Part shown: piece after piece, positions 1-64,000 of the stretch
Layout of the letters: every line of letters starts with the position of its first letter
Position numbering within the stretch: position 1 is the first letter of the stretch
Source of the DNA: Candidatus Tidjanibacter gallistercoris
Lineage (GTDB): Bacteria > Bacteroidota > Bacteroidia > Bacteroidales > Rikenellaceae
DNA: 64,000 nt
NCBI GenBank assembly: GCA_019114205.1
Contig: DXFY01000067.1
Coordinates: 1-64,000 of the forward strand
Direction of reading: 5' to 3'
Notes under the pieces: generated by a model
What the model was told of the DNA's origin: nothing
The model's input: the letters and a program-made list of their open reading frames with translations, nothing else
Databases searched by the model: none
Program-made: the position numbers and the translations under genes

Positions 1-20
1 TAATATGAGAAGTCGCGTAA

Positions 21-51
21 CAAATATACGCTATTTTTCGATAACAACAAA
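21..51 (-). promoter_or_regulatory. Leftward promoter leaving the window
   Basis: On the minus strand TTTG (48-51), 19 bases, then TATATTTG (21-28) matches the Bacteroidota sigma-ABfr promoter TTTG-N19-TAnnTTTG exactly. It faces left, so a gene divergent from the ABC transporter should begin just outside the window. Apart from this and the next promoter, bases 1-295 hold nothing recognisable. Confidence 0.65.
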
Positions 52-252
52 TATTGCCGCAAATAAACATCGCTCCTCGCCATCGCGTTACCGCATGCGC
101 ATCCCTTCCGCCAGAAAAGGCAACCTTCGGATGTCCCATTATTGAAAACGGTAACCGACACGCAAATACGGAGCGACCGCAATACGGGCGGAACGACAAA
201 TGGCGCAGGGATGTCCCAAACAAATATCCGTACGGCCTTCCGAAAAAAATAT

Positions 253-260
253 TAATTTTG
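253..260 (+). promoter_or_regulatory. -7 promoter box for the ABC-2 exporter pair
   Basis: TAATTTTG matches the TAnnTTTG -7 box and ends 35 bases before the ATG at 296. A clear -33 TTTG is not seen. It lies inside the upstream-extended ORF that starts at 200, which argues for the later start. Confidence 0.5.
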
Positions 261-295
261 TTCCGTTGCTACCCGAAATTCAAAACAGTCACCAA

Positions 296-1216
296 ATGGA
301 TATATTGAGAGTCGAAAACGTCACCAAACGTTTCGCCAACCACACCGCCCTCGACGACGTGTCGCTCGCCATACCGCGCGGTTCGGTTTACGGTCTGCTG
401 GGCCCCAACGGTGCGGGCAAGACTACGCTCATCAGAATCATCAACCGCATCACCGCTCCCGACAGCGGCAGGGTACTGCTCGACGGACGGGAACTCGCTC
501 CGGAAGACGTTTACAAGATAGGCTACCTGCCCGAAGAACGCGGGCTTTACAAACAGATGAAGGTGGGCGAACAGGCCATCTATTTCGCCCAGCTCAAAGG
601 ACTCCCGCGCAGGGAAGCGACCGCCCGACTGAAGGTATGGTTCAAAAAGTTCGGCATCGAATACTGGTGGGACAAGAAAGTCAGCGAACTGAGCAAGGGT
701 ATGGCGCAGAAGGTACAGTTCATCGTCACCGTGCTGCATGAACCCGAACTGCTCATTTTCGACGAACCTTTCAGCGGTTTCGACCCCATCAACGCCAACC
801 TGCTGAAGGAGGAGATTCTCGCACTCCGGGACAAGGGGGCGACGGTCATTTTCTCGACGCACAACATGGCATCGGTCGAGGAGCTGTGCGACCACATCAC
901 GCTCATCAACAAGTCGCACAACATCCTCAGCGGCCGCCTCGACGACATCCGCCACGAACACGGTACGAACATCTTCGAGGTGGAATTCCGCGGCGACCGC
1001 GAAGAGCTGAAGGCGCTCCTCTCGCCACGATTCACGATACTGGAAACGGAAGGCGAAGACGCGCTCCGCAATTCGCTCAAGATACATCTGACCGAACACG
1101 ACCAAATACGGAATCTGGTAACCGCCATCAATTCCGCAGTGGAAATCCGTTCCTTCAGGGAAATCATTCCCAGCATGAACGACATATTCATCAAGGCCGT
1201 CGGCGGCCAGCTTTAA
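296..1216 (+). CDS. ABC transporter ATP-binding protein (NatA-like, with DUF4162-type tail)
   Basis: This is the ATPase of an ABC-2 exporter, 306 residues. The protein opens with MDILRVENVTKRF and carries Walker A GPNGAGKTT, the signature LSKGMAQK, Walker B LLIFDEPF and the H-loop STHNM. The part after about residue 215 resembles the DUF4162 extension common in NatA-type ATPases. The ATG at 296 was chosen over the track start at 200 because the homologous region begins there and a -7 box lies at 253-260. The permease gene follows after 13 bases, so the two should form one exporter. The substrate cannot be told; NatAB homologues move sodium ions or drugs. Confidence 0.9.
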   Translation: MDILRVENVTKRFANHTALDDVSLAIPRGSVYGLLGPNGAGKTTLIRIINRITAPDSGRVLLDGRELAPEDVYKIGYLPEERGLYKQMKVGEQAIYFAQLKGLPRREATARLKVWFKKFGIEYWWDKKVSELSKGMAQKVQFIVTVLHEPELLIFDEPFSGFDPINANLLKEEILALRDKGATVIFSTHNMASVEELCDHITLINKSHNILSGRLDDIRHEHGTNIFEVEFRGDREELKALLSPRFTILETEGEDALRNSLKIHLTEHDQIRNLVTAINSAVEIRSFREIIPSMNDIFIKAVGGQL

Positions 1217-1229
1217 GGAGGGAAAGACA

Positions 1230-2546
1230 ATGGGAAAAATAGGACTTATCGCACGCAGGGAATTCAACGAACGCGTACGCAAGAAAAGTTTTATCATCAC
1301 CACCATCCTGATGCCCCTGTGCATGGTCGGCATCATCGTACTGATGGCATGGCTGATGACGCGCGAGAGCGACGAGGAACGCAAAATCATCGTCGTGGAC
1401 GAAAGCGGCATCGTGGCTCCGCGCCTCGCCGATGAAGGCAACATCCGCTACCGGCAGGCCGACCGGCCACTCGACCGGATACGGGAAGAGGCTCCGGAAG
1501 GCATCTTCGGCATTCTGGTCATCGGCGGGGACATCATGACCAATCCGCGGGCCGTGCAACTCTACACATACGAATCCTCGACGGTGGCGATTGAAGAATC
1601 CATCTCCGGACAGATACGCAAAATCGTGGAGAACGAAAAGCTCAAGGCTTACGACATCGACAACCTGGACGCGATACTCGAAGAGGTCAAGACGCCCATC
1701 GTCATCCAGACGAAGGAGATTACCGAATCGGGCGAAACGCGGGATTCGTCGAGTACTTTGGCCCTTGCCGCGGCCTACGTCTTCGGCCTGCTGATATACA
1801 TGTTCGTCTTCTTCTACGGTACGATGGTCATGCAGGGCGTCATCGAAGAGAAAAGCAACAAGGTGCTGGAGCTAATCGTCTCTTCCGTCCGGCCGTTCCA
1901 ACTGATGATGGGCAAAATCCTCGGCATCGCGTCCGTGGCCCTCACGCAACTGCTCATCTGGGTGGTGTTCATCGCCGTGGCGGGCGGCGCGGCCATGAAC
2001 TATTTCGCCGGCGACGCGATGGAGGCGGCCGCAGCCATGAATGCGGGCGGCGCCATGCCGGTCGATATGAGCAGCATGAACATGGACGAGATGGCCATCC
2101 TCAGCCGGCTGACCGACCTGCGGTACATCCTGACCATGGTCATAGGCTTCATCGTCTACTTCATCGGCGGTTACCTGCTCTATGCCGCCATGTTCGCCGC
2201 AGTGGGCAGCGCCGTGGACAACGAGAAGGATACCCAGAACCTGCAAATGCCCATCACCATACCGCTCATCCTCGCCATCGTGGTCATGGTCAGCGCCATG
2301 CAGGACCCCAACAGCCAGATGGCCTTCTGGTTCAGCATGATTCCGTTCACCTCGCCCGTCATCATGATGGCACGCCTGCCCTACGGCGTTCCCGTGTGGG
2401 AGGTAGCCGTTTCGGCCGGTCTGCTCTACCTGACGTTCGTCGGCATGGTTTGGCTGGCGGGAAAAATATACCGCGTGGGCATCTTCATGTACGGCAAGAA
2501 ACCGTCGTTCAGGGAGCTGTTCAAATGGGTCAGGTACAAATACTGA
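1230..2546 (+). CDS. ABC-2 type transporter permease (NatB/YhaP-like)
   Basis: 438-residue membrane partner of the preceding ATPase. One membrane helix lies near residues 20-42, followed by a large extracytoplasmic region to about residue 180, then a cluster of five or so helices to residue 425, the arrangement of ABC-2_trans_3 permeases. The segment VIEEKSNKVLELIVSSVRP is the conserved coupling region after the second helix. A Met-rich stretch (NAGGAMPVDMSSMNMDEM) sits in a loop between helices. An AAGGAGG-like ribosome site at about 1215-1222 precedes the ATG. Substrate is unknown. Confidence 0.9.
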   Translation: MGKIGLIARREFNERVRKKSFIITTILMPLCMVGIIVLMAWLMTRESDEERKIIVVDESGIVAPRLADEGNIRYRQADRPLDRIREEAPEGIFGILVIGGDIMTNPRAVQLYTYESSTVAIEESISGQIRKIVENEKLKAYDIDNLDAILEEVKTPIVIQTKEITESGETRDSSSTLALAAAYVFGLLIYMFVFFYGTMVMQGVIEEKSNKVLELIVSSVRPFQLMMGKILGIASVALTQLLIWVVFIAVAGGAAMNYFAGDAMEAAAAMNAGGAMPVDMSSMNMDEMAILSRLTDLRYILTMVIGFIVYFIGGYLLYAAMFAAVGSAVDNEKDTQNLQMPITIPLILAIVVMVSAMQDPNSQMAFWFSMIPFTSPVIMMARLPYGVPVWEVAVSAGLLYLTFVGMVWLAGKIYRVGIFMYGKKPSFRELFKWVRYKY

Positions 2547-2677
2547 CGTTTCACCCGCCGCACCGTACAGGCTTACCCCTTCGCATCGTATCTTCGATAC
2601 GGCGGCAGGAAAGGTACGGATTTTGCCCTCCGGCAGTAAGGAACGAAACACGCATTAACCGATAAATTTCCAGACCA

Positions 2678-3118
2678 ATGAAAAAATTGCTCATTCTGAC
2701 AGGAATCGTGATGCTCGCATTCGGGTGCACGGGACCGCAAGGACCTCCCGGCCCCCAGGGCCCTCAGGGAGATGGTTCGCAAACCTTCACGCTGACCTAC
2801 AAGCTGGCCTCGGCCGACTGGGTGAAGAACACCGATACCGCCGGCAACTTCATCGGCTGGTGGCACGAAATCCAGTTGCCCGAACTGAGCACCTACGTAT
2901 ACGAGTACGGCATGTACAACGCCTACCTGTGGGACGGCAATGTACAGGTACCGCTTCCCGTGATTGTCTACAACGAAACCGACAATACGTTGTGGGAAAA
3001 GAAAATCTCCTGCGACTTCGCGGTCGGCTCGGTCGCCGTGTACTATCAGGAGAACGACTTCCAAAACGAAGGTTACCGTCCGGAAGACATGACCTTCCGC
3101 ATACACCTCGTCTGGTAA
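2678..3118 (+). CDS. Small lipoprotein with a collagen-like stalk
   Basis: 146-residue predicted lipoprotein. The SPII signal ends LAFGC with the lipidated Cys at residue 17, and Gly-X-Y triplets (GPQGPPGPQGPQGDG) begin two residues later, followed by a globular domain of about 110 residues of unknown fold, rich in Trp and Tyr. The triplets could serve as a short stiff tether between lipid anchor and domain; this is inferred. The gene has its own terminator at 3176-3222. A small hairpin (CGTATC/GATACG, 2587-2601) lies in the upstream region, but no good promoter box is seen. I do not recognise the domain. Confidence 0.8.
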   Translation: MKKLLILTGIVMLAFGCTGPQGPPGPQGPQGDGSQTFTLTYKLASADWVKNTDTAGNFIGWWHEIQLPELSTYVYEYGMYNAYLWDGNVQVPLPVIVYNETDNTLWEKKISCDFAVGSVAVYYQENDFQNEGYRPEDMTFRIHLVW

Positions 3119-3175
3119 ATCCCGGCTGCGGACGGAAACGCTCCGATTCGCCGGCCCGAGGCGGCAAATATGAAT

Positions 3176-3222
3176 ATCGAAGACGGAAAGCGACAGTCGT
3201 TTCCCGTCTTCGATTTATTTTT
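3176..3222 (+). terminator. Intrinsic terminator of the collagen-stalk lipoprotein
   Basis: ATCGAAGACGG (3176-3186) pairs with CCGTCTTCGAT (3204-3214) and is followed directly by TTATTTTT. Confidence 0.85.
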
Positions 3223-3376
3223 CCCCGCCGCATATTGTCTTCCGGAAGGGATGGCCCGGCTTCGGATGCATGCATCCGAAGCGCCTCTTCCGCGGACGGT
3301 CCGGTCACAAAAACCCCGCTTTTATCCTGTCGCTGCAACCGAAACGAATCACCGAAGAAGAACCATATATATTGAG

Positions 3377-3407
3377 TTGCACCGTCGGAAATTATGCGTT
3401 ATTTTTG
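3377..3407 (+). promoter_or_regulatory. Promoter of the BACON/DUF4595 lipoprotein
   Basis: TTG (3377-3379), 20 bases, TATTTTTG (3400-3407). Full match to the -7 consensus with correct spacing, about 48 bases upstream of the start codon. Confidence 0.7.
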
Positions 3408-3454
3408 CACCCGTTTATCATGCTGCTATCCGGCAGCGCTAAAAACCAAATGCA

Positions 3455-4729
3455 ATGAAAAGACTGTTTTCGATTTGTACCGCATGCCTCGCCCTGCTGG
3501 CGACCGCATGCGACGGAAGCGGAAAAGAAAGCGGAACGAACGGCGCCATCGCCGTCGAAAACCGGGAGTCCCTGCAACAGACTCTTGGGGCGAAAGATAC
3601 GGCAGCCGAAGCCATTCGCTTCCATGCAGCGGATGCCTGGTCGGCATCCGTGACCGAAAAGGACGGTGCCGCTGCGCCGGAATGGATAACCGTCACCCCG
3701 GCGGGCGCCGACGAGGCGGGAGACTATACGCTCGAAATCGCTCTCGCGCAGAACGACACCGAAGCCGACAGGACGGCGGTCGTCACCATCGCCTGCATGG
3801 GCGAAAACGTATCGGCAACGCTGGCGCAGAAGCAAGCCGGAGCGACACCCGACCCCGCCCCTGACCCCGTACCTACGGACAAGACACTGGTCAGGAGCAT
3901 CCGAAACGAATTCGAAACGGACAACGGCACCGAAATCATATTCGACTACGACTCTGAAGGACGTATCGTGAAAATAACCTCCGACAGTTATGGCGAGGAC
4001 GACGGGACGAATGAAATCTCCGTATCCTATTCCGGAAACGACGTTACGCTCAGGATGGAATCCACCTGGGAAGGAGAGGAAGCGGAACCCATGCCGAACC
4101 CCACCGCGAGCATAGGCGGCAAAATGGTGCAGGAAGCCACCGCGACGCTCGACGAAAACGGTTATGTAGCATCCGTCTCCGCCACATCGACGTATTACGA
4201 CGAATCCGGAGCCATTCACGAACAGGAAGAAACGCGCATGACCGCAACGTACGACAACGGCCGACTCGCAACGGTACGCACGGAAGAAAATATTTCCCGC
4301 GAGGGAGATACGGCACACACGTACGTATACGAATACGCATGCTCGTGGACGAACGGCAACATGACGGCCGTGGATTACCGTTACAGCGGAACGGGCGATG
4401 CAACCGGCGGTATCGACGGAACCGCCACGTACGACACGTCCGTACGGAATGACGAATCGATGAGCATCGACCTCAACTACGTCGTATGTTCCGCCGAGAG
4501 TTTCGCGCTCATAGACGAATTCGGATTCTCCATCCTCGGACTGTTCGGACAGCGGAGTGCCAACATGTTCGCAAGCACGCACGAGACCGACAAGAACAAC
4601 TCCCAGTACGAAAACACCAGCAACTATTCGTACGAAAAGGACGACTTGGGACGCATCGTCAAAATCACGGTAACCGACCCGTCCCTGCCGGACGACGGAG
4701 ACATCTACACCGTCACCTACATGGACTAA
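3455..4729 (+). CDS. BACON- and DUF4595-like lipoprotein
   Basis: 424-residue predicted surface lipoprotein with SPII signal ending LLATAC (Cys 19). Residues 30-130 look like a BACON domain: WSASV, a PEWITVTP strand, a TLEIALAQNDTEADRTAVVTI run and a closing LAQKQAG. A Pro/Asp linker (TPDPAPDPVPTD) leads into a region of beta-strand repeats with YD-type motifs such as FDYDSEGRIVKI and YEKDDLGRIVKITV, as in DUF4595 proteins of gut Bacteroidota. BACON domains are usually linked to carbohydrate or mucin binding, but this gene stands alone without SusC/D partners, so no substrate is proposed. It has its own promoter and terminator. Confidence 0.8.
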   Translation: MKRLFSICTACLALLATACDGSGKESGTNGAIAVENRESLQQTLGAKDTAAEAIRFHAADAWSASVTEKDGAAAPEWITVTPAGADEAGDYTLEIALAQNDTEADRTAVVTIACMGENVSATLAQKQAGATPDPAPDPVPTDKTLVRSIRNEFETDNGTEIIFDYDSEGRIVKITSDSYGEDDGTNEISVSYSGNDVTLRMESTWEGEEAEPMPNPTASIGGKMVQEATATLDENGYVASVSATSTYYDESGAIHEQEETRMTATYDNGRLATVRTEENISREGDTAHTYVYEYACSWTNGNMTAVDYRYSGTGDATGGIDGTATYDTSVRNDESMSIDLNYVVCSAESFALIDEFGFSILGLFGQRSANMFASTHETDKNNSQYENTSNYSYEKDDLGRIVKITVTDPSLPDDGDIYTVTYMD

Positions 4730-4770
4730 CACGCAGCGGTTGCCTTCCGCGGAAAAGCCGCATCGGTACA

Positions 4771-4811
4771 GTCCCTTTCTGGAACCGAACGACTGCCGGA
4801 AAGGGACTTTC
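4771..4811 (+). terminator. Terminator of the BACON/DUF4595 lipoprotein gene
   Basis: AGTCCCTTTCTGG pairs with CCGGAAAGGGACT (4797-4809) over 13 bp with one G-T pair; only a short T run follows. Confidence 0.65.
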
Positions 4812-4985
4812 CATTCCTTCCGGTACGTTCGGTGGAACCTGAAAACGCATCCCCGCAGAAGCGGGCTAACAAGACACCCGGCCGGTAAACCGAATCCGGG
4901 GCCGACCGAAGTGTCCGCCCTCTGAAGGTACGGTACGTCCTTCCGCCGGCAGTTCTCCAGCATACCCCGCAGGCCGATACGGGAA

Positions 4986-5010
4986 GCGGCGGAACCGATG
5001 GTTCCGCCGC
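4986..5010. terminator. Hairpin, probably a terminator between convergent genes
   Basis: GCGGCGGAACC and GGTTCCGCCGC form a perfect 11-bp stem with a 3-base loop. On the plus side CCTCTTTT follows; on the minus side it lies 28 bases after the threonine dehydrogenase stop but has a poor T run. Confidence 0.5.
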
Positions 5011-5038
5011 CCTCTTTTAAAGAACCGGTTGCCTGTCG

Positions 5039-5995
5039 TCAGATAAGACCTTTCTCTTTCTTCTCCCGCACGGCACGGAGCATGTCGTCCGTCATGGATT
5101 TCATGTCCCACTTCGGCTTCCACCCCCATTCTTCGCGGGCGCAGGAATCGTCGAGGCTGTCGGGCCAACTGCGTGCGATGGACTCTTTCACCGGGTCGAT
5201 GTCGTAGGTCATGGTGAATCCGGGCACGGCCTTGCGGAGTTCGGCATACAGCATCTCCGGAGTAAAGCTCATGGAGGTCACATTGAAACTGTTGCGGTGC
5301 ACCAGTTTCGCCGGGTCGGCTTCCATAAGTTGCACGCACGCGTCCAGCGCATCGGGCATGTACATCATATCCATATAGACATCCCCCGGTATCGGGCACA
5401 CGTACGACCCTTTCTTGACCGCCTCGTAATAAATCTCGACGGCATAATCGGTGGTACCGCCGCCCGGAAGCGTTACGTTGGAAATAAGACCGGGGAAACG
5501 GACACTGCGCGTATCCACGCCGAAACGCTTGTGGTAGTAGTCGCCGAGCAATTCGCCCGTCACCTTGCACACGCCGTAAATGGTGGTCGGCCGCATCACC
5601 GTATCCTGCGGCGTCTTCTCCTTGGGCGAATTGGGCCCGAAAGCGCCGATTGAGCTCGGAGTAAACAGCGCACAGTTGTGTTCGCGCGCTATTTCGAGCG
5701 AATTCATCAGGGCCCCCATGTTGATTTGCCATGCCTTCTGCGTATTGGCCTCGCCTACGGCAGAGAGCAGCGCCACGAGGTTGAATATGGAATCCACCTT
5801 GTACTTCCTGACCGTTTCGGCATACGCATCGCCGTCGAGCGCATTAAGCTGTACGAACGGCCCGTCGGCCCCCAGTACGGGACAGTCGCGCATGTCGGTA
5901 GCCACCACATTGTCGTTGCCGTACACGCTCCGCAACTTCATTGTAAGCTCGGAACCGATTTGGCCGCCGGCCCCGATGATAAGAATTTTTTTCAT
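5039..5995 (-). CDS. L-threonine 3-dehydrogenase, SDR/epimerase type
   Basis: 318-residue extended short-chain dehydrogenase. The N-terminal NAD site is GAGGQIGS (residues 7-14) and the catalytic pair is in YGVCK; phrases such as KDMMYMPDA-type MMYMPDALDAC and the C-terminal WPDSLDDSCAREEWGW are typical of the epimerase-like threonine dehydrogenases of Bacteroidota. These oxidise L-threonine to 2-amino-3-ketobutyrate with NAD. The ATG at 5995 was chosen because MKKILIIGAGG starts there; the 16 extra residues of the track ORF are unlikely. The usual partner, 2-amino-3-ketobutyrate CoA ligase, is not adjacent; an alpha-oxoamine synthase at 56.0 kb is one candidate. Confidence 0.85.
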   Translation of the reverse strand: MKKILIIGAGGQIGSELTMKLRSVYGNDNVVATDMRDCPVLGADGPFVQLNALDGDAYAETVRKYKVDSIFNLVALLSAVGEANTQKAWQINMGALMNSLEIAREHNCALFTPSSIGAFGPNSPKEKTPQDTVMRPTTIYGVCKVTGELLGDYYHKRFGVDTRSVRFPGLISNVTLPGGGTTDYAVEIYYEAVKKGSYVCPIPGDVYMDMMYMPDALDACVQLMEADPAKLVHRNSFNVTSMSFTPEMLYAELRKAVPGFTMTYDIDPVKESIARSWPDSLDDSCAREEWGWKPKWDMKSMTDDMLRAVREKKEKGLI

Positions 5996-6058
5996 TTGAC
6001 GTTTTCGTATTTTAAACTTCGTCCCCCCTCCATGGACGGACAAATACCGTAATATCCA

Positions 6059-6274
6059 TCATTCACCGTCCCTGTCCCGCTCTTCCGCTTCCCTGACGAG
6101 CCCCAGAGAGAGCGCCACGAAATAGACGACCACGACGGCCTGAACGACCGCCACGCCCCATGTCAGGAAAGTACGTACCGGAATCATCCATACGAGCAAT
6201 ACCAAATCCAGTACGAACAGCACCGTCAGCAGTACAATCACCCTGCGTAGTTTCCCGAATCTGTCCATCGTCAC
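6059..6274 (-). CDS. Small two-helix membrane protein
   Basis: 71 residues (69 if ATG at 6268 is used instead of the GTG at 6274). Two hydrophobic helices, about residues 12-30 and 36-58, are flanked by a basic start (MDRFGKLRR) and an acidic tail (REAEERDRDGE). A full TAnnTTTG box lies just upstream at 6285-6292, which gives a very short leader. No family recognised. It lies downstream of no other gene on this strand and could be a stand-alone small membrane protein. Confidence 0.6.
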   Translation of the reverse strand: MTMDRFGKLRRVIVLLTVLFVLDLVLLVWMIPVRTFLTWGVAVVQAVVVVYFVALSLGLVREAEERDRDGE

Positions 6275-6284
6275 AATTTTGGCC

Positions 6285-6292
6285 CAAAATTA
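6285..6292 (-). promoter_or_regulatory. -7 box for the small membrane protein
   Basis: Minus-strand TAATTTTG, a full TAnnTTTG match, ends 11 bases before the GTG and 17 before the ATG. Confidence 0.5.
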
Positions 6293-6557
6293 ACAATAAT
6301 TCTTACGTTTTATTACCGACCCGTCGAAAAAGCGCAGGGCTGCCGGCTCCGTCCGCCGCCGCCCGGATACGAAGGAAACGAACCGCCGGACGACCGCCGC
6401 CGTACCCTTTCCGCGAACCTCCTCCGGCAAAACAAAACCTGCCCCTCCCCGCCGGAAACATCCCTTATTTACGGCAACGGAACGACGGAACGGTGCATTC
6501 TCCGGCAGAAACTCCCGACCGCCGTACAAAAACATGCCGCAATCTGCGCGTGCATTA

Positions 6558-6588
6558 TTGGAAAATTGGAAAATGATAACTACTTTTG
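6558..6588 (+). promoter_or_regulatory. Promoter of tRNA-Thr
   Basis: TTG (6558-6560), 20 bases, TACTTTTG (6581-6588); 32 bases upstream of the tRNA. Confidence 0.7.
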
Positions 6589-6620
6589 TCCCGCTCGCAG
6601 GGAATACCCGCGGCAACCAT

Positions 6621-6692
<72 letters not shown>

Positions 6693-6735
6693 CAAAGATT
6701 CGAAAACTGCCCAAAACAGTGTGAGGAAATAAGAG

Positions 6736-6768
6736 AGCCGTTCACGTTTACCTGTGAGCGGCTTTCTT
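6736..6768 (+). terminator. Terminator of tRNA-Thr
   Basis: AGCCGTTCAC (6736-6745) pairs with GTGAGCGGCT (6754-6763) with one G-T pair, then TTTCTT. Confidence 0.8.
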
Positions 6769-6862
6769 ATTGAAGAACGTGTATCGCACACGGCGATTCC
6801 CAAACCTCCGGCAGCCCCGGCAGCAGCATCGGAGCAAGAACGAGCCTGCCGACTGCACGGAT

Positions 6863-6888
6863 TGCATCATGCAGCGCTGCATCGTGCA
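6863..6888. repeat. 26-base imperfect palindrome downstream of the ATPase gene
   Basis: TGCATCATGCAGC followed by GCTGCATCGTGCA, symmetric except for two positions per arm. It lies 31 bases past the ATPase stop on the minus strand and may form a 3' hairpin, but lacks a T run. Confidence 0.4.
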
Positions 6889-6918
6889 GCCGCACAGCAA
6901 GTGTCCATAGGGTACGGC

Positions 6919-9591
6919 TCAGGCACCTTTCTTTCCGCGCCGTGCGAACATCCGGACGAATACCTTCACGATTTCCGTTACGGCGAGCGGCAGAACCGAC
7001 AGACCGATAACCCAAGCCCACTGTACACCGTCGAGGTCCGCCACGTGGAAAATACCCTTCAGGGCAGGAATCTCCAATACCGCCCACATCATGGCGGAAA
7101 CGATGACGAACGCCCCTGTCAGGTACTTGTTTCCGAACATTCCCCGGAATGCGGAATGAATATCCGACCGAATGCAGAATACCAGTACGAGCTGGGTAAA
7201 GGCCACGACGGCGAACGTCATGGTTCGGGCGACTTCGATGCTCTCGCGAATGCCTATCCGGTAGGCGGTCAGGGAAAGGGCGCCGACCATGATACCCTGC
7301 AACAGAATTCGCAGGACGAAAGTCCCGGTCATGATGCCCCGACGCGAGTCGAGCGGTTTGCGCCGCATGATATCGGGCTCAGCAGCGTCCACGCTGAGCG
7401 CCAGTGCGGGAAGGCTGTCCGTCACGAGGTTAATCCAGAGAATATGTATCGGGAGCAGCGGAGTCACCCAGTTGAAAAGCACCGCCACGAACAGGACGAG
7501 CACTTCCCCGATATTGGTCGATACGAGGAACTGTATCGCCTTAAGCACATTGTCGTATATCCGACGGCCTTCTTCGACCGCCGTAACGATGGTCGAAAAG
7601 TTGTCGTCGGCCAGCACCACATCCGCTGCTTCCTTCGCCACGTCCGTTCCCGTAATCCCCATCGCCACTCCGATGTCGGCCAGTTTCAGCGCCGGAGCGT
7701 CGTTCACCCCGTCGCCGGTCATGGCGACCACCTTGCCGTCCTTCTGAAAAGCCTTCACGATACGTACCTTATGTTCCGGAGAAACGCGTGCACAGACCGC
7801 CACATGCTCTATTTCCGACTGCAGCCGTTCGTCCGTCATACCGTCGAGTTCGAGCCCGGTGAGGGCTATATCGCCCTCCTGCCGGATACCGAGCGCATCG
7901 GCAATCGCCACAGCGGTAATCCTGTGGTCGCCGGTAATCATCACCGGTTTGATACCGGCCTCGCGGCATCGTACCACGGCGTTGCGTACCCCGACGCGCG
8001 GCGGGTCTATCATCCCCAGCATGCCGACGAACACCAGTTCCCGCTCCACAGCAGCGGGCGATACTTCGGCCGGCAGTTCCGGAAGCTCCTTCATGGCGAC
8101 GGCGAGTACGCGCAGGGCCTTGCGAGCCATCTCCGCATTCGCGGCCGCGATACGCTCCCGGTCGTCATCGTCAAGAGCACGTATCCTACCGTTTTCGTAC
8201 ATACCGCCGCAGGCGGCCAGCACTTCGTCGAGGCCTCCCTTGACGGCTACAAACACCTCCTTTCCCTTCCGGTGGAGCGTGCTCATCATCTTGCGTTCCG
8301 AGTCGAAAGGAATCTCGGCAATCCGCGGATACCCGGCGTCGAGCTTTTCCTTGTCGATACCGACACGCAGCCCCAAATCGAGCATGGCCGTTTCGGTAGG
8401 GTCACCTTCGGCACGACGTTTTCCTTCCCTGACGGTGAATGCGGCATCGTTCGCCAGCACGGAAATCGTTACGGGCAGTTCGAACTCTCCGCTCCGCAGG
8501 CCGGCTGCATCCTCTCCTTCCGCTGCGAAAAACCGGCCGTCGTACCAGAGTTCCACGACCGTCATGCGATTCTGGGTAAGGGTTCCCGTCTTGTCCGTAC
8601 AAATCACCTGCGTGCTCCCCAGCGTTTCGACCGAGGGGAGCTTGCGCACGATGGCATTCTTTCGGGCAAGTCGCTGCACGCCGACAGCCAGCACGATGGT
8701 GGATACCGCCGGCAGTCCTTCCGGAATCGCGGCGGCCGCAAGGCTCACCGCCGTCATGAACATTTCCAGCACGGGACGGCCGTACAACAACCCGATGATG
8801 AAAATCGCTGCGCAGATGACGACGGCTCCGATAGCCAACACCCTGCCGAGTTTGTCGAGTCTTTTCTGCAACGGCGTCTGCATGTCGGGCACCGACTGTA
8901 TCATCGAGGCGATTTTCCCCACTTCGGACGACATGCCCGTAGCAGTCACGATACCCTTTCCGCGGCCGTAAACGATGCTGCTCGATGCAAAGACCATATT
9001 GTCCCTGTCGCCGAGCACCGCTTCGCCCGCAACCGGCCGGACGAACTTTTCTTCGGGTACCGATTCGCCCGTCAGGGCCGCCTCCTGTACCTTGAGATTC
9101 ACCGCCTCGGTCAGGCGCATGTCAGCCGGAACGGAATCTCCCGTTTCGAGCACCACGAGGTCGCCCGGCACCAGCTCCTGCGACTCGACAACACGCATCC
9201 GACCGTCGCGTACCACCTTGCTGTGGGGCGCAGACATGCGTTCCAACGCATCGAGCGACTTCTCCGCCCTGGCTTCCTGAAACACGCCGATACAGGCATT
9301 CAATACCACGATGCCGAGGATAATCACCGCATCCGTAAAACCTTCGCCGTGCATGTACCCCACGACACCGGAGATGACCGCCGCCACGAGCAGGACGATA
9401 ATCATGAAACTCCTGAACTGTGCGAAGAACTTCACGAGAAGACTTTTACGCTTCGCCCTGCGAAATTCGTTGCGTCCGTATTCCGTCAGACGTTTCCGCG
9501 CCTCCTCCCCGGACAGACCGCGCACCGTATCGGTACCCAACATTTCGGCGGTCTCCTCAGCCGTAGCATTGTAATACGGTTCCTGTGACAT
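6919..9591 (-). CDS. P-type calcium-transporting ATPase (P2A, PMR1/SERCA-like)
   Basis: 890-residue ion pump. The actuator motif TGES is at 174-177, the P2-type PEGLP of helix 4 at 290-294, the phosphorylated Asp 333 in CTDKTGTLT, and the hinge MTGDGVNDAP near residue 615. Helix 6 contains NLVTDSLPALALSVD, where N and D are typical calcium ligands of P2A pumps. The N-terminal cation ATPase domain starts YYNATAEETAEMLG. Length is normal. It should move Ca2+ out of the cytoplasm at the cost of ATP; Mn2+ is possible, as in PMR1 proteins. The 944-residue plus-strand ORF over the same bases is a shadow. Confidence 0.9.
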   Translation of the reverse strand: MSQEPYYNATAEETAEMLGTDTVRGLSGEEARKRLTEYGRNEFRRAKRKSLLVKFFAQFRSFMIIVLLVAAVISGVVGYMHGEGFTDAVIILGIVVLNACIGVFQEARAEKSLDALERMSAPHSKVVRDGRMRVVESQELVPGDLVVLETGDSVPADMRLTEAVNLKVQEAALTGESVPEEKFVRPVAGEAVLGDRDNMVFASSSIVYGRGKGIVTATGMSSEVGKIASMIQSVPDMQTPLQKRLDKLGRVLAIGAVVICAAIFIIGLLYGRPVLEMFMTAVSLAAAAIPEGLPAVSTIVLAVGVQRLARKNAIVRKLPSVETLGSTQVICTDKTGTLTQNRMTVVELWYDGRFFAAEGEDAAGLRSGEFELPVTISVLANDAAFTVREGKRRAEGDPTETAMLDLGLRVGIDKEKLDAGYPRIAEIPFDSERKMMSTLHRKGKEVFVAVKGGLDEVLAACGGMYENGRIRALDDDDRERIAAANAEMARKALRVLAVAMKELPELPAEVSPAAVERELVFVGMLGMIDPPRVGVRNAVVRCREAGIKPVMITGDHRITAVAIADALGIRQEGDIALTGLELDGMTDERLQSEIEHVAVCARVSPEHKVRIVKAFQKDGKVVAMTGDGVNDAPALKLADIGVAMGITGTDVAKEAADVVLADDNFSTIVTAVEEGRRIYDNVLKAIQFLVSTNIGEVLVLFVAVLFNWVTPLLPIHILWINLVTDSLPALALSVDAAEPDIMRRKPLDSRRGIMTGTFVLRILLQGIMVGALSLTAYRIGIRESIEVARTMTFAVVAFTQLVLVFCIRSDIHSAFRGMFGNKYLTGAFVIVSAMMWAVLEIPALKGIFHVADLDGVQWAWVIGLSVLPLAVTEIVKVFVRMFARRGKKGA

Positions 9592-9779
9592 ATACCTCTA
9601 TATTGCCTTTTCATCCGCCCCCCTTTACGGGGCCGCCGGAACGACATGCAAATTGCCTGCCTGTCATTCCCCTCCCGGTCGGCACCGGCTGCAAAGCGAC
9701 AGCGGATTCCTCTGCCGCAGAAGGTCTGGCGAACGGACAACATGTTCCGGCAGCCTCAATCATGGAAATCGTTACGAAC

Positions 9780-9807
9780 AAAAAAGCGGGTACCCGCAGG
9801 TACCCGC
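9780..9807 (-). terminator. Terminator of the PorV/PorQ-like gene
   Basis: Minus-strand stem GCGGGTACC/GGTACCCGC with a 4-base loop, followed by TTTTTT, 27 bases after the stop. Confidence 0.9.
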
Positions 9808-9834
9808 CGTTCCGCACCGCAAGCGGTGGTATTG

Positions 9835-10836
9835 TCAAAAGAAAAGGCTCAGACCGACTGCCCACGTATTCTTTACGGGGCTGTCCTTGCCGGCAATCCA
9901 ATACGAACCGTCGATTCTTACCGGACCTACCGAAGCGCCGAGACCTACCGTAGCATAGCTTCCGCCGATGGATTTCTTATCGCCGTAATGATAACCGGCA
10001 CGAAGGAATCCGTGTTTGAGGAAATTGTATTCGAGACCGAGCGCTGCAATGAACGAAGCGTCGTTCGAAGGCATGAAGGTGTAACCGAGGTCGAGCGCTG
10101 CGAGAAGCTTGTGGTTCTCGGAGAAGGGCATGTCAATCGAACCGCCCAGGCGTGCATATGCAGGCATGGCGATGGGATTCGACGGAACCGAAATGTCGAG
10201 CTTCGTACCTACGTTGCTGACGTTCAGGCCCACGGCCCAAGTCGAACCGTAGAAGGACTCGATGGTGTTTTCATAGTAGAAGCCCAGGTCGAACGCGAAA
10301 GCATTGCCGGCCTTGAAAGCATCGCTGTCGAACTTCGTATAGTCCGAACGGATGTACCGCGCCGTAAGGGAGATGGCGAAGTTGTCCACAATCCTGCGGG
10401 TATAACCGATGCTGACGGCCATGTCGTTGGGACGTACCGATTCGCCCAGGGTACCGTCCCCTCCTGCGATGATGCTCTTCGGGCCGTTGAAGTAACGGAA
10501 ACCGAGCGAGAAGCCGTTGTTCTCATCGAGGTTGAAGTAACCGCCTACGGCATGGGTGGCCACTCCTTTGTTAAAATCGGGCATGACGGGATTGTATGAA
10601 TACCCGAAGCCCATCCTTTTCTCACTGAGCAGGTTGGAAGCAGCGTTGCCGAAAATTCCGAAAGGATTGTCGTTCACCGCCGTAGTTGCCATACCCATAC
10701 CGGCCGCACGAGGGTCTGCACTGTTAAGCAGAGAAGATGCCGCGCCGGTCGGACCGTCGTTCTGAGCCGATACGGTTGCGGAAATGCCGCAGAAAAGAGC
10801 CGTACAGATTGCTCCGAGCAAGATTTTTTTACTCAT
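9835..10836 (-). CDS. PorV/PorQ-family outer-membrane beta-barrel protein
   Basis: 333 residues with an SPI signal (about 1-25, ending VSAQ). The remainder is alternating beta-strand sequence rich in Gly and aromatic residues, with the early motif SADPRAAGMGMATTAV typical of PorV/PorQ (UPF0164-like) barrels, and it ends in Phe as outer-membrane barrels do. PorV and PorQ belong to the type IX secretion system, but no other T9SS gene is in this window, so a general barrel role is equally possible. It has its own promoter (10901-10908) and terminator. Its upstream region meets the invertible segment at 11129. Confidence 0.8.
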   Translation of the reverse strand: MSKKILLGAICTALFCGISATVSAQNDGPTGAASSLLNSADPRAAGMGMATTAVNDNPFGIFGNAASNLLSEKRMGFGYSYNPVMPDFNKGVATHAVGGYFNLDENNGFSLGFRYFNGPKSIIAGGDGTLGESVRPNDMAVSIGYTRRIVDNFAISLTARYIRSDYTKFDSDAFKAGNAFAFDLGFYYENTIESFYGSTWAVGLNVSNVGTKLDISVPSNPIAMPAYARLGGSIDMPFSENHKLLAALDLGYTFMPSNDASFIAALGLEYNFLKHGFLRAGYHYGDKKSIGGSYATVGLGASVGPVRIDGSYWIAGKDSPVKNTWAVGLSLFF

Positions 10837-10900
10837 AGTCAGAGATTTAGATTAATATAATTCGCTTCAGTTAATGACATGATGTGTAAGTCACAATAGA

Positions 10901-10908
10901 CAAAAATA
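10901..10908 (-). promoter_or_regulatory. -7 box for the PorV/PorQ-like gene
   Basis: Minus-strand TATTTTTG, full match to TAnnTTTG, about 65 bases upstream of the start codon. Confidence 0.6.
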
Positions 10909-11073
10909 GTAATTTTTCCTTAACTTGTCTAAACAACGTACAAAAATACTCGAAAACAGGAAACGCCCCGGAAAACAGCCCCCGGTGCCGAACGGACGAT
11001 AACGGCGCCGGATATCGGAAAACGACTGAAAGCGACACAAATGAGACCAGAACACGACGCTATGTCACAATGG

Positions 11074-11120
11074 AAAAAACATATTTCGGACGCTTCGTAC
11101 AACACTGAACGTCCGAAAAT
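11074..11120 (-). terminator. Leftward terminator-like hairpin beside the left inverted repeat
   Basis: On the minus strand ATTTTCGGACG (11120-11110) pairs with CGTCCGAAAT (11092-11083); TTTTTT (11079-11074) follows three bases later. It would stop transcription leaving the invertible segment to the left. Confidence 0.5.
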
Positions 11121-11125
11121 AACAC

Positions 11126-11152
11126 ATGCCGTTACTTTATAGGTAACGGCAT
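11126..11152. repeat. Left inverted repeat, probable recombination site
   Basis: ATGCCGTTAC-TTTATAG-GTAACGGCAT: two 10-base arms around a 7-base asymmetric spacer, the form of a tyrosine recombinase core site. Bases 11129-11151 are an exact reverse complement of 12540-12562. Confidence 0.8.
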
Positions 11153-11433
11153 ACGGCCTGCAGGCCCTTCCGGGGGCGTTTTGAGGATTTCGGAAAAACG
11201 GGGATGCGCAGACGGCATCCGCAGGCAACAGTGCGAATGCGGAGGGGGGGACGGGAATGCGGCCCGTCGGGCAGTAGCATGGGAAAGGCATGCCGGAAGG
11301 AGCGGAAGATGTTCCCGGCGTGTATGGAACGCGGTGCCGTATGAGGCCCTGCGGTTATGTCATGGAAGCGGCACGCAAGGGTGCCAGGGGGATGCCGGAT
11401 TCGGTATCCCCTTCGTATTGCGATTGGAGCGTG

Positions 11434-12399
11434 TTACGGCCGGCCGGATTCGGACGGTGTTTTCCGTTTCGCCTTTCTCTTTACGAACGATATGACTGCC
11501 CGGTTGGCATCGTCGATGCGGTCGTCGCGGAACGGTTTGAGGTAGGTTTCCGTGACCGCGATGGAAGAGTGCCCCATGGCTTCCGAGATGATACCGGGAT
11601 GGATTTCGCAGTAGTAAGCCATCGTGGCCCATGTATGGCGAATCGTATAGGTACTGATGGGGGTGGCGCCTCCCAGGTATTCCCGCAGGGCAGCCAGGCG
11701 TCGGTTGAAGCTGCGCAGCGCCCGCTGGTATTCGCGGTAGGCCTCCTCGGTTCCTTCGGGGCTGGACAGGAATGAAAATAGATAGGGCGAATCGGCATTT
11801 CGGTTCGCTACCTTGTCGATGAGCCGACGGGCTTCGGGCGTCAGTATTACGGTGAGCTGCCGGCCCGTCTTGCGGCGCCGGTACCTTAATATATTGTCCT
11901 GTATGTCCGACCTGTGCAGGTAGGCGAGGTCCACGAACGGGATGCCGCGCAGCAGGAACATCAGCCGGAGCATGTTTCTCGTATATTCCAGCCCGGCGGG
12001 CAGGGCGTTCTCCCTTTTTTCGCCTGTACCGAGCAGGCCACCCATATCCGCAGCATCGAGAGCCTTTTTCCGTTGGGAGGACACACCCGTGTGCACGTGT
12101 CGGAAAAGGCGGGGAACATAGGCGGCGGAACCTTCCTCGACGGCCCGGTTGTACGTGGCCCGCACCACTTTCATGTAGGTGGATACCGTATTCCAGCTGC
12201 ATTTGCGTTCGCGCAGGTGTATTTCGAAGCCCTTCAGCAGTGCCGGCGTGAGCTTAGCGAAGGGAATGTCCCTGCGGCGGACGAATAGTTCGAATGCGTT
12301 GTACGCACTCCGGTACACGTGGGCGGTTCCCCATTGGCCGTTCGATTCAAGTTCCTGTATGATAGATGATAACATCTGCAATAATGATTTCTGTTCCAT
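11434..12399 (-). CDS. Tyrosine-type site-specific recombinase (invertase-like)
   Basis: 321 residues. The N-terminal SAM-like core-binding domain covers about 1-105 and the catalytic domain 115-305. Catalytic residues visible: Arg151 (LLRGIPFVDLAY), Lys177, Arg254 in TYTIRHTWAT, His277 in MGHSS and the nucleophile Tyr286 in TETYLKPF. The first His of the HxxR box is replaced by Tyr251, as is frequent in Bacteroidota phase-variation integrases. The gene lies wholly between 23-base inverted repeats shaped like recombinase sites, 141 bases from the right one, so inversion of that segment is its likely job. No promoter was recognised for it. A basic tail (VKRKAKRK) closes the protein. Confidence 0.9.
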   Translation of the reverse strand: MEQKSLLQMLSSIIQELESNGQWGTAHVYRSAYNAFELFVRRRDIPFAKLTPALLKGFEIHLRERKCSWNTVSTYMKVVRATYNRAVEEGSAAYVPRLFRHVHTGVSSQRKKALDAADMGGLLGTGEKRENALPAGLEYTRNMLRLMFLLRGIPFVDLAYLHRSDIQDNILRYRRRKTGRQLTVILTPEARRLIDKVANRNADSPYLFSFLSSPEGTEEAYREYQRALRSFNRRLAALREYLGGATPISTYTIRHTWATMAYYCEIHPGIISEAMGHSSIAVTETYLKPFRDDRIDDANRAVISFVKRKAKRKTPSESGRP

Positions 12400-12496
12400 A
12401 ATGCGGTTTGTTTTGGTCGAATATGTCGTTCCGCTCCGATTCGGAAAAATCGGGGCCCGTTGATTGTTCTTGCGTGTGAGAAAAAACAGTGATAAT

Positions 12497-12527
12497 TTTG
12501 TGCGGTTGCAAAAAACAATTATATTTG
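12497..12527 (+). promoter_or_regulatory. Outward promoter inside the invertible segment
   Basis: TTTG (12497-12500), exactly 19 bases, TATATTTG (12520-12527): a full consensus Bacteroidota promoter. Start of transcription would fall near 12534, so the right inverted repeat lies in the 5' leader of the surface lipoprotein gene. A second -7-like box, TAATTTTG, is at 12493-12500. In the orientation sequenced the target gene should be ON. Confidence 0.75.
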
Positions 12528-12539
12528 CGTTGTATTATG

Positions 12540-12562
12540 TGCCGTTACCTATAAAGTAACGG
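12540..12562. repeat. Right inverted repeat, probable recombination site
   Basis: TGCCGTTACCTATAAAGTAACGG; arms GCCGTTAC/GTAACGG around CTATAAA. Exact reverse complement of 11129-11151. Confidence 0.8.
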
Positions 12563-12611
12563 AAAAACGGACGGAAGTATTGAGTGACGGAACAAGGCCA
12601 CATTATCTTTT

Positions 12612-12631
12612 TTAAAATTTATAAATTTTAA
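12612..12631. repeat. AT-only 20-base palindrome in the leader of the surface lipoprotein
   Basis: TTAAAATTTATAAATTTTAA is a perfect palindrome ending 11 bases before the ATG. It may keep the ribosome site open or bind a regulator; neither is shown. Confidence 0.5.
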
Positions 12632-12642
12632 TTCTTTGTGTC

Positions 12643-15336
12643 ATGAACAAAAAATTTCTAAGCGTCCTTTTGTGCGGGGCTATCATGTCCGGTTCTACGG
12701 GGGTGTTCACATCCTGTAAGAACTACGACAGCGACATCGCAAGCCTGGACGAACGCGTAACAGCAGTCGAAAAATCGGTCAGCGAGCTGAAAGCACAAAT
12801 CAGCGGCGGAGCCGTCATCACGGACGTACAGTCCACCGCGAACGGCGTTACCGTGACATTGAGCAACGGCAAAACGTTCGAACTCACGAACGGCAAGGAT
12901 GGAGCGAACGGCTCGAACGGTCAGGATGGCAAACCGGGTTCGGTCGTAACCATCGGCGACAACGGAAACTGGTTCATCGACGGTGTCGATACGGGCAAAC
13001 CATCTCAGGGAGAAAAGGGTGACAAAGGTGACCAGGGCGACCCCGGAACTCCAGGAACTCCAGGCGGTAACGGCAACAAGGGAGATAAAGGCGATACCAT
13101 ATATTATTATCCCGGCACCGAAGGCGAAGAATCCGGTTTCTGGGTGAAAGTAACACGCGACGGTGCAACGGGCAACGAAACGAAAGAGGTAACGACGGAC
13201 TCCTGGATGCCGACCGGCACCGTAACCGCCGTATGGGATACGGAAGAAGGATACCTCATTCTCAACAATGTGGAAGGTTCCGAAGAAGCCATCCGCATCC
13301 AGCTTTTCAGCACGTTGCAGTCGCTGGCATTCGTACCGCAGGTCATCGACACGAAACTGGGCATGGGCGTCATCGATTTCTATACGATTACCAAGGACAA
13401 CGCCTTCGTCGCTTCCAACACGGCGCTGGCAACGTACCGCCTGAACCCGACCAATGCGAAGGTTTCCGACATCGAATGGTCGTTCATCGACCGCACGGTA
13501 GCAACCCGCGTGGCAGGCGATAACTACACACTGCTCGCCATCGACGGCGAACCGGAAGTGCTTGCAGGCAGCGTGAATTTCAATGTCATCGCCGAAGACG
13601 ACCTGTCCGACCTGAAAGCCGACCAGGAAGCCATCGTAGCCCTCCGGGCGGTAGATACTGATGATGCGGAAATCGTATCCGACTACGCAGCGGTAAAGGT
13701 TACCGAGTTGACGGATTTCGCCATCATCAATAAAGAAAAGCTGAAATACGACGAGGACAACAACGTGGATTACACCGAATCCCTCCCCGTAGTCGAACTC
13801 AGCACGACCCTTCCCGCTATCGGTGCAACAGCTGATGCATACTTCAAATACGACGAGTCGAAAGACCTCCACGATGTCGTAGAAACGTGGGCAGAGGAGA
13901 TAAGCAAAGTCCTCACCGATGCTTCCGTGCGTTTCACTCCCGTTTACGCATTCGAGAAAGTAGACAAATACCTCGGTACGGACGGTGCTACCGACCAGCA
14001 GCAGTTCGTAACCCTCGACGAGGAAACGGGCATCGTGACCGTAAACAAGGAATGGCTCGCACAGGGTACCGCAGCAGTAGGCCGTACCCCCGTATTCAAG
14101 GTAACGTCGCTCGTGAACAACACCGCGATAGCTTCCGCCTACATCAAACTCGAAATCACCAAAGAAGCCGTTTCCCAGGAGGAGAAAGAAGACTTCGAAA
14201 AGACCTGGAACGTCAATCAGGGCGTTGCTATCGAATACAGCGACATCGACCCGACTCTCGGATTCACCGAGAAGTACTCCTGGGCTACGTTCAATGCCGA
14301 AATCCTCGACGTACTCGGAATAACGCCGGATGAATTCATGAATCGGTACGACATAGCAAACTATACCATCGTTCCGAACAACGGCACGGTAACAGGCGTA
14401 ACGATAACCTCCAACGTGGTGGACGGAACCACCGAGACGGAAATCGCAAACATCCATATCAAAAATACGGCAGCATTCGGCGCGAAGACTTTCACGCTTA
14501 CCTATCCTGCAAAGAACAATTATCAGGACCCGAACATCGTCATCACGATTGCATACACCATCGAGCATGACGACAGCCACATGCCTGCACTCAACCCCGA
14601 CTACCTCCTCGCAGGTACGACCAATACGGTACAGGTAAAGGGCCGGGAAGTAAACGACACCTGGAAGCTGAATGCAGCGATGAAAGAATTCTGCAAAGAC
14701 TACCTCAACAATTACGATGTAACGGCGGGCAACCATACCGACCTGTATTTCCGCTTCAAAGACAACCAACCCGTAACCGGCGTTGCCATCACGGGCTCGA
14801 ACTGGAGCGACCAGGAAATCGCACTGACTACTCCGCTGACACAGAACGAAGATGCGAGAACTTACGAGGTCGAAATGGTCGCTAAGTGCGTCAACGGCGA
14901 ACTTTGCACGAAGGCATTCATCGTACGCTTCGTAAGGCCGTTCAATGCTACGATAGACGCAACAGTCCTCAAGACGCTCACCGCAACAGCGGATACCGAA
15001 GACATAGCCAAACTGGTGGTCATCAGGGATACGGACAACCGGGTGGTATATGAAAACGGCGCACTGACGACGCTCGGCACGCAGACGTACAAGCTGAATG
15101 CCTCGACGCTGACCTTCGCCTATTCGATAGACTACACCAACGACAGCGAAGCATCGTTCGGCGGCGGCCTGACTATCGACGCAACCAACGGAATGCTGAC
15201 GTGGCTCAACCAGGGAGGCGACCTGCAAACCGACAAAAAAGCCACTTCCGTAGCCGTCATCACGATACCCGACTTGGCCGATATCAAGGCGACCGGTACG
15301 ATAACCGTGCTTTCTACCGCGAACAGCAAAGAATAA
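12643..15336 (+). CDS. Large surface lipoprotein with coiled coil and collagen-like repeats (probable phase-variable)
   Basis: 897 residues. The SPII signal ends VFTSC (Cys 25); a coiled coil follows (about 28-55), then a short beta region, two runs of Gly-X-Y triplets (84-99 and 123-151, for instance GEKGDKGDQGDPGTPG), and about 740 residues of beta-rich, Thr/Val/Asp-rich sequence probably forming Ig-like domains. This N-terminal plan (lipid anchor, coiled coil, DUF4988/PL29-N-like segment) recurs in Bacteroidota surface lipoproteins. The gene is read from a consensus promoter in the invertible segment upstream, which suggests ON/OFF expression; a surface-layer-like coat such as BT1927 of B. 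thetaiotaomicron is a possible analogue, not established. A strong terminator follows at 15390-15421. Confidence 0.8.
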   Translation: MNKKFLSVLLCGAIMSGSTGVFTSCKNYDSDIASLDERVTAVEKSVSELKAQISGGAVITDVQSTANGVTVTLSNGKTFELTNGKDGANGSNGQDGKPGSVVTIGDNGNWFIDGVDTGKPSQGEKGDKGDQGDPGTPGTPGGNGNKGDKGDTIYYYPGTEGEESGFWVKVTRDGATGNETKEVTTDSWMPTGTVTAVWDTEEGYLILNNVEGSEEAIRIQLFSTLQSLAFVPQVIDTKLGMGVIDFYTITKDNAFVASNTALATYRLNPTNAKVSDIEWSFIDRTVATRVAGDNYTLLAIDGEPEVLAGSVNFNVIAEDDLSDLKADQEAIVALRAVDTDDAEIVSDYAAVKVTELTDFAIINKEKLKYDEDNNVDYTESLPVVELSTTLPAIGATADAYFKYDESKDLHDVVETWAEEISKVLTDASVRFTPVYAFEKVDKYLGTDGATDQQQFVTLDEETGIVTVNKEWLAQGTAAVGRTPVFKVTSLVNNTAIASAYIKLEITKEAVSQEEKEDFEKTWNVNQGVAIEYSDIDPTLGFTEKYSWATFNAEILDVLGITPDEFMNRYDIANYTIVPNNGTVTGVTITSNVVDGTTETEIANIHIKNTAAFGAKTFTLTYPAKNNYQDPNIVITIAYTIEHDDSHMPALNPDYLLAGTTNTVQVKGREVNDTWKLNAAMKEFCKDYLNNYDVTAGNHTDLYFRFKDNQPVTGVAITGSNWSDQEIALTTPLTQNEDARTYEVEMVAKCVNGELCTKAFIVRFVRPFNATIDATVLKTLTATADTEDIAKLVVIRDTDNRVVYENGALTTLGTQTYKLNASTLTFAYSIDYTNDSEASFGGGLTIDATNGMLTWLNQGGDLQTDKKATSVAVITIPDLADIKATGTITVLSTANSKE

Positions 15337-15389
15337 CGGTAAAAAGACTGTTCCCCGAATAGTCTGGTTTCAGGATTATTAATTGCAGG

Positions 15390-15421
15390 AAGGGAAGGCT
15401 CCGACGGGGCCTTCCCTTTTT
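15390..15421 (+). terminator. Terminator of the surface lipoprotein gene
   Basis: AAGGGAAGGC (15390-15399) pairs with GCCTTCCCTT (15409-15418), T run to 15421. Confidence 0.9.
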
Positions 15422-15553
15422 GTCGTCCGTGTCCGGAACCGCAGCACAGAGCAGCACGTTACAGTGCAGGGCAGCGCCCCGGCCGCAGGACAACGGCCGC
15501 AAGGATGCCGCCTGCCGTACCGCCACTCGTACCGTCCCACGCTGCCCGTTGTT

Positions 15554-15680
15554 CTGCCCTGCATACCATCCCGCGCACTGCCTCTGTACCATCCCTCATG
15601 CTGCCTTGCGTACCGTCCCCCGCGTTATCTTACGCAGCGCCCCCATATTATCGCTCCCGTGCTGCCCTGCGCACCACCCG
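15554..15680. repeat. Degenerate repeat tract, unit about CTGCCYTGCRTACCRTCCC
   Basis: Copies begin at 15554, 15578, 15601 and 15664, with spacings of 24, 23 and 63 bases, sharing the core CTGCC...ACC.TCCC. Similar but weaker matches lie upstream from about 15508. Confidence 0.45.
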
Positions 15681-15683
15681 ACA

Positions 15684-15720
15684 AAACGCAGCGGGAACCC
15701 TGTCGGGGCTCCCGCTGCAT
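15684..15720 (-). terminator. Terminator of the sigma-54 activator gene
   Basis: Minus-strand stem GCAGCGGGA/TCCCGCTGC (15720-15690) followed by GTTTTG. Confidence 0.65.
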
Positions 15721-15747
15721 GCGTATCCGTCCGGAGCAGTGTCCGGA

Positions 15748-16923
15748 CTATTGCAGTCCGTAGGCGTACATCTTCACGTCCGCAGCCGTTATCGTATCGT
15801 CGCACAGAATGACGAGCCGTTCCACCACATTGCGCAGCTCTCGGATATTGCCCGTCCACGGCAGCTTCTTCAGCTCGTCCAGCGCACGGTGCTCTATCTT
15901 CTTGACCGGCACGTTGTATTCGCCGCAGATGACTTCGAGAAAATGGTCCACCAATATCGGAATGTCGTCGATTCGCTCGGCCAGCGTCGGTACATGAATG
16001 ACGATAACGCTCAGCCGGTGGAACAGGTCTTCACGGAAATTTCCATGCGTTATTTCACTGGGAATATCCTTGTTCGTAGCAGCCAGCACACGGACGTTCA
16101 CGTCTATGTCGCGGTCGCTGCCCACGCGCGTTATCTTACGCTCCTGCAAAACGCGCAGTACTTTTGCCTGCGCCGGAAGGGACATGTCCCCTATCTCGTC
16201 CAGGAACAGCGTTCCGTTATGAGCCTGCTCGAACTTTCCCTTGCGCTGCTTGATGGCCGATGTGAAGGCTCCCTTCTCGTGCCCGAACAGTTCGCTCTCG
16301 ATGAGCTCGGAAGGGATGGCTGCACAGTTCACTTCGACGAAAGGGCCGTCGCGGCGGCGGCTCTTTTCATGGAGCCACCGCGCCACGAGTTCTTTGCCCG
16401 TTCCGTTAGCGCCCATGATGAGTACCCGCGCATCGGTCGGCGCCACCTTGTCGATAAGTCGGTTCAAATGCATGACGGGGGCCGATTCACCTACGATTCG
16501 TCCCACCCGGAACGCACCTGCACGCACCTTGCACACCGGTACCGCCTCTTCGACGGGCGGTACGGGGGCGTCGGCCACCTCCGCAGCAGCGGCGCCCGGC
16601 GTTTTGGCAAGCCCTTTCTTTATGGCATCCAGCAGCCTGTTCATGTTCACGGGTTTCGTGATGAAATCCACGGCACCCTGCTGCATGGCAAGCACGGCGC
16701 TTTCGGGGCTGCTGTCATGGGACAGTCTTATCCACGGTGTGGAAGTTCTCAGCGGGGAATCCGGTTGGCCGCACAGCAACAAGTCGAAATTCCTATGCGC
16801 ATAGGCGGTCATCCCGGCAATGGTGTCTTCGGCGACTTCTACCGCATGGCCCTCATACTCCAAACGCTCTTTCAGAGTATTGCGCATGCTGCGCGAAGGA
16901 TCTATTACCAGAATATTGGCCAT
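15748..16923 (-). CDS. Sigma-54-dependent activator with degenerate receiver domain
   Basis: 391 residues: a receiver-like domain (1-110), a short Ala/Pro/Val linker, then a complete AAA+ domain (about 140-380) with Walker A GANGTGKE, the sigma-54 contact loop as GAFTSA, Walker B TLFLDEIGD and the arginine-finger segment FREDLFHRL. In the receiver the acidic pair after the first strand reads DPS instead of DD, and the phosphoacceptor position reads LLLCGQP instead of LLCDxxMP, so Asp is replaced by Gly; the Lys of FITKP is kept. No Fis-type DNA-binding helix-turn-helix is evident at the end. No histidine kinase is adjacent. It is read from one arm of a palindromic divergent promoter. Target genes are unknown. 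Confidence 0.85.
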   Translation of the reverse strand: MANILVIDPSRSMRNTLKERLEYEGHAVEVAEDTIAGMTAYAHRNFDLLLCGQPDSPLRTSTPWIRLSHDSSPESAVLAMQQGAVDFITKPVNMNRLLDAIKKGLAKTPGAAAAEVADAPVPPVEEAVPVCKVRAGAFRVGRIVGESAPVMHLNRLIDKVAPTDARVLIMGANGTGKELVARWLHEKSRRRDGPFVEVNCAAIPSELIESELFGHEKGAFTSAIKQRKGKFEQAHNGTLFLDEIGDMSLPAQAKVLRVLQERKITRVGSDRDIDVNVRVLAATNKDIPSEITHGNFREDLFHRLSVIVIHVPTLAERIDDIPILVDHFLEVICGEYNVPVKKIEHRALDELKKLPWTGNIRELRNVVERLVILCDDTITAADVKMYAYGLQ

Positions 16924-16951
16924 AGTCGGAGGTTAAAATGTTACGGTAAAA

Positions 16952-16983
16952 TTTGATTTCCCCAAAAAATCACACTAACTTTG
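16952..16983 (+). promoter_or_regulatory. Rightward arm of a divergent promoter pair
   Basis: TTTG (16952-16955), 20 bases, TAACTTTG (16976-16983). Its -7 box is half of the palindrome TAACTTTGTACAAAGTTA (16976-16993). It should serve the DUF4290 gene, with a leader of about 175 bases. Confidence 0.65.
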
Positions 16984-16985
16984 TA

Positions 16986-17016
16986 CAAAGTTAAGTAATT
17001 AGTTTTTCTTGTCAAA
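16986..17016 (-). promoter_or_regulatory. Leftward arm of a divergent promoter pair
   Basis: Minus-strand TTTG (17013-17016), 19 bases, TAACTTTG (16993-16986). It should serve the sigma-54 activator gene. It shares the 18-base palindrome with the rightward promoter, so both cannot be occupied at once. Confidence 0.7.
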
Positions 17017-17167
17017 AGACATGCTGTTTTTTTTCTCTTACCTATCAGCATTTTTGACCTTCATATTTCACATATTTTACCGGACAGGCCCCCTGAAAGG
17101 GCACGGACCGGGCGCTATCGTGAAAAGGGGGCCGAGTCTTGCGGCATGCGACGACTGAACACCTTTT

Positions 17168-17815
17168 ATGGAAAAGAACTACAATATCTATCGGAAAAAC
17201 CTGCAACTGCCCGAATACGGCAGGCACATCCACCAAATGGTGGACAACCTCATGGCCATCGAAGACCGCGAGGAGCGCAACCGCAAGGCCCGCGTGGTAA
17301 TAAACGTCATGGGGAACCTCAACCCGCTGCTGCGCGACACCCCGGAGTTCACCCACAAGCTCTGGGACCACATGTTCCTCATGTCGGATTTCAAACTGGA
17401 CGTGGACTCGCCCTACCCGATACCCACCTCCATGACGCTCACGCCCGTGCCGCGGCGCATGGAATACCCCGACGACAAGGTGGGGCTGAAACACTACGGC
17501 AAGTATGTAAAGAGAGTCATCCGTTCGCTCGAAGGAGTGGAAGACCAGGAGGCGGTCCAGGAAGTTCTCGGCGACATCGCGCGGTACATGCGCACCAAAA
17601 GTTACGAATACAACCAGGAGCATCCCAACAACGAGGCCATCATCAAGGACATAAAGAAAATGTCGGACTACCGCATCAGCGTGGACGAAGATGCCCTGAG
17701 CCTCATCAAGAGCGAATACAAACAGGCCCCCGTCCGCAACAAAAAGCCGATGTACGCCAACAAGAAGAACGGCAAGAACAACAAGGGGCCGCAGCGGCAC
17801 GGCTTCCAGAAATAA
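17168..17815 (+). CDS. DUF4290 protein
   Basis: 215 residues, soluble, mostly helical. The start MEKNYNIYRKNLQLPEYGRHIHQMVD and the motif VINVMGNLNPLLRDTPEFTHKLWDH are characteristic of the Bacteroidota-specific DUF4290 family, whose function is unknown. The last 25 residues are a Lys/Asn-rich basic tail (NKKNGKNNKGPQRHG) that could bind nucleic acid. It shares a palindromic promoter with the divergent sigma-54 activator and ends at a strong terminator. The longer overlapping frames are shadows. Confidence 0.85.
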   Translation: MEKNYNIYRKNLQLPEYGRHIHQMVDNLMAIEDREERNRKARVVINVMGNLNPLLRDTPEFTHKLWDHMFLMSDFKLDVDSPYPIPTSMTLTPVPRRMEYPDDKVGLKHYGKYVKRVIRSLEGVEDQEAVQEVLGDIARYMRTKSYEYNQEHPNNEAIIKDIKKMSDYRISVDEDALSLIKSEYKQAPVRNKKPMYANKKNGKNNKGPQRHGFQK

Positions 17816-17828
17816 ACGTCCGGGCCAC

Positions 17829-17856
17829 GGCGCCGCGTAATACGGCGCCCCTTTTT
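17829..17856 (+). terminator. Terminator of the DUF4290 gene
   Basis: GGCGCCG (17829-17835) pairs with CGGCGCC (17843-17849), then CCTTTTT. Confidence 0.8.
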
Positions 17857-17877
17857 ACGTTTTCATATCAATCAGGT

Positions 17878-17885
17878 TATCTTTG
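17878..17885 (+). promoter_or_regulatory. -7 box for the thioredoxin-fold lipoprotein and lpxH
   Basis: TATCTTTG, full match, 18 bases upstream of the ATG at 17904. It overlaps the earlier in-frame ATG at 17883 and so excludes it as start. Confidence 0.6.
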
Positions 17886-17903
17886 CATATCAAACCGACA
17901 CGT

Positions 17904-19070
17904 ATGAAAAACAATCCATGGCTCCCCGCACTGGCCGCATGCGCCGCACTGCTGGCCGCATCCTGCGACCGCGACAGGGCGAGCGTTACCGGGCGCATCG
18001 CAGGGCCCGACCGGCACACGGTCGTGCTCGAACGGATAACGGCCGCGGGCGCCGTATCGGTGGACTCCGCCGCCACCGACCGCAAGGGCAACTTCCGCTT
18101 CCGCATCGACCTTCCCGACTGCGGGACGACCTTTTACAACCTGAAGATAGGCAGTGACCGGATTCCGCTGTTCGTCTCGCCGGGCGAGAAGATTACGATT
18201 TCGTCCATGTACGGCAACCCGAACAACTACGTACTGCGGGGGTCTCGCGAATCGATGCTCGTCAAGGAACTGAACGACATGATGAATGCCGGCGTCGCGA
18301 GGCTCGATTCCCTCTCGCAGCTCATCTCCTCCCCGACCACGGACGCGCCCCGGCGGAAGGAATACATCCGGCAGTACGGCAGGGAATACAGCCGCCTGAA
18401 ACGGGAACAAATCAAGTTCATCGTGACCAATTGCGGTACGCTGGCCGCGCTGTACGGCCTCTACCAGCGCCTGCCCGATGACAAGACGCTCTTCAACGGC
18501 GAATCGGACATCATCTATTACAGGCTGGTCGCCGACTCCGTAGCCAAATACTACCCCGACTCCCCCTACCTGGCGGCTCTCCGGCAACAGGTCGACCGAA
18601 GCGATGCGAACGAGGAACTGGCACGCATGGTCAGCGAAAGCATCTGCAATCCGGCGCCCTTTCCCGATATCGCACTGCCGGACATGTACGGCGAAATACG
18701 CAGGCTGTCCTCCGTCCGGGGAAAGGTCATCCTGCTCGATTTCTGGTCGGCCTCCCTACCGGCATCGGCCCTCTACAATGCCGAACTAAAGGAAGTGTAC
18801 GACGCTTTTGCCGACCGGGGGTTCGAAATATACCAGGTAGGAACGGACACCGACCGGCAGGTATGGATAAACGCCGTCCAGCAGCAGGCGCTGCCGTGGA
18901 TTTCGGTATGCGACTTCAAGGGACTGGAGGGCATCGCACCGCGGGTGTACAATGTCGGCAAAGTGCCCGCCAACTACCTGATAGATGGGCAGGGAGAAAT
19001 CGTGGGACGCGACGTGCCGATGGAAAAACTCCGGACCGAGGTAGGCCGGCTGGTCGGAAAACTCAAATAA
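17904..19070 (+). CDS. DUF4369/thioredoxin-fold lipoprotein lacking both active-site cysteines
   Basis: 388-residue predicted lipoprotein (signal ending LLAASC). Residues 25-115 resemble DUF4369, the domain usually fused before thioredoxin-like domains in Bacteroidota; the last 140 residues are an AhpC/TlpA-type fold (FPDIALPDMYGEIRRLSSVRG... to the cis-Pro of KVPANYLID). In the active-site position the usual FWASWCGPCR reads FWSASLPASA, so both catalytic Cys are gone (Leu and Ser). It cannot act as a thiol oxidoreductase by the usual route; a binding or structural role is inferred. The start at 17904 is fixed by the promoter box. lpxH follows after 7 bases. Confidence 0.8.
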   Translation: MKNNPWLPALAACAALLAASCDRDRASVTGRIAGPDRHTVVLERITAAGAVSVDSAATDRKGNFRFRIDLPDCGTTFYNLKIGSDRIPLFVSPGEKITISSMYGNPNNYVLRGSRESMLVKELNDMMNAGVARLDSLSQLISSPTTDAPRRKEYIRQYGREYSRLKREQIKFIVTNCGTLAALYGLYQRLPDDKTLFNGESDIIYYRLVADSVAKYYPDSPYLAALRQQVDRSDANEELARMVSESICNPAPFPDIALPDMYGEIRRLSSVRGKVILLDFWSASLPASALYNAELKEVYDAFADRGFEIYQVGTDTDRQVWINAVQQQALPWISVCDFKGLEGIAPRVYNVGKVPANYLIDGQGEIVGRDVPMEKLRTEVGRLVGKLK

Positions 19071-19077
19071 CGCGGGC

Positions 19078-19851
19078 ATGTACTACTTTGCATCGGACAT
19101 GCATCTCGGCCTGGGCCCCGCAGCGGAATCGCGCAGACGCGAAAGGCTGCTGATACGGTGGCTGTGCGAGGTATCGGCCGATGCCGAAGGCATCTTCATC
19201 GTCGGCGACCTGTTCGACTTCTGGTACGAATACCGGCGCGTGGTACCGAAAGGCTTCACTCGCCTGCTGGGTACGCTGTCCGAACTGACCGACCGCGGAA
19301 CCGAAATACATTTCTTCAAGGGCAACCACGACATGTGGGCCTACGACTACCTCGCGACGGAATGCGGCGTGACCGTTCACGACGGACCGCTCGAAACCGT
19401 CCTGCACGGGAAACGGGTATTCATCACCCACGGAGACGACATCACCGCCCGCGAGCACGGCCTCCCGACGCGGCTGATGAACCGAACGTTCCGGTCGCCG
19501 GTCGTACGGTGGCTCTTCTCGCACCTGCTGCATCCCGATGCCGCGCTGCGCTTCGGGCACGGATGGTCGTCGCACAGCAGGAAATCCAAAGCCGTCGCGC
19601 ACCGTTTCCTTGCCGAAGAGGAGCCCATGGTACGCTACGCCCGCCGGTACGCTGCTGCCGAACCCGTAGACTACTTCGTTTTCGGACACAACCACTGCGC
19701 CGAAATTTATCCGCTGGGGAACGGCTCCACCGCCGTATTCCTCGGCGAATGGATAGAACATCCCACCTATGCGGCGCTCGGTGCGGAAGGCACGATACGC
19801 CTCGAAAGGTATTCTCCCTCCGAAACCGCCGGCAACGGACAGGAGCGGTAA
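19078..19851 (+). CDS. lpxH: UDP-2,3-diacylglucosamine diphosphatase (LpxH-like)
   Basis: 257-residue calcineurin-like metallophosphoesterase. All metal motifs are present: DMHLG near the start, GDLFDFWYEY, GNHD, HGDD and GHNH. The DLFDFWYEY extension and a helical insert after HGDD are typical of LpxH enzymes, which hydrolyse UDP-2,3-diacylglucosamine to lipid X in lipid A synthesis at the inner membrane. It lies 7 bases behind the thioredoxin-fold lipoprotein gene, probably in the same transcript, and ends in a strong bidirectional terminator. A related phosphoesterase with another substrate cannot be fully excluded. Confidence 0.85.
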   Translation: MYYFASDMHLGLGPAAESRRRERLLIRWLCEVSADAEGIFIVGDLFDFWYEYRRVVPKGFTRLLGTLSELTDRGTEIHFFKGNHDMWAYDYLATECGVTVHDGPLETVLHGKRVFITHGDDITAREHGLPTRLMNRTFRSPVVRWLFSHLLHPDAALRFGHGWSSHSRKSKAVAHRFLAEEEPMVRYARRYAAAEPVDYFVFGHNHCAEIYPLGNGSTAVFLGEWIEHPTYAALGAEGTIRLERYSPSETAGNGQER

Positions 19852-19889
19852 AGAGCGAGGGAATGCACTGCGGCATTCCCTCGCTCTTT
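19850..19889. terminator. Bidirectional terminator between lpxH and nfnB
   Basis: AAAGAGCGAGGGAATGC/GCATTCCCTCGCTCTTT forms a perfect stem of about 17 bp with a 6-base loop; A and T runs on both sides suit both converging genes. It overlaps the lpxH stop codon. Confidence 0.9.
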
Positions 19890-19908
19890 ATTACCCCGAA
19901 CGGAACCG

Positions 19909-21303
19909 TCATTCCGCCATTTTCCCCTTTATATAAGCATCGATGGCTGCCGCGGCCCTGCGGCCCGCCCCCATGGCGAGGATTACGGTCGCCGCCCCGG
20001 TCACGGCATCGCCCCCGGCGAATACGCCCTCCCGTGTGGTAGCTCCCTCCTCGTTCGCTATCAGTCCGCCCCAGCGTGTGGTCTGGAGCCCTTCGGTCGT
20101 GGAGGCAATCAACGGATTCGGAGAGGTACCCAACGACATGATGACGGTATCGCACGGTATCTCGAATTCCGAACCCGGTACCGCTTTCGGCGACCGGCGT
20201 CCCGATTCGTCGGGTTCGCCCAACTCCATGCGGATGCAGCGCACACCGCGCACCCAGCCCTCCTCGGTGCCGAGTATCTCCAACGGATTGGCGAGCATCA
20301 CGAACTGCACGCCCTCCTCCTTGGCATGATGCACCTCTTCCAGACGGGCCGGAAGTTCCGCTTCCGAACGGCGGTAAACGATGTAGGCGTCCGCCCCCAG
20401 CCGCTTGGCCGTGCGCACGGCATCCATGGCGACATTGCCGCCGCCTACGACCACCGTCCGCGCGCCCACGTATACGGGCGTGTCGGAATCCGCGAGGTAG
20501 GCTTTCATCAGGTTGTTGCGCGTCAGGAACTCGTTGGCCGAGAGTACGCCGTTCAGGTTCTCGCCCGGAATCCCCATAAACTTGGGCAGGCCGGCTCCCG
20601 AACCGATGAAAACCGCCTCGAACCCTTCGTCGCACATCAGTCCGTCGATGGTGACCGTCCTTCCGACAATGGTGTCGGTCTCGAACCGGACACCCAACGC
20701 CTTCACCTTCTCTATTTCCCGTGCCACCACCTTGTCCTTAGGCAGACGGAATTCCGGGATACCGTACTGGAGCACGCCGCCGAGTTTGTGCAGCGCCTCG
20801 AACACCGTGACTTCATACCCTAACTTGGCCAGGTCCGCCGCACACGCCAGTCCCGAAGGGCCGCTGCCGATTACGGCCACCTTGTGGCCGTTAGACGCTG
20901 TCGCCGCATGCGCTCCGCTGCCGTGGTCGAGCTCCCAGTCGCCGACGAACCGCTCCAGCTTGCCAATGGCCACCGGCTCGCCCTTGATGCCGAGCACGCA
21001 GGCACCTTCACATTGCGCCTCCTGCGGACATACGCGGCCGCATACGGAAGGCAGCGAAGAGTCTGCGGCGATGACCGCCGCAGCTCCGGCCATATCGCCG
21101 GCCAGTACTTTAGCGATAAAATCGGGTATCTTTACCGAAACCGGACAGTGCGCCACGCACTGCGGTTTTTTGCAGTTCAGACAGCGCGAGGCTTCGAGCT
21201 GCGCCTCGCTCAGGTCGTAACCGTAACAAACTTCGTCGAAATTCGTAGCCCTTATTTTCGGGTCCTGTTCCCGTACCGGGACACGAGGAATCTTGTTAGC
21301 CAT
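19909..21303 (-). CDS. NADPH-dependent ferredoxin:NADP oxidoreductase large subunit (NfnB / GltD-like)
   Basis: 464 residues, homologous to the small subunit of glutamate synthase. The N-terminal half has two Cys clusters (CLNCKKPQCVAHCP and CGRVCPQEAQCEGAC) for two [4Fe-4S] centres, then FAD (GSGPSGLACAADLAKLGYEV) and NADPH (VVVGGGNVAMDAVRTAKRLGAD) sites. The gene directly upstream codes for the FAD/[2Fe-2S] partner, so the pair is best read as NfnAB, which couples NADH, NADPH and ferredoxin by electron bifurcation; no large GltB subunit is present, which speaks against glutamate synthase. The sulfide dehydrogenase SudA is a close relative. The name is therefore by context. Confidence 0.85.
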   Translation of the reverse strand: MANKIPRVPVREQDPKIRATNFDEVCYGYDLSEAQLEASRCLNCKKPQCVAHCPVSVKIPDFIAKVLAGDMAGAAAVIAADSSLPSVCGRVCPQEAQCEGACVLGIKGEPVAIGKLERFVGDWELDHGSGAHAATASNGHKVAVIGSGPSGLACAADLAKLGYEVTVFEALHKLGGVLQYGIPEFRLPKDKVVAREIEKVKALGVRFETDTIVGRTVTIDGLMCDEGFEAVFIGSGAGLPKFMGIPGENLNGVLSANEFLTRNNLMKAYLADSDTPVYVGARTVVVGGGNVAMDAVRTAKRLGADAYIVYRRSEAELPARLEEVHHAKEEGVQFVMLANPLEILGTEEGWVRGVRCIRMELGEPDESGRRSPKAVPGSEFEIPCDTVIMSLGTSPNPLIASTTEGLQTTRWGGLIANEEGATTREGVFAGGDAVTGAATVILAMGAGRRAAAAIDAYIKGKMAE

Positions 21304-21389
21304 ATTCTTTTTACGATATATTTATTGCGGGACGCCCCGCCGTTCATTCAAATCCCAGCCCGCTGCCGTGCGGTACGCATGCGGGCAGC

Positions 21390-22247
21390 CTATTCGCCCC
21401 GTCCGATGCGGCAGCGGTGGTCCGCCTCGACCTCCTTGGACTTGTACATCCTCTGACGGCGCATGGCCTCGTCGAAGTCTATCAGCGAAGCATCGAACTC
21501 CGGACCGTCCACGCATGCGAACTTCATCTTCCCGCCGATGCTCACGCGGCAGGCGCCGCACATGCCCGTCCCGTCTATCATCAGCGTATTGAGGCTGGCG
21601 ATAGTCCGGATGCCGTACTCGCGGGCGGCCTGTGCCACGAACTTCATCATTATCATCGGTCCGATGGTCACTATCTCGTCGTAACGCTTGCCGCGGTTGT
21701 CAATCAAGTCTTTCATCAGGGCAGTGACATTGCCGTGGAAACCCGCGCTCCCGTCGTCGGTGGAGAGGTAAAGGTTCCCGGACACCCGGCGCAGTTCGTC
21801 CGTGATAATCAGCATTTCGCTGCTGCGCGCACCCACGATTACGTCCGCATCGATGCCGTGTTCGTGCAGCCACTTCACCTGCGGATAGACCGGTGCGGCA
21901 CCCACCCCCCCGGCAATGAACAGGAATTTGCGGGTACTGAGCGCCTCCGCGTCCTCATGGATGAACTCCGATGCCTGACCGAGCGGCCCGGCGAAATCGG
22001 CCAGGCCGCTCCCTTCCCCGACAGCCACAATCTTGCGCGTGGAAGCGCCGACAGCCTGAATCACGATGCTGACCGTTCCTTTCTCCCTGTCGTAATCGGC
22101 GACCGTCAGCGGAATGCGCTCCCCGTCGTCGGTTCCCCGGACGATGACGAACTGTCCCGGCTGCGCCGCCTTGGCTACGCGCGGGGCTTCGACATTCATC
22201 AGCCAGATGTCCGGCGCAAGCAGCCTTTTTTCAACTATCCTGAACAT
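21390..22247 (-). CDS. Ferredoxin:NADP oxidoreductase small subunit (NfnA / SudB-like)
   Basis: 285 residues of the dihydroorotate dehydrogenase electron-transfer type: an N-terminal FAD-binding barrel (GQFVIVRGTDDGERIPLTVAD), an NAD domain (FIAGGVGAAPVYPQ), and a C-terminal [2Fe-2S] cluster motif DGTGMCGACRV...KFACVDGPEFD. It lies 86 bases upstream of its partner nfnB on the same strand. In NfnAB this subunit takes electrons from NADH. The DUF1573 gene lies 54 bases upstream and may share the transcript. Confidence 0.85.
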   Translation of the reverse strand: MFRIVEKRLLAPDIWLMNVEAPRVAKAAQPGQFVIVRGTDDGERIPLTVADYDREKGTVSIVIQAVGASTRKIVAVGEGSGLADFAGPLGQASEFIHEDAEALSTRKFLFIAGGVGAAPVYPQVKWLHEHGIDADVIVGARSSEMLIITDELRRVSGNLYLSTDDGSAGFHGNVTALMKDLIDNRGKRYDEIVTIGPMIMMKFVAQAAREYGIRTIASLNTLMIDGTGMCGACRVSIGGKMKFACVDGPEFDASLIDFDEAMRRQRMYKSKEVEADHRCRIGRGE

Positions 22248-22301
22248 AATTTCGTATTTGGTTTATTTCCTCCTTTTCAAAAAAACGCGCCGCCGTCCCG
22301 G

Positions 22302-23387
22302 TCAATAGGCCTCGGCTCCGAGCCGTACTTCCCGGAACGGCCGCATGGGGTCGTTCACCACGAACGACATGCCTCCCGCGACTCTTCCGTAAGCCTCCTC
22401 GCTCACGGTCAGCGTCACGGGCACCGACAGTGCCGCTCCCGGAGCGATGACCGTACCCGGTTCGAGGGGGCACGACGTATCGCGCCGCAGCGACACGCTG
22501 CGTATTATCAGGTCGCTCTGCCCGACATTCGACAGTACCACTTCGACCTCGAGGACGCTGCCCGGCTGCACATCGCCGAAATCGCGGTTCATGGGCGATA
22601 CTTCGCAGCGGGCGGCCCGTGCAGCATCCGTCCCGCTGAAATCGTCCACGGCGATGGCATTCGCCGTAAACGGCAGACCGGCCTGTTCGCCGTCCACCGA
22701 AACCAGCACCCGGTCGGTGAGCAGTCCGTACGCCTCCCCGCCTTCGGTCAGGTCGTAGGTAAAGGTCACGAGCCCTTTTTCACCGGGCGCCAACCGCTCC
22801 GGAGCAGCTATGCGCAACTTCCCGCTGCCGTAAACCGGCGTCACCGCGAGGGCGACCGTACGGTCCGACGTGTTCGCCATGCCGACCGCAACGGACTTCG
22901 CCGCTCCGTTTTCCACATAACCGAACGCGGCATGCATCGCCTCCGCCCGTACGCCGCCCGCCACCTCGAAGGGATAGTCCTCCTCAACAGTACGCGGACG
23001 CCCTATGACGCTCCCTTTTACCGTCAGCAGGTTGCGGTTGCCTCCGCTGCTGTATACCGTAACGCTCTTCGAGAAACGACCGGAATAGCGTTCCGGGTCG
23101 AACACCACGTCCACCGTACCCTGCCCGCCCGGAAGCACCGGCTCCCGGCTGTAATCGACCGCCGTACATCCGCAGTCTACCCTGATGCGCGTGACGACCG
23201 CCGGCTCCGTTCCCGTGTTGGTAAAGGTGAAACGATGGCTGACCTTGCCGTCCACCTCGCGCAGCGTACCGAAATCCCATTCGTACGCATCGAACACGAG
23301 CGCGGAAGTAGTGTTCTGCGCACGCCCCGCCAGACAGACCAGCACCGCGGCCGCCAACAATCCCAACCTCTTTCCGATACCGTACAT
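22302..23387 (-). CDS. DUF1573 secreted protein
   Basis: 361 residues with an SPI signal (MYGIGKRLGLLAAAVLVCLAGRAQ). The first mature domain is DUF1573 (YEWDFGTLREVDGKVSHRFTFTNTGTEP... DCGCTA), an Ig-like (ASH/MSP-type) fold common in periplasmic proteins of Bacteroidota; a second similar domain (SPMNRDFGDVQPGSVLEVEVVLSNVGQSDL) lies at about residues 255-345. The function of the family is unknown. The ATG at 23387 was chosen because the upstream ATG at 23411 lies inside the promoter box (23409-23416). Possibly cotranscribed with nfnAB. Confidence 0.8.
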   Translation of the reverse strand: MYGIGKRLGLLAAAVLVCLAGRAQNTTSALVFDAYEWDFGTLREVDGKVSHRFTFTNTGTEPAVVTRIRVDCGCTAVDYSREPVLPGGQGTVDVVFDPERYSGRFSKSVTVYSSGGNRNLLTVKGSVIGRPRTVEEDYPFEVAGGVRAEAMHAAFGYVENGAAKSVAVGMANTSDRTVALAVTPVYGSGKLRIAAPERLAPGEKGLVTFTYDLTEGGEAYGLLTDRVLVSVDGEQAGLPFTANAIAVDDFSGTDAARAARCEVSPMNRDFGDVQPGSVLEVEVVLSNVGQSDLIIRSVSLRRDTSCPLEPGTVIAPGAALSVPVTLTVSEEAYGRVAGGMSFVVNDPMRPFREVRLGAEAY

Positions 23388-23408
23388 CTTTATAAAAATA
23401 AGACGCCG

Positions 23409-23416
23409 CAAAGCTA
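23409..23416 (-). promoter_or_regulatory. -7 box for the DUF1573 gene
   Basis: Minus-strand TAGCTTTG, full TAnnTTTG match, 21 bases upstream of the ATG. Confidence 0.55.
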
Positions 23417-23617
23417 TAAAATATTAACGTAAAGAAGAACGCCCGCTGCACGAAGGAAGCGCATTTCGCGCTTCGGGCTTCCGTTCCGGTACCCGCACGG
23501 TACCGGACAGACGTTCCGCCGGAGTGTCCGCACCTACACCCTCCTTTCCGCTATATACTGATTGACAATATATTCGAACAAATGATTCCCGAACCGGATG
23601 CAGTTTTCCAAAAAAAT

Positions 23618-23648
23618 TTTGCACAAACAAATATTTGCTATATATTTG
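23618..23648 (+). promoter_or_regulatory. Promoter of tRNA-Asn
   Basis: TTTG (23618-23621), exactly 19 bases, TATATTTG (23641-23648). Confidence 0.8.
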
Positions 23649-23712
23649 CATCCCGAAACGGGAAGGTTGCGGTACGCAAACGAACGGCGCCTCTCTTTTC
23701 GACAAGACATAT

Positions 23713-23786
23713 TCCTCAATAGCTCAGTTGGTTAGAGCACCTGACTGTTAATCAGGGGGTCCCAGGTTCAAGTCCTGGTTGAGGAG
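23713..23786 (+). tRNA. tRNA-Asn (GTT)
   Basis: Acceptor TCCTCAA/TTGAGGA, D-stem GCTC/GAGC, anticodon stem CCTGA/TCAGG with loop CTGTTAA (anticodon GTT), T-stem CCAGG/CCTGG with loop TTCAAGT, discriminator G. No CCA encoded. Confidence 0.97.
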
Positions 23787-24198
23787 CCGGGAGCGGACGA
23801 CACGAGTCGTCCGCTTTTGTTTTTACAATAGATAGAACCTCAACGAGCTGCCACCTGCGAACGGTGTCGGTCCGCCATGAACCGGCCGGGACAGCGATGC
23901 CGGTCGGTCGTGCTCTTTTCCTCTTTTCCCTTCTGTCTGCTCCCCGCAGTGGGAAACCGTACACGGCAATACGCCGCAATGAAAATTCGTCCCGAATGCA
24001 TACGTACGCACTTTCCGAATCCCGCCTGCCGCATAAAGGCGAAAAGAAGAACCGCCCTTAATCCCCAAAATCAGGTATCCGCCTCCCGCCGCATGCATAG
24101 TTTTTAGTAATAAATGCCGTCAATATCCCCACAAATAGGAATTGCCGCCCCCGACGGGAGCCGATATTTTTGCACCGGAATTCAAAAACAGCTCCTCA
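23787..24198. other. Intergenic region before the haem operon
   Basis: 412 bases between tRNA-Asn and hmuR. The only clear signal is the hmu promoter at its right end. No gene is supported and I could not recognise a Fur site by eye. Confidence 0.5.
24142..24172 (+). promoter_or_regulatory. Promoter of the hmu operon
   Basis: TTG (24142-24144), 20 bases, TATTTTTG (24165-24172), 26 bases before the ATG of hmuR. The upstream ORF start at 24142 lies in this promoter and is excluded. Confidence 0.7.
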
Positions 24199-26343
24199 AT
24201 GAAAATACATACGCTCATCTGCTTTCTTTTGCTGACGATTCCGTTCGCGGAATCGAAAGCCCAAACGAGGACATACACCATTTCGGGGACGGTGGTGGAC
24301 TCGCTTTCGTCCGAGCCCCTGCCCGGCGTTTACGTCATGGCAGGCAACAAGGGCGGACAGACCAACGGCAACGGTCGTTACGTCATCAAGAACGTCCCCG
24401 CAGGGAAGGTCTCCCTGAAGACCATGTATTACTCGTCCTATCCCACGGTTACCCGCGAACTGGAACTCTCGCGCGATACGACCGCAAATTTCGTGCTCGC
24501 CGAACAAATATTCAACATCAACGAAGTGGTGGTGACGGGTACGAGAACGGAAAAACGACTCGCCGAGGCCCCCGTACTCACGACCGTCATCGGGGAAAGG
24601 GATATCGAAAAGGCCGGTTCGGTGTCCATGCTCGAATCGCTTCAGGACAACATCCCCGGCATCGTCATTTCGCCCAACGCGATGGGCAACAACATGCGTA
24701 TCAAGGGCCTCAACAGCCGGTACATCCTGATGCTCGTCGACGGCGAACGCCTCGTATCGGAAGGGGCGGGCGGCAATGTCAATCTCGACCAAATCGATGT
24801 GAACAACATCGAACGCATCGAGATGATAAACGGCGCCGCCTCGGCGCTCTACGGCTCCAATGCCGTGGGAGCGGTCATCAACATCATCACCAAAAAACCG
24901 GTGCACAAATTCGAAGCGGACGCCAACGCATCCTGGGCGAGCCACAATACGTGGCGGACACGCGTGAGCGCGGGAACGAATCTCAAGAAATTCTCGGCAC
25001 GCGTGAGCGGCTTCCGCAACTCCTCGGACGGTTTCGGCGCCGACGGAGACGGTGCATATGCGGCCGCCTACGAAGATTACGGAGCGACGCTCAACGCCGG
25101 GTACCGTCCCACGGACCGGTCCGACGTAAACATAGTGGGACGTTTCTTCAGCCATGAAACGTTCAATCCGGCCGGCAGCATGAACGTTTCGCATGCCCTG
25201 GCGCACAACCTATCGCTGGGAGCGAACGGCGGCCTCATCTCCGCAGACAAGCGCAACAGCATGCGGCTCAGCGTGAACTTCGACAAATATTTCGACTACG
25301 AGGTACTCGAAAAGAAGAACAACGCGAAGAACAAGGACAACACGTCGAGCTACATCTCCGCACGGTTCATAGACACCTTCACCCCCACGAAGAAATGGGA
25401 GCTCATCGGCGGACTGGAATACAATCACGAAGAGAATTTCGCCACCTCCACGCTGGGTTCCACTCCCACCACGAAAACGCTCGACGATGCCAACGTCTTC
25501 GCCCAGGCGGAATACGAAATCCTGAAGAATTTCGACGCAGTGGCCGGCGCACGCTATACCTACAACAACCAGTTCGGTTCGGCCTTTACGCCCAAACTGT
25601 CGCTCATGTACGAAGTGGCCGAATGGCGCTTCAGGGGCGGTGTGGGTACGGCGTTCCGCGCACCGAGCATCAAGGAACTCTATTACGATTTCGACCACCA
25701 GGGTATGTTCTGGGTGTACGGCAATCCCGACCTGAAGGCGGAGAAAGGGCTCTACTCTTCGCTGTCGGCGGAATACACCGAAGGATTGCTCAACGTCTCG
25801 GTATCGGCCTACTACAACAACATCAACAACAAAATTACCCAGTACGACGTAATCAACGCGGCGGGAGGCAACGAGAAATACTATAAGAACGTGAGCAGCG
25901 CCACCCTGCGCGGCATCGACGTCACGTTCTCCTATCTCTTTTCCAAGCAGCTTGCAGTAAGGGCCAACTACAGTTACTGCGATGCGGTGGACAACTCCAC
26001 GGGACTTCAGCTCGAAGACAACGTGAAGCACAGCGGTACCGTCTCCCTCACCTGGAACGGACGCATCGCCCGCAGTCCCTTCTCGCTTCAGATAGCAGGC
26101 CGCATGAACTCCCCGAAACTTTACCAGCAGGTGGTCACGGGCAGCGACGGCGAGGAAACGGTCTCGATGGAGCAATCGGACCCGTACTCGATTTGGAAAA
26201 TCGTACTGGTCAAACCGTTCCGCATCAAGAAGCACACCATCGAGGTGACCTTCAAGGTGGACAACCTGTTCAACTTCCGCGAAGCCTCGTTCGTGGACCC
26301 CGGCCGTCAGTTCCTTATCGGCATACGATACGCATTCAAATAG
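24199..26343 (+). CDS. hmuR: TonB-dependent haem receptor (HmuR-like)
   Basis: 714-residue outer-membrane receptor. An SPI signal (MKIHTLICFLLLTIPFAESKAQ) is followed by a carboxypeptidase-D-like domain (YTISGTVVDSLSSEPLPGVYV), the plug (about 105-220) and a beta barrel ending in Phe-Lys. The barrel has the haem-receptor boxes FRAP (486) and NPDL (509) with His500 between them, as in HmuR of Porphyromonas gingivalis. It should import haem with energy from TonB. It is the first gene of hmuRYSTUV; in P. gingivalis hmuY comes first. hmuY starts 22 bases downstream. The specific ligand is inferred from motifs and neighbours. Confidence 0.9.
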   Translation: MKIHTLICFLLLTIPFAESKAQTRTYTISGTVVDSLSSEPLPGVYVMAGNKGGQTNGNGRYVIKNVPAGKVSLKTMYYSSYPTVTRELELSRDTTANFVLAEQIFNINEVVVTGTRTEKRLAEAPVLTTVIGERDIEKAGSVSMLESLQDNIPGIVISPNAMGNNMRIKGLNSRYILMLVDGERLVSEGAGGNVNLDQIDVNNIERIEMINGAASALYGSNAVGAVINIITKKPVHKFEADANASWASHNTWRTRVSAGTNLKKFSARVSGFRNSSDGFGADGDGAYAAAYEDYGATLNAGYRPTDRSDVNIVGRFFSHETFNPAGSMNVSHALAHNLSLGANGGLISADKRNSMRLSVNFDKYFDYEVLEKKNNAKNKDNTSSYISARFIDTFTPTKKWELIGGLEYNHEENFATSTLGSTPTTKTLDDANVFAQAEYEILKNFDAVAGARYTYNNQFGSAFTPKLSLMYEVAEWRFRGGVGTAFRAPSIKELYYDFDHQGMFWVYGNPDLKAEKGLYSSLSAEYTEGLLNVSVSAYYNNINNKITQYDVINAAGGNEKYYKNVSSATLRGIDVTFSYLFSKQLAVRANYSYCDAVDNSTGLQLEDNVKHSGTVSLTWNGRIARSPFSLQIAGRMNSPKLYQQVVTGSDGEETVSMEQSDPYSIWKIVLVKPFRIKKHTIEVTFKVDNLFNFREASFVDPGRQFLIGIRYAFK

Positions 26344-26365
26344 CGAATTTCAATAATCAAAAACA

Positions 26366-26995
26366 ATGATAGCAATGAAAAAGGTAGTTTATTTCATGGC
26401 GGTTGCGGCAGCAATATGCGCACTGTCATCCTGTTCCAAGGAAAAAGGCGAAGGTACGGGCGAAGGAGGAAACGTCCTGGAAGCTTCGGTAGACGCAACG
26501 GAAAGCGGTGTATGGCAATACTTCTCGTTCGCCGAAGGCAAGGTGGTCGGTTCGGGCAAGGAAGATGAAACCGACAATGCCGCTTGGGCCGCGCGTACCG
26601 ACTGGGATATCGCCATCAACCGGTACAACATCCGTACCAACAGCGGCGAGGCTACAACGGCCGGAGCCAAAGGGGGCGTCTATACGTTCGACAGCAGCAT
26701 TTCTTTCGATTCCGTTGCAGAAATACCTTCGGGAGCCACTTTCAATACCGACAAGGCGATAACCTCCGAGGGGATGAGCGGTACGACCACAACGGTAAAA
26801 TCGGAAGCTACCGTCATCCTGTTCAAGACCGATGCCGAAGGCAACAAGGTGATGCCGCCTGTATACCTGCAGGCGCCCGTATATCTGTTCCGCACGGCGG
26901 ACGGCGGCCATTATTATAAGGTACTGTTCACCCAGTATCAGGACGAAAACAAAGAGTCCGGACACGTAATATTCTCTTTTGCCGAAGTTAAATAG
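26366..26995 (+). CDS. hmuY: HmuY-family haemophore lipoprotein
   Basis: 209-residue lipoprotein (signal ending LSSC, Cys 23; the ATG at 26375 is an alternative start). It shows the HmuY-family pattern: GVWQYFSFAEGKVVG, then WDIAINRYNIRTNSG and KGGVYTF, ending HVIFSFAEVK. HmuY proteins take haem from host carriers and pass it to HmuR. The two axial His ligands of P. gingivalis HmuY are not obvious at equivalent places; Met137 (SEGMSG) and Met163 (NKVMPPVY) are the likely ligands, as in Met-ligated relatives from Tannerella and Bacteroides. The assignment of ligands is inference. Second gene of the hmu operon. Confidence 0.85.
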   Translation: MIAMKKVVYFMAVAAAICALSSCSKEKGEGTGEGGNVLEASVDATESGVWQYFSFAEGKVVGSGKEDETDNAAWAARTDWDIAINRYNIRTNSGEATTAGAKGGVYTFDSSISFDSVAEIPSGATFNTDKAITSEGMSGTTTTVKSEATVILFKTDAEGNKVMPPVYLQAPVYLFRTADGGHYYKVLFTQYQDENKESGHVIFSFAEVK

Positions 26996-27103
26996 ACGAT
27001 TATTTGCTGCACGGATTGCGGTTACCGGAGGGATGCACGCTGTCGAAAGGGTACGGCATGCTCCCTTCGGTAAACGCGTTTAACACTATTCCCGACAATC
27101 GAT

Positions 27104-30100
27104 ATGAAGAAAAAGAAACTCCTGTATACCATCGGAAGCATTGTCGCGGCGGCAGCGGTCATCGCCTTGCTTTACTGCCGTTACGCTTCCGTAACGAGGA
27201 TAGCGACCCTCAACTTCCCCGATTTCACCGTCGAGAAATTCATCCGCTCGAACGACAATTCTTTTATTAAAATCAAACCCATCGGGCTCGACGAAGCCGA
27301 CAAGATAGCGAAATACGACATCGTCCTGGTACGCATCCATGGCAGCAGCCTCGACGGAACGCACCTGAACGCCATAAAAAAAGCGATTGCGAAAGGCGTG
27401 CCGGTTTATTCCACCGAAAGCGACAATCCGGAAATCAACTCGCTGTCGGGCCGCGAACTCGAATACATCGATGCGCTGATGGCCAACGGTTCGGTGCGGA
27501 ACTACCGCAGCATGTTCAACTATCTGCGGAAGCATGTGGACCGCAAGGCCTTCTTCAACAAACCCTACGCGGAACCGATACCGATACCGGAAGACTACTA
27601 CTTCCATCTGGGCGACGACCAGTTCTTCGCCACCTATGAAGCGTACCAGAAATTCTACGAGGAATCGGGACGCTACAAGGAGGGCGCTCCGCGCGTGGCG
27701 CTGCTTTCGGGCAACATCAACATGCAGAACTCCAACGAGGAGCACATGGCCGCCATCATCAATTCCCTCGAAGAACGCGGGCTGAACGTCTATCCCATCA
27801 ATTCGTTCGGCATGAAGAAAATCGGCATGATACGGGCGGTGGCTCCGGATGTCATCATCAACCGTCCCCACGGCCGGCTCGTCATGGGCGGCGGCGAGAG
27901 CGGTACGCGGATGCTCCGGGAACTCAACGTGCCCATCCTCGCACCGGTCACCGTCAGCGACCTGTACGAAAACTGGCTGACCGACAAGCAGGGAATGGCA
28001 TCGGGCGGCATGACCTCCATGAGCATCGTGATGCCCGAACTGGACGGTGCCGTCGCACCGTACGCCGTGGCCGCACAGTTCGAGCGCAACGGCATGAAGC
28101 TCTTCGACGCCATTCCCGTCCACACGGACAAATTCTGCAGCCTCGTGGAACACTATGCACGGCTGCACGCCATTCCCAACAAGGACAAGAAAGTCGCCAT
28201 CTATTACTACAAGGGAGCCGGCAAGGGTGCCGTTTCGGCGGCCGACATCGAAGGCGTACAGTCGCTCTACAATACGTTGAAAGCGCTGCGCGATGCAGGA
28301 TACGACGTTTCGGGACTTCCTGCCGACGCGGCGGCGCTCGAACGGATGATACAGACGCAGGGCTCCGTACTCGGCCCCTATGCACTCGGCGCATACGACG
28401 AATTTCTGAAGCACGGCAATCCGGAACTCGTCGATGTGGAGACCTTCACGGAATGGACTGAGGAAATCCTTCCCGAAAAGCTGCGCCAGGATATGCGCGA
28501 CACGTACGGCGAGGCTCCGGGCGAATACATGGGCGTCGAGAAGGACGGCCGGAAATACATCGCCGTGGCGCGCATCGTGTTCGGCAACGTCGCCATTCTG
28601 CCGCAGCCGCTGCCGGCCGTCGGCGAGGACACGGAAAAAATCGTGCACGGCGTCGAAGGGGCTCCCGCCTATCCCTACGTAGCCTCCTATCTCTGGACGC
28701 GCAAGGGCTTCGGTGCGGACGCGCTCATCCATTTCGGGACGCACGGCAGCCTCGAATTCATTCCCGGCAAGCAGGTGGCCCTGTCGGATTACGACTGGAC
28801 CGATGTACTCGTCGGAGACATGCCCCATTTCTACATCTACACCATCAACAATATCGGCGAAGGCATCATCGCCAAGCGACGCAGCTATGCCACGCTCGTG
28901 ACGCATCTTACCGCACCGTTCATGCAGAGCGAACTGTACGACGAACTGAAAATCCTGAAAGACCGCATCCACCGCATCGAGAACATGGAGGAGGGCAGCG
29001 TGAAGCAGAACTACCGCGAAACCATCACGGAGATGGCAGCCCGGCAGAACATCCTCTCCGCGCTGGACATCGACTCCACGCGCACGATGACCGATGCCGA
29101 CATCGACCGCGTACACATCTACCTCGAAGAGATAGACGGCGCCAAGGTGAACGACGGACTCTACACGCTCGGCGTACCGTACAGCGACGAGAACCTGCGC
29201 AATACGGCCCGTCTGATGAGCATCGACCCCATACGCTATTCGCTCGCCTCGCTCGATGCGGCGAAAGGGATAATCGACAACGACCGGCTCGACGACATCG
29301 CCTTCATCAACCACCGCTACGGAGCAGCCACCGAGGAGGCGATAGCGCGCGCACTCAACGGGGAAGACCCCGACCGGTTGCTGCGCCGGCTGGCCGGTGA
29401 GGAGGGGCTCGCCATGCTCGAAGCGGACGACGCGGCACAACGGCAGCGACAGGAAGCGATGATGCAAATGATGCGGACGATGGCCGCCGTCCCCGAAAAG
29501 AAACTGCCGCGCTTCCTCGACGAGCAGGGGAACATCATCCCCGCCGAGCCGCAGGAACAGGCTGCGGAAAATGCGGCCCAGCCGGCAGCCTCCATGATGG
29601 AGATGATGGCGCAGGCCACTCCCGCGGGGGTAGATGCGGGCAGCGAAGAACGCCGCGAGGAACGCATCCTTTCGGCACTGAAAACCCTTCGGGAAGCGCT
29701 TCAGGGCGTGAAGGGATATTATGCGGCGCTGAAGAACAGCACGGCCGCGGAACCGGCCGCACTCCTCAACGCCCTGAACGGCGGTTATGTGGAACCCTGT
29801 TCGGCGGGAGACCCCATCGTGAATCCGCAGGCCGTTCCCACCGGACGCAACTTCTACTCCATCAATCCGGAAACGACGCCTTCGGCCGAAGCGTGGAAAG
29901 TGGGCAAACGGCTGGCCGAAGACCTGCTCGCCGCCGAAATGACGGCCAACGGCAAATACCCCGAAAAGGTCAGCTTCACGCTGTGGTCCACCGACTTCAT
30001 ATCGAGCGAGGGAGCTACCATCGCACAGATATTCTACCTGCTGGGCGTGGAACCGATGCGCGACGGATTCGGTTATATCCGTTCGCTGCGGCTCATTCCC

Positions 30101-31363
30101 TCCGAACAGCTCGGCCGGCCGCGCATCGACGTGGTGGTCCAGACCTCCGGACAGCTTCGCGACATCGCCGCATCGCGGCTGAAACTCATCAACGACGCCA
30201 TCGCCATGGCAGCCGAAGCACGCGACGAAGAATACGGCAACTACGTTCGGAAAGGGTTCGAGGATGCCGAACGCCTGCTGCTCGAAAAGGGATTCTCCCC
30301 AGTCGATGCACGCAAATATGCGGGCGAACGGATATTCGGCGGTCTGAACGGCAGCTATGGAACCGGCATCATGAGCCTCGTCGAGAAGGGCGACGCATGG
30401 GAAACGGAAGAAGAGATAGCACGTCAATACATCCACAATATGGGAGCCCTCTACTCCTCCAACGGTTCGGAGGCCTGGGGCGAAGCCCGCGAAGGCGTGT
30501 TCGAAGCAGCGCTGCTCAACACCTCGGTAGTGGTCCAGCCCCGTTCGAGCAACACGTGGGGACCGCTCAGTCTCGACCACGTGTACGAATTCATGGGCGG
30601 CATGTCGGCAGCGGTGCGGCATGTCACGGGCAACGACCCGACGGGATATTTCAACGATTTCCGCAATACGGGCCGCCCGAAGGTACAGGGCCTCAAGGAA
30701 GCCATCGGCGTGGAGACCAACTCGACGGTATTCAATCCGAAATACATCCGCGAAATGATGAAGGGCGAAGCGAGCAGCATGGAGACGTTCGCCGAGACCT
30801 TCCGCAACACGTACGGATGGAACGCCATGAAACCCTCGGCCATCGACCAGCACATCTGGAACAAATACTATGACGTGTACGTCGAGGACGCATACGACCT
30901 CGGACTGGAAAAGACCTTCTCCGAGAAGAATCCCTACGCCCTGCAGGAAATGACTGCGGTGATGCTCGAATCGGCCCGCAAGGGAATGTGGCACGCCACG
31001 GATGCACAGCTGCGCGAAGTGGCCGAGCTGCACACGCGCCTCGTCTCGGAACATGCGGCAGGATGCAGCGGATTCATCTGCGACAACGCCAAACTGCGCG
31101 ACTTCATCGCATCCAAGGTAGACAAGGATGCGGCCGAGAGCTACAACAAAAACATAGATGCCGCACGGCAGATACAGCTCGAAGAGGTGAACGAAAACAA
31201 CGTCGTTCTGCAAAAGGAGGAACAGCAGCTCGAACGCCGCAGGGATGCCCGCAGCGAAGAAGCGACGGCCGACCGCAGCAGTACGATATACTGGATAGCG
31301 GGCATCGTCGTCGGCCTCATCGTCGTATGGCTGATTGTACGTCGCAAACAGAACGGTAAGTAA
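27104..31363 (+). CDS. hmuS: Membrane-anchored CobN-like chelatase homologue (HmuS)
   Basis: 1419 residues, homologous along most of its length to the CobN/ChlH chelatase subunit. Helices at both ends (about 6-24 and 1390-1412) anchor it to the membrane, unlike soluble CobN. The conserved core FGADALIHFGTHGSLEFIPGKQ and INRPHGRLVMGGGESG is present. A Met/Gln/Ala-rich variable insertion lies near residues 750-860. No CobS, CobT or ChlI/ChlD ATPase gene is nearby; the neighbours are haem receptor, haemophore and a proton-channel module. Work on Bacteroides homologues points to removal of iron from haem rather than cobalt insertion; here that is inferred. The stop overlaps the ATG of hmuT (TAATG). 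Confidence 0.85.
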   Translation: MKKKKLLYTIGSIVAAAAVIALLYCRYASVTRIATLNFPDFTVEKFIRSNDNSFIKIKPIGLDEADKIAKYDIVLVRIHGSSLDGTHLNAIKKAIAKGVPVYSTESDNPEINSLSGRELEYIDALMANGSVRNYRSMFNYLRKHVDRKAFFNKPYAEPIPIPEDYYFHLGDDQFFATYEAYQKFYEESGRYKEGAPRVALLSGNINMQNSNEEHMAAIINSLEERGLNVYPINSFGMKKIGMIRAVAPDVIINRPHGRLVMGGGESGTRMLRELNVPILAPVTVSDLYENWLTDKQGMASGGMTSMSIVMPELDGAVAPYAVAAQFERNGMKLFDAIPVHTDKFCSLVEHYARLHAIPNKDKKVAIYYYKGAGKGAVSAADIEGVQSLYNTLKALRDAGYDVSGLPADAAALERMIQTQGSVLGPYALGAYDEFLKHGNPELVDVETFTEWTEEILPEKLRQDMRDTYGEAPGEYMGVEKDGRKYIAVARIVFGNVAILPQPLPAVGEDTEKIVHGVEGAPAYPYVASYLWTRKGFGADALIHFGTHGSLEFIPGKQVALSDYDWTDVLVGDMPHFYIYTINNIGEGIIAKRRSYATLVTHLTAPFMQSELYDELKILKDRIHRIENMEEGSVKQNYRETITEMAARQNILSALDIDSTRTMTDADIDRVHIYLEEIDGAKVNDGLYTLGVPYSDENLRNTARLMSIDPIRYSLASLDAAKGIIDNDRLDDIAFINHRYGAATEEAIARALNGEDPDRLLRRLAGEEGLAMLEADDAAQRQRQEAMMQMMRTMAAVPEKKLPRFLDEQGNIIPAEPQEQAAENAAQPAASMMEMMAQATPAGVDAGSEERREERILSALKTLREALQGVKGYYAALKNSTAAEPAALLNALNGGYVEPCSAGDPIVNPQAVPTGRNFYSINPETTPSAEAWKVGKRLAEDLLAAEMTANGKYPEKVSFTLWSTDFISSEGATIAQIFYLLGVEPMRDGFGYIRSLRLIPSEQLGRPRIDVVVQTSGQLRDIAASRLKLINDAIAMAAEARDEEYGNYVRKGFEDAERLLLEKGFSPVDARKYAGERIFGGLNGSYGTGIMSLVEKGDAWETEEEIARQYIHNMGALYSSNGSEAWGEAREGVFEAALLNTSVVVQPRSSNTWGPLSLDHVYEFMGGMSAAVRHVTGNDPTGYFNDFRNTGRPKVQGLKEAIGVETNSTVFNPKYIREMMKGEASSMETFAETFRNTYGWNAMKPSAIDQHIWNKYYDVYVEDAYDLGLEKTFSEKNPYALQEMTAVMLESARKGMWHATDAQLREVAELHTRLVSEHAAGCSGFICDNAKLRDFIASKVDKDAAESYNKNIDAARQIQLEEVNENNVVLQKEEQQLERRRDARSEEATADRSSTIYWIAGIVVGLIVVWLIVRRKQNGK

Positions 31364-32067
31364 TGGAATTGTACATTCAAATCATCTTCGTACTCGCACT
31401 GGCGAAATTCTGTCTGAAAGCGGCCATGACCGGCCGCTTTTGGACGATGGCCTGCTACGCAGCCCTGGCCGCCATCGTATCGTTGGCCGTCTACCCCGTC
31501 GTCATCAGGCAACCCGCCAATGCGATAACCGCCCTGCTGGCCGACCGCGAACTGGTCACGGACGGAGCGGTACTCACAACGCTGGAGGCCACGCTGGGGA
31601 TATTCGTATCGATTTTCCTGCTGGACAACTATTTCAAACCGAAAGGAGAACGGCGGAAATCGGTGTTCGTCGTGAAGGTGATTCCGGGCATTATCTGGAT
31701 ACTCGCCGTCGCCTATTTCGAAATGCTCTTCTTCACGCATAGAGTGGGTGCGGACTTCGGAGCCACGGCGGCCATCTATGCAGGCATCGTCTTCGGCACC
31801 GTCCTGCTGGCGGCCGGCCTCATCCACCTGCTGGTGCGGCACGAAAGCATGAAACTCGAACTGAAAATCATGCTCAACATGGGCATCCTCCTCATCGGCC
31901 TGCTGGTCAATGCGTCGGTAGCCGACAGCACCGTCGTGTACGCCACCGTGAGCCACGTCGAATGGGGTGCGCTCGCAGCTCTGGCCGTCGGAGGAGCCGT
32001 ATGCTTCCTGTCGGGATTGCTGCTTTCGAAAATCGACATTAAAAAACTCATTAAAAGACATAATTGA
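31363..32067 (+). CDS. hmuT: Seven-helix membrane protein of the hmu operon (HmuT)
   Basis: 234 residues with about seven membrane helices (near 5-20, 27-48, 75-90, 100-122, 134-155, 165-185, 198-222) and short loops. Its ATG overlaps the hmuS stop and the next gene begins two bases after its stop, so translation is probably coupled. Position and size match hmuT of the hmuYRSTUV cluster. The function is unknown; together with HmuU and HmuV it likely forms an energised membrane unit serving HmuS. Confidence 0.75.
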   Translation: MELYIQIIFVLALAKFCLKAAMTGRFWTMACYAALAAIVSLAVYPVVIRQPANAITALLADRELVTDGAVLTTLEATLGIFVSIFLLDNYFKPKGERRKSVFVVKVIPGIIWILAVAYFEMLFFTHRVGADFGATAAIYAGIVFGTVLLAAGLIHLLVRHESMKLELKIMLNMGILLIGLLVNASVADSTVVYATVSHVEWGALAALAVGGAVCFLSGLLLSKIDIKKLIKRHN

Positions 32068-32069
32068 AA

Positions 32070-32660
32070 ATGGAATTCATTTCTAACATGTTGTTCTGGC
32101 TCTCCAACGGGATGCTGATACCGGACATCATTTTTCTGCTTTTCTTCTTCATCAAGGCGCTGCTCATGATTGGCGGCTTCTACGGCACGTACATCGCCCG
32201 CACCAAAATCAACGTCAAACTCAACCGCGAAATCGGCAAAACCGGCGTAGCGGAGTTTCTCGACACAATTCCCGAAAACAACGGCAAAAGCAAACTGCTG
32301 GAATACCTCAACCGAATAAAGGCGGCCCCGCAGGACCGGGCGCTCCGCGAAAAGCTCCTCGGCGATTACGAAATAGCCGCGGACAAGGAGCTGGGACAGT
32401 CGAAACTGTTGGTCAAAATCGGCCCGATGCTCGGTCTTATGGGTACGCTCATCCCGATGGGCCCTGCACTCGTGGGGCTCGCTACGGGCGACATCGGCTC
32501 GATGGCCTACAACATGCAGGTGGCCTTCGCCACCACCGTGGTAGGTATCGTCATCGGCGCAATCGGTTTCATTACGCTCCAGGTAAAACAGCGCTGGGTG
32601 GCGGACGACATGAACATACTGGAATACGTTGTCGAATCCCTTAACGAAGAAAAGGAATAA
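32070..32660 (+). CDS. hmuU: MotA/TolQ/ExbB-family proton channel (HmuU)
   Basis: 196 residues with helices near 15-38, about 110-132 and 150-175 and a cytoplasmic loop between the first two, the ExbB plan. The conserved stretch GPMLGLMGTLIPMGPALVGLATGD is the MotA/TolQ/ExbB signature. The ATG at 32070 was chosen over the TTG at 32064 because it lies just after the hmuT stop. It should work with the next protein as an ExbB/ExbD-like pair using the proton gradient, probably for HmuS or for transfer of haem, which is inferred. Confidence 0.85.
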   Translation: MEFISNMLFWLSNGMLIPDIIFLLFFFIKALLMIGGFYGTYIARTKINVKLNREIGKTGVAEFLDTIPENNGKSKLLEYLNRIKAAPQDRALREKLLGDYEIAADKELGQSKLLVKIGPMLGLMGTLIPMGPALVGLATGDIGSMAYNMQVAFATTVVGIVIGAIGFITLQVKQRWVADDMNILEYVVESLNEEKE

Positions 32661-32661
32661 G

Positions 32662-32991
32662 ATGGCACGCAAACGAAGACTCATCAAGAACGACGAGGAC
32701 CACGACCCGATGGCGGTGCTCACCAACCTCTTCGACGTGGCGATGGTATTCGCCGTGGCGCTGATGGTCGCGCTGGTGACACGGTTCGACATGACCGAAA
32801 TGTTCTCGCAGGAGGATTTCACGGTAGTGAAGAACCCCGGTACCGAGCAGATGGAAATCATCACCAAGAAGGGAGAGAAAATCGAAAAGTACACTCCGTC
32901 GGAAGACCAGAGCGGCAAGAACTCGCGCGGCAAACGCGTGGGTACCGCCTACCAGTTGGAAAACGGCGAAATCATCTACGTTCCCGAATAA
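32662..32991 (+). CDS. hmuV: DUF2149 single-helix protein (HmuV, ExbD-like)
   Basis: 109 residues: a basic and acidic start (MARKRRLIKNDEDHDPMAVLTNLFD), one membrane helix (VAMVFAVALMVALVTRF) and a short extracytoplasmic domain ending NGEIIYVPE. This is DUF2149, regularly found next to CobN-like and MotA/TolQ/ExbB genes, with the topology of ExbD. The ATG at 32662 follows the hmuU stop by one base; the track start at 32629 lies inside hmuU. Last gene of the operon. Confidence 0.8.
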   Translation: MARKRRLIKNDEDHDPMAVLTNLFDVAMVFAVALMVALVTRFDMTEMFSQEDFTVVKNPGTEQMEIITKKGEKIEKYTPSEDQSGKNSRGKRVGTAYQLENGEIIYVPE

Positions 32992-33011
32992 GGGTACGGC
33001 CGTACAGGACG

Positions 33012-33037
33012 GGGGCCGGGGCATACGCTCCGGCCCC
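33012..33037 (+). terminator. Possible terminator of the hmu operon
   Basis: GGGGCCGG pairs with CCGGCCCC over a 10-base loop, 20 bases after hmuV; the T run is weak (CCGTTT). Confidence 0.45.
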
Positions 33038-33577
33038 TGCCGTTTGCGGGCGCTCTCCTTTCCGGCACGGCAGCAACCGCATCCCGTACCGAAGAAACAG
33101 GACGGCTGCCGGACGAAAACCGCCCCGCACCGGTACAACCCCGCCCGGAAGCTGTTATCTTTGCGGCCGAATCGCAAACGGAAACGACAAGGGGGCGAAA
33201 GGCTTCGCGGTCAGCGATGTCCGCATCCGCCGTCCCGGAGCGCCGGCCGGAATGTATCCCGCGCGGCTTCCCGTACGGACGGAGCGATTCCGGCCCGGCA
33301 CATCGCCGGAGCGCACAGTGCATCGGGAATACCGCAGCCCCTTCCGGTCCGGAACGATTCGTAACGCAGGAGGTTTAGGCGAAAATTGCCAGCGAAAGAA
33401 GAAAAAAACGGCGGCACGGATAATTATTTTCGACTTTCGACGCTTGTTATCCGTAGCTTTTGCAGGAAAATTGCGGAATAACGAACCGGGACGGAAACGA
33501 CGAACGACCGGAACGCAACCGGAACGAGACCACCGGATTTCGGCAGCGGGGGATGCGCTCAATCGGGAACTTTTCCG

Positions 33578-33585
33578 TAACTTAG
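33578..33585 (+). promoter_or_regulatory. -7 box for the efflux operon
   Basis: TAACTTAG, seven of eight bases of TAnnTTTG, 71 bases upstream of the TolC-like gene. Confidence 0.4.
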
Positions 33586-33656
33586 CCTCATGGCTCCGAC
33601 CGGCGCGAACCATTGTGCCCCGCGTAAGGAGTGCCCGAAAACATACCAAGACAGAG

Positions 33657-34949
33657 ATGAAACGCATCGCATGTATCCTACTGCTGCTGACGGGAACGGT
33701 ACTCTGCCGCGCCCAGACGGTCACGCTCGAAGCATGTCAGCTCGCCGCACGGGAACATTATCCCGTCGTGGCCCAGCAGGGACTTATCGACAAGCTCGAA
33801 GAGTTCAACATATCCAACGCCCGCCGCAACTGGCTGCCCAAAATATCGCTCTCGGCCATGGCAGCCTACCTGTCGGAAGTCCCCGAATTCCCGGCGACGC
33901 TCAGCGACCTGTTCGGACAGTTGGGAATCGACTTCGGCGCCATGCCCCATTCCCTGTACGGCGCCGCCGTGCAGGTACAGCAACCGGTATGGGACGGAGG
34001 GCTGATAAAGGCCCAGACCGATGCGGCGAAGGCCGAAGGAGAAGTGGCCCGCCGCAGTTGGGAAACGGAGATGTACGCGCTCGGCGAACGCGTGAACCAG
34101 CTCTATTTCGGCTCCCTGCTCCTACAGGAAAACATCGCCACGGCAGACCTGATGATAGCCGACCTGCGGCGCAACCGCAAAATGCTCGAATCCATGGCGG
34201 CGTTCGGCACGGCCGAAAAGAACGACCTCGACATGCTTCAGGTGGAAATCCTCGGCGCAGAGCAGCAACGGGCGCAGTTGGAATCCACCCGTACCGCCTA
34301 CATCGCCATGCTGAGCCTCATGACGGGGCTCGACCTGACCGCAGAGACGGTGCTCGAAAAGCCGTCGCCGGCGGGTATCCCTTCCGGTGCAGAGAACGGC
34401 AGGCCGGAACTCGCGCTGCTCGACGCCCAGTCGGGACTGCTCGACGCCCAGCGCAAAGCGGTACGCGCGAGCGTCATGCCCCAAATAGGCGCCTTCGTGC
34501 TGGGGGCCTATTCCAGTCCCAGCCCCAACATCTTCAACAGCATGACGGGCAGCCGCAAATGGTCGCCCTACTTCTTCGCGGGCATCAGCCTGAAGTGGAA
34601 CATCGACGGTTTCTACACCAAAAAGAACCGGATGGCGCAAATCGAGCTGAACAGACGGAAACTGGAATCGCAGCGCGAAACGTTCCTGTACAACATCCGG
34701 CTGCAAAGCACGCAGGAGCGTGCGGCGATCCGACAAATGGAGGAGGTGATGCGCTACGACGACGAAATCATCGAACTGCGCAGCACGATACGCAGGCGCA
34801 CCGAGGCGCAGGTAACCAACGGCGAGGGCAGCGTGAACGACCTGCTGCGCGACATCAACGCCGAAGACCGCGCACGCCAGAACCGAACGGCCCACGAAGT
34901 GGAATGGCTGAAAAACATCTATGACCTAAAATACACGGTAAACCAATAA
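33657..34949 (+). CDS. TolC-family outer-membrane efflux protein
   Basis: 430 residues with an SPI signal (MKRIACILLLLTGTVLCRAQ) and two OEP repeats, mostly long helices with barrel strands such as HSLYGAAVQVQQPVWDGGLIKAQTDAAKAE and YFFAGISLKWNIDGFYTKKN. The signal peptide fixes the start at 33657; the 135 residues added in the ORF track are spurious. It forms the outer-membrane channel of a tripartite ABC exporter with the HlyD-like protein, two ATPases and two permeases that follow in one operon. Confidence 0.88.
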   Translation: MKRIACILLLLTGTVLCRAQTVTLEACQLAAREHYPVVAQQGLIDKLEEFNISNARRNWLPKISLSAMAAYLSEVPEFPATLSDLFGQLGIDFGAMPHSLYGAAVQVQQPVWDGGLIKAQTDAAKAEGEVARRSWETEMYALGERVNQLYFGSLLLQENIATADLMIADLRRNRKMLESMAAFGTAEKNDLDMLQVEILGAEQQRAQLESTRTAYIAMLSLMTGLDLTAETVLEKPSPAGIPSGAENGRPELALLDAQSGLLDAQRKAVRASVMPQIGAFVLGAYSSPSPNIFNSMTGSRKWSPYFFAGISLKWNIDGFYTKKNRMAQIELNRRKLESQRETFLYNIRLQSTQERAAIRQMEEVMRYDDEIIELRSTIRRRTEAQVTNGEGSVNDLLRDINAEDRARQNRTAHEVEWLKNIYDLKYTVNQ

Positions 34950-34952
34950 GAT

Positions 34953-35858
34953 ATGAATATAAAGACGATAGGCGCGGCAACCCTGGCCGCAGCCGTACTT
35001 CTTGCGACGGGCGGTTGTGCGGGCGACCGGAACCAGTACGACGCCACGGGCACTTTCGAGGCTACCGAGGTGGTCGTATCGAGCGAAGTGAACGGACGCA
35101 TCCTCGAATTTCCCGTCACCGAAGGCAGCACCGTGCGCAGCGGCCAGCAGGTGGGCCTCATCGACTCCACCCAGCTCCACCTGCAGCGCATGCAGGTGGA
35201 AAGCAACATCGCGGCACTGGAGAGCAGCCGCCCCGACGTGAAGGGTCAGCTCGCTCCGCTGGAGGCACAGCTCGCCAAACAGCAACGCGAAAGGCAGCGC
35301 GTGGAGAACCTGATGAAAGCCGATGTGACGACCGAAAAACAGCTCGACGACATCACCTCTTCGATAACGGTGCTCGAAAAACAGCTCGACGCGCAGCGCT
35401 CCGCCCTCGACAACTCGCTCAAAAGCATCGACGCACAGATAGCGGCGGCACGGGCGCAGGCGGGCCAGCTCGACGAGCAGCTCGCCCGGTGCCGCATCGC
35501 CTCGCCCATCGACGGTACGGTACTCGCCAAATATGCGCAGGCAGGCGAACTCGCCGTAGCCGGCAAACCGCTCATGAAAGTGGCCGACGTGAACAACATC
35601 TACCTGAAGGCATACCTCGTCTCATCGCAGCTTCCGCAGGTGGCGCTCGGACAACAGGTGAAGGTCTATGCCGATTTCGGAGACGACCAGCGGCGCGAAT
35701 ACGACGGTACGGTGACATGGATATCCGACCGGAGCGAGTTCACGCCCAAAAACATCGTGACTTCGGACGACCGGGCCAACATGGTGTATGCGGTCAGGAT
35801 AGCCGTCCGGAACGACGGTTACCTGAAGATAGGAATGTACGGAGGAATCAATCTGTAA
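34953..35858 (+). CDS. HlyD-family membrane-fusion lipoprotein (YbhG-like)
   Basis: 301 residues; lipoprotein signal ending ATGGC. A biotinyl-lipoyl half domain (EVNGRILEFPVTEGSTVRSGQ) is followed by a long coiled coil (about 75-175), the second half motif (ASPIDGTVLAKYAQAGELAVAG) and beta-barrel and proximal domains ending RNDGYLKIGMYGGINL. It should bridge inner-membrane permeases and the TolC-like channel. It starts 3 bases after the channel gene, and the order resembles ybhG with ybhF, ybhS and ybhR of E. coli. Confidence 0.88.
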   Translation: MNIKTIGAATLAAAVLLATGGCAGDRNQYDATGTFEATEVVVSSEVNGRILEFPVTEGSTVRSGQQVGLIDSTQLHLQRMQVESNIAALESSRPDVKGQLAPLEAQLAKQQRERQRVENLMKADVTTEKQLDDITSSITVLEKQLDAQRSALDNSLKSIDAQIAAARAQAGQLDEQLARCRIASPIDGTVLAKYAQAGELAVAGKPLMKVADVNNIYLKAYLVSSQLPQVALGQQVKVYADFGDDQRREYDGTVTWISDRSEFTPKNIVTSDDRANMVYAVRIAVRNDGYLKIGMYGGINL

Positions 35859-35862
35859 GGCC

Positions 35863-36768
35863 ATGCCTGCGGTCAGTGTCGCGCATATCGTCAAACGGTA
35901 CGGAAAGACCGTCGCCCTGGACGGGGTGAGTTTCGAAGTGGAGAAGGGGGAGCTGTTCGGCATCATCGGTCCCGACGGCGCCGGCAAGACCACCCTCTTC
36001 CGCATCATCGCCACGCTCATCCTCGCCGACAGCGGGACGGCCACCGTCGACGGGTTCGACGTGGTGCGGGACTACAAGGAGCTGCGCAAACGCATCGGCT
36101 ACATGCCCGGACGTTTCTCGCTCTACCAAGACCTCACCGTGGAAGAGAACCTGTCGTTTTTCGCCGCGGTATTCGGTACGACCATCGAGGAGAACTACCG
36201 CCTCGTGGAAGGCATCTACAAATTCCTCGAACCGTTCCGCAAACGCCGGGCGGGCAAGCTGTCGGGCGGCATGAAACAGAAGCTCGCCCTCTGTTGCGCC
36301 CTGATACACAAACCCGACATCCTCTACCTCGACGAGCCGACTACCGGCGTGGACCCCGTCTCGCGCAAAGAGTTCTGGGAGATGCTGGGAAAACTCCAGC
36401 AGGAAGGCATCACCATCGTCGTTTCGACCCCCTACATGGACGAAGCCAACCTGTGCGACCGCATCGCCCTAATCAAGGGGGGCCGGTTCCTCGAAATAGA
36501 CACGCCGCAGAACATCCGCGAAAGTTTCTCGGTACCGCTCTGGGCGGTACGCTCCGACCGAATGCACCGTCTGCTCGACGATGTACGGGCCTTCCCCGGA
36601 GTGGACAACTGCTACGCATTCGGCGAAACGCACCATTTCACCTCCGACGCGGCATTCGATGCAGCGAAACTCTGCGACTACCTGCACGGACTCGGCCACG
36701 GGGATGTGGCGCTGTGTCCGGCCAGCGCCACCATAGAAGACTGTTACATGCTGCTCGCCAGACAATAG
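35863..36768 (+). CDS. ABC transporter ATPase 1 of the efflux operon
   Basis: 301 residues. Walker A reads GPDGAGKTT (Asp in the usual Asn/Ser position), signature LSGGMKQK, Walker B ILYLDEPTTGVDP; the H-loop His is replaced: the segment reads VVSTPYMDEA where STHYMDEA is usual. E. coli YbhF joins two such ATPase halves in one chain; here they are two genes 9 bases apart. The C-terminal 80 residues form an extension ending IEDCYMLLARQ. Loss of the H-loop His suggests that this half may hydrolyse ATP poorly. Confidence 0.88.
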   Translation: MPAVSVAHIVKRYGKTVALDGVSFEVEKGELFGIIGPDGAGKTTLFRIIATLILADSGTATVDGFDVVRDYKELRKRIGYMPGRFSLYQDLTVEENLSFFAAVFGTTIEENYRLVEGIYKFLEPFRKRRAGKLSGGMKQKLALCCALIHKPDILYLDEPTTGVDPVSRKEFWEMLGKLQQEGITIVVSTPYMDEANLCDRIALIKGGRFLEIDTPQNIRESFSVPLWAVRSDRMHRLLDDVRAFPGVDNCYAFGETHHFTSDAAFDAAKLCDYLHGLGHGDVALCPASATIEDCYMLLARQ

Positions 36769-36777
36769 GGAACGACG

Positions 36778-37521
36778 ATGGAAAAGGAAATCGTGATACA
36801 TGCCGACCGCCTGACCAAACAGTTCGGGAACTTCACGGCCGTGGACCGCATATCGTTCGACGTGGCCCGCGGAGAGGTCTTCGGCTTCCTCGGCGCCAAC
36901 GGTGCAGGCAAGACCACCGCGATGCGTATGCTCTGCGGGCTGAGCCGCCCCACATCGGGTACGGGTACCGTGGCGGGGTACGACATCGCGCGGCAACACG
37001 AAAAGATAAAACGCAACATCGGTTACATGAGCCAGAAGTTTTCCCTTTACGAAGACCTGAAAGTGTGGGAGAACATACGGCTCTACGCCGGCATATACGG
37101 CATGAAGGATGCCGAAATCGCCCGCAAGACCGACGAGCTGCTCGAACGGCTCGACTTCACGCGCGAACGCAACACGATGGTGAAGGCGCTCCCGCTGGGC
37201 TGGAAACAGAAACTCGCCTTCTCGGTCTCCATCTTCCACGACCCGGCCATCGTCTTTCTCGACGAGCCCACCGGAGGCGTGGACCCCTATACCAGACGGC
37301 AGTTCTGGGAGATGATTTACGAGGCGGCCGACCGGGGCATCACGGTATTCGTCACCACGCACTACATGGACGAGGCGGAATACTGCGACCGCGTGTCGAT
37401 TATGGTGGACGGACGCATCGACGCGCTCGATACGCCCCGCAGCCTCAAGGCGCAATTCGGAGTACATTCCATGGAGGAGGTATTCCAGGCGCTCGCAAGA
37501 AAGGCGGAAAGAACGGAATAA
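36778..37521 (+). CDS. ABC transporter ATPase 2 of the efflux operon
   Basis: 247 residues with a standard Walker A (GANGAGKTT), Walker B IVFLDEPTGGVDP and H-loop VTTHYMDEA. The signature region reads LPLGWKQKLA, so the usual LSGGxxQ is LPLGWKQ. ATPase 1 has a normal signature but no H-loop His, while this one has the His but an altered signature, so the pair probably forms an asymmetric heterodimer with one competent site. It lies between ATPase 1 and the two permeases in the operon. Confidence 0.88.
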   Translation: MEKEIVIHADRLTKQFGNFTAVDRISFDVARGEVFGFLGANGAGKTTAMRMLCGLSRPTSGTGTVAGYDIARQHEKIKRNIGYMSQKFSLYEDLKVWENIRLYAGIYGMKDAEIARKTDELLERLDFTRERNTMVKALPLGWKQKLAFSVSIFHDPAIVFLDEPTGGVDPYTRRQFWEMIYEAADRGITVFVTTHYMDEAEYCDRVSIMVDGRIDALDTPRSLKAQFGVHSMEEVFQALARKAERTE

Positions 37522-37528
37522 GGAGGGT

Positions 37529-38632
37529 ATGAGAGAGTTCGGAGCATTCGTAAAGAAAGAGTTCTACCACATCCTGCGCGACAGGCGGACGATGCTCATC
37601 GTGCTGGTCATGCCCGTCGTGCTCATCATCCTGTTCGGGTTCGCGCTTTCGACCGAGGTGCGCAACGTGAACATCGCCATTCTGTCCCCTTCGCCCGACC
37701 CGACCGTCCGGCAGATAGCCGAACGGCTCGACGCGAGCGAATACTTCACCGTGACGCAGTGGCTCAGCACCCCGGAAGAGATAAACGATGCGATGAAGTC
37801 GGGCGCGGTACAGCTCGTCATCGCCTTCGGCCCGCACTTTTCGGGCGGCATGCTCTCGCCGGAGGGTTCGCAAATGCAGATGATAGTGGATGCGAGCGAT
37901 GCCAACATGGCGCAGAGCTACACGTCCTACGCGAGCGGTATCATATCGGCTTTCGCCGGGGAACTGGCAGCAGCCGGAGACGAGAACGGTATCCTCACGC
38001 AGGTGCAGTTCCTCTACAACCCGCAAATGAAGTCGGCCTACAACTTCGTTCCCGGCATCATGGGCCTCATCATGATGCTCATCTGCGCCATGATGACCTC
38101 CATATCCATCGTCCGCGAAAAGGAGATGGGTACGATGGAAGTACTGCTCGTATCGCCCGTGCGCCCCATCTACATCGTGGTATCGAAAATGGTGCCCTAC
38201 TTCGTGCTCTCGTGCATCAACCTGGCGACCATCCTGCTGCTCTCGGTCTTCGTGCTCGGCGTCCCCGTGGCGGGAAGCCTCGCGGCGCTGTGGCTCGTGT
38301 CGCTCATTTACATCGTCGCCAACCTGTCCCTCGGCCTGCTCATCTCGACCATGGCGCAGCAGCAGGTCATCGCACTGATGTTTTCCGGACTGCTGCTCAT
38401 GATGCCGACCATGCTGCTTTCGGGAATGATATTCCCCATCGAAAGCATGCCCTGGCCGCTGCGGGGCATTTCGTGCATCCTCCCGGCCCGGTGGTACATC
38501 ACCGCCGTGCGGAAGCTGATGATACAGGGACTCCCCATGATGTACGCATGGAAGGAAATCGTCATACTCGCGTCCATGGCCGTGGTGCTGATAGGCGCGA
38601 GCCTCAAGAAACTGAATAACCGGCTCGAATAA
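37529..38632 (+). CDS. ABC-2 permease 1 of the efflux operon (YbhS-like)
   Basis: 367 residues: one N-terminal helix (about 24-42), an extracytoplasmic domain to residue 165, then five helices; the motif REKEMGTMEVLLVSPVRPIYIVVSKM is the conserved coupling element of ABC-2 permeases. It starts 7 bases after ATPase 2 and its stop overlaps the start of the second permease (TAATG). Confidence 0.9.
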   Translation: MREFGAFVKKEFYHILRDRRTMLIVLVMPVVLIILFGFALSTEVRNVNIAILSPSPDPTVRQIAERLDASEYFTVTQWLSTPEEINDAMKSGAVQLVIAFGPHFSGGMLSPEGSQMQMIVDASDANMAQSYTSYASGIISAFAGELAAAGDENGILTQVQFLYNPQMKSAYNFVPGIMGLIMMLICAMMTSISIVREKEMGTMEVLLVSPVRPIYIVVSKMVPYFVLSCINLATILLLSVFVLGVPVAGSLAALWLVSLIYIVANLSLGLLISTMAQQQVIALMFSGLLLMMPTMLLSGMIFPIESMPWPLRGISCILPARWYITAVRKLMIQGLPMMYAWKEIVILASMAVVLIGASLKKLNNRLE

Positions 38633-39741
38633 TGACACTCAAGTATCTGCTCGAAAAAGAGTTCAAACAGTTCTTCCGGCATCAGTTCATGCCGAAGCTC
38701 GTCGTGCTTTTCCCCCTGATGATTATGGTGCTCATGCCGTGGGCCACCACGCTCGACATAAAGGACATCAACACCATCGTGGTGGACCACGACGCAACGG
38801 GGATGTCCGGCGACCTGGTGCAGGCCGTCAATGCCTCGTCGTATTTCCGGCTGCGGGACGTCACGGACAGCTACGAACAGGTGGCGGACGCCATGGAGTT
38901 CGGCGATGCCGACCTCATCGTGGAAATACCCTCCGGTTTCGAGCAGGACTACGTGCGCAACGGCTCAGCCGACCTGCTCGTCTCCATCAACACGGTCAAT
39001 ACCACCAAAGGCGTCCTGGGCCGGGCCTACATCCAGATGCTGACCGCCGAGTTTTCGGCCAGAGAACCCTCGCCGGCACAGGCGGCCCCGGCGCTCGTCC
39101 CCCGGCTGGAGATGTTCGTCAAGAACATGTACAACCCCCTGCTGGACTACAAGCACACGATGGTGCCCGGCCTCATGGTGGTGGTCATCATGCTCCTGTG
39201 CGGCTTCATGCCCGCCGTCAACATCGTACAGGAAAAAGAACTCGGCACCATCGAACAAATCAACGTGACGCCCGTCACCAAGATGTCGTTCATCCTCGCC
39301 AAGCTGATTCCGTTTTGGATAATCGGCATATTCGCCCTGATTGTCAGCATGCTGCTCGCATGGCTGATTTACGGGCTCTGGCCGGTGGGCAGCCTCTGGA
39401 ACATCCTGCTCTTCGCGGGTCTCTTCATCCTCACCATGACGGGCATGGGCCTCATCATATCCAACAGTTCGTCCACCATGCAGCAGGCGACGTTCGTGAT
39501 GCTCTTCTTCATCATGATATTCGTCATGATGTGCGGGCTGCTGACTCCGGTGGCGAGCATGCCCGACTGGGCGCAGGCCATCGCAGCGTTCAACCCGACC
39601 AAATATATGGTGGATGCCATGCGGGGCATCTATCTGAAAGGAAGCGACCTTGCCGACCTGTGGCGGGAAGCCGCCGCGCTCGCGGCCATGGCTGTCATCC
39701 TGAACGTCTGGGCGATTCTGAGCTACCGCAAAAACCGCTGA
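38632..39741 (+). CDS. ABC-2 permease 2 of the efflux operon (YbhR-like)
   Basis: 369 residues with the same plan as the first permease: first helix about 22-40, extracytoplasmic domain, then five helices, with QEKELGTIEQINVTPVTKMSFILAKL as coupling element. The two permeases should form a heterodimer. The efflux substrate is unknown; YbhFSR is tied to drug and cation export. The terminator at 39942 lies 200 bases downstream; bases 39742-39941 hold no gene. Confidence 0.9.
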   Translation: MTLKYLLEKEFKQFFRHQFMPKLVVLFPLMIMVLMPWATTLDIKDINTIVVDHDATGMSGDLVQAVNASSYFRLRDVTDSYEQVADAMEFGDADLIVEIPSGFEQDYVRNGSADLLVSINTVNTTKGVLGRAYIQMLTAEFSAREPSPAQAAPALVPRLEMFVKNMYNPLLDYKHTMVPGLMVVVIMLLCGFMPAVNIVQEKELGTIEQINVTPVTKMSFILAKLIPFWIIGIFALIVSMLLAWLIYGLWPVGSLWNILLFAGLFILTMTGMGLIISNSSSTMQQATFVMLFFIMIFVMMCGLLTPVASMPDWAQAIAAFNPTKYMVDAMRGIYLKGSDLADLWREAAALAAMAVILNVWAILSYRKNR

Positions 39742-39941
39742 TACGGCCCCGGCAGTTTTCCGGACACACCCGGCAGTTCAGCCGGGACAGACGGGAGCCA
39801 TCGGGAACGAATAGGGACGACGTGCCGCAAGCGCCCGTCCACAGCGCTGCGTTCTGCATTCGGACCGCATCCGTGCCGTGTACATCGCCCAATTTCCGCC
39901 GCCATCTTCAACACCCTGCCTTTCGCATACGCCACACGCTA

Positions 39942-39983
39942 AAAGAGGCCGGGCCGAAATTTCGATTTCGGCCCGGCCTCTTT
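39942..39983. terminator. Bidirectional terminator with UUCG tetraloop
   Basis: AAAGAGGCCGGGCCGAAAT, loop TTCG, then its exact complement: a perfect 19-bp stem with A and T runs at the outer ends, between the efflux operon and the convergent deaminase gene. Confidence 0.95.
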
Positions 39984-40018
39984 GTTTCCCAATGCTCCAT
40001 CCGTTGCAGACACCGCGC

Positions 40019-40453
40019 TTAAACCGGCTCGACCTGCGTCACCTCGATACCGATGCGCCGCAACAACTGTACCCCCTCGTCGCTGTGGTAATCGTCGCAG
40101 TACACCACACGCCGGATACCCGCCTGTATAATCAGCTTCGCGCATTCGATGCACGGGGCGGCTGTAATATAGAGCGTGGCGCCGTCGCCGTTGTTCGCGC
40201 TTTTGGCCAGCTTCGTGATGGCGTTCGCCTCGGCATGCAGCACATAAGGTTTGGTCTTGCCCGTCACTTCATCCTCGCAAACGTTTTCGAATCCGGACGG
40301 CGTACCGTTATAACCGTCCGAGATAATCATCTTGTCTTTGACAATCAACGCGCCGACCTGACGCCGCACGCAATAGGAATTTTCCGCCCATATCTTCGCC
40401 ATGCGGATGTACCGCATGTCCAACTGCCGCTGTTTCTCCTCGTGGTAACCCAT
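40019..40453 (-). CDS. dCMP deaminase family protein
   Basis: 144-residue zinc deaminase with HAEANAI (His ligand and catalytic Glu) and PCIECAK (two Cys ligands), the dCMP deaminase/ComEB form. It should convert dCMP to dUMP for dTTP synthesis. It lies 22 bases after tsaB on the same strand, probably in a smpB-tsaB-deaminase transcript, and ends at the UUCG terminator. A cytidine-type relative with other substrate is possible but the length and motif spacing fit dCMP deaminase. Confidence 0.88.
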   Translation of the reverse strand: MGYHEEKQRQLDMRYIRMAKIWAENSYCVRRQVGALIVKDKMIISDGYNGTPSGFENVCEDEVTGKTKPYVLHAEANAITKLAKSANNGDGATLYITAAPCIECAKLIIQAGIRRVVYCDDYHSDEGVQLLRRIGIEVTQVEPV

Positions 40454-40475
40454 CGCCTTTCTTTCTCCAATCCCT

Positions 40476-41186
40476 CTAAAACAACTTCTTCTTTCCCGCC
40501 GTTACGACGAAATCCTTCAAATAGGCCGGTTCGAAATAAGCGATATCCTCCGTCCGTCCCGCGTCCAGCTGCGCTTGGGCGAGCCGGCAAAGCCCCCTGG
40601 CCGAAGGCCGGATGTCGATAAGCCGTACACCTGCATTCGGGAGCACTCCGACCGTCTTGGCCGCGCCGTTCCCGAAAACGAAAAACTCCCCGTCGGGACG
40701 GATGAAGCCGCCGAAACTCTCCGGCGTCACCACCTCGGCGGCAACCTGCGAACGGCGCTCCAGCGAAGTGTCGAAAACTTCGGCATAGACCTCCATGCGG
40801 CGGGCATCTATCATAGGGCACAGCAGGGCCGTCGTCCAGTCCGCGGCACGGAACACGCCCGCCCGATAGTCGTCCTGCGCGATGGCCGCCATCGCCGCAA
40901 GCGAATCCACCGCCAGCAGCGGAACGTCCAGCGCATAACAGAGCCCCTTGGCGAACGAGGTGCCTATCCGCAATCCGGTGTAGGAACCGGGGCCGCGCCC
41001 GACAGCCACCGCATCCAGGTCTTTCGGCCCCGTGCCCGACTCCCGGAACAGTTCTTCGGTGAAAACGGCGACTTTCCGCGCATGGTCGCGCCCGGCCTCC
41101 TCGCGCACGGACACGGGCCGGCCGTCGGCCGAAAGCGCGACGGAACAGACATCCGTTCCGGTCTCTATGCAAAGTATCAGGGACAT
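40476..41186 (-). CDS. tsaB: tRNA threonylcarbamoyladenosine synthesis protein TsaB
   Basis: 236 residues, ASKHA-fold partner of TsaD. It begins MSLILCIETGTDVCSVAL and has VGRGPGSYTGLRIGTSFAKGLCYA, the TsaB signature. TsaB with TsaD and TsaE makes the t6A base at position 37 of tRNAs reading ANN codons. The start at 41186 is chosen because the family begins there; the 21 extra residues of the track ORF are not believed. smpB lies 79 bases upstream on the same strand. Confidence 0.92.
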   Translation of the reverse strand: MSLILCIETGTDVCSVALSADGRPVSVREEAGRDHARKVAVFTEELFRESGTGPKDLDAVAVGRGPGSYTGLRIGTSFAKGLCYALDVPLLAVDSLAAMAAIAQDDYRAGVFRAADWTTALLCPMIDARRMEVYAEVFDTSLERRSQVAAEVVTPESFGGFIRPDGEFFVFGNGAAKTVGVLPNAGVRLIDIRPSARGLCRLAQAQLDAGRTEDIAYFEPAYLKDFVVTAGKKKLF

Positions 41187-41265
41187 TCCTTTCTCGTATG
41201 AAACTGACTGTAGGTTCGGCCGCCGGGACTGTACGGCCGCACCGAACATGCCGCCGGAACAGCCG

Positions 41266-41724
41266 TCACCGCTTCATGGCGCGGTCCATCTCCCGACGGG
41301 CATCCTTTTCCTTAATATAATCGCGTTTGTCGTACCGTTTGCGTCCGCGCGCCAGACCGATAACCGCCTTGGCGAGCCCACGCTCGTTCAGGAAAATGCG
41401 GAGCCCCACGACGGTAACCGACTTGTCCTGCGCGGCCCGCTCCAGCTTGTCGAGCTCGTGCCGGTTGAGCAGCAGCTTCCGGTCGCGCTTGGGCTGATGG
41501 TTGTTGTAGGTGCCCCAGTGGTATTCGGAAATGTTCAGCCCCCGGATGTAGAGTTCGTGGCGGTCGAAATAGCAGTAACAGTCCACCATCGACGCCTTTC
41601 CGAGCCGCAGGGATTTGATTTCCGTACCGGTCAGCACGATGCCCGCGACATACTCTTCGAGTATCTCGTAATCGAACGCGGCACGCTTGTTCCTTATATT
41701 GATTTTCTTGTTGTACTCCGCCAT
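41266..41724 (-). CDS. smpB: SsrA-binding protein SmpB
   Basis: 152 residues of normal length. Typical phrases are [29 protein letters not shown], the ...[11 protein letters not shown] segment, and a basic C-terminal tail ([27 protein letters not shown]) that enters the mRNA channel. It carries tmRNA to stalled ribosomes. A full consensus promoter lies just upstream (41736-41766). Confidence 0.96.
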
Positions 41725-41735
41725 ACCTTATCGTG

Positions 41736-41766
41736 CAAAGGTACATATTCCGCAGCGATAAACAAA
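41736..41766 (-). promoter_or_regulatory. Promoter of smpB-tsaB-deaminase
   Basis: Minus-strand TTTG (41766-41763), 19 bases, TACCTTTG (41743-41736), 11 bases from the smpB ATG. Confidence 0.75.
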
Positions 41767-42078
41767 AACCGTGCGCACGGGCAGCGAAGGGTATGCTCCG
41801 AAATGAGCCGCATCCGATGACCGGACGAACGCCGGCCTTCCGAGTGCAAAGATTCGGCCGGGCCGCCCCGGTACCGCAGACAGCTCCCTGAAACAGACCG
41901 CAGCCCTTCCCGCCGCACGGGAGGAACGATGCGGGCGGTACACAGGCCCGACCGGGCGAACGACCGCCGAATGGCTCCTTCCCGGCCCTGCCGCCGCACC
42001 GGAAGCCGGAAACGGGCGGAACGCCTACACACCGCCGGGAACCCCTGCCGCCGAAAACGGCGATACGGAAAACAGACA

Positions 42079-42098
42079 GGGAAAGGGAAAGGGAAAGG
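42079..42098. repeat. GGGAAA short tandem repeat
   Basis: Three GGGAAA units followed by GG, on the plus strand, 34 bases past the dnaG stop. Four G runs of two or three could form a weak two-layer G-quadruplex. Confidence 0.5.
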
Positions 42099-42131
42099 AA
42101 CAGCCGGAGCGTGCCGGCCCCCCGCACGCGG

Positions 42132-44099
42132 TCAGAGAATCAGCCGCGATATTTTCTTCGCAATTCGGGTGCGTACCTCGTTGAGGGCGGCGATGTTCTC
42201 CATGATGGACATCTGCTCCTCCTCGGAAAGGTGCTCGTCGGCGAGCTGCTCCTTGAGTCCGGCGATGATGGCCTCGATGGTCTTCGACTTGTACAGCGTA
42301 ACCACGCGCGGAATCAGCTCCGACAGGCGTTCCTCCTCGCTGTCGAGGTAGATGTCGTGCCGCTTCCACAGTTCGCTCATCACGTAATTGGTATCCGAAG
42401 TGAGGATATCGACCGCCGCATTGCACACCAGCGGGTCGGGATGGTTCGTGAAAAAGTGCTCCGGCACCTTGACGCCCTCGCCCAGTTCGGCATAGTGCTG
42501 TTCGTAACACTCGTAAATCGCCCGGTACTGCGGATTCCGAATGGATACGTCGTCGCGCAGGTCGCTGAAGATGGTTTCCGCCACATTGAATTTCACGAGG
42601 TTTCGCCCCTCCCTGTGCTCGAAATAGAGGTGGCCGTATTTCATCAGGTATCCCACGATTTCCTTTTCCAGTTCGTCCATGCTGCTACCCGCAACGACTC
42701 CTTTCAGCGAGACCAGCCGCCCGGCCGCCCGCTCTTCGCTGCGCCGGCGGGCCTGCATGCTGCGCATGAAGTCCCCCGTCCGGCGGTCGTACTGCACCGA
42801 ATGGCGCTTGCGGGCCACCTCGGCGACGAGCACCTGCTCGTCCACATCCATGCTTTTCGCACAGTCCTTGATGAAGACCGACCGGATGATGGGGTCGGGT
42901 ATCTCGGAAATGGACTGCACGATATCGGTCACGAGCCCGGCCTTCTTCAGCGGGTCGCCCCCCGCGTCGGCCAGCAGCAGGCGCGTCTTGAACCGGATGA
43001 AATCCTCCTCGTGCTCCTCGATGTAGGCCCGCACCTGGGCAGCCGAATGCGCACGCCCGAACGAATCGGGGTCTTCGCCGTCGGGCAGCAGCACCACCCG
43101 CACGTTCAGCCCCTCGCGCAGTATCATGTCGATGCCGCGCAGCGACGCCTTGATGCCCGCCGAATCGCCGTCGTAAATGACGGTGATGTTTTTCGTGAAC
43201 CGGGCGATGAGCTTTATCTGGTCCACCGTCAGGGAGGTTCCCGACGAAGCCACGACATTCTCCACTCCCGTCTGGTGCATCCGCATCACATCGGTATATC
43301 CCTCGACGAGAATGCAGTAATTTTCGCGCACGATGGCGTTCTTCGCATGATAGATACCGTACAGGCTGTGGCTCTTGCTGTAAATGATGCTTTCGGGCGA
43401 ATTGAGGTACTTCGCCGTCCGCTCGCCCGTCTTCAGCACGCGCCCACCGAAGGCGATGACACGGCCGCTGATGGAATAGACGGGAAAGATGACGCGCCCG
43501 GTGAAACGGTCGTAATACCCGCCCGTCTCGCGTTTGATGGTCAGCCCCGTTTCGGTGAGGAACCGCTCCTTGTAACCGGCGCCGAGCGCCGCCGCGGTCA
43601 TCGCATCCCCCTTGGCGGGACAGTATCCCAACGCGAACTTGCGTATCGTAGCGTCCGTGAATCCGCGTTCGCGGAAATAGCCCATACCGACGCTCAGCCC
43701 CTCGTCCGTATCGTGCAGCATGCGCTGGAAATAGTCGGCCGCCCAACTACTGACCACCATCATGCTCTCGCGGTCGTCGTTCCGTTTGGCTTCCTCCGGA
43801 GTGAGCTCCTTTTCCTGCACCTCGATGCCGTACTTCTTGGCCACGTACTTGAGCGCCTCGACATAGGTCATCTTTTCGTGCTCCATGACGAACGTCACGG
43901 CATTTCCGCCCTTTCCGCAGCCGAAGCACTTGAACAGTCCCTTGGCCGGGGAGACGACGAACGAAGGCGTACGCTCGCTGTGGAACGGACAGCATGCCTG
44001 ATAGTTCGCCCCCTTTCTTTTCAGCGTGACGAAATCGCTTACCACCTCCACGATGTTGGCGGCGGCATAGATGCGGTCCACGGTATCCTTGTCTATCAT
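42132..44099 (-). CDS. dnaG: DNA primase DnaG
   Basis: 655 residues, normal length. The N-terminal zinc-binding domain has CCPFHSERTPSF and CFGCGKGG; the RNA polymerase core has the TOPRIM motifs LVEGYTDVMRM and IYDGDSAGI; the remaining C-terminal part (from about 430) is the DnaB-binding region. It makes primers for replication. A -7 box TAAATTTG on the minus strand at 44134-44141 lies 35 bases upstream. The 704-residue antisense ORF over it is a shadow. Confidence 0.96.
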   Translation of the reverse strand: MIDKDTVDRIYAAANIVEVVSDFVTLKRKGANYQACCPFHSERTPSFVVSPAKGLFKCFGCGKGGNAVTFVMEHEKMTYVEALKYVAKKYGIEVQEKELTPEEAKRNDDRESMMVVSSWAADYFQRMLHDTDEGLSVGMGYFRERGFTDATIRKFALGYCPAKGDAMTAAALGAGYKERFLTETGLTIKRETGGYYDRFTGRVIFPVYSISGRVIAFGGRVLKTGERTAKYLNSPESIIYSKSHSLYGIYHAKNAIVRENYCILVEGYTDVMRMHQTGVENVVASSGTSLTVDQIKLIARFTKNITVIYDGDSAGIKASLRGIDMILREGLNVRVVLLPDGEDPDSFGRAHSAAQVRAYIEEHEEDFIRFKTRLLLADAGGDPLKKAGLVTDIVQSISEIPDPIIRSVFIKDCAKSMDVDEQVLVAEVARKRHSVQYDRRTGDFMRSMQARRRSEERAAGRLVSLKGVVAGSSMDELEKEIVGYLMKYGHLYFEHREGRNLVKFNVAETIFSDLRDDVSIRNPQYRAIYECYEQHYAELGEGVKVPEHFFTNHPDPLVCNAAVDILTSDTNYVMSELWKRHDIYLDSEEERLSELIPRVVTLYKSKTIEAIIAGLKEQLADEHLSEEEQMSIMENIAALNEVRTRIAKKISRLIL

Positions 44100-44133
44100 C
44101 GGTCGGTAATCGGAATTGAGGAATTGAAGCCTG

Positions 44134-44141
44134 CAAATTTA
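44134..44141 (-). promoter_or_regulatory. -7 box for dnaG
   Basis: Minus-strand TAAATTTG, full match, 34 bases before the ATG; no clear -33 element. Confidence 0.45.
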
Positions 44142-44265
44142 CTAATTTTCCGGGGCCCTTCCCAGCACGCAGCCGATTTCGCCCGCATCCCGCCCCGCAC
44201 TTCCGTGACGGCGGCAGACCGGTGAGCGCAACGGCCGCCGGATACGCCGCCCGCAAAAATACGGG

Positions 44266-46110
44266 TCAGAAGGGAAACAGCAGCGGCAGTACGAAAATCA
44301 TGACCGCGCCCATGACGACCTGAAGGGGCAGCCCCACCCGGATATAATCCGCGAACTTGTATGTTCCCGCATTCATCACCAGCGCATTGGGAGGCGTGGA
44401 GAAGGGCGAGGCGAAACACATGCTCGCCGACACGGCCACGGCGAACAGGAAAGGATAGGGACTGACGCCCATCCGCAGTGCGGCATCCATGGCGATGGGT
44501 GCGAAAAGTACCGCGGTCGCGGTGTTGCTGATGAACATGGTCGTCAGCGAAGTGGCGAAATAGACCATGGCGAGCAGTCCCTGCGGCCCGATGTCGCCCA
44601 GGCCGTGCAGCAGAAAACCGGATATGGCGGCCGTGATGCCGGTCTTGTCGAAAGCGATGGACATGGGAATCATGGATGCAATCAGCACGATGCTGCTCCA
44701 ATTGATGCTCGTGTAGGCCTCTTCCATGTTGCGCAGGCAGCCGGTCAGCACCATCAGCACCGCCGCCGTCAGCACGGCGGCGACACCCGGAACAACATCG
44801 AGTACCATGAGCAGTATCATGCCCGCCATGATAAGCGCCGCCACGGGCGCCTTTTTGTCGAGCGTCACGCGGGCGGCCCGTTTCTCCGGCTGCCCCAGCA
44901 GCACGAATTCGTCGGTATATTCCTCCAGCCCGGTCAGGTTGTCCCACGTTCCCTGTATCAGCAGCGAATCGCCGGCATGCATCCTCACGTCGCGCATGTC
45001 GCCCAGGTCGTATTCCCCGTGTCTCTTGATACCGAGCACATTCACGTTATACAGTTCCCTGAAACGGCTGTCCGCCACCGTATGGTTTATCAACTGGGAA
45101 TTCGGCATGATGAAGGCTTCGGCGAATCCGAGTTCGGCAGTTTCACCGGACATTTTGGGACTCCCCTCGGTCACCCTGAGGCCCTGTTCCGCCACGAGGC
45201 GGTTCGCATTGGCCTCGCTGCCGTGCAGGTACAGCACGTCGTCCGCCTGTATCACGCTGTCGGGCCCGGCCACCTCCTCGGTGGTCGTCCGGCGAAACCG
45301 GTTCTGCGAAGTATGGATGATGCGCCCGACGCTCACTTCGTAAAGCGACCCGATGCGCAGCTCCTTCAACGAACGGCCTACCATAGGCGATGCGGCGGGC
45401 ACCTCTGCCTGGAAGCTCCGATGCCTGAGGTCGTACTCGGCCACGAGTTCGGCGAGCGTCTTGGGTTTCTTTTGCTTCTTCCGGCTTCCGTCGCCCCTGC
45501 GGACGAGCAGCCGGCTCAGGAAGTAGAGTATACCTACTCCGACGGCCACCACCACGGCCCCGACCGGAGCGAAAGAGAAGAAACCGAGCGGTTCCATACC
45601 CGCATCGACGAGGGCCTCCTGTATGACGAGGTTGGGCGGAGTGCTTATCAGCGTGAAGAGCCCCATGCTGCTGGCGAACGCCATAGGCATCAGGTAACGG
45701 CGCGAACTGATACCCGACGAGGCGGCCATGCTCATTACGATGGGCATCATCACCGCCACCGTTCCCGTATTGCTCACGAAAGCGCCTATGAGTGCCGTCA
45801 CGAGCATCACGAGAACGAAAAGGACGTTCTCGTTCTTCCCTCCGATACGCAGGATGCGGCTGCTTATCATTTTGGCGAGCCCCGTTCGGAAGATGCCGGC
45901 ACCCACGACGAACAGGCCGACCATCATGACCACCACCGAACTGGAAAAACCGGAAAGCGCCTCGTCGGGCGTAAGGATACCGAAGACGAGCAAGGCGAGC
46001 AGGGCGCAGAGCGCGACGATATCCGACCTGACCTTACCGCTCATGAAAAAGAAACACGATACGATAAGTATGGCCAGGGTCATTACAGAGGGGGATAGTA
46101 AGGACGCCAT
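44266..46110 (-). CDS. SLC13/DASS-type transporter with two TrkA-C domains
   Basis: 614 residues. Two blocks of membrane helices (about 5-185 and 400-614) enclose a cytoplasmic region with two RCK_C/TrkA-C-like units (around 205-290 and 300-390; VGRSLKELRIGSLYEVSVGRIIH and INHTVADSRFRELYNVNVLGIKRHG). The helix-loop motifs SNTGTVAVMMPI and ISNTATAVLFAPIAMD are the SNT signatures of divalent-anion:sodium symporters. Substrate may be a dicarboxylate, sulfate or a similar anion; it cannot be told here. The ATG at 46110 was chosen: the earlier ATG at 46149 would overlap a likely promoter box (TATCTTGC near 46143-46136 with TTG 20 bases upstream). Confidence 0.88.
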   Translation of the reverse strand: MASLLSPSVMTLAILIVSCFFFMSGKVRSDIVALCALLALLVFGILTPDEALSGFSSSVVVMMVGLFVVGAGIFRTGLAKMISSRILRIGGKNENVLFVLVMLVTALIGAFVSNTGTVAVMMPIVMSMAASSGISSRRYLMPMAFASSMGLFTLISTPPNLVIQEALVDAGMEPLGFFSFAPVGAVVVAVGVGILYFLSRLLVRRGDGSRKKQKKPKTLAELVAEYDLRHRSFQAEVPAASPMVGRSLKELRIGSLYEVSVGRIIHTSQNRFRRTTTEEVAGPDSVIQADDVLYLHGSEANANRLVAEQGLRVTEGSPKMSGETAELGFAEAFIMPNSQLINHTVADSRFRELYNVNVLGIKRHGEYDLGDMRDVRMHAGDSLLIQGTWDNLTGLEEYTDEFVLLGQPEKRAARVTLDKKAPVAALIMAGMILLMVLDVVPGVAAVLTAAVLMVLTGCLRNMEEAYTSINWSSIVLIASMIPMSIAFDKTGITAAISGFLLHGLGDIGPQGLLAMVYFATSLTTMFISNTATAVLFAPIAMDAALRMGVSPYPFLFAVAVSASMCFASPFSTPPNALVMNAGTYKFADYIRVGLPLQVVMGAVMIFVLPLLFPF

Positions 46111-46308
46111 AAACCGTTCACCGTAAGGATTGATTGGCAAGATACGCATTAACCGCGAATAATACAACCGGCCGCAGTCTGCCGGGGCACCGCTACGCCT
46201 CCGCTCCGCATTTCCCGTCCCCCGCCCGGTCGATTGGCCCCCTTTTTGAAGAAAACGCATGCGAACGGCCCCGGATGCGGGGCATACGGCTAAAATACAA
46301 TCGGAATC

Positions 46309-46785
46309 ATGAAAGAAGAATACAGGAAAGCGCGCAAGGAATTTGCAGAGGCTGCTTCCGGACTGGAAAAGGAAGCGCGTACGAACGCCCGCGAAGCGTA
46401 CGAACGCATCAAGGAATGCGCCGACGAGCGCATGCAGGCAATCAAGGAAGGGCTTCGCGAGCAGGTGCGCGAAGAGAAGGAAACGGGAGACGCATCCGCC
46501 CGAAGCAACATCCGGGCGGCACGCGAAGCGGCGCGTAAGGCGCGCGACCGCGTCAATATGGAAGTCATCACAGCCCGTGCCGACCTCGAAGGCGACCGTG
46601 CAGACCTCAGGGCGGACGTGGCCGATGTGAAACGCAGCATCCGCGAAGCGGCGAAGGAGGAGCGGCCCGTGGGCACCTATGACGTCTCCGGCGAGGCTCG
46701 GCACACCGAAGAGGCGATAGCCTCCGATACGGCGGCCTCGCTGGACAGAATCTGCCGTACCGGTCGGGAAACGACCGACAGATAA
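46309..46785 (+). CDS. Highly charged all-helical protein of unknown function
   Basis: 158 residues, almost all Glu, Lys, Arg and Ala in heptad-like order (EYRKARKEFAEAASGLEKEARTNAREAYERIKE...), so a long coiled coil or amphipathic helix is expected over residues 1-125, with a looser Thr/Asp-rich tail. No signal peptide and no membrane helix. It is divergent from the transporter gene and has no partner on its strand. It resembles late-embryogenesis or apolipoprotein-like helical proteins only in composition. Family not recognised. Confidence 0.65.
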   Translation: MKEEYRKARKEFAEAASGLEKEARTNAREAYERIKECADERMQAIKEGLREQVREEKETGDASARSNIRAAREAARKARDRVNMEVITARADLEGDRADLRADVADVKRSIREAAKEERPVGTYDVSGEARHTEEAIASDTAASLDRICRTGRETTDR

Positions 46786-46874
46786 CGGGACAGGCACGCC
46801 GCACCACCGCCTTCCGCTGTCCCGCACGGCTGGCCGGCAGAAGGGAACGGTACCGGAACCACGGACTGCAACGC

Positions 46875-46908
46875 AAAAAACGCAGGCGAACTTCCCAGCT
46901 TGCCTGCG
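46875..46908 (-). terminator. Terminator of the SDR gene at 47 kb
   Basis: Minus-strand CGCAGGC/GCCTGCG stem (46908-46881) followed by TTTTTT, 82 bases after the stop codon at 46990. Confidence 0.8.
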
Positions 46909-46989
46909 CACCATTTTAAAATCCTACCTAAAACTTAAACTCCCGTCCGCCGCTGCGGGCGGGTATATCGCTGCAGCACGATGTCCGCG

Positions 46990-47763
46990 TCACACGATGG
47001 AGAATCCTCCGTCCACGATGATGTGCTGTCCCGTCACATAGCTCGAAGCCTGCGAGGAGAAATAGATTATCGTTCCGTTCAGCTCGCCCTTCGCACCGGG
47101 TCGCGACGCAGGCGTCAACGTATTGTACATCTGCATGAACGCCTCGTGTTTGAAGAGCGTGTCCGCCGTCATTTCGCTCTCGAACAACCCCGGCCCTATG
47201 GAATTGACCGTAATGTTGTCCGCCGCATAGGAGGCCGCCATGCCTACGGTAAGTCCCCGCACGGCCGCCTTGGAGGCGTTGTACGCATGCCGCCACAACT
47301 CCGGCACCTTGTCGGCGAGCGAAGCATTGACCGATGCGATGTTCACTATCTTGCCGTACTTCCGTTCGCGCATGTGGGGCACGACGTATTTGCTCATCAG
47401 GAACATCCCCTTGACATTGATATCCATCGACCGGTTCCACTCCTCGACGGAAAGCGTTTCCACGCCTCCCGGTACGGCCACTCCTGCATCGTTGAGCAGA
47501 ATATCCACCCTGCCGAAAAACGACACGATATCTTTTACGGCCGACCGTACGTCTTCTTCCCGCGAAACGTCGCAGGCAACCGGCAGCGCCCTCACGCCCT
47601 CCCTGCGGAGTTCCTCCGCGAGGTTTTCGAGCCGCTCCTTCCGCCTGGCCACCAACGCCACATCGGCGCCGTAGGCCGCATAGGCACGCGCGGCATCCGC
47701 ACCCAGTCCGCTCGAGGCTCCGGTAACTACCGCTACCTGCCCCTTCAATCCGAACAAATCCAT
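46990..47763 (-). CDS. Classical SDR oxidoreductase
   Basis: 257 residues. NAD(P) site TGASSGLG, active-site NDAG (Asp in place of the second Asn of NNAG), Ser in IVNIASVNAS and catalytic YNASK. The acidic/basic pattern after the second strand (LVARRKERL) suggests NADP. Close families are gluconate 5-dehydrogenases and 3-oxoacyl-ACP reductase-like enzymes; substrate unknown. A possible promoter with a palindrome at its start site lies about 300 bases upstream (48057-48101), leaving a long leader. Confidence 0.88.
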   Translation of the reverse strand: MDLFGLKGQVAVVTGASSGLGADAARAYAAYGADVALVARRKERLENLAEELRREGVRALPVACDVSREEDVRSAVKDIVSFFGRVDILLNDAGVAVPGGVETLSVEEWNRSMDINVKGMFLMSKYVVPHMRERKYGKIVNIASVNASLADKVPELWRHAYNASKAAVRGLTVGMAASYAADNITVNSIGPGLFESEMTADTLFKHEAFMQMYNTLTPASRPGAKGELNGTIIYFSSQASSYVTGQHIIVDGGFSIV

Positions 47764-48056
47764 AATCCCTCCGTTTTGATAAAACCCGTACAGCGACGCG
47801 ACGCGCCGGCTGCACCGGAAAAAGAGGACAATTTCTTTGCCAAATTCGGAAAACCTGCAAGACGGTGTCCGACGCGGTCGGACGAATATCTTTCCTGTCC
47901 TGCAAAGAACCTGCGGGGAACCATCTCCCCTGTGTTTCGTGCGGGCACGGTTTCATGCCGCACCCGCACTACCCACTTCTAACCTAACTTACTATCCTAA
48001 CTATTGCGTTCCCGAACTTCACAGTGCGGGTGAAACACTTCTGTTACACGAATAAC

Positions 48057-48072
48057 TGTTATTTCGATAACA
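48057..48072. promoter_or_regulatory. Palindrome at a putative transcription start
   Basis: TGTTAT-TTCG-ATAACA: 6-base arms with a TTCG centre, at the expected start site of the leftward promoter 48073-48101. It could be an operator or a 5' hairpin. Confidence 0.4.
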
Positions 48073-48101
48073 CAAAAGTATCGCTTATTTTTTAATTCCA
48101 A
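48073..48101 (-). promoter_or_regulatory. Leftward promoter upstream of the SDR gene
   Basis: Minus-strand TTG (48101-48099), 18 bases, TACTTTTG (48080-48073). The -7 box is a full match; the distance to the SDR start is about 310 bases. Confidence 0.5.
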
Positions 48102-48759
48102 TAACAAATCATAATTTTTTTGCTCTCTCCCCCGAAAAAAAAGAAGAAAACCCTTTCCAAGGCGGTCGAACAGGAAACGCCGACGCCATGTATTCGATGC
48201 GCGGCAGCCGCCCCGCAAAGGATTCTGGAGATACCGAACGGGCGGTGCCGCACAGCGAATATCCGCACAACCCGACATGCCTGCTGTCCGCATCCCGCAA
48301 CCGAGCATTCCACCGCCCTGCCCGCACTTCGCGACCGGATGCCTTATTGCTTATCCGCCGATGCGAAGCGAACGCACAGTTTCCTCCGCCTTCCCGGAAC
48401 GGACAGAAGGACAGCCTCCGACTCCGTATCGCGTCCAACCCGCTTCCGCATTCCATAAAAGCGTACATCCTATAAAATGAGGGCGCCGATACAATGAATT
48501 TTCCGAAGCACCGCAACTGCATGCACCGCCAGCCATAGCCCCGCGCACATCCGCAGCGGCTGGTACAGCACGTCCGACGGCTGGCCGCGTCCCCCAGCCT
48601 TCCGACACCGCAATACCTTCCAACCGACACACCGTCAAAGGAAATGCTGCGGGTCGTTTTTTCTACTGCAAGCTCCGCCCGACACCGCTCCGGTCCCATA
48701 TTTCGGTCTCTGCAAAATTCCCCGATTCCATGCACCGCGGCACGATTCTTGAAAAAAAT

Positions 48760-48780
48760 ATACTATGCAATACATAGTAT
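48760..48780. promoter_or_regulatory. Putative operator upstream of the PspC-PadR operon
   Basis: ATACTATG-CAATA-CATAGTAT: 8-base perfect arms and a 5-base spacer, lying over the -33 region of the promoter whose -7 box is at 48794. ATG/CAT dyads of this kind are typical of PadR operators, and a PadR gene is in the operon. Confidence 0.6.
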
Positions 48781-48793
48781 TAAAAAATATTCG

Positions 48794-48801
48794 TATATTT
48801 G
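48794..48801 (+). promoter_or_regulatory. -7 box of the PspC-PadR operon
   Basis: TATATTTG, full match, 31 bases before the ATG; the -33 region is covered by the palindrome 48760-48780. Confidence 0.65.
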
Positions 48802-48832
48802 CGATACAAGACAACATCAAACCGCATGAACC

Positions 48833-49306
48833 ATGAAAAAAACGCTTAATGTCAATATAGGCTCCATCGCCTTCGTCATTGACGAGGATGCCTATTATAT
48901 ACTGCGGAAATACCTCGACGATGTGGGAGACCGTTTCGAACCGGTGGAAGCGGCTGAAACGCTCAACGACCTGGAAATGCGCATCGCCGACATTTTCAGC
49001 GAACAGCTCGCCTCGCCGCGACAGGTGGTGAACGCCGACCTCGTGCGGCGGGCCATCGCCATTCTGGGCCGTGCCGACGAATTCGGCGAGCCGCGCAGCG
49101 ACCGTACCCGCGGCCAGGCCGACATCCGAAGGCTGCGCCGTTCGCGCAGCAACCGGGTCATCGGCGGCGTATGCGGCGGTCTGGCCTCCTACTTCGGAAT
49201 CGACGTCGCCGTCGTGCGCATCCTGATGTTCCTGCTGATATTCTTCGGCGGCATCAGCTTGTGGGTGTACATCATTCTGTGGATAGTGATTCCGTCCGAA
49301 CCGTGA
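48833..49306 (+). CDS. PspC-domain protein with N-terminal cytoplasmic domain
   Basis: 157 residues. Residues 1-85 form a soluble domain (VNIGSIAFVIDEDAYYILRKYLDDVGDRF...), and 100-157 are the PspC domain (SNRVIGGVCGGLASYFGIDVAVVRILMFLLIFF) with one or two membrane helices. The soluble domain is clearly related to that of the PspC protein at 50106 (SISGIAFSFDADAYKVMKDYLDKLEAGY), so the two are paralogues. PspC proteins sense or protect the inner membrane. First gene of the operon behind the palindrome. 193 bases without a gene separate it from the next. Confidence 0.85.
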   Translation: MKKTLNVNIGSIAFVIDEDAYYILRKYLDDVGDRFEPVEAAETLNDLEMRIADIFSEQLASPRQVVNADLVRRAIAILGRADEFGEPRSDRTRGQADIRRLRRSRSNRVIGGVCGGLASYFGIDVAVVRILMFLLIFFGGISLWVYIILWIVIPSEP

Positions 49307-49499
49307 ACCGGATACGCCGTCCGGGTACCGATGCCCCCGGAAACGGCCTCACGCCCCGGCGATACATACGCATCATACGAACCGGCACTTGCGGCCCGCG
49401 GCCGTAACGGTCGCAGCCGTCCGGCGCCCGCCCTGCTTTCCCTTCGCAGCGTGCGCCGACAAGAATACCGAAGGGAACTACCGCCAAAAACAAGAAACA

Positions 49500-49739
49500 A
49501 TGGAAATCATCAAAGACGATAGGGAGCCCAAACGGCTCTACCGCAGCCGCCGGCGCATCATCGGCGGCGTATGCCAGGGACTGGCCGACTATTTCAACGT
49601 GGACGTCGTTCTCGTACGTATCATCGCACTGTTCGCCCTGTTCTGCCTCTCGGCAGGATTCTGGGTATACCTCGTACTGTGGATAGCCGTTCCGCTCGAA
49701 CCGGTTTCCGGGAGCGGAGACAATTACCGAAGGAAATGA
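49500..49739 (+). CDS. Short PspC-domain membrane protein
   Basis: 79 residues, essentially only the PspC domain: RLYRSRRRIIGGVCQGLADYFNVDVVLVRIIALFALFCLSAGFWVYLVLWIAVPLEP. The ATG at 49500 starts MEIIKDDREPKRLYRS; the upstream part of the track ORF is not believed. Its TGA overlaps the start of padR (ATGA), suggesting coupled translation. Confidence 0.85.
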   Translation: MEIIKDDREPKRLYRSRRRIIGGVCQGLADYFNVDVVLVRIIALFALFCLSAGFWVYLVLWIAVPLEPVSGSGDNYRRK

Positions 49740-50077
49740 CCATGGAACCCATCAATGTAGACAACGTAAAGGCGCAGATGCGCAAGGGCATCCTGGAGTA
49801 CTGCATCCTCCTGATACTTTCGCGCGGCGACTCCTACGCCCCGAAAATCATCGCAGAGCTGAAAAACGCACGGATGATTGTCGTGGAAGGTACGCTCTAC
49901 CCCATCCTGACGCGCCAGAAGAACCAAGGGCTCCTCTCCTACCGCTGGGAGGAATCCCCGCAGGGTCCGCCCCGCAAATACTATTCGATAACGGACAAGG
50001 GCCGCGAGGCGCTCGCACAGCTGGATGCCTCGTGGGACGAACTCATCGGACAAATCGAACTGATACGCGGCCGGTAA
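49736..50077 (+). CDS. PadR-family transcriptional regulator
   Basis: 113 residues, a winged helix with a short C-terminal dimer helix (PadR-s1 type): MRKGILEYCILLILSRGDSYAPKIIAEL, the typical VVEGTLYPILTRQKNQGLLSYRWEESPQGPPRKYYSITDKG wing, and LDASWDELIGQIELIRGR. The start at 49736 overlaps the preceding stop; ATG 49742 is an alternative. PadR proteins usually repress their own operon, and the palindrome at 48760-48780 is the obvious candidate site. The signal it responds to is unknown; membrane-active compounds would fit the PspC neighbours. Confidence 0.9.
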   Translation: MTMEPINVDNVKAQMRKGILEYCILLILSRGDSYAPKIIAELKNARMIVVEGTLYPILTRQKNQGLLSYRWEESPQGPPRKYYSITDKGREALAQLDASWDELIGQIELIRGR

Positions 50078-50105
50078 AGGCAGGCCGGAAAAACTTTCCG
50101 CAAAG

Positions 50106-51479
50106 ATGAAAGAAGTTGTAAAAGTGAGCATATCGGGCATCGCGTTCTCGTTCGACGCGGATGCCTACAAGGTAATGAAGGATTACCTCGACAAACTGGA
50201 GGCCGGGTACGCCAAAAAGCCCGACGGCCGCGAAATCATCGCCGACATCGAGGCACGTATCGCGGAACTCATTCTGAACGAACAGGAAAGCGACAGCGTG
50301 GTGGGCCGCGGGCTCGCCGAATCGGTCATCGCGCAGCTCGGTTTTCCGGACGACCTGGAGACGGACGAGGAGCCGGCGGCCGAAAAGCTGCCCAAAAGAC
50401 TCTACCGAAACCCCGACGGGGCGGTACTCGGCGGGGTATGCTCCGGACTCGGCGCATACTTCAACATAGACCCCGTATGGATAAGGCTCGCATTTTTCCT
50501 GCCGGTACTGCTCGCCATCCTGCCGATATACGACACATCGGGATTCTTCGGCTCGCTGTTCGGGATGTTCGTCATCCTGTACGTCATCCTGTGGATTGCC
50601 ATTCCCATGGCTCGTACGCCGCGGCAGAAACTCGAAATGCGCGGCGAAAAGGTGACCGCATCGTCCATTCATCAAACCTTCGCGGACGATGCTTCGGCCA
50701 TGCCTCCTTCTCCCAAACGCCAACGCTCGGCTTCCGTATGGGCCGATATCGTTTACGGTATCGGGCGCATCCTGCTGTTCCTGCTGAAAGCCGTGGTATT
50801 CCTGATTGTCCTGGTGGCAGGCATCGCGGCGATTTCCTGTCTGGTGGCCATCCTGGCCGTACTGTTCGGTACGGAAATCATCGGCGGACAGGTGTTTGCC
50901 GATTCTTTCTCCGGACTGGAAGGCATCACGCCCGGTCTTTACGCCGTACTCGCAATCCTCGCCGTGCTGATTCCGCTGATTGTCCTCGGCTACTTCCTGC
51001 TGAAAGTGCTTTTCAGCTCGAAAATCAACCGTACATTCATGATTATCGCATCGGTCGTCTGGATTATGCTCGTGGTCTATCTTTCCGTAGTCACCCTTCA
51101 CAACGCGGACAATCTTCGCGAAGGCTCCCGGAGGTTCGAATACGAAATCGAACATTACGACGACACGTACGGCCGCCGCTGGTTGCAGCTGTTCCGGAGC
51201 GATTGGGATGACTGGACAGACGACTGGGATGACTGGGACGACTGGAAGGAAGAAGAGCGCGGGCACCGGGACGGTTACGACATCGATGACCTGTACCGCG
51301 AATACCGCGAAGACGACTGGGACGACGACAACGTACACGTGGAAATAACCGAACACGGCGGCAAGGTCACCATCCGCAAAATCGTGGTCAGCCCCGACAA
51401 CCCGGCCGACACGCTCAGCGACGAACGAATCGTCACGGGCAGGCACCGCGGCAGACATTGCTGCCGGAGCAACGATTGA
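50106..51479 (+). CDS. Large PspC-domain membrane protein with acidic DDW-rich tail
   Basis: 457 residues: soluble domain 1-85 (paralogous to the protein at 48833), PspC domain about 95-165 (RLYRNPDGAVLGGVCSGLGAYFNIDPVWIRLAFF), then at least three further helices (about 215-250, 270-300, 310-335) and a long hydrophilic tail. The tail contains a DDW repeat (DWDDWTDDWDDWDDW, about 364-380) coded by near-identical short repeats, and ends with a His/Arg/Cys-rich segment (GRHRGRHCCRSND). It probably acts with PadR and the other PspC proteins in an envelope stress response. Confidence 0.85.
   Translation: MKEVVKVSISGIAFSFDADAYKVMKDYLDKLEAGYAKKPDGREIIADIEARIAELILNEQESDSVVGRGLAESVIAQLGFPDDLETDEEPAAEKLPKRLYRNPDGAVLGGVCSGLGAYFNIDPVWIRLAFFLPVLLAILPIYDTSGFFGSLFGMFVILYVILWIAIPMARTPRQKLEMRGEKVTASSIHQTFADDASAMPPSPKRQRSASVWADIVYGIGRILLFLLKAVVFLIVLVAGIAAISCLVAILAVLFGTEIIGGQVFADSFSGLEGITPGLYAVLAILAVLIPLIVLGYFLLKVLFSSKINRTFMIIASVVWIMLVVYLSVVTLHNADNLREGSRRFEYEIEHYDDTYGRRWLQLFRSDWDDWTDDWDDWDDWKEEERGHRDGYDIDDLYREYREDDWDDDNVHVEITEHGGKVTIRKIVVSPDNPADTLSDERIVTGRHRGRHCCRSND
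51201..51246 (+). repeat. In-frame short repeat coding for DDW units
   Basis: TGGGATGACTGG and TGGGACGACTGG type units, four to five in a row within the PspC protein tail; such a tract may vary in length. Confidence 0.55.
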
Positions 51480-51505
51480 ACGATAACCGATAACACTGCG
51501 ATAAC

Positions 51506-51877
51506 ATGGAAGTAATCAATGACAGCAGACTGCCGGAGCGTCCCCGCAAAACGGACGAGGCAAGCACGGCAGGCAACATTTACCTCGGAATCATCCTTCT
51601 GGCCGTCGGCCTCGTATGGCTCTTCTACAACACCGGCTGGATTGGCTACGGACTCTTCAGCGCGCTCTTCTCGTGGCAGATGTTTCTCGTGGCGACAGGG
51701 GGTTACCTGCTGGCCGTCCGGCGCTGGACCGCGGGACTGATTGTCGGCGGACTCGGAATCTGTTTCGTCCTGCTGAACGTGCTGGACATCGACCTATCGT
51801 TCAAAAAGGTCGTGCTGCCCATCCTGGTCATGGCGGCAGGCGTCGCGCTGATTGCGTCGCGGCTGGGTAGAAAATGA
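51506..51877 (+). CDS. LiaF/DUF5668-like membrane protein
   Basis: 123 residues with four closely spaced helices (about 23-42, 48-66, 72-92, 97-118) separated by very short loops, the pattern of the LiaI-LiaF-like transmembrane region (DUF5668: LGIILLAVGLVWLFYNTGWI). Such proteins occur in cell-envelope stress systems. It starts 26 bases after the large PspC gene and closes the operon. Confidence 0.75.
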   Translation: MEVINDSRLPERPRKTDEASTAGNIYLGIILLAVGLVWLFYNTGWIGYGLFSALFSWQMFLVATGGYLLAVRRWTAGLIVGGLGICFVLLNVLDIDLSFKKVVLPILVMAAGVALIASRLGRK

Positions 51878-51889
51878 CGGAACGCCCCT

Positions 51890-51909
51890 CCCGCTGCGTA
51901 TGCAGCGGG
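51890..51909. terminator. Hairpin between convergent genes
   Basis: CCCGCTGC-GTAT-GCAGCGGG, perfect 8-bp stem, but with a T run on neither strand at the right side, so termination is uncertain. Confidence 0.35.
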
Positions 51910-51966
51910 AAAAGGGACGGAATCTTCCGCACGGAACGGAAACGGTACGGTGTTGCCGGGAACGCA

Positions 51967-52515
51967 TCATTTGGCGGAGCATTTGCCCGCCCGGTCGAAA
52001 AAGATGTTTTTCCCGCTCACGGAGAGCGGCACGGCATAAACAATCGGGCAGTCGTCGAGGAATCCCAGCTCCCTGGCAGCGACACCGGCGGAATACAGAA
52101 TGCGGTTGTCGACACGGCATTCCGCCGCGACGGAAACGGCCGAACCGACGGCGATGCCGAGGTCCGTAACATCGAACACGCAGGGAACGGACGGTGCCCC
52201 GTCGCGCTTCTCGCGGCAGGTGGGATAGCCGCACAGGGCACAGTTCAGCCCGCGCACCGCATGACGGGTACCGATTAAGACGACAGCCTGCGCATGTTCG
52301 ACATTGTCCGCATCGCGCAGGAAAAATGCCTTGCCGTCGCGCTCGCCCACCTCCCGCATCTTGCGGGCGAGGCGTGCGATACGCGAAAGTCCCAGTGCGG
52401 CGATTTCGAGGTTGTCCACCCCGCACCCTTTGGGGGCGGTACGTGCGGCGGTCATCATCGCACGGGCCACCGACATGACGTATTCTTCTCTCGATTCGTT
52501 TTCTCTCAATATCAT
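51967..52515 (-). CDS. DUF2148 ferredoxin-like protein
   Basis: 182 residues. The Cys motif GLNCALCGYPTCREK with a further Cys in VPCVFDVTD suggests an iron-sulfur site, as noted for DUF2148 proteins, which occur in anaerobes. The start MILRENESREEYVMSVARAMMTAARTAPKGCG is typical of the family. Function unknown; it stands alone. Two -7 boxes (52664-52671 and 52710-52717) lie upstream on its strand. Confidence 0.8.
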   Translation of the reverse strand: MILRENESREEYVMSVARAMMTAARTAPKGCGVDNLEIAALGLSRIARLARKMREVGERDGKAFFLRDADNVEHAQAVVLIGTRHAVRGLNCALCGYPTCREKRDGAPSVPCVFDVTDLGIAVGSAVSVAAECRVDNRILYSAGVAARELGFLDDCPIVYAVPLSVSGKNIFFDRAGKCSAK

Positions 52516-52875
52516 ACGCTGAAAATTTATGACGACTACATACTTTCCTGCTCGTCCCGTACCTGCGACTGCTTCCGGTCGCCTCGCCGTCCGAACTGTC
52601 CGCAGGGCAGCGGACGAACGAAATACATGAACAGCAAGAGAGGATAAAATCGTATATAATTACCAAATTTATATCACAGACCTACGCGCCGCCCGACGGC
52701 GGCACGATGCAAAGATACCGGTAATGCACCCGAATGCCCAAACGAACCCTCCATGAAAATCCGCACGGGCGTACATGTTCGTCCGGAGTTCGGAACATAA
52801 ATTGCAATACGGTATCCGCAGCGGAACGAAACAGAAAACCTTATGTTCAACCAATACTTTAAAATCGTTAAAGAC
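52516..52875. other. Intergenic region between divergent genes
   Basis: 360 bases with minus-strand promoter boxes for the DUF2148 gene; for the PepSY-like gene only a weak TACTTTA near 52855 is seen. No gene found. Confidence 0.5.
52710..52742 (-). promoter_or_regulatory. Promoter of the DUF2148 gene
   Basis: Minus-strand TTTG (52742-52739), 21 bases, TATCTTTG (52717-52710). A second full -7 match, TAAATTTG, is nearer the gene at 52671-52664. Confidence 0.5.
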
Positions 52876-53313
52876 ATGAAAAAGTTAGCATTTCTTCTTG
52901 CCGGCCTGGTCGTTTTCCAGGCAGCGGCATTTGCATCGGACGACAAGCCCATCCAGGTGAGCGAACTCCCGCAGACGGCGCAGCAGTTCATCACGACTCA
53001 TTTTCCCGACCACAAGGTAGCGATGGCCAAAGTGGATTCGGAACTTTTCGAAAAGAGCTACGAAGTCGTCTTCACCAACGGCGACAAGGTGGAATTCGAC
53101 CGCTCCGGAGAATGGACGGAGGTACAGTACAGGAACGGTGCGGTACCCTCCGCAATCGTTCCCGCCGAAATCACGAAATATGTCGCAGCGAATTATCCGG
53201 ACGCATTTATCAGGAGCATCGAACGCGACCGCCACGACTACGAAGTGAAACTTTCCAACCGCTGGGAAATCAAGTTCGACCTCAACTTCAACGTCATCGA
53301 CCTGGATAATTGA
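52876..53313 (+). CDS. Secreted PepSY-like (DUF2874) protein
   Basis: 145 residues with an SPI signal (MKKLAFLLAGLVVFQAAAFA). The mature part has two PepSY-like repeats, each starting with an amphipathic helix and ending in KVEFDRSGEWTEV or WEIKFDLNFNVIDLD strands, as in DUF2874 proteins of Bacteroides (BT-type PepSY-like periplasmic proteins). The ATG at 52876 starts the signal peptide; the 11 residues upstream in the track are unlikely. Role unknown, possibly inhibition or folding of a periplasmic partner. Confidence 0.8.
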   Translation: MKKLAFLLAGLVVFQAAAFASDDKPIQVSELPQTAQQFITTHFPDHKVAMAKVDSELFEKSYEVVFTNGDKVEFDRSGEWTEVQYRNGAVPSAIVPAEITKYVAANYPDAFIRSIERDRHDYEVKLSNRWEIKFDLNFNVIDLDN

Positions 53314-53502
53314 CCCGAACGCAGGTTTGAACCTGCGCATATCGATAACTCCGTTACAAGAGCCATCGGTCGGCAGCGTGCTGCCGACCGATGACGTATG
53401 AACGACACGGGAACCTCCGTTTTTGCTTCTTCCCGATTTCCGTCATCACCCGATACGACCGTATATTTTTTCATAGATACACATAAAAAATCGACATATC
53501 TC

Positions 53503-53533
53503 TTTGTCTATTCTTATATTTTGCCTAACTTAG
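53503..53533 (+). promoter_or_regulatory. Promoter of the lipoprotein at 53.6 kb
   Basis: TTTG (53503-53506), exactly 19 bases, TAACTTAG (53526-53533; seven of eight). Leader of about 45 bases. Confidence 0.6.
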
Positions 53534-53582
53534 TCCAAAACAACACCGCATTTATACACAAATATTCTAAACAGCTTTTAAA

Positions 53583-54062
53583 ATGAAAAGGTTTTTGTTA
53601 CCGGTATTGGCAGCGGTGCTGCTGGTGCCGACAGCCTGCAACAAGAGCAACAACTGCGACCATATCGAACCGACGGAACCGCTTCCGCGCGGGTTGAGCT
53701 ACTTTTACATTCAGAATGACTGGGACCAAGACATGCAGTTTTTAACATGGAACTCATCCCAAGACCCTAATCACCCTACCTTGCCAGCAACATTCCAAGT
53801 AAACAGGTATATGCAAATTCTTCTTCCGGCAAAGACAAGAACCCTTATACGCGTCTTTCAAAGTCCCGAAAATGTCGAACCTTTCAATTGTTTCTATTAT
53901 GGCGACATTACCGGTAGATGCGTAGTATGGATAGCGCCACTCGATAACGCCAATGTACATACCGACGACCTTTGGGCATATGAATATTGGCACTATACGC
54001 GTACCGGTCAATGGACGGCAGAGTACGTAATGACCGTCGACCATGATATCTGGAACGACTAG
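53583..54062 (+). CDS. Lipoprotein of unknown function
   Basis: 159 residues; SPII signal ending VPTAC (Cys 19). The mature protein is rich in Trp, Tyr and Asp (SYFYIQNDWDQDMQF, DDLWAYEYWHYTRTGQWTAEYVMTVDHD) and probably beta-stranded. No family recognised. It lies 50 bases before the larger lipoprotein gene, likely in the same transcript. Base composition is more AT-rich than in neighbouring housekeeping genes. Confidence 0.75.
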   Translation: MKRFLLPVLAAVLLVPTACNKSNNCDHIEPTEPLPRGLSYFYIQNDWDQDMQFLTWNSSQDPNHPTLPATFQVNRYMQILLPAKTRTLIRVFQSPENVEPFNCFYYGDITGRCVVWIAPLDNANVHTDDLWAYEYWHYTRTGQWTAEYVMTVDHDIWND

Positions 54063-54112
54063 GAATAAACCGATAATGCCTACATAAACCTTTAAATTTA
54101 AACCTTAAAATT

Positions 54113-55849
54113 ATGAAACCTGTTTCCAAATTCACCGCAGCATTATTGGCTGCATGCGCTTCGTTTTCCTGTACAGCAGATAAGGAAAACGCAGTAGTTC
54201 GACACGAGCCGCTGCCGGCTGTCGAATACAATCAAGACCTGCTCGTCGGAGATTTTGCCGAGGCTCTGAGCGGAGCTATCCGTGAAAACGCAGCATTCCG
54301 TACTCTGATAAAGGAGAATGTCATGCTGCAGTTCGACGGTGATTACGACTTGCTGCTTTCTCAGGCAGCGGATTTAGTCGTAGAAGATGCTGTAACGGCG
54401 AATGGTACGAGGTCCGGCGGCAGCCCGGTTACGGTAAAGAACCTTATCGAATCCTATTATCCGGCTACTCGTTCCGCCGCTTCGCCGCTGGATGAACTTC
54501 AGAACATGTATCCGTTATTACAGATATCGGTACCCGTGCATGCGGAAGAATGGGACCCTGAAACCTATGTTCCTACCGTATGTTTTATCCCGTCCGATTA
54601 TCAAGACCTTGTTACGGAGAGCGTGACAGGTATCGATGCTGACGGTAATATTATAGCAGTCGATGCCATCAACGAACCGGATGTGCCGGTCATCGTTGTC
54701 GGCATGAACGAAAGGACAGCCAGCGGAGGAGGACCGCTCGGACCTATTGGAGGAGGCACCGGATTGAAGCCCATTCAATATCTTGCCCCGTCTGTCGTGA
54801 GCGGCAATTATCAGGCAGGAGCCGTGAGGTTATCATGGGAAAACCATTCGATGGGCATCAGCCCCGCCGGATACCGTATTTACCGGGCAGGGCCGAACAA
54901 CAGCACGGATTTCACGTTGCTTGCTACAACCGGCAGCACAACCAAAAGTTATGTAGACTGGAATACCGTAGCCAACAAAGAATACGTCTATAAAGTCACT
55001 GCATACTATGGTCTCAACACAGCAGATTCGGAATTGTTGTTCATTACTACGAATTACACCAAACCTAAGAAAGTCGAAGATCTGAATGTCGTTGCTGTCG
55101 GGAAAAGACGTATCGAAATCAGTTGGACCAACCCGGTCGGAGAAATGTATGACACGCATATCGAAAGAACGTCGGGCAGCACCAACGACGATTACGAAAC
55201 CATAGCCGTCCTCGGCCCGAACGAAGATACCTATTTCGACACGGAGGTGAATCCGGGCGAGAAATATACGTATATCGTAAGAAAGGTAGACCATCAGCAG
55301 CGGGTATCGGATGCAGTACGTCAATACACCTATGCAACGTACCGCAATCCGGACGGTCCTTCCGGTGTTTATCTGAAACAGATTTCATGCGACCTGCACG
55401 CCGTCGAGGGGTGGCTTGCGGGCAAACCGGAATTTTACGTACAAGTGGTCGGAGTTACCATGTCGTCGGATAATAAGACCATAGAGACTCCCTTGGGTAC
55501 TATGTGTGATGTACAGTTCGCCTCGCGTAGCGGCAACTCGCAGACACTCAACCACGCATTGCTTTACAGCTGGTCTTATTTCAATCATCAAACCCTTTAT
55601 CCTGCCTTGACGTTCAGCCTTGTAGAGTATGACATACCGAGTGCGACGTTCGATACGACGATTAGCGTCAAAGCCGGTTATAAACATAAGGATTTTATAG
55701 AGCTGAGTGCTGCGGCAACACTCACGCTGCATTTCCCGCACACCGACAAGCATTGCGGGGAAAGCTCCATACTCTATTTCGAGAATCCGGAACAATGGCT
55801 GGATTTCCCGAATTACGGGGCACAGATACTGCTCAGCGAGCAACCGTAA
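54113..55849 (+). CDS. Lipoprotein with two fibronectin type III-like domains
   Basis: 578 residues; SPII signal ending SFSC (Cys 20). Residues 30-200 form a domain of unknown type with EEWDPETYVPTVCFIPSDYQD; then a Gly-rich hinge (TASGGGPLGPIGGGTG), two Fn3-like domains (about 232-318 and 322-410, with AVRLSWENHS... GYRIYRAG and RIEISWTNPV... IERTSG), and a C-terminal beta domain. Surface exposure is probable. Codon use is AT-richer than that of neighbours, which may point to recent acquisition. A clear terminator follows. Function not recognised. Confidence 0.75.
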   Translation: MKPVSKFTAALLAACASFSCTADKENAVVRHEPLPAVEYNQDLLVGDFAEALSGAIRENAAFRTLIKENVMLQFDGDYDLLLSQAADLVVEDAVTANGTRSGGSPVTVKNLIESYYPATRSAASPLDELQNMYPLLQISVPVHAEEWDPETYVPTVCFIPSDYQDLVTESVTGIDADGNIIAVDAINEPDVPVIVVGMNERTASGGGPLGPIGGGTGLKPIQYLAPSVVSGNYQAGAVRLSWENHSMGISPAGYRIYRAGPNNSTDFTLLATTGSTTKSYVDWNTVANKEYVYKVTAYYGLNTADSELLFITTNYTKPKKVEDLNVVAVGKRRIEISWTNPVGEMYDTHIERTSGSTNDDYETIAVLGPNEDTYFDTEVNPGEKYTYIVRKVDHQQRVSDAVRQYTYATYRNPDGPSGVYLKQISCDLHAVEGWLAGKPEFYVQVVGVTMSSDNKTIETPLGTMCDVQFASRSGNSQTLNHALLYSWSYFNHQTLYPALTFSLVEYDIPSATFDTTISVKAGYKHKDFIELSAAATLTLHFPHTDKHCGESSILYFENPEQWLDFPNYGAQILLSEQP

Positions 55850-55878
55850 ATTCAGTTCGCATCGGTACGGGATATACG

Positions 55879-55904
55879 AAAGGCCGGCTGTCCGCCGGCC
55901 TTTT
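55879..55904 (+). terminator. Terminator of the Fn3 lipoprotein gene
   Basis: AAAGGCCGGC pairs with GCCGGCCTTT over a 5-base loop and ends in TTTT. Confidence 0.9.
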
Positions 55905-55954
55905 GCATTCGGACGAGCCATGCGAGGCAAAGCCTGCGGACGCAGGGACGAAAC

Positions 55955-55985
55955 GAACGGGGGAAAGCGATATCGCCTTCCCCCG
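55955..55985 (-). terminator. Terminator of the oxoamine synthase gene
   Basis: Minus-strand CGGGGGAA/TTCCCCCG stem (55985-55958) around a GCGATATCGC core, followed by TTCGTTTCG. Confidence 0.65.
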
Positions 55986-56027
55986 AAGATGCTGTCGGCC
56001 GTTCCGACCGGACATGACTTTATGCTG

Positions 56028-57299
56028 TCATTTCGCCTGTTCTTCGAAATACTTGTCCGCCACGCGGGGCATCTCCTTCTGGTATTCGCCCTTGAGGAGC
56101 TTCTCGCGGCATGCTTCGAAACAGTCGAGCGTGTACTGCACGTCTTCGAGGGTGTGCACTGCGGTCGGGATGATGCGCAGGATGATTTCGCCCTTGGGGA
56201 TTACCGGATAGGTCACCACCGAGCAGAACAGGTTGAACCGTTCGCGCAGGTCGTAAACGAGGTTCGTGGCCTCGTTCACGCCGCCCTTCATGTAAACGGG
56301 CGTCACGGGCGAGAGCGTACCGCCTATGTCGAACCCCTTGTCGCGGAATCCCTGTTGCAGGGCACGGGTGATGGTCCAGAGCCGTTCGCGGTATTCGGGA
56401 TGCGTTTCGATGAGTTCGAGGCGTTTGAGCGCACCGATGACCATCGGCATCGGCAGGCTCTTGGCGAACTGCTGCGAACGCATGTTGTAACGGAAAAAGT
56501 CAATCAGGTATTTGTCGCCGCAGACGAAAGCCCCGATTCCGGCCATCGATTTGGCGAAGGTGTTGAAAAGCACGTCCACCCCGTCCACACAGTTGAAATG
56601 GTGCGCCGTGCCGCGTCCGTCGGGCCCCATCGTCCCGAAACCGTGTGCGTCGTCCACGAGGAAAGTGAAGTCGAAATCCTTCTTCATCGCCACGATTTCG
56701 TCCAGCTTGCCCAGGTCGCCCTTCATGCCGAACACACCCTCGGTAATGACGAGAATGCCGCCGCCGGTCTCCCGGACGAGTTCCGTCGCACGGGCGAGCT
56801 CCACACGGAGCCGGTCCATGTCGTTGTGGGGATAGACGAACCGTTTGCCCATGTGCATGCGCAGTCCGTCGATAATGCAGGCGTGCGCCTCGGAGTCATA
56901 GACCACGGCATCGCGGCGCGTCAGCAGACAGTCGATGATGGATATCATCCCCTGATAGCCGAAGTTGAGCAGGAAGGCATCCTTCTTGCCCACGAAACGG
57001 GCCAGGCGCCGCTCCAGTTCTTCGTGGTATTTGGTCTGGCCGCTCATCATGCGGGCGCCCATGGGCGCCGCCATGCCGAACTCCACCGCACCGATGGCAT
57101 CGGCCTTGCGGACTTCCGGATGGTTGGCCAGCCCGAGGTAATTGTTCAGGCTCCAGTTGAGGACTTCCTTGCCGCGGAATTTCATACGGGGGCCTATGTC
57201 GCCCTCAAGTTTGGGAAATGCGAAATAGCCGTGGGCATAGTCGATATACTGCCCTATCGGGCCGCCGGAATTATTCCTGATTCTCTCTAAGATATTCAC
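56028..57299 (-). CDS. Alpha-oxoamine synthase (PLP-dependent acyltransferase)
   Basis: 423 residues of the AOS family (2-amino-3-ketobutyrate ligase, serine palmitoyltransferase, 8-amino-7-oxononanoate synthase). The PLP Lys is in FNTFAKSMAGIG and the PLP-contacting Asp/His are in FLVDDAHGFGTMG; SGQTKYHEELERRLARFVGKKDAFLLNFGYQG is the family substrate-side region. It is about 25 residues longer than KBL or Bacteroides SPT, with an N-terminal stretch GYFAFPKLEGDIGPRMKFRGKEV. If the host is Alistipes, which makes sulfonolipids, a cysteate acyltransferase is a serious candidate; SPT or KBL (with the threonine dehydrogenase at 5 kb) remain possible. The family call is firm, the substrate is not. 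Confidence 0.85.
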   Translation of the reverse strand: MNILERIRNNSGGPIGQYIDYAHGYFAFPKLEGDIGPRMKFRGKEVLNWSLNNYLGLANHPEVRKADAIGAVEFGMAAPMGARMMSGQTKYHEELERRLARFVGKKDAFLLNFGYQGMISIIDCLLTRRDAVVYDSEAHACIIDGLRMHMGKRFVYPHNDMDRLRVELARATELVRETGGGILVITEGVFGMKGDLGKLDEIVAMKKDFDFTFLVDDAHGFGTMGPDGRGTAHHFNCVDGVDVLFNTFAKSMAGIGAFVCGDKYLIDFFRYNMRSQQFAKSLPMPMVIGALKRLELIETHPEYRERLWTITRALQQGFRDKGFDIGGTLSPVTPVYMKGGVNEATNLVYDLRERFNLFCSVVTYPVIPKGEIILRIIPTAVHTLEDVQYTLDCFEACREKLLKGEYQKEMPRVADKYFEEQAK

Positions 57300-57331
57300 G
57301 TGAATAGGTTTTTGAAGTTATAATCGCACCG

Positions 57332-57348
57332 TTCGGCCATCGGCCGAA
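57332..57348. repeat. Hairpin in the leader of the oxoamine synthase gene
   Basis: TTCGGCC-ATC-GGCCGAA, 7-base perfect arms, placed at the expected 5' end of the minus-strand transcript. Confidence 0.4.
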
Positions 57349-57357
57349 GAAGCCGGA

Positions 57358-57365
57358 CAAATTTA
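57358..57365 (-). promoter_or_regulatory. -7 box for the oxoamine synthase gene
   Basis: Minus-strand TAAATTTG, full match, 58 bases before the ATG. Confidence 0.5.
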
Positions 57366-57427
57366 GCCATTATTACTGAAAGTAAGAGAAAGTGCAATAA
57401 ACTTTTTCGCATCTCGTTAAAGTTGCG

Positions 57428-57435
57428 TAACTTTG
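57428..57435 (+). promoter_or_regulatory. -7 box for bamD-rpoZ
   Basis: TAACTTTG, full match, 39 bases before the bamD ATG; the -33 region has TTTTTCG at 57403-57409. Confidence 0.55.
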
Positions 57436-57474
57436 TGCGCATTTGTACGTGCGCGCCTGTAAACCATCACAGCT

Positions 57475-58293
57475 ATGATAAAACCGGTCCTGAAAATAAC
57501 GGTCTGCTCCGCGATCCTGCTGCTGGCAGCGGGATGCAGCGGCTACAACAGGCTGCTCAAAAGTAACGACAGGGAACGGATGTACCGGGCCGCGCTCGAC
57601 TACTTCGAGAAGGGAAAGTTCGACAAGACGCTCCAGCTATTCGAAGAGATAGCGCCCTATTATCAGGGTACCGCCCGTGAGGACACCATCCTGTTCTACA
57701 CGGCGGATTCCCATTTCCGGTCGGGCGACTACCAGCTCAGTTCGATGGAGTTCGACGATTTGCGGAAACGCTTCGGGAGGAGCCCGTTCGTGGAGGAGGC
57801 GGAATACAAATACGCGATGGGCTTCTACTACCTGTCGCCTCCGGCCAACCGCGACCAATCATCGACCTACATGGCCATCAGCAGCATCAACGAATACCTG
57901 CAACGCTATCCCAATTCGCTGAAAAAGCAACTGTGCCTCGTCCGCCTCGACGAACTGCAACAGACGCTTTACGACAAGTCCTACCTCAACGCGAGAACCT
58001 ACTACAAAATCGGCCGTTACAAATCGGCCGTGGTAGCGCTGCGGAACGCCCTGCGGGAATATCCCGAATCGCCGCACCGGGAAGAAATTCTCTACCTGAC
58101 CGTTAAATCGTGTTACGAGTTGGCGGCCAATTCGGTACGTGCACTCCAGCGGGACAGGTACCTCGACATGCTGGACGTCTACTACACCTTCGTGGCCGAG
58201 TATCCGGAAAGCAAATACCGCCGCGAGCTCGACCGGCTGCAAAAGACGGCCCGCGCATACCTGGACGCCGACCGGAGCGAAGCGACAGAATAA
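57475..58293 (+). CDS. bamD: Outer-membrane protein assembly factor BamD
   Basis: 272-residue lipoprotein (signal ending LLLAAGC, Cys 21) made of TPR-like helices: RAALDYFEKGKFDKTLQLFEEIAPYYQGT, SGDYQLSSMEFDDLRKRFGRSPFVEEAEYKYAMG, IGRYKSAVVALRNALREYPESPHREE. Length and repeats match BamD (YfiO), which binds BamA and helps insert barrel proteins. The gene is followed by rpoZ, as usual in the phylum. Confidence 0.92.
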   Translation: MIKPVLKITVCSAILLLAAGCSGYNRLLKSNDRERMYRAALDYFEKGKFDKTLQLFEEIAPYYQGTAREDTILFYTADSHFRSGDYQLSSMEFDDLRKRFGRSPFVEEAEYKYAMGFYYLSPPANRDQSSTYMAISSINEYLQRYPNSLKKQLCLVRLDELQQTLYDKSYLNARTYYKIGRYKSAVVALRNALREYPESPHREEILYLTVKSCYELAANSVRALQRDRYLDMLDVYYTFVAEYPESKYRRELDRLQKTARAYLDADRSEATE

Positions 58294-58314
58294 AACCAGA
58301 CATCAAAGACAGAT

Positions 58315-58650
58315 ATGGACATCAAGAAAAACAATGTGCCCAACAATACGGTAACGCGCAAACTGACCGACCTCGACGGACAGACGGGCAACATCTACGA
58401 ATCGGTAGTCATCATATCGCGCCGCGCCAACCAGATAGCCACCCAACTGAAGCAGGAGCTGAACCGCAAGCTGGCCGATTTTTCGAGCACGACCGATACG
58501 CTGGAGGAGACGTTCGAAAACCGGGAACAGATAGAAATCTCGCGTTATTACGAACGGCTTCCGAAACCGGCGCTCATCGCTACCGAGGAATTCCTCGAAG
58601 GCGAAGTCTATTTCCGCAACGCCGCATCCGACACCGAACAGCCGCAATAA
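58315..58650 (+). CDS. rpoZ: RNA polymerase omega subunit, Bacteroidota type
   Basis: 111 residues in the bamD-rpoZ-coaBC context. The conserved stretch TGNIYESVVIISRRANQIATQLKQEL is the omega/Rpb6 core, and FENREQIEISRYYERLPKPALIATEEFLEGEVYFR is the extension seen in this phylum. It stabilises the beta-prime subunit. 21 bases behind bamD. About 136 bases without a gene precede coaC. Confidence 0.88.
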   Translation: MDIKKNNVPNNTVTRKLTDLDGQTGNIYESVVIISRRANQIATQLKQELNRKLADFSSTTDTLEETFENREQIEISRYYERLPKPALIATEEFLEGEVYFRNAASDTEQPQ

Positions 58651-58786
58651 CCTGCGCACTTACCGGACAGGGAAAAAACCGGCGCGGAAGCCCCCTGCGG
58701 GACGCCGCACAGCCGCGTTCGGGCAGGAGAAAGACAAGACCGGGCCCCGTCCGCATAACCGCGGAACCGGACTTAGCGACAAAGAA

Positions 58787-59329
58787 ATGGTTTCAGGAAA
58801 ACACATACTGCTGGGTGTGACGGGCAGCATCGCCGCTTACAAGGCCGCCGTGCTCGCGCGCGGATTAGTCAGGGAAGGAGCCCAGGTGCAGGTCGTCATG
58901 ACGCCGCTGGCCAGGGAGTTCATCACGCCCCTGACGATGGCTACGCTCTCCCGCAATCCCATTCTCGTGGACTTTTTCGACCCGGAGAACGGCGCATGGA
59001 ACAGCCATGTCGGTCTCGGCGAATGGGCCGACCTCTACCTCATTGCGCCCGCCACGGCCAACACGATGGCGAAAATGGCGCACGGCATCGCGGATAACCT
59101 GCTGCTTACCTGCTATCTGTCGGCCCGGTGCCCCGTAGCCGTCGCTCCCGCCATGGACCTCGACATGTACGCACACCCGGCCACGCAGGAAAACATCGCC
59201 CGGCTCCGCATGCTCGGTGTGCACGTCATCGAACCCGACTCCGGCGAACTGGCGAGCGGGCTGAACGGCAAAGGCCGCATGGCCGAACCGGAAGCAATCA
59301 TCGAACAGGTGCGCGGACTTCTGCGCTAA
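58787..59329 (+). CDS. coaC: Phosphopantothenoylcysteine decarboxylase (CoaC, separate)
   Basis: 180-residue flavoprotein of the HFCD family. It begins HILLGVTGSIAAYKAAVLARGLVREG and contains the conserved SHVGLGEWADLYLIAPATANTMAKMAHGIADNLL and PAMDLDMYAHPATQEN, which bind FMN and substrate. It decarboxylates 4'-phosphopantothenoylcysteine in coenzyme A synthesis. In most bacteria this is the N-terminal half of the fused CoaBC; here it ends with TAA and coaB begins after four bases in another frame. The break falls exactly between the two domains. Confidence 0.88.
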   Translation: MVSGKHILLGVTGSIAAYKAAVLARGLVREGAQVQVVMTPLAREFITPLTMATLSRNPILVDFFDPENGAWNSHVGLGEWADLYLIAPATANTMAKMAHGIADNLLLTCYLSARCPVAVAPAMDLDMYAHPATQENIARLRMLGVHVIEPDSGELASGLNGKGRMAEPEAIIEQVRGLLR

Positions 59330-59333
59330 CATC

Positions 59334-60002
59334 ATGTCGCTCCAGGACAAATACATCATCGTCACCGCAGGGCCTACCATCGAACCGCTGGACCCGGTGC
59401 GCTTCCTTTCCAACCACTCCACGGGCAAGATGGGCTATGCGATAGCCGGCGAGCTGGCCTCGCGCGGCGCCCGCGTCGTGCTCGTCAGCGGCCGTACCTG
59501 CCTCGCCGCTCCGGAGGGAACCGAACGCGTCGACATACTGACGGCAGAGGAGATGTACCGGGCCGTCATGGAACGGTTTCCGGAGGCGGACGGCGCGGTG
59601 ATGTGTGCGGCGGTAGCCGACTATACGCCGGTCGAGGTAAGTCCGACCAAAATCAAAAAGGGCGACGGCGACATGGTCGTCCGCCTCAGACGCACGAAGG
59701 ACATCGCAGCAGAAGCCGGACGCATCAAGGAGGGCAGACTGCTGGTCGGTTTCGCCCTCGAAACGGACAACGAACGCAGCAACGCCCTGGAGAAAATGCA
59801 CCGCAAAAATTTCGATTTCATCGTACTCAATTCGCTGCGCGACGAGGGGGCGGGATTTGCGGGCGACACGAACCGAATCACGATAATGGAACCGGACGGA
59901 CGGACGGAAGCCTGTCCGCTGGAAACCAAGACCGCCGCTGCACGGCGCATCGCCGAGCGTATGGAACGGTGGTTCGCAGCCCGCGATGCGGCACGACGGT
60001 AA
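59334..60002 (+). CDS. coaB: Phosphopantothenate-cysteine ligase (CoaB, separate)
   Basis: 222 residues corresponding to the C-terminal half of CoaBC: DKYIIVTAGPTIEPLDPVRFLSNHSTGKMGYAIA at the start, AVMCAAVADYTP, a KIKK motif (SPTKIKKGDG) and FALETDN. It joins cysteine to 4'-phosphopantothenate with CTP. It follows coaC by four bases with its own ATG (MSLQDKYIIV). Both halves look intact, so this is a gene split at a domain border rather than a decayed gene; a sequencing frameshift cannot be excluded by eye. Confidence 0.88.
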   Translation: MSLQDKYIIVTAGPTIEPLDPVRFLSNHSTGKMGYAIAGELASRGARVVLVSGRTCLAAPEGTERVDILTAEEMYRAVMERFPEADGAVMCAAVADYTPVEVSPTKIKKGDGDMVVRLRRTKDIAAEAGRIKEGRLLVGFALETDNERSNALEKMHRKNFDFIVLNSLRDEGAGFAGDTNRITIMEPDGRTEACPLETKTAAARRIAERMERWFAARDAARR

Positions 60003-60404
60003 CCCGCAGGAACCGTTCCGCTCCTGTTTCCGCCGCTCCCTTTCCGTACTTTAAACCGTCCAGCACGCGCTGCCGCCGTCCGACTTTCACACAACTCACC
60101 CGCTTGCAACCTGCTGCTTGAAGCAGCATAACGAACGAACCGGAAGCATCCGTCCCCATTCGCAGCATGCGGGATGCGTTCGCCGCATCTTGCGCCGTCC
60201 GGCCTACGAAGGAGCCTTCCGCTTATTGGCGAACAACCGAATCTAAGCGATACAGCGACCGAATCCGCAATATCCGCTCTCATCCGTATACCACACGAAA
60301 TACGCCCGGCACACTCCAAAAAAGCGCGTTTCTCTCCCGGCGGCGCCCGTCTTTTTCGTACCTTTGTCTGGGGCCGGACTGCGGGCAACCCGGCCGTCAT
60401 ACGA
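60003..60404. other. 402-base region between coaB and the SDR gene
   Basis: No gene seen. It holds a 17-base palindrome TGCTGCTT-G-AAGCAGCA (60112-60128) and the SDR promoter (60359-60366). Confidence 0.5.
60359..60366 (+). promoter_or_regulatory. -7 box for the SDR gene at 60.4 kb
   Basis: TACCTTTG, full match, 38 bases before the ATG at 60405; it excludes the much earlier track start at 60174. Confidence 0.55.
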
Positions 60405-61217
60405 ATGCACATGGCAACGGAACAGACAGGGAACGGCGGCGGATGGGCCGTCGTGACGGGGGCCGGTTCGGGAATCGGTTTCGCCATCGCACGCAGGCTC
60501 GCAATGCGGGGCTACAACATATTCGCCGCAGGGAAAGACACCGGGCATCTCGACGCATGCCGCCGAACGCTCGAAAGCGAATGCGGCATCCGCGTACGGA
60601 CTCATGCCGCCGACCTCGCTTTGCCCGGAGCGGCGGAGGCGCTCTTCGCGGCATGCCGGGAAGCCGGCATCAGGGCCGAGGTGCTGGTAAACGATGCGGG
60701 CGTATTCATTTACAACGACATCATCGAAACCGACCAAAAACGCATCGACGACATCATCTGCCTCCACATTCGTACCGTCACGACGTTGTGCCGCCTCTTC
60801 GCGGAGGAAATGGCGGCGGCCGGCGGCGGATACATCCTCAACATGGCTTCCTACTCCATGTGGATGCCGCTGCCGGGTATCGCGCTGTACAGCGCCACGA
60901 AAGCCTATGTCAAAACCTTCTCCGTCGCGTTCGCCAAAGAGGCCCGCGAATGCAACGTCTGGGTTACGGCCGTATCGCCCGCCGGAGTAGCGACCGACTT
61001 CTACGGACTGAGCCGCCGCCTGCAAAAGGTGGGACTTGTGGTCGGGGTACTCATGACGCCCGACAAGGTGGCCCGCAAAGCGCTTCGGGCACTCTTCGCC
61101 CACCGGAAGCACCTTATCCCCGGCTGGTACAACCGCCTGTTCATCCCGCTTTTCAAGTGCATGCCGGCCCCCTGCGTCCGCCTGCTGCGCGACAAGACCG
61201 CCCGTTTCAGACACTGA
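60405..61217 (+). CDS. SDR oxidoreductase with C-terminal extension
   Basis: 270 residues (268 if ATG 60411 is used). NAD(P) site TGAGSGIG, VLVNDAGVF (NDAG variant), Ser in NMASYSMW and catalytic YSATK. The tail after residue 200 (RKHLIPGWYNRLFIPLFKCMPAPCVRLL) is hydrophobic with basic ends and could touch the membrane, as in the DltE/YqjQ-like SDR group. Substrate unknown. It stands alone with its own promoter. Confidence 0.85.
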   Translation: MHMATEQTGNGGGWAVVTGAGSGIGFAIARRLAMRGYNIFAAGKDTGHLDACRRTLESECGIRVRTHAADLALPGAAEALFAACREAGIRAEVLVNDAGVFIYNDIIETDQKRIDDIICLHIRTVTTLCRLFAEEMAAAGGGYILNMASYSMWMPLPGIALYSATKAYVKTFSVAFAKEARECNVWVTAVSPAGVATDFYGLSRRLQKVGLVVGVLMTPDKVARKALRALFAHRKHLIPGWYNRLFIPLFKCMPAPCVRLLRDKTARFRH

Positions 61218-61542
61218 CGGAAGCGGAACACCCCGCGCTGTTCCGGCACACGGAAACAAATCCGCGCCGCACGGCATATTCCGACCGCTCCGGAATGACC
61301 GTTCCGAGGGGACGGAACGGCATGCCGCACTCCGCTCCGCCGGGTAACGACACGCCGGACGACTGCCCGCCCGTTTACGGAACGAACCGCAACGGGCAGG
61401 ACGACCGGGACAGACCGCTTCCGGCAACCCCATCCGGTACGCTGCCGACCGCACGGTCCCGGACAGCGGTTCCGTTCCCGACAGGAAACGACAAGGGGGC
61501 TCCGGTTTCCCGGCGCCCCCTGTGCATATTCCCCGATACGGA
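61218..61542. other. Intergenic region between convergent SDR and efp genes
   Basis: 325 GC-rich bases with the efp terminator at the right end; no gene seen. Confidence 0.5.
61491..61521 (-). terminator. Terminator of efp
   Basis: Minus-strand AGGGGGC/GCCCCCT outer stem with an inner CCGG/CCGG pair, 22 bases after the stop; T run is broken (TTGTCGTTT). Confidence 0.6.
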
Positions 61543-62109
61543 TTATTTTATCCTTTCGTAATATTCGCGGGTACGCGTATCCACGCGAATCTTGTCGCCC
61601 GTGTTGATGAAGAGCGGTACCTTCACCGTAGCGCCCGTATTCACGGTAGCGGCCTTGAGCGAGTTGGAGGAGGCGGTATCGCCCTTGATGCCCGGTTCGG
61701 TATAGGTCACTTCCATGTCCACGATGGGGGGCAGTTCGGCCGACAGCACGATTTCCTTGTCGGTGTGGAACATGACCTCCACAATCTGGCCGTCCGTCAT
61801 CAGATCGGCATTTTCAATCATGTCCTTGTTTATGGTAATCTCCTCGAAGGTTTCCGTATGCATGAAATGCGCGCCGAGGTCGTCTTCATAGGTGAACTGG
61901 TACGGACGGCGCTCCACCCGCACGGGTTCGATGCGTTCGCCGGCCGAGAAGGTCTTGTCGAGAATGCGGCCGTTTTCGAGGTTCTTGAGTTTCGTCCTTA
62001 CGAAAGCGGGACCCTTTCCCGGCTTGACGTGCAGGAATTCCACGATGCTGAACGTCTTGCCGTCGAGCTCGATGCACATGCCGTTCTTTATGTCTGCGGT
62101 TGTAGCCAT
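61543..62109 (-). CDS. efp: Translation elongation factor P
   Basis: 188 residues with the three beta-barrel domains of EF-P. The tip loop is KPGKGPAF with Lys32 at the modification position. Conserved segments are [25 protein letters not shown] and the end [20 protein letters not shown]. It relieves ribosome stalling at polyproline. No modification gene (epmA, ymfI or earP) is seen nearby. Promoter box on the same strand at 62187-62194. Confidence 0.96.
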
Positions 62110-62186
62110 TTGCTTGATGTGTTTTTATTGTTTAAAATCGTTTTCCGTAAGCGATGAAGATACGCGCGCCGGCACGAACCGGCATG

Positions 62187-62194
62187 CAAAATTA
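62187..62194 (-). promoter_or_regulatory. -7 box for efp
   Basis: Minus-strand TAATTTTG, full match, 77 bases before the ATG. Confidence 0.45.
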
Positions 62195-62268
62195 CTATTT
62201 TTTTCACATTTACGAAAACGCCCCGCACGGCACCGGAACGCAGTGCGGAGCACGGCCGCAGGGATGCG

Positions 62269-62835
62269 TCACGACCGGCCGCCGTCCCATTCGTACCCTT
62301 CGGAAGCGATGCCGAGCAGCCGCACGGCACGGACGGCCACCGTATCGCACAGGGCGTCGATGTCCGCCGGCCGGGAATAGAACGAGGGCGAGGCGGGCAG
62401 AACGACGGCCCCGCATTCCGACAGGGAGGTCAGATTGCGCAGGTGTACCGTGCTGAACGGCGCCTCGCGCACTACCAACACCAGCCGCCGGCGCTCCTTC
62501 AGCATCACGTCGGCCGCCCGGCCAATCAGGTCGGCGGAAATTCCTGCTGCGATGCGCCCGGCGGTGCCCATCGTACAGGGAACGACCGCCATCCCGTCGT
62601 ATCCGGCCGAACCGGACGCGGGAGGGGCGAACAGGTCTTCATTGTCAAAATAAACCATGCGGGCATCGCCCTCAGGGAGGCGCTCCCGCTCGTACTCCAT
62701 AACCTTACGGCCGTTATCGCTGACCAGCACGGCCACCTGCTCCACTTCGTCCGACCGCAGGAGTCTCTCGACCACCTTGCGGGCATACACGGCGCCGCTC
62801 GCGCCGGTCACGGCAACTATTATCTTTTTCATCAT
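62269..62835 (-). CDS. ubiX: Flavin prenyltransferase UbiX
   Basis: 188 residues. It starts MKKIIVAVTGASGAVYARKVVE and has the FMN/prenyl-phosphate motifs VVPCTMGTAGRIAAGISADLIGRAADVMLKERRRLVLVVREAPFS and the end region ADIDALCDTVAVRAVRLLGI. It makes prenylated FMN for UbiD-type decarboxylases, used in menaquinone synthesis in this phylum. It lies 16 bases behind the polysaccharide deacetylase gene on the same strand. Confidence 0.92.
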   Translation of the reverse strand: MMKKIIVAVTGASGAVYARKVVERLLRSDEVEQVAVLVSDNGRKVMEYERERLPEGDARMVYFDNEDLFAPPASGSAGYDGMAVVPCTMGTAGRIAAGISADLIGRAADVMLKERRRLVLVVREAPFSTVHLRNLTSLSECGAVVLPASPSFYSRPADIDALCDTVAVRAVRLLGIASEGYEWDGGRS

Positions 62836-62851
62836 CCAATCGAAAAGCCGG

Positions 62852-63577
62852 CTATTCCGTCACGGCAAAATCCGCAGTTCCTGCTGCGGGCGCATGCACC
62901 TGCACCGCTCCGGCCGGGTCGGACAGCCCCGCCGCCGCACCGGCGATGCCGGCCGCAGGTTCGTCGGCGAACCCGATTGTTCCGAAGCCGAGTCCCAGGC
63001 CCATGATGTGTTCTATGGCACGCGGCAATGCATACCGCGTATTGCGGAACGCCTTGACCGAATCGTGGAATACCACAATCGAACCGCCCTTTACGTACTT
63101 CGTGACATTGCGCAGACACTGCTGCGGCGATACCGAAGGGCTGTAATCCTGGCTCACGATACCCCCCATCACGAGCCGGTACCGTTCCGACAGCACTTCC
63201 GCCTGACGCCTGCGAATCCGACCGTACGGCGGCCGGAACAGGTCGGAGGACACCGACTGGCCGGCGAGGTCCACATCGCCCACGTACTGTTCGGTAGACA
63301 TGCCCCAACCCCGGATATGACTGTAGGAATGGTTGCCGACCCTGTGCCCCGCATCCACGATGGCACGGTAGAGTTCCGGGTGCTGTTCCGCGTTCTTTCC
63401 CAAACAGAAAAAAGTCGCCCGGATGCCATATCCGGCCAGGGTATCGAGCACCCATTCCGTCACGCCCGGCGTCGGCCCGTCGTCGAAGGTAAGATATACG
63501 GAACTCCTGTCCGCCATCTCCCAGGTCATGTCGGGGAGCAGCGAACGCATCAATCGCAGCAAATAGGGTCTGAACAT
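62852..63577 (-). CDS. Polysaccharide deacetylase family protein (NodB domain)
   Basis: 241 residues. NodB motifs: LTFDDGPTPG (catalytic base and metal Asp), HRVGNHSYSH (metal His pair), FRPPYGRIR and IVVFHDS. The N-terminal MFRPYLLRLMRSLLPDMTW may be a weak membrane anchor. After the domain there is an Ala/Gly/Pro-rich tail of about 30 residues (GIAGAAAGLSDPAGAVQVHAPAAG) not usual for the family. It should remove acetyl groups from an N-acetylglucosamine polymer such as peptidoglycan. The start at 63577 is fixed by the promoter box at 63601-63608. Confidence 0.88.
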   Translation of the reverse strand: MFRPYLLRLMRSLLPDMTWEMADRSSVYLTFDDGPTPGVTEWVLDTLAGYGIRATFFCLGKNAEQHPELYRAIVDAGHRVGNHSYSHIRGWGMSTEQYVGDVDLAGQSVSSDLFRPPYGRIRRRQAEVLSERYRLVMGGIVSQDYSPSVSPQQCLRNVTKYVKGGSIVVFHDSVKAFRNTRYALPRAIEHIMGLGLGFGTIGFADEPAAGIAGAAAGLSDPAGAVQVHAPAAGTADFAVTE

Positions 63578-63600
63578 GGACGCATCGTTTGTTCGGGATG

Positions 63601-63608
63601 CAAAGTTA
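63601..63608 (-). promoter_or_regulatory. -7 box for the deacetylase-ubiX pair
   Basis: Minus-strand TAACTTTG, full match, 23 bases before the ATG at 63577; it excludes the ATG at 63670. Confidence 0.6.
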
Positions 63609-63868
63609 GCACCATTGCCGCATATATCCGCGGAATCGTGCCGCATCTTCGTCGTCCCGTATCCCTGCACCGGCCGATTCCGGCTTCCGCCGCCCTGCCC
63701 CGCGGCCGCGGGAACAGCGACGGCACGCCCGCATGCACCGCAGGACTGCGATGCCGCATGCCGTACCGACGGCCCGACTTTTGCTGTTCTTTTTCTGAAA
63801 ATTTTTTCGTTACTTTGTAAGGTGCGCCGCGTACCCGAAACCGTCGCAATCCATTCAATACATTGTTT

Positions 63869-64000
63869 ATGAAAAGAATAGCATCCATATCCCTGCTTCC
63901 GGCCGTCCTGCTCGCTGCGGCCGCCTGCATGCTGGCATCGTGCAAATCCAAAGGGGGCACGGGCGATTTCAACAACGCGGGCGGGAAACCCTACGAAATC
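63869..64000 (+). CDS. Lipoprotein, 5' part only (possibly DUF4837)
   Basis: 44 codons, open to the window edge. MKRIASISLLPAVLLAAAACMLASC is an SPII signal with Cys 25 (Cys 20 is an alternative lipobox), followed by KSKGGTGDFNNAGGKPYEI. The GKPYE start of the mature domain recalls DUF4837 lipoproteins of Bacteroidota, but too little is present to be sure. A box one base off consensus (TTACTTTG, near 63810) lies upstream. Confidence 0.65.
   Translation, partial: MKRIASISLLPAVLLAAAACMLASCKSKGGTGDFNNAGGKPYEI

Follow-up and report, generated by a model that had tools for sequence, protein, structure and literature searches.

An invertible promoter segment that encloses its own tyrosine recombinase, a probable phase switch for an S-layer-like surface lipoprotein in Candidatus Tidjanibacter gallistercoris

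In the 64,000-nucleotide stretch of Candidatus Tidjanibacter gallistercoris DNA analysed here (the window), a tyrosine recombinase gene and an outward-facing promoter lie together between two inverted repeats, directly before the gene of a large surface lipoprotein. This arrangement raises the question of whether the locus is a phase switch and, if so, whether it is of a new kind. The features on which the answer depends are the following.

11126 to 12562, no strand assigned: whole invertible segment, about 1.41 kb, inverted relative to the sister genome G002, with both flanks colinear
11126 to 11152, minus strand: left recombination site, ATGCCGTTAC-TTTATAG-GTAACGGCAT, an inverted copy of the right site, conserved in G001, G002, G019 and G022
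12540 to 12562, plus strand: right recombination site, TGCCGTTAC-CTATAAA-GTAACGG, fitting the published BT1927-family repeat (PMC12118408)
11434 to 12399, minus strand: tyrosine recombinase of 321 aa, inside the invertible segment, with Phage_int_SAM_5 and Phage_integrase domains
12497 to 12527, plus strand: Bacteroidota promoter TTTG-N19-TATATTTG, pointing outward over the right site into the lipoprotein gene (ON)
12643 to 15336, plus strand: target surface lipoprotein of 897 aa, S-layer-like, with a lipobox, DUF4988, a collagen-like G-x-y stretch and a beta-rich body
9835 to 10836, minus strand: PorV-family outer-membrane protein, the left neighbour
15748 to 16923, minus strand: sigma-54 response regulator, the right neighbour

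The sequence-only reading had proposed a promoter cassette bounded by two exact 23-base inverted repeats, each made of 8-10 base arms around a 7-base asymmetric spacer. The exact 23-base repeat was indeed present in two inverted copies, at 11129-11151 (minus strand) and 12540-12562 (plus strand), with 0 expected in shuffled sequence, and its 21-base core formed the sole such pair in the 2.03-Mb genome, even when 3 mismatches were allowed. The core site consists of the arms CCGTTAC and GTAACGG around an asymmetric 7-bp spacer (CTATAAA, or TTTATAG on the other strand); the left site has 10-bp arms, and the perfect arms of the right site measure 7 bp. The 19 bases CCGTTACCTATAAAGTAAC at 12542-12560 match the BT1927-family consensus CCGTTACCTABVRAGTAAC exactly, a repeat that in B. 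thetaiotaomicron precedes BT1927 and seven other loci close to site-specific integrases and surface proteins (PMC12118408). A reading of the palindromes as transcription terminators was set aside, the palindromes being better accounted for by the pairing of spacers and by the inversion seen between sister genomes. Searches with PADLOC and Rfam gave no match at the switch locus, and when viral contigs were scanned for the palindrome, the only matches were to single sites and were taken as chance.

The promoter predicted to point out of the segment across the right repeat was found as a perfect TTTG-N19-TATATTTG match. The window contains 5 matches to this pattern, whereas shuffled sequence would give 0.10, so the pattern is a genuine signal of this genome. 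The four other perfect TTTG-N19-TANNTTTG matches lie at 21-51 (minus), 16986-17016 (minus), 23618-23648 (plus) and 41736-41766 (minus), the one at 16986 being upstream of the sigma-54 regulator gene.

The enclosed gene likewise proved to encode a tyrosine recombinase, as the sequence-only reading had it, with a Phage_integrase domain (PF00589, E 8.6e-11) that carries the R-K-H/Y-R-H-Y set defining the superfamily. The catalytic residues R151, K177, Y251, R254, H277 and Y286 are intact; the last five do not vary across the 57 relatives aligned, and 52/57 retain R151. Tyr251, present in all 57, stands at the position that the first His takes in many tyrosine recombinases. The structure model (pLDDT 86) matched the folds of Tn1549 integrase, Xer and lambda integrase. 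The recombinase encoded in the segment presumably performs the inversion, including both binding and catalysis at the sites.

Flipped assemblies in related genomes had been named as a check on the switch, and they were found. In blastn alignment with G002, window positions 9800-10954 and 12537-15383 were colinear (82% and 73% identity), whereas 11450-12562 was reversed, with the direction changing at the sites and the G002 recombinase 77-79% identical to that of the window. The window is in the ON orientation, its promoter facing the lipoprotein gene, and that of G002 is OFF; a second sister pair is also opposed, G022 being ON and G001 OFF, and G019 is OFF. As orientation differs in two sister pairs, these comparisons indicate that the segment, judged from the assembled sequences, has inverted repeatedly within the genus, and the exact inversion between the two sites in a sister genome argues for a phase switch at this locus. 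Across the genus, the same 5/23 genomes (G000, G001, G002, G019 and G022) have all three of close recombinase, sites and full-length lipoprotein. The remaining 18/23 lack both the sites and a full lipoprotein, and even their best recombinase matches do not exceed 36% identity. One genome, G020, has the PorV and sigma-54 regulator genes about 280 bp apart, and the two align with the window to the left and right of the module; by this alignment it is an unoccupied locus, either by original absence or by loss.

A scan of species genomes yielded 65 loci with related recombinases, in two architectures. In the enclosed form, the recombinase lies inside an inverted segment of 1.1-1.5 kb, as in Tidjanibacter, B. 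stercorirosoris, B. cellulosilyticus, B. timonensis, B. oleiciplenus, B. rodentium, B. muris, B. cutis, Odoribacter, Mediterranea and Muribaculaceae; in the other, the recombinase adjoins a segment of about 250-305 bp that holds only the promoter, as in B. faecis, B. acidifaciens, B. congonensis, B. fragilis, Phocaeicola and others. Among the enclosed loci, L032 is that of B. cellulosilyticus DSM 14838. The two architectures clustered on the unrooted recombinase tree, with 2 label changes needed against a shuffled mean of 16; a few rows, including L080 with its broken frame, sit on long branches where placement is uncertain. The site scan usually found one pair per enclosed-form genome scanned, versus many short pairs per B. 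faecis-type genome. The L080 locus (L080:1155-5845) has an enclosed site pair and a recombinase whose frame is broken; the lipoprotein-like gene that flanks it in inverted copies is not DUF4988 but a different one.

The 7-nt spacers were identical within the locus in 20/20 enclosed loci (140/140 positions), yet 11 spacer types exist, and the best of 10,000 random re-pairings reached 121 positions against the 140 observed, a comparison in which picking site pairs at ≤3 mismatches over 17 positions brings some bias to identity and related loci are not independent. In all 20 of these loci, 14-17 nt separate the promoter TANNTTTG box from the site on the recombinase side, within the segment, and a lipoprotein of the DUF4988 target family adjoins the segment. 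Together with the inversion between sister genomes, this within-locus spacer identity and constant promoter position support the phase-switch interpretation. The assembled orientation at 16 single-target loci was ON in 2 (the window and G022) and OFF in 14, a preponderance that, by analogy, would agree with the behaviour of BT1927, for which only about 1 in 1,000 cultured cells is ON (PMC12548429).

Two other explanations bear on these observations. The switch may once have been active but have since become fixed in the ON state in this species, so that the differing orientations would record old inversions; although the differences at hand are indeed cross-species only, the full-length recombinase frame with its intact catalytic set, the exactness of both sites and the spacer identity within every enclosed locus make this improbable. 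We consider it still less probable, to the point of being very remote, that the module is a small mobile element that has integrated into the genome, with the two sites as its attachment ends and the inversion as a mere by-product. Its recombinase does belong to the integrase superfamily, and the module, lipoprotein included, is present or absent among genomes at one fixed locus and occurs at other loci in other genera; however, inverted rather than direct sites lead to inversion rather than excision, the lipoprotein lies outside them, and promoter position and target family are constant throughout the 20 enclosed loci. An integrative mobile element was accordingly rejected as a class assignment, since direct attachment sites enclosing a cargo were looked for and the sites are inverted with the lipoprotein outside.

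The nature of the target was approached through its relatives and its predicted fold. The lipoprotein is homologous to those at the promoter-only loci of B. faecis and relatives (E ~1e-13 to 1e-17). Its structure model is of modest confidence (mean pLDDT 65) and was best matched in the PDB by the S-layer protein SbsB, followed by cadherins; given this confidence and TM-scores that were low throughout, the fold matches only suggest a chain of Ig-like domains. We call the protein S-layer-like on the strength of the related targets and this modest-confidence fold, and it may build an S-layer-type coat. Its collagen-like Gly-x-y stretch varies in length between relatives. Matches to PHROG tail fibres were confined to that stretch and were dismissed as compositional.

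From these features, we consider it very probable that the locus is an ON/OFF phase switch for the S-layer-like surface lipoprotein, driven by the enclosed tyrosine recombinase. In the mechanism we propose, the recombinase would bind the GTTAC/GTAAC arms of both inverted sites, and strand exchange across the identical 7-bp spacers would invert the 1.41-kb segment, its own gene included. In the ON orientation, which is the one assembled, the promoter would read over the right site into the DUF4988 lipoprotein gene; in the OFF orientation it would face PorV, a gene apparently served by a separate promoter beyond the element, and the lipoprotein gene would be left without a promoter. Flipping presumably continues within a population, the orientation data themselves being between species.

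A variant of this scheme, in which the segment selects either the lipoprotein or PorV instead of toggling one gene, would account for the OFF-orientation promoter facing PorV at a distance of about 300 bp, and has a parallel in four relatives (L034, L036, L041 and L052) whose cassettes are flanked left and right by divergent lipoprotein genes. We nevertheless regard it as unlikely at this locus, as PorV is unrelated to the target lipoprotein and its upstream region, with a promoter-like box at about 10890-10925, falls outside the element and is retained by G020, where the element is absent. Because that box is kept in the element-free genome, PorV expression is probably, on sequence grounds, not dependent on the switch. 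The flanking lipoprotein genes of L036, L041 and L052 are non-identical, with 41% identity in L041 and mostly N-terminal similarity in L036 and L052. In L034 (L034:2696-10442, B. oleiciplenus YIT 12058), the cassette lies between two identical inverted lipoprotein gene copies of 3,193 bp, a pair that could reflect recent duplication or assembly joining of both orientations, and a second recombinase relative occurs at 11848-12736.

Returning to the single-target ON/OFF switch, we compared it with known systems. BT1927-type loci share with the window the consensus site, a related lipoprotein target family, a tyrosine recombinase at the locus and the Bacteroidota promoter; those in B. faecis and other B. 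thetaiotaomicron relatives have a promoter-only segment of about 283 bp, the recombinase beside it and many sites per genome, whereas the window has one 1.41-kb segment enclosing the recombinase. For the enclosure itself there is a precedent in Salmonella Hin, where the promoter also lies inside the inverting segment. Hin is the cited case of a recombinase gene inside its own invertible segment (PMC5903667), but it is a serine recombinase, unlike the tyrosine recombinase of the window with its Xer/lox-like core sites. Tsr19/BF2766 of B. fragilis is a tyrosine recombinase inverting surface-gene promoters (PMC4747536) and so resembles the window, also in being from Bacteroidales, but it is encoded outside the segments and acts on one local and one distant promoter. 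The sequence-only reading had contrasted the cassette with the Mpi capsule switches of B. fragilis, which likewise involve invertible promoters for surface structures; the union of recombinase and promoter inside one unit stands, but Mpi is a serine recombinase acting on many distant sites (PMC5903667), and Bacteroides also have local tyrosine recombinases adjoining invertible promoters.

The novelty implied by that contrast was consequently too strong, as site and target fall in the BT1927-type family and an enclosed recombinase is known from Hin. Since the known Bacteroides form is promoter-only (about 280 bp) and Hin provides the precedent for enclosure, the locus is a new architectural variant of a known Bacteroidales S-layer phase switch, not a new kind of system. 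Nothing in the literature searched, the coverage of which was partial, describes a member of the BT1927-type family with its tyrosine recombinase enclosed. We lean slightly towards regarding the enclosed cassettes as a distinct, undescribed Bacteroidales family of autonomous switches, in which a single inverting unit holds the promoter, the two sites and the recombinase. Such units would come and go together with the S-layer-like gene, mostly as one copy in a genome, and in some hosts would toggle two divergent S-layer-like genes.

Phase variation is proven for the BT1927 S-layer protein, which has been linked to resistance against complement and phages (PMC12548429), and the present locus would extend this Bacteroides surface switch to Rikenellaceae in a compact, self-contained form. 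The two-target relatives further suggest an either/or choice between S-layer-like proteins. As each comprises one recombinase and one site pair that has its own spacer, the cassettes would offer a clean system for the study of tyrosine-recombinase inversion in gut Bacteroidales.
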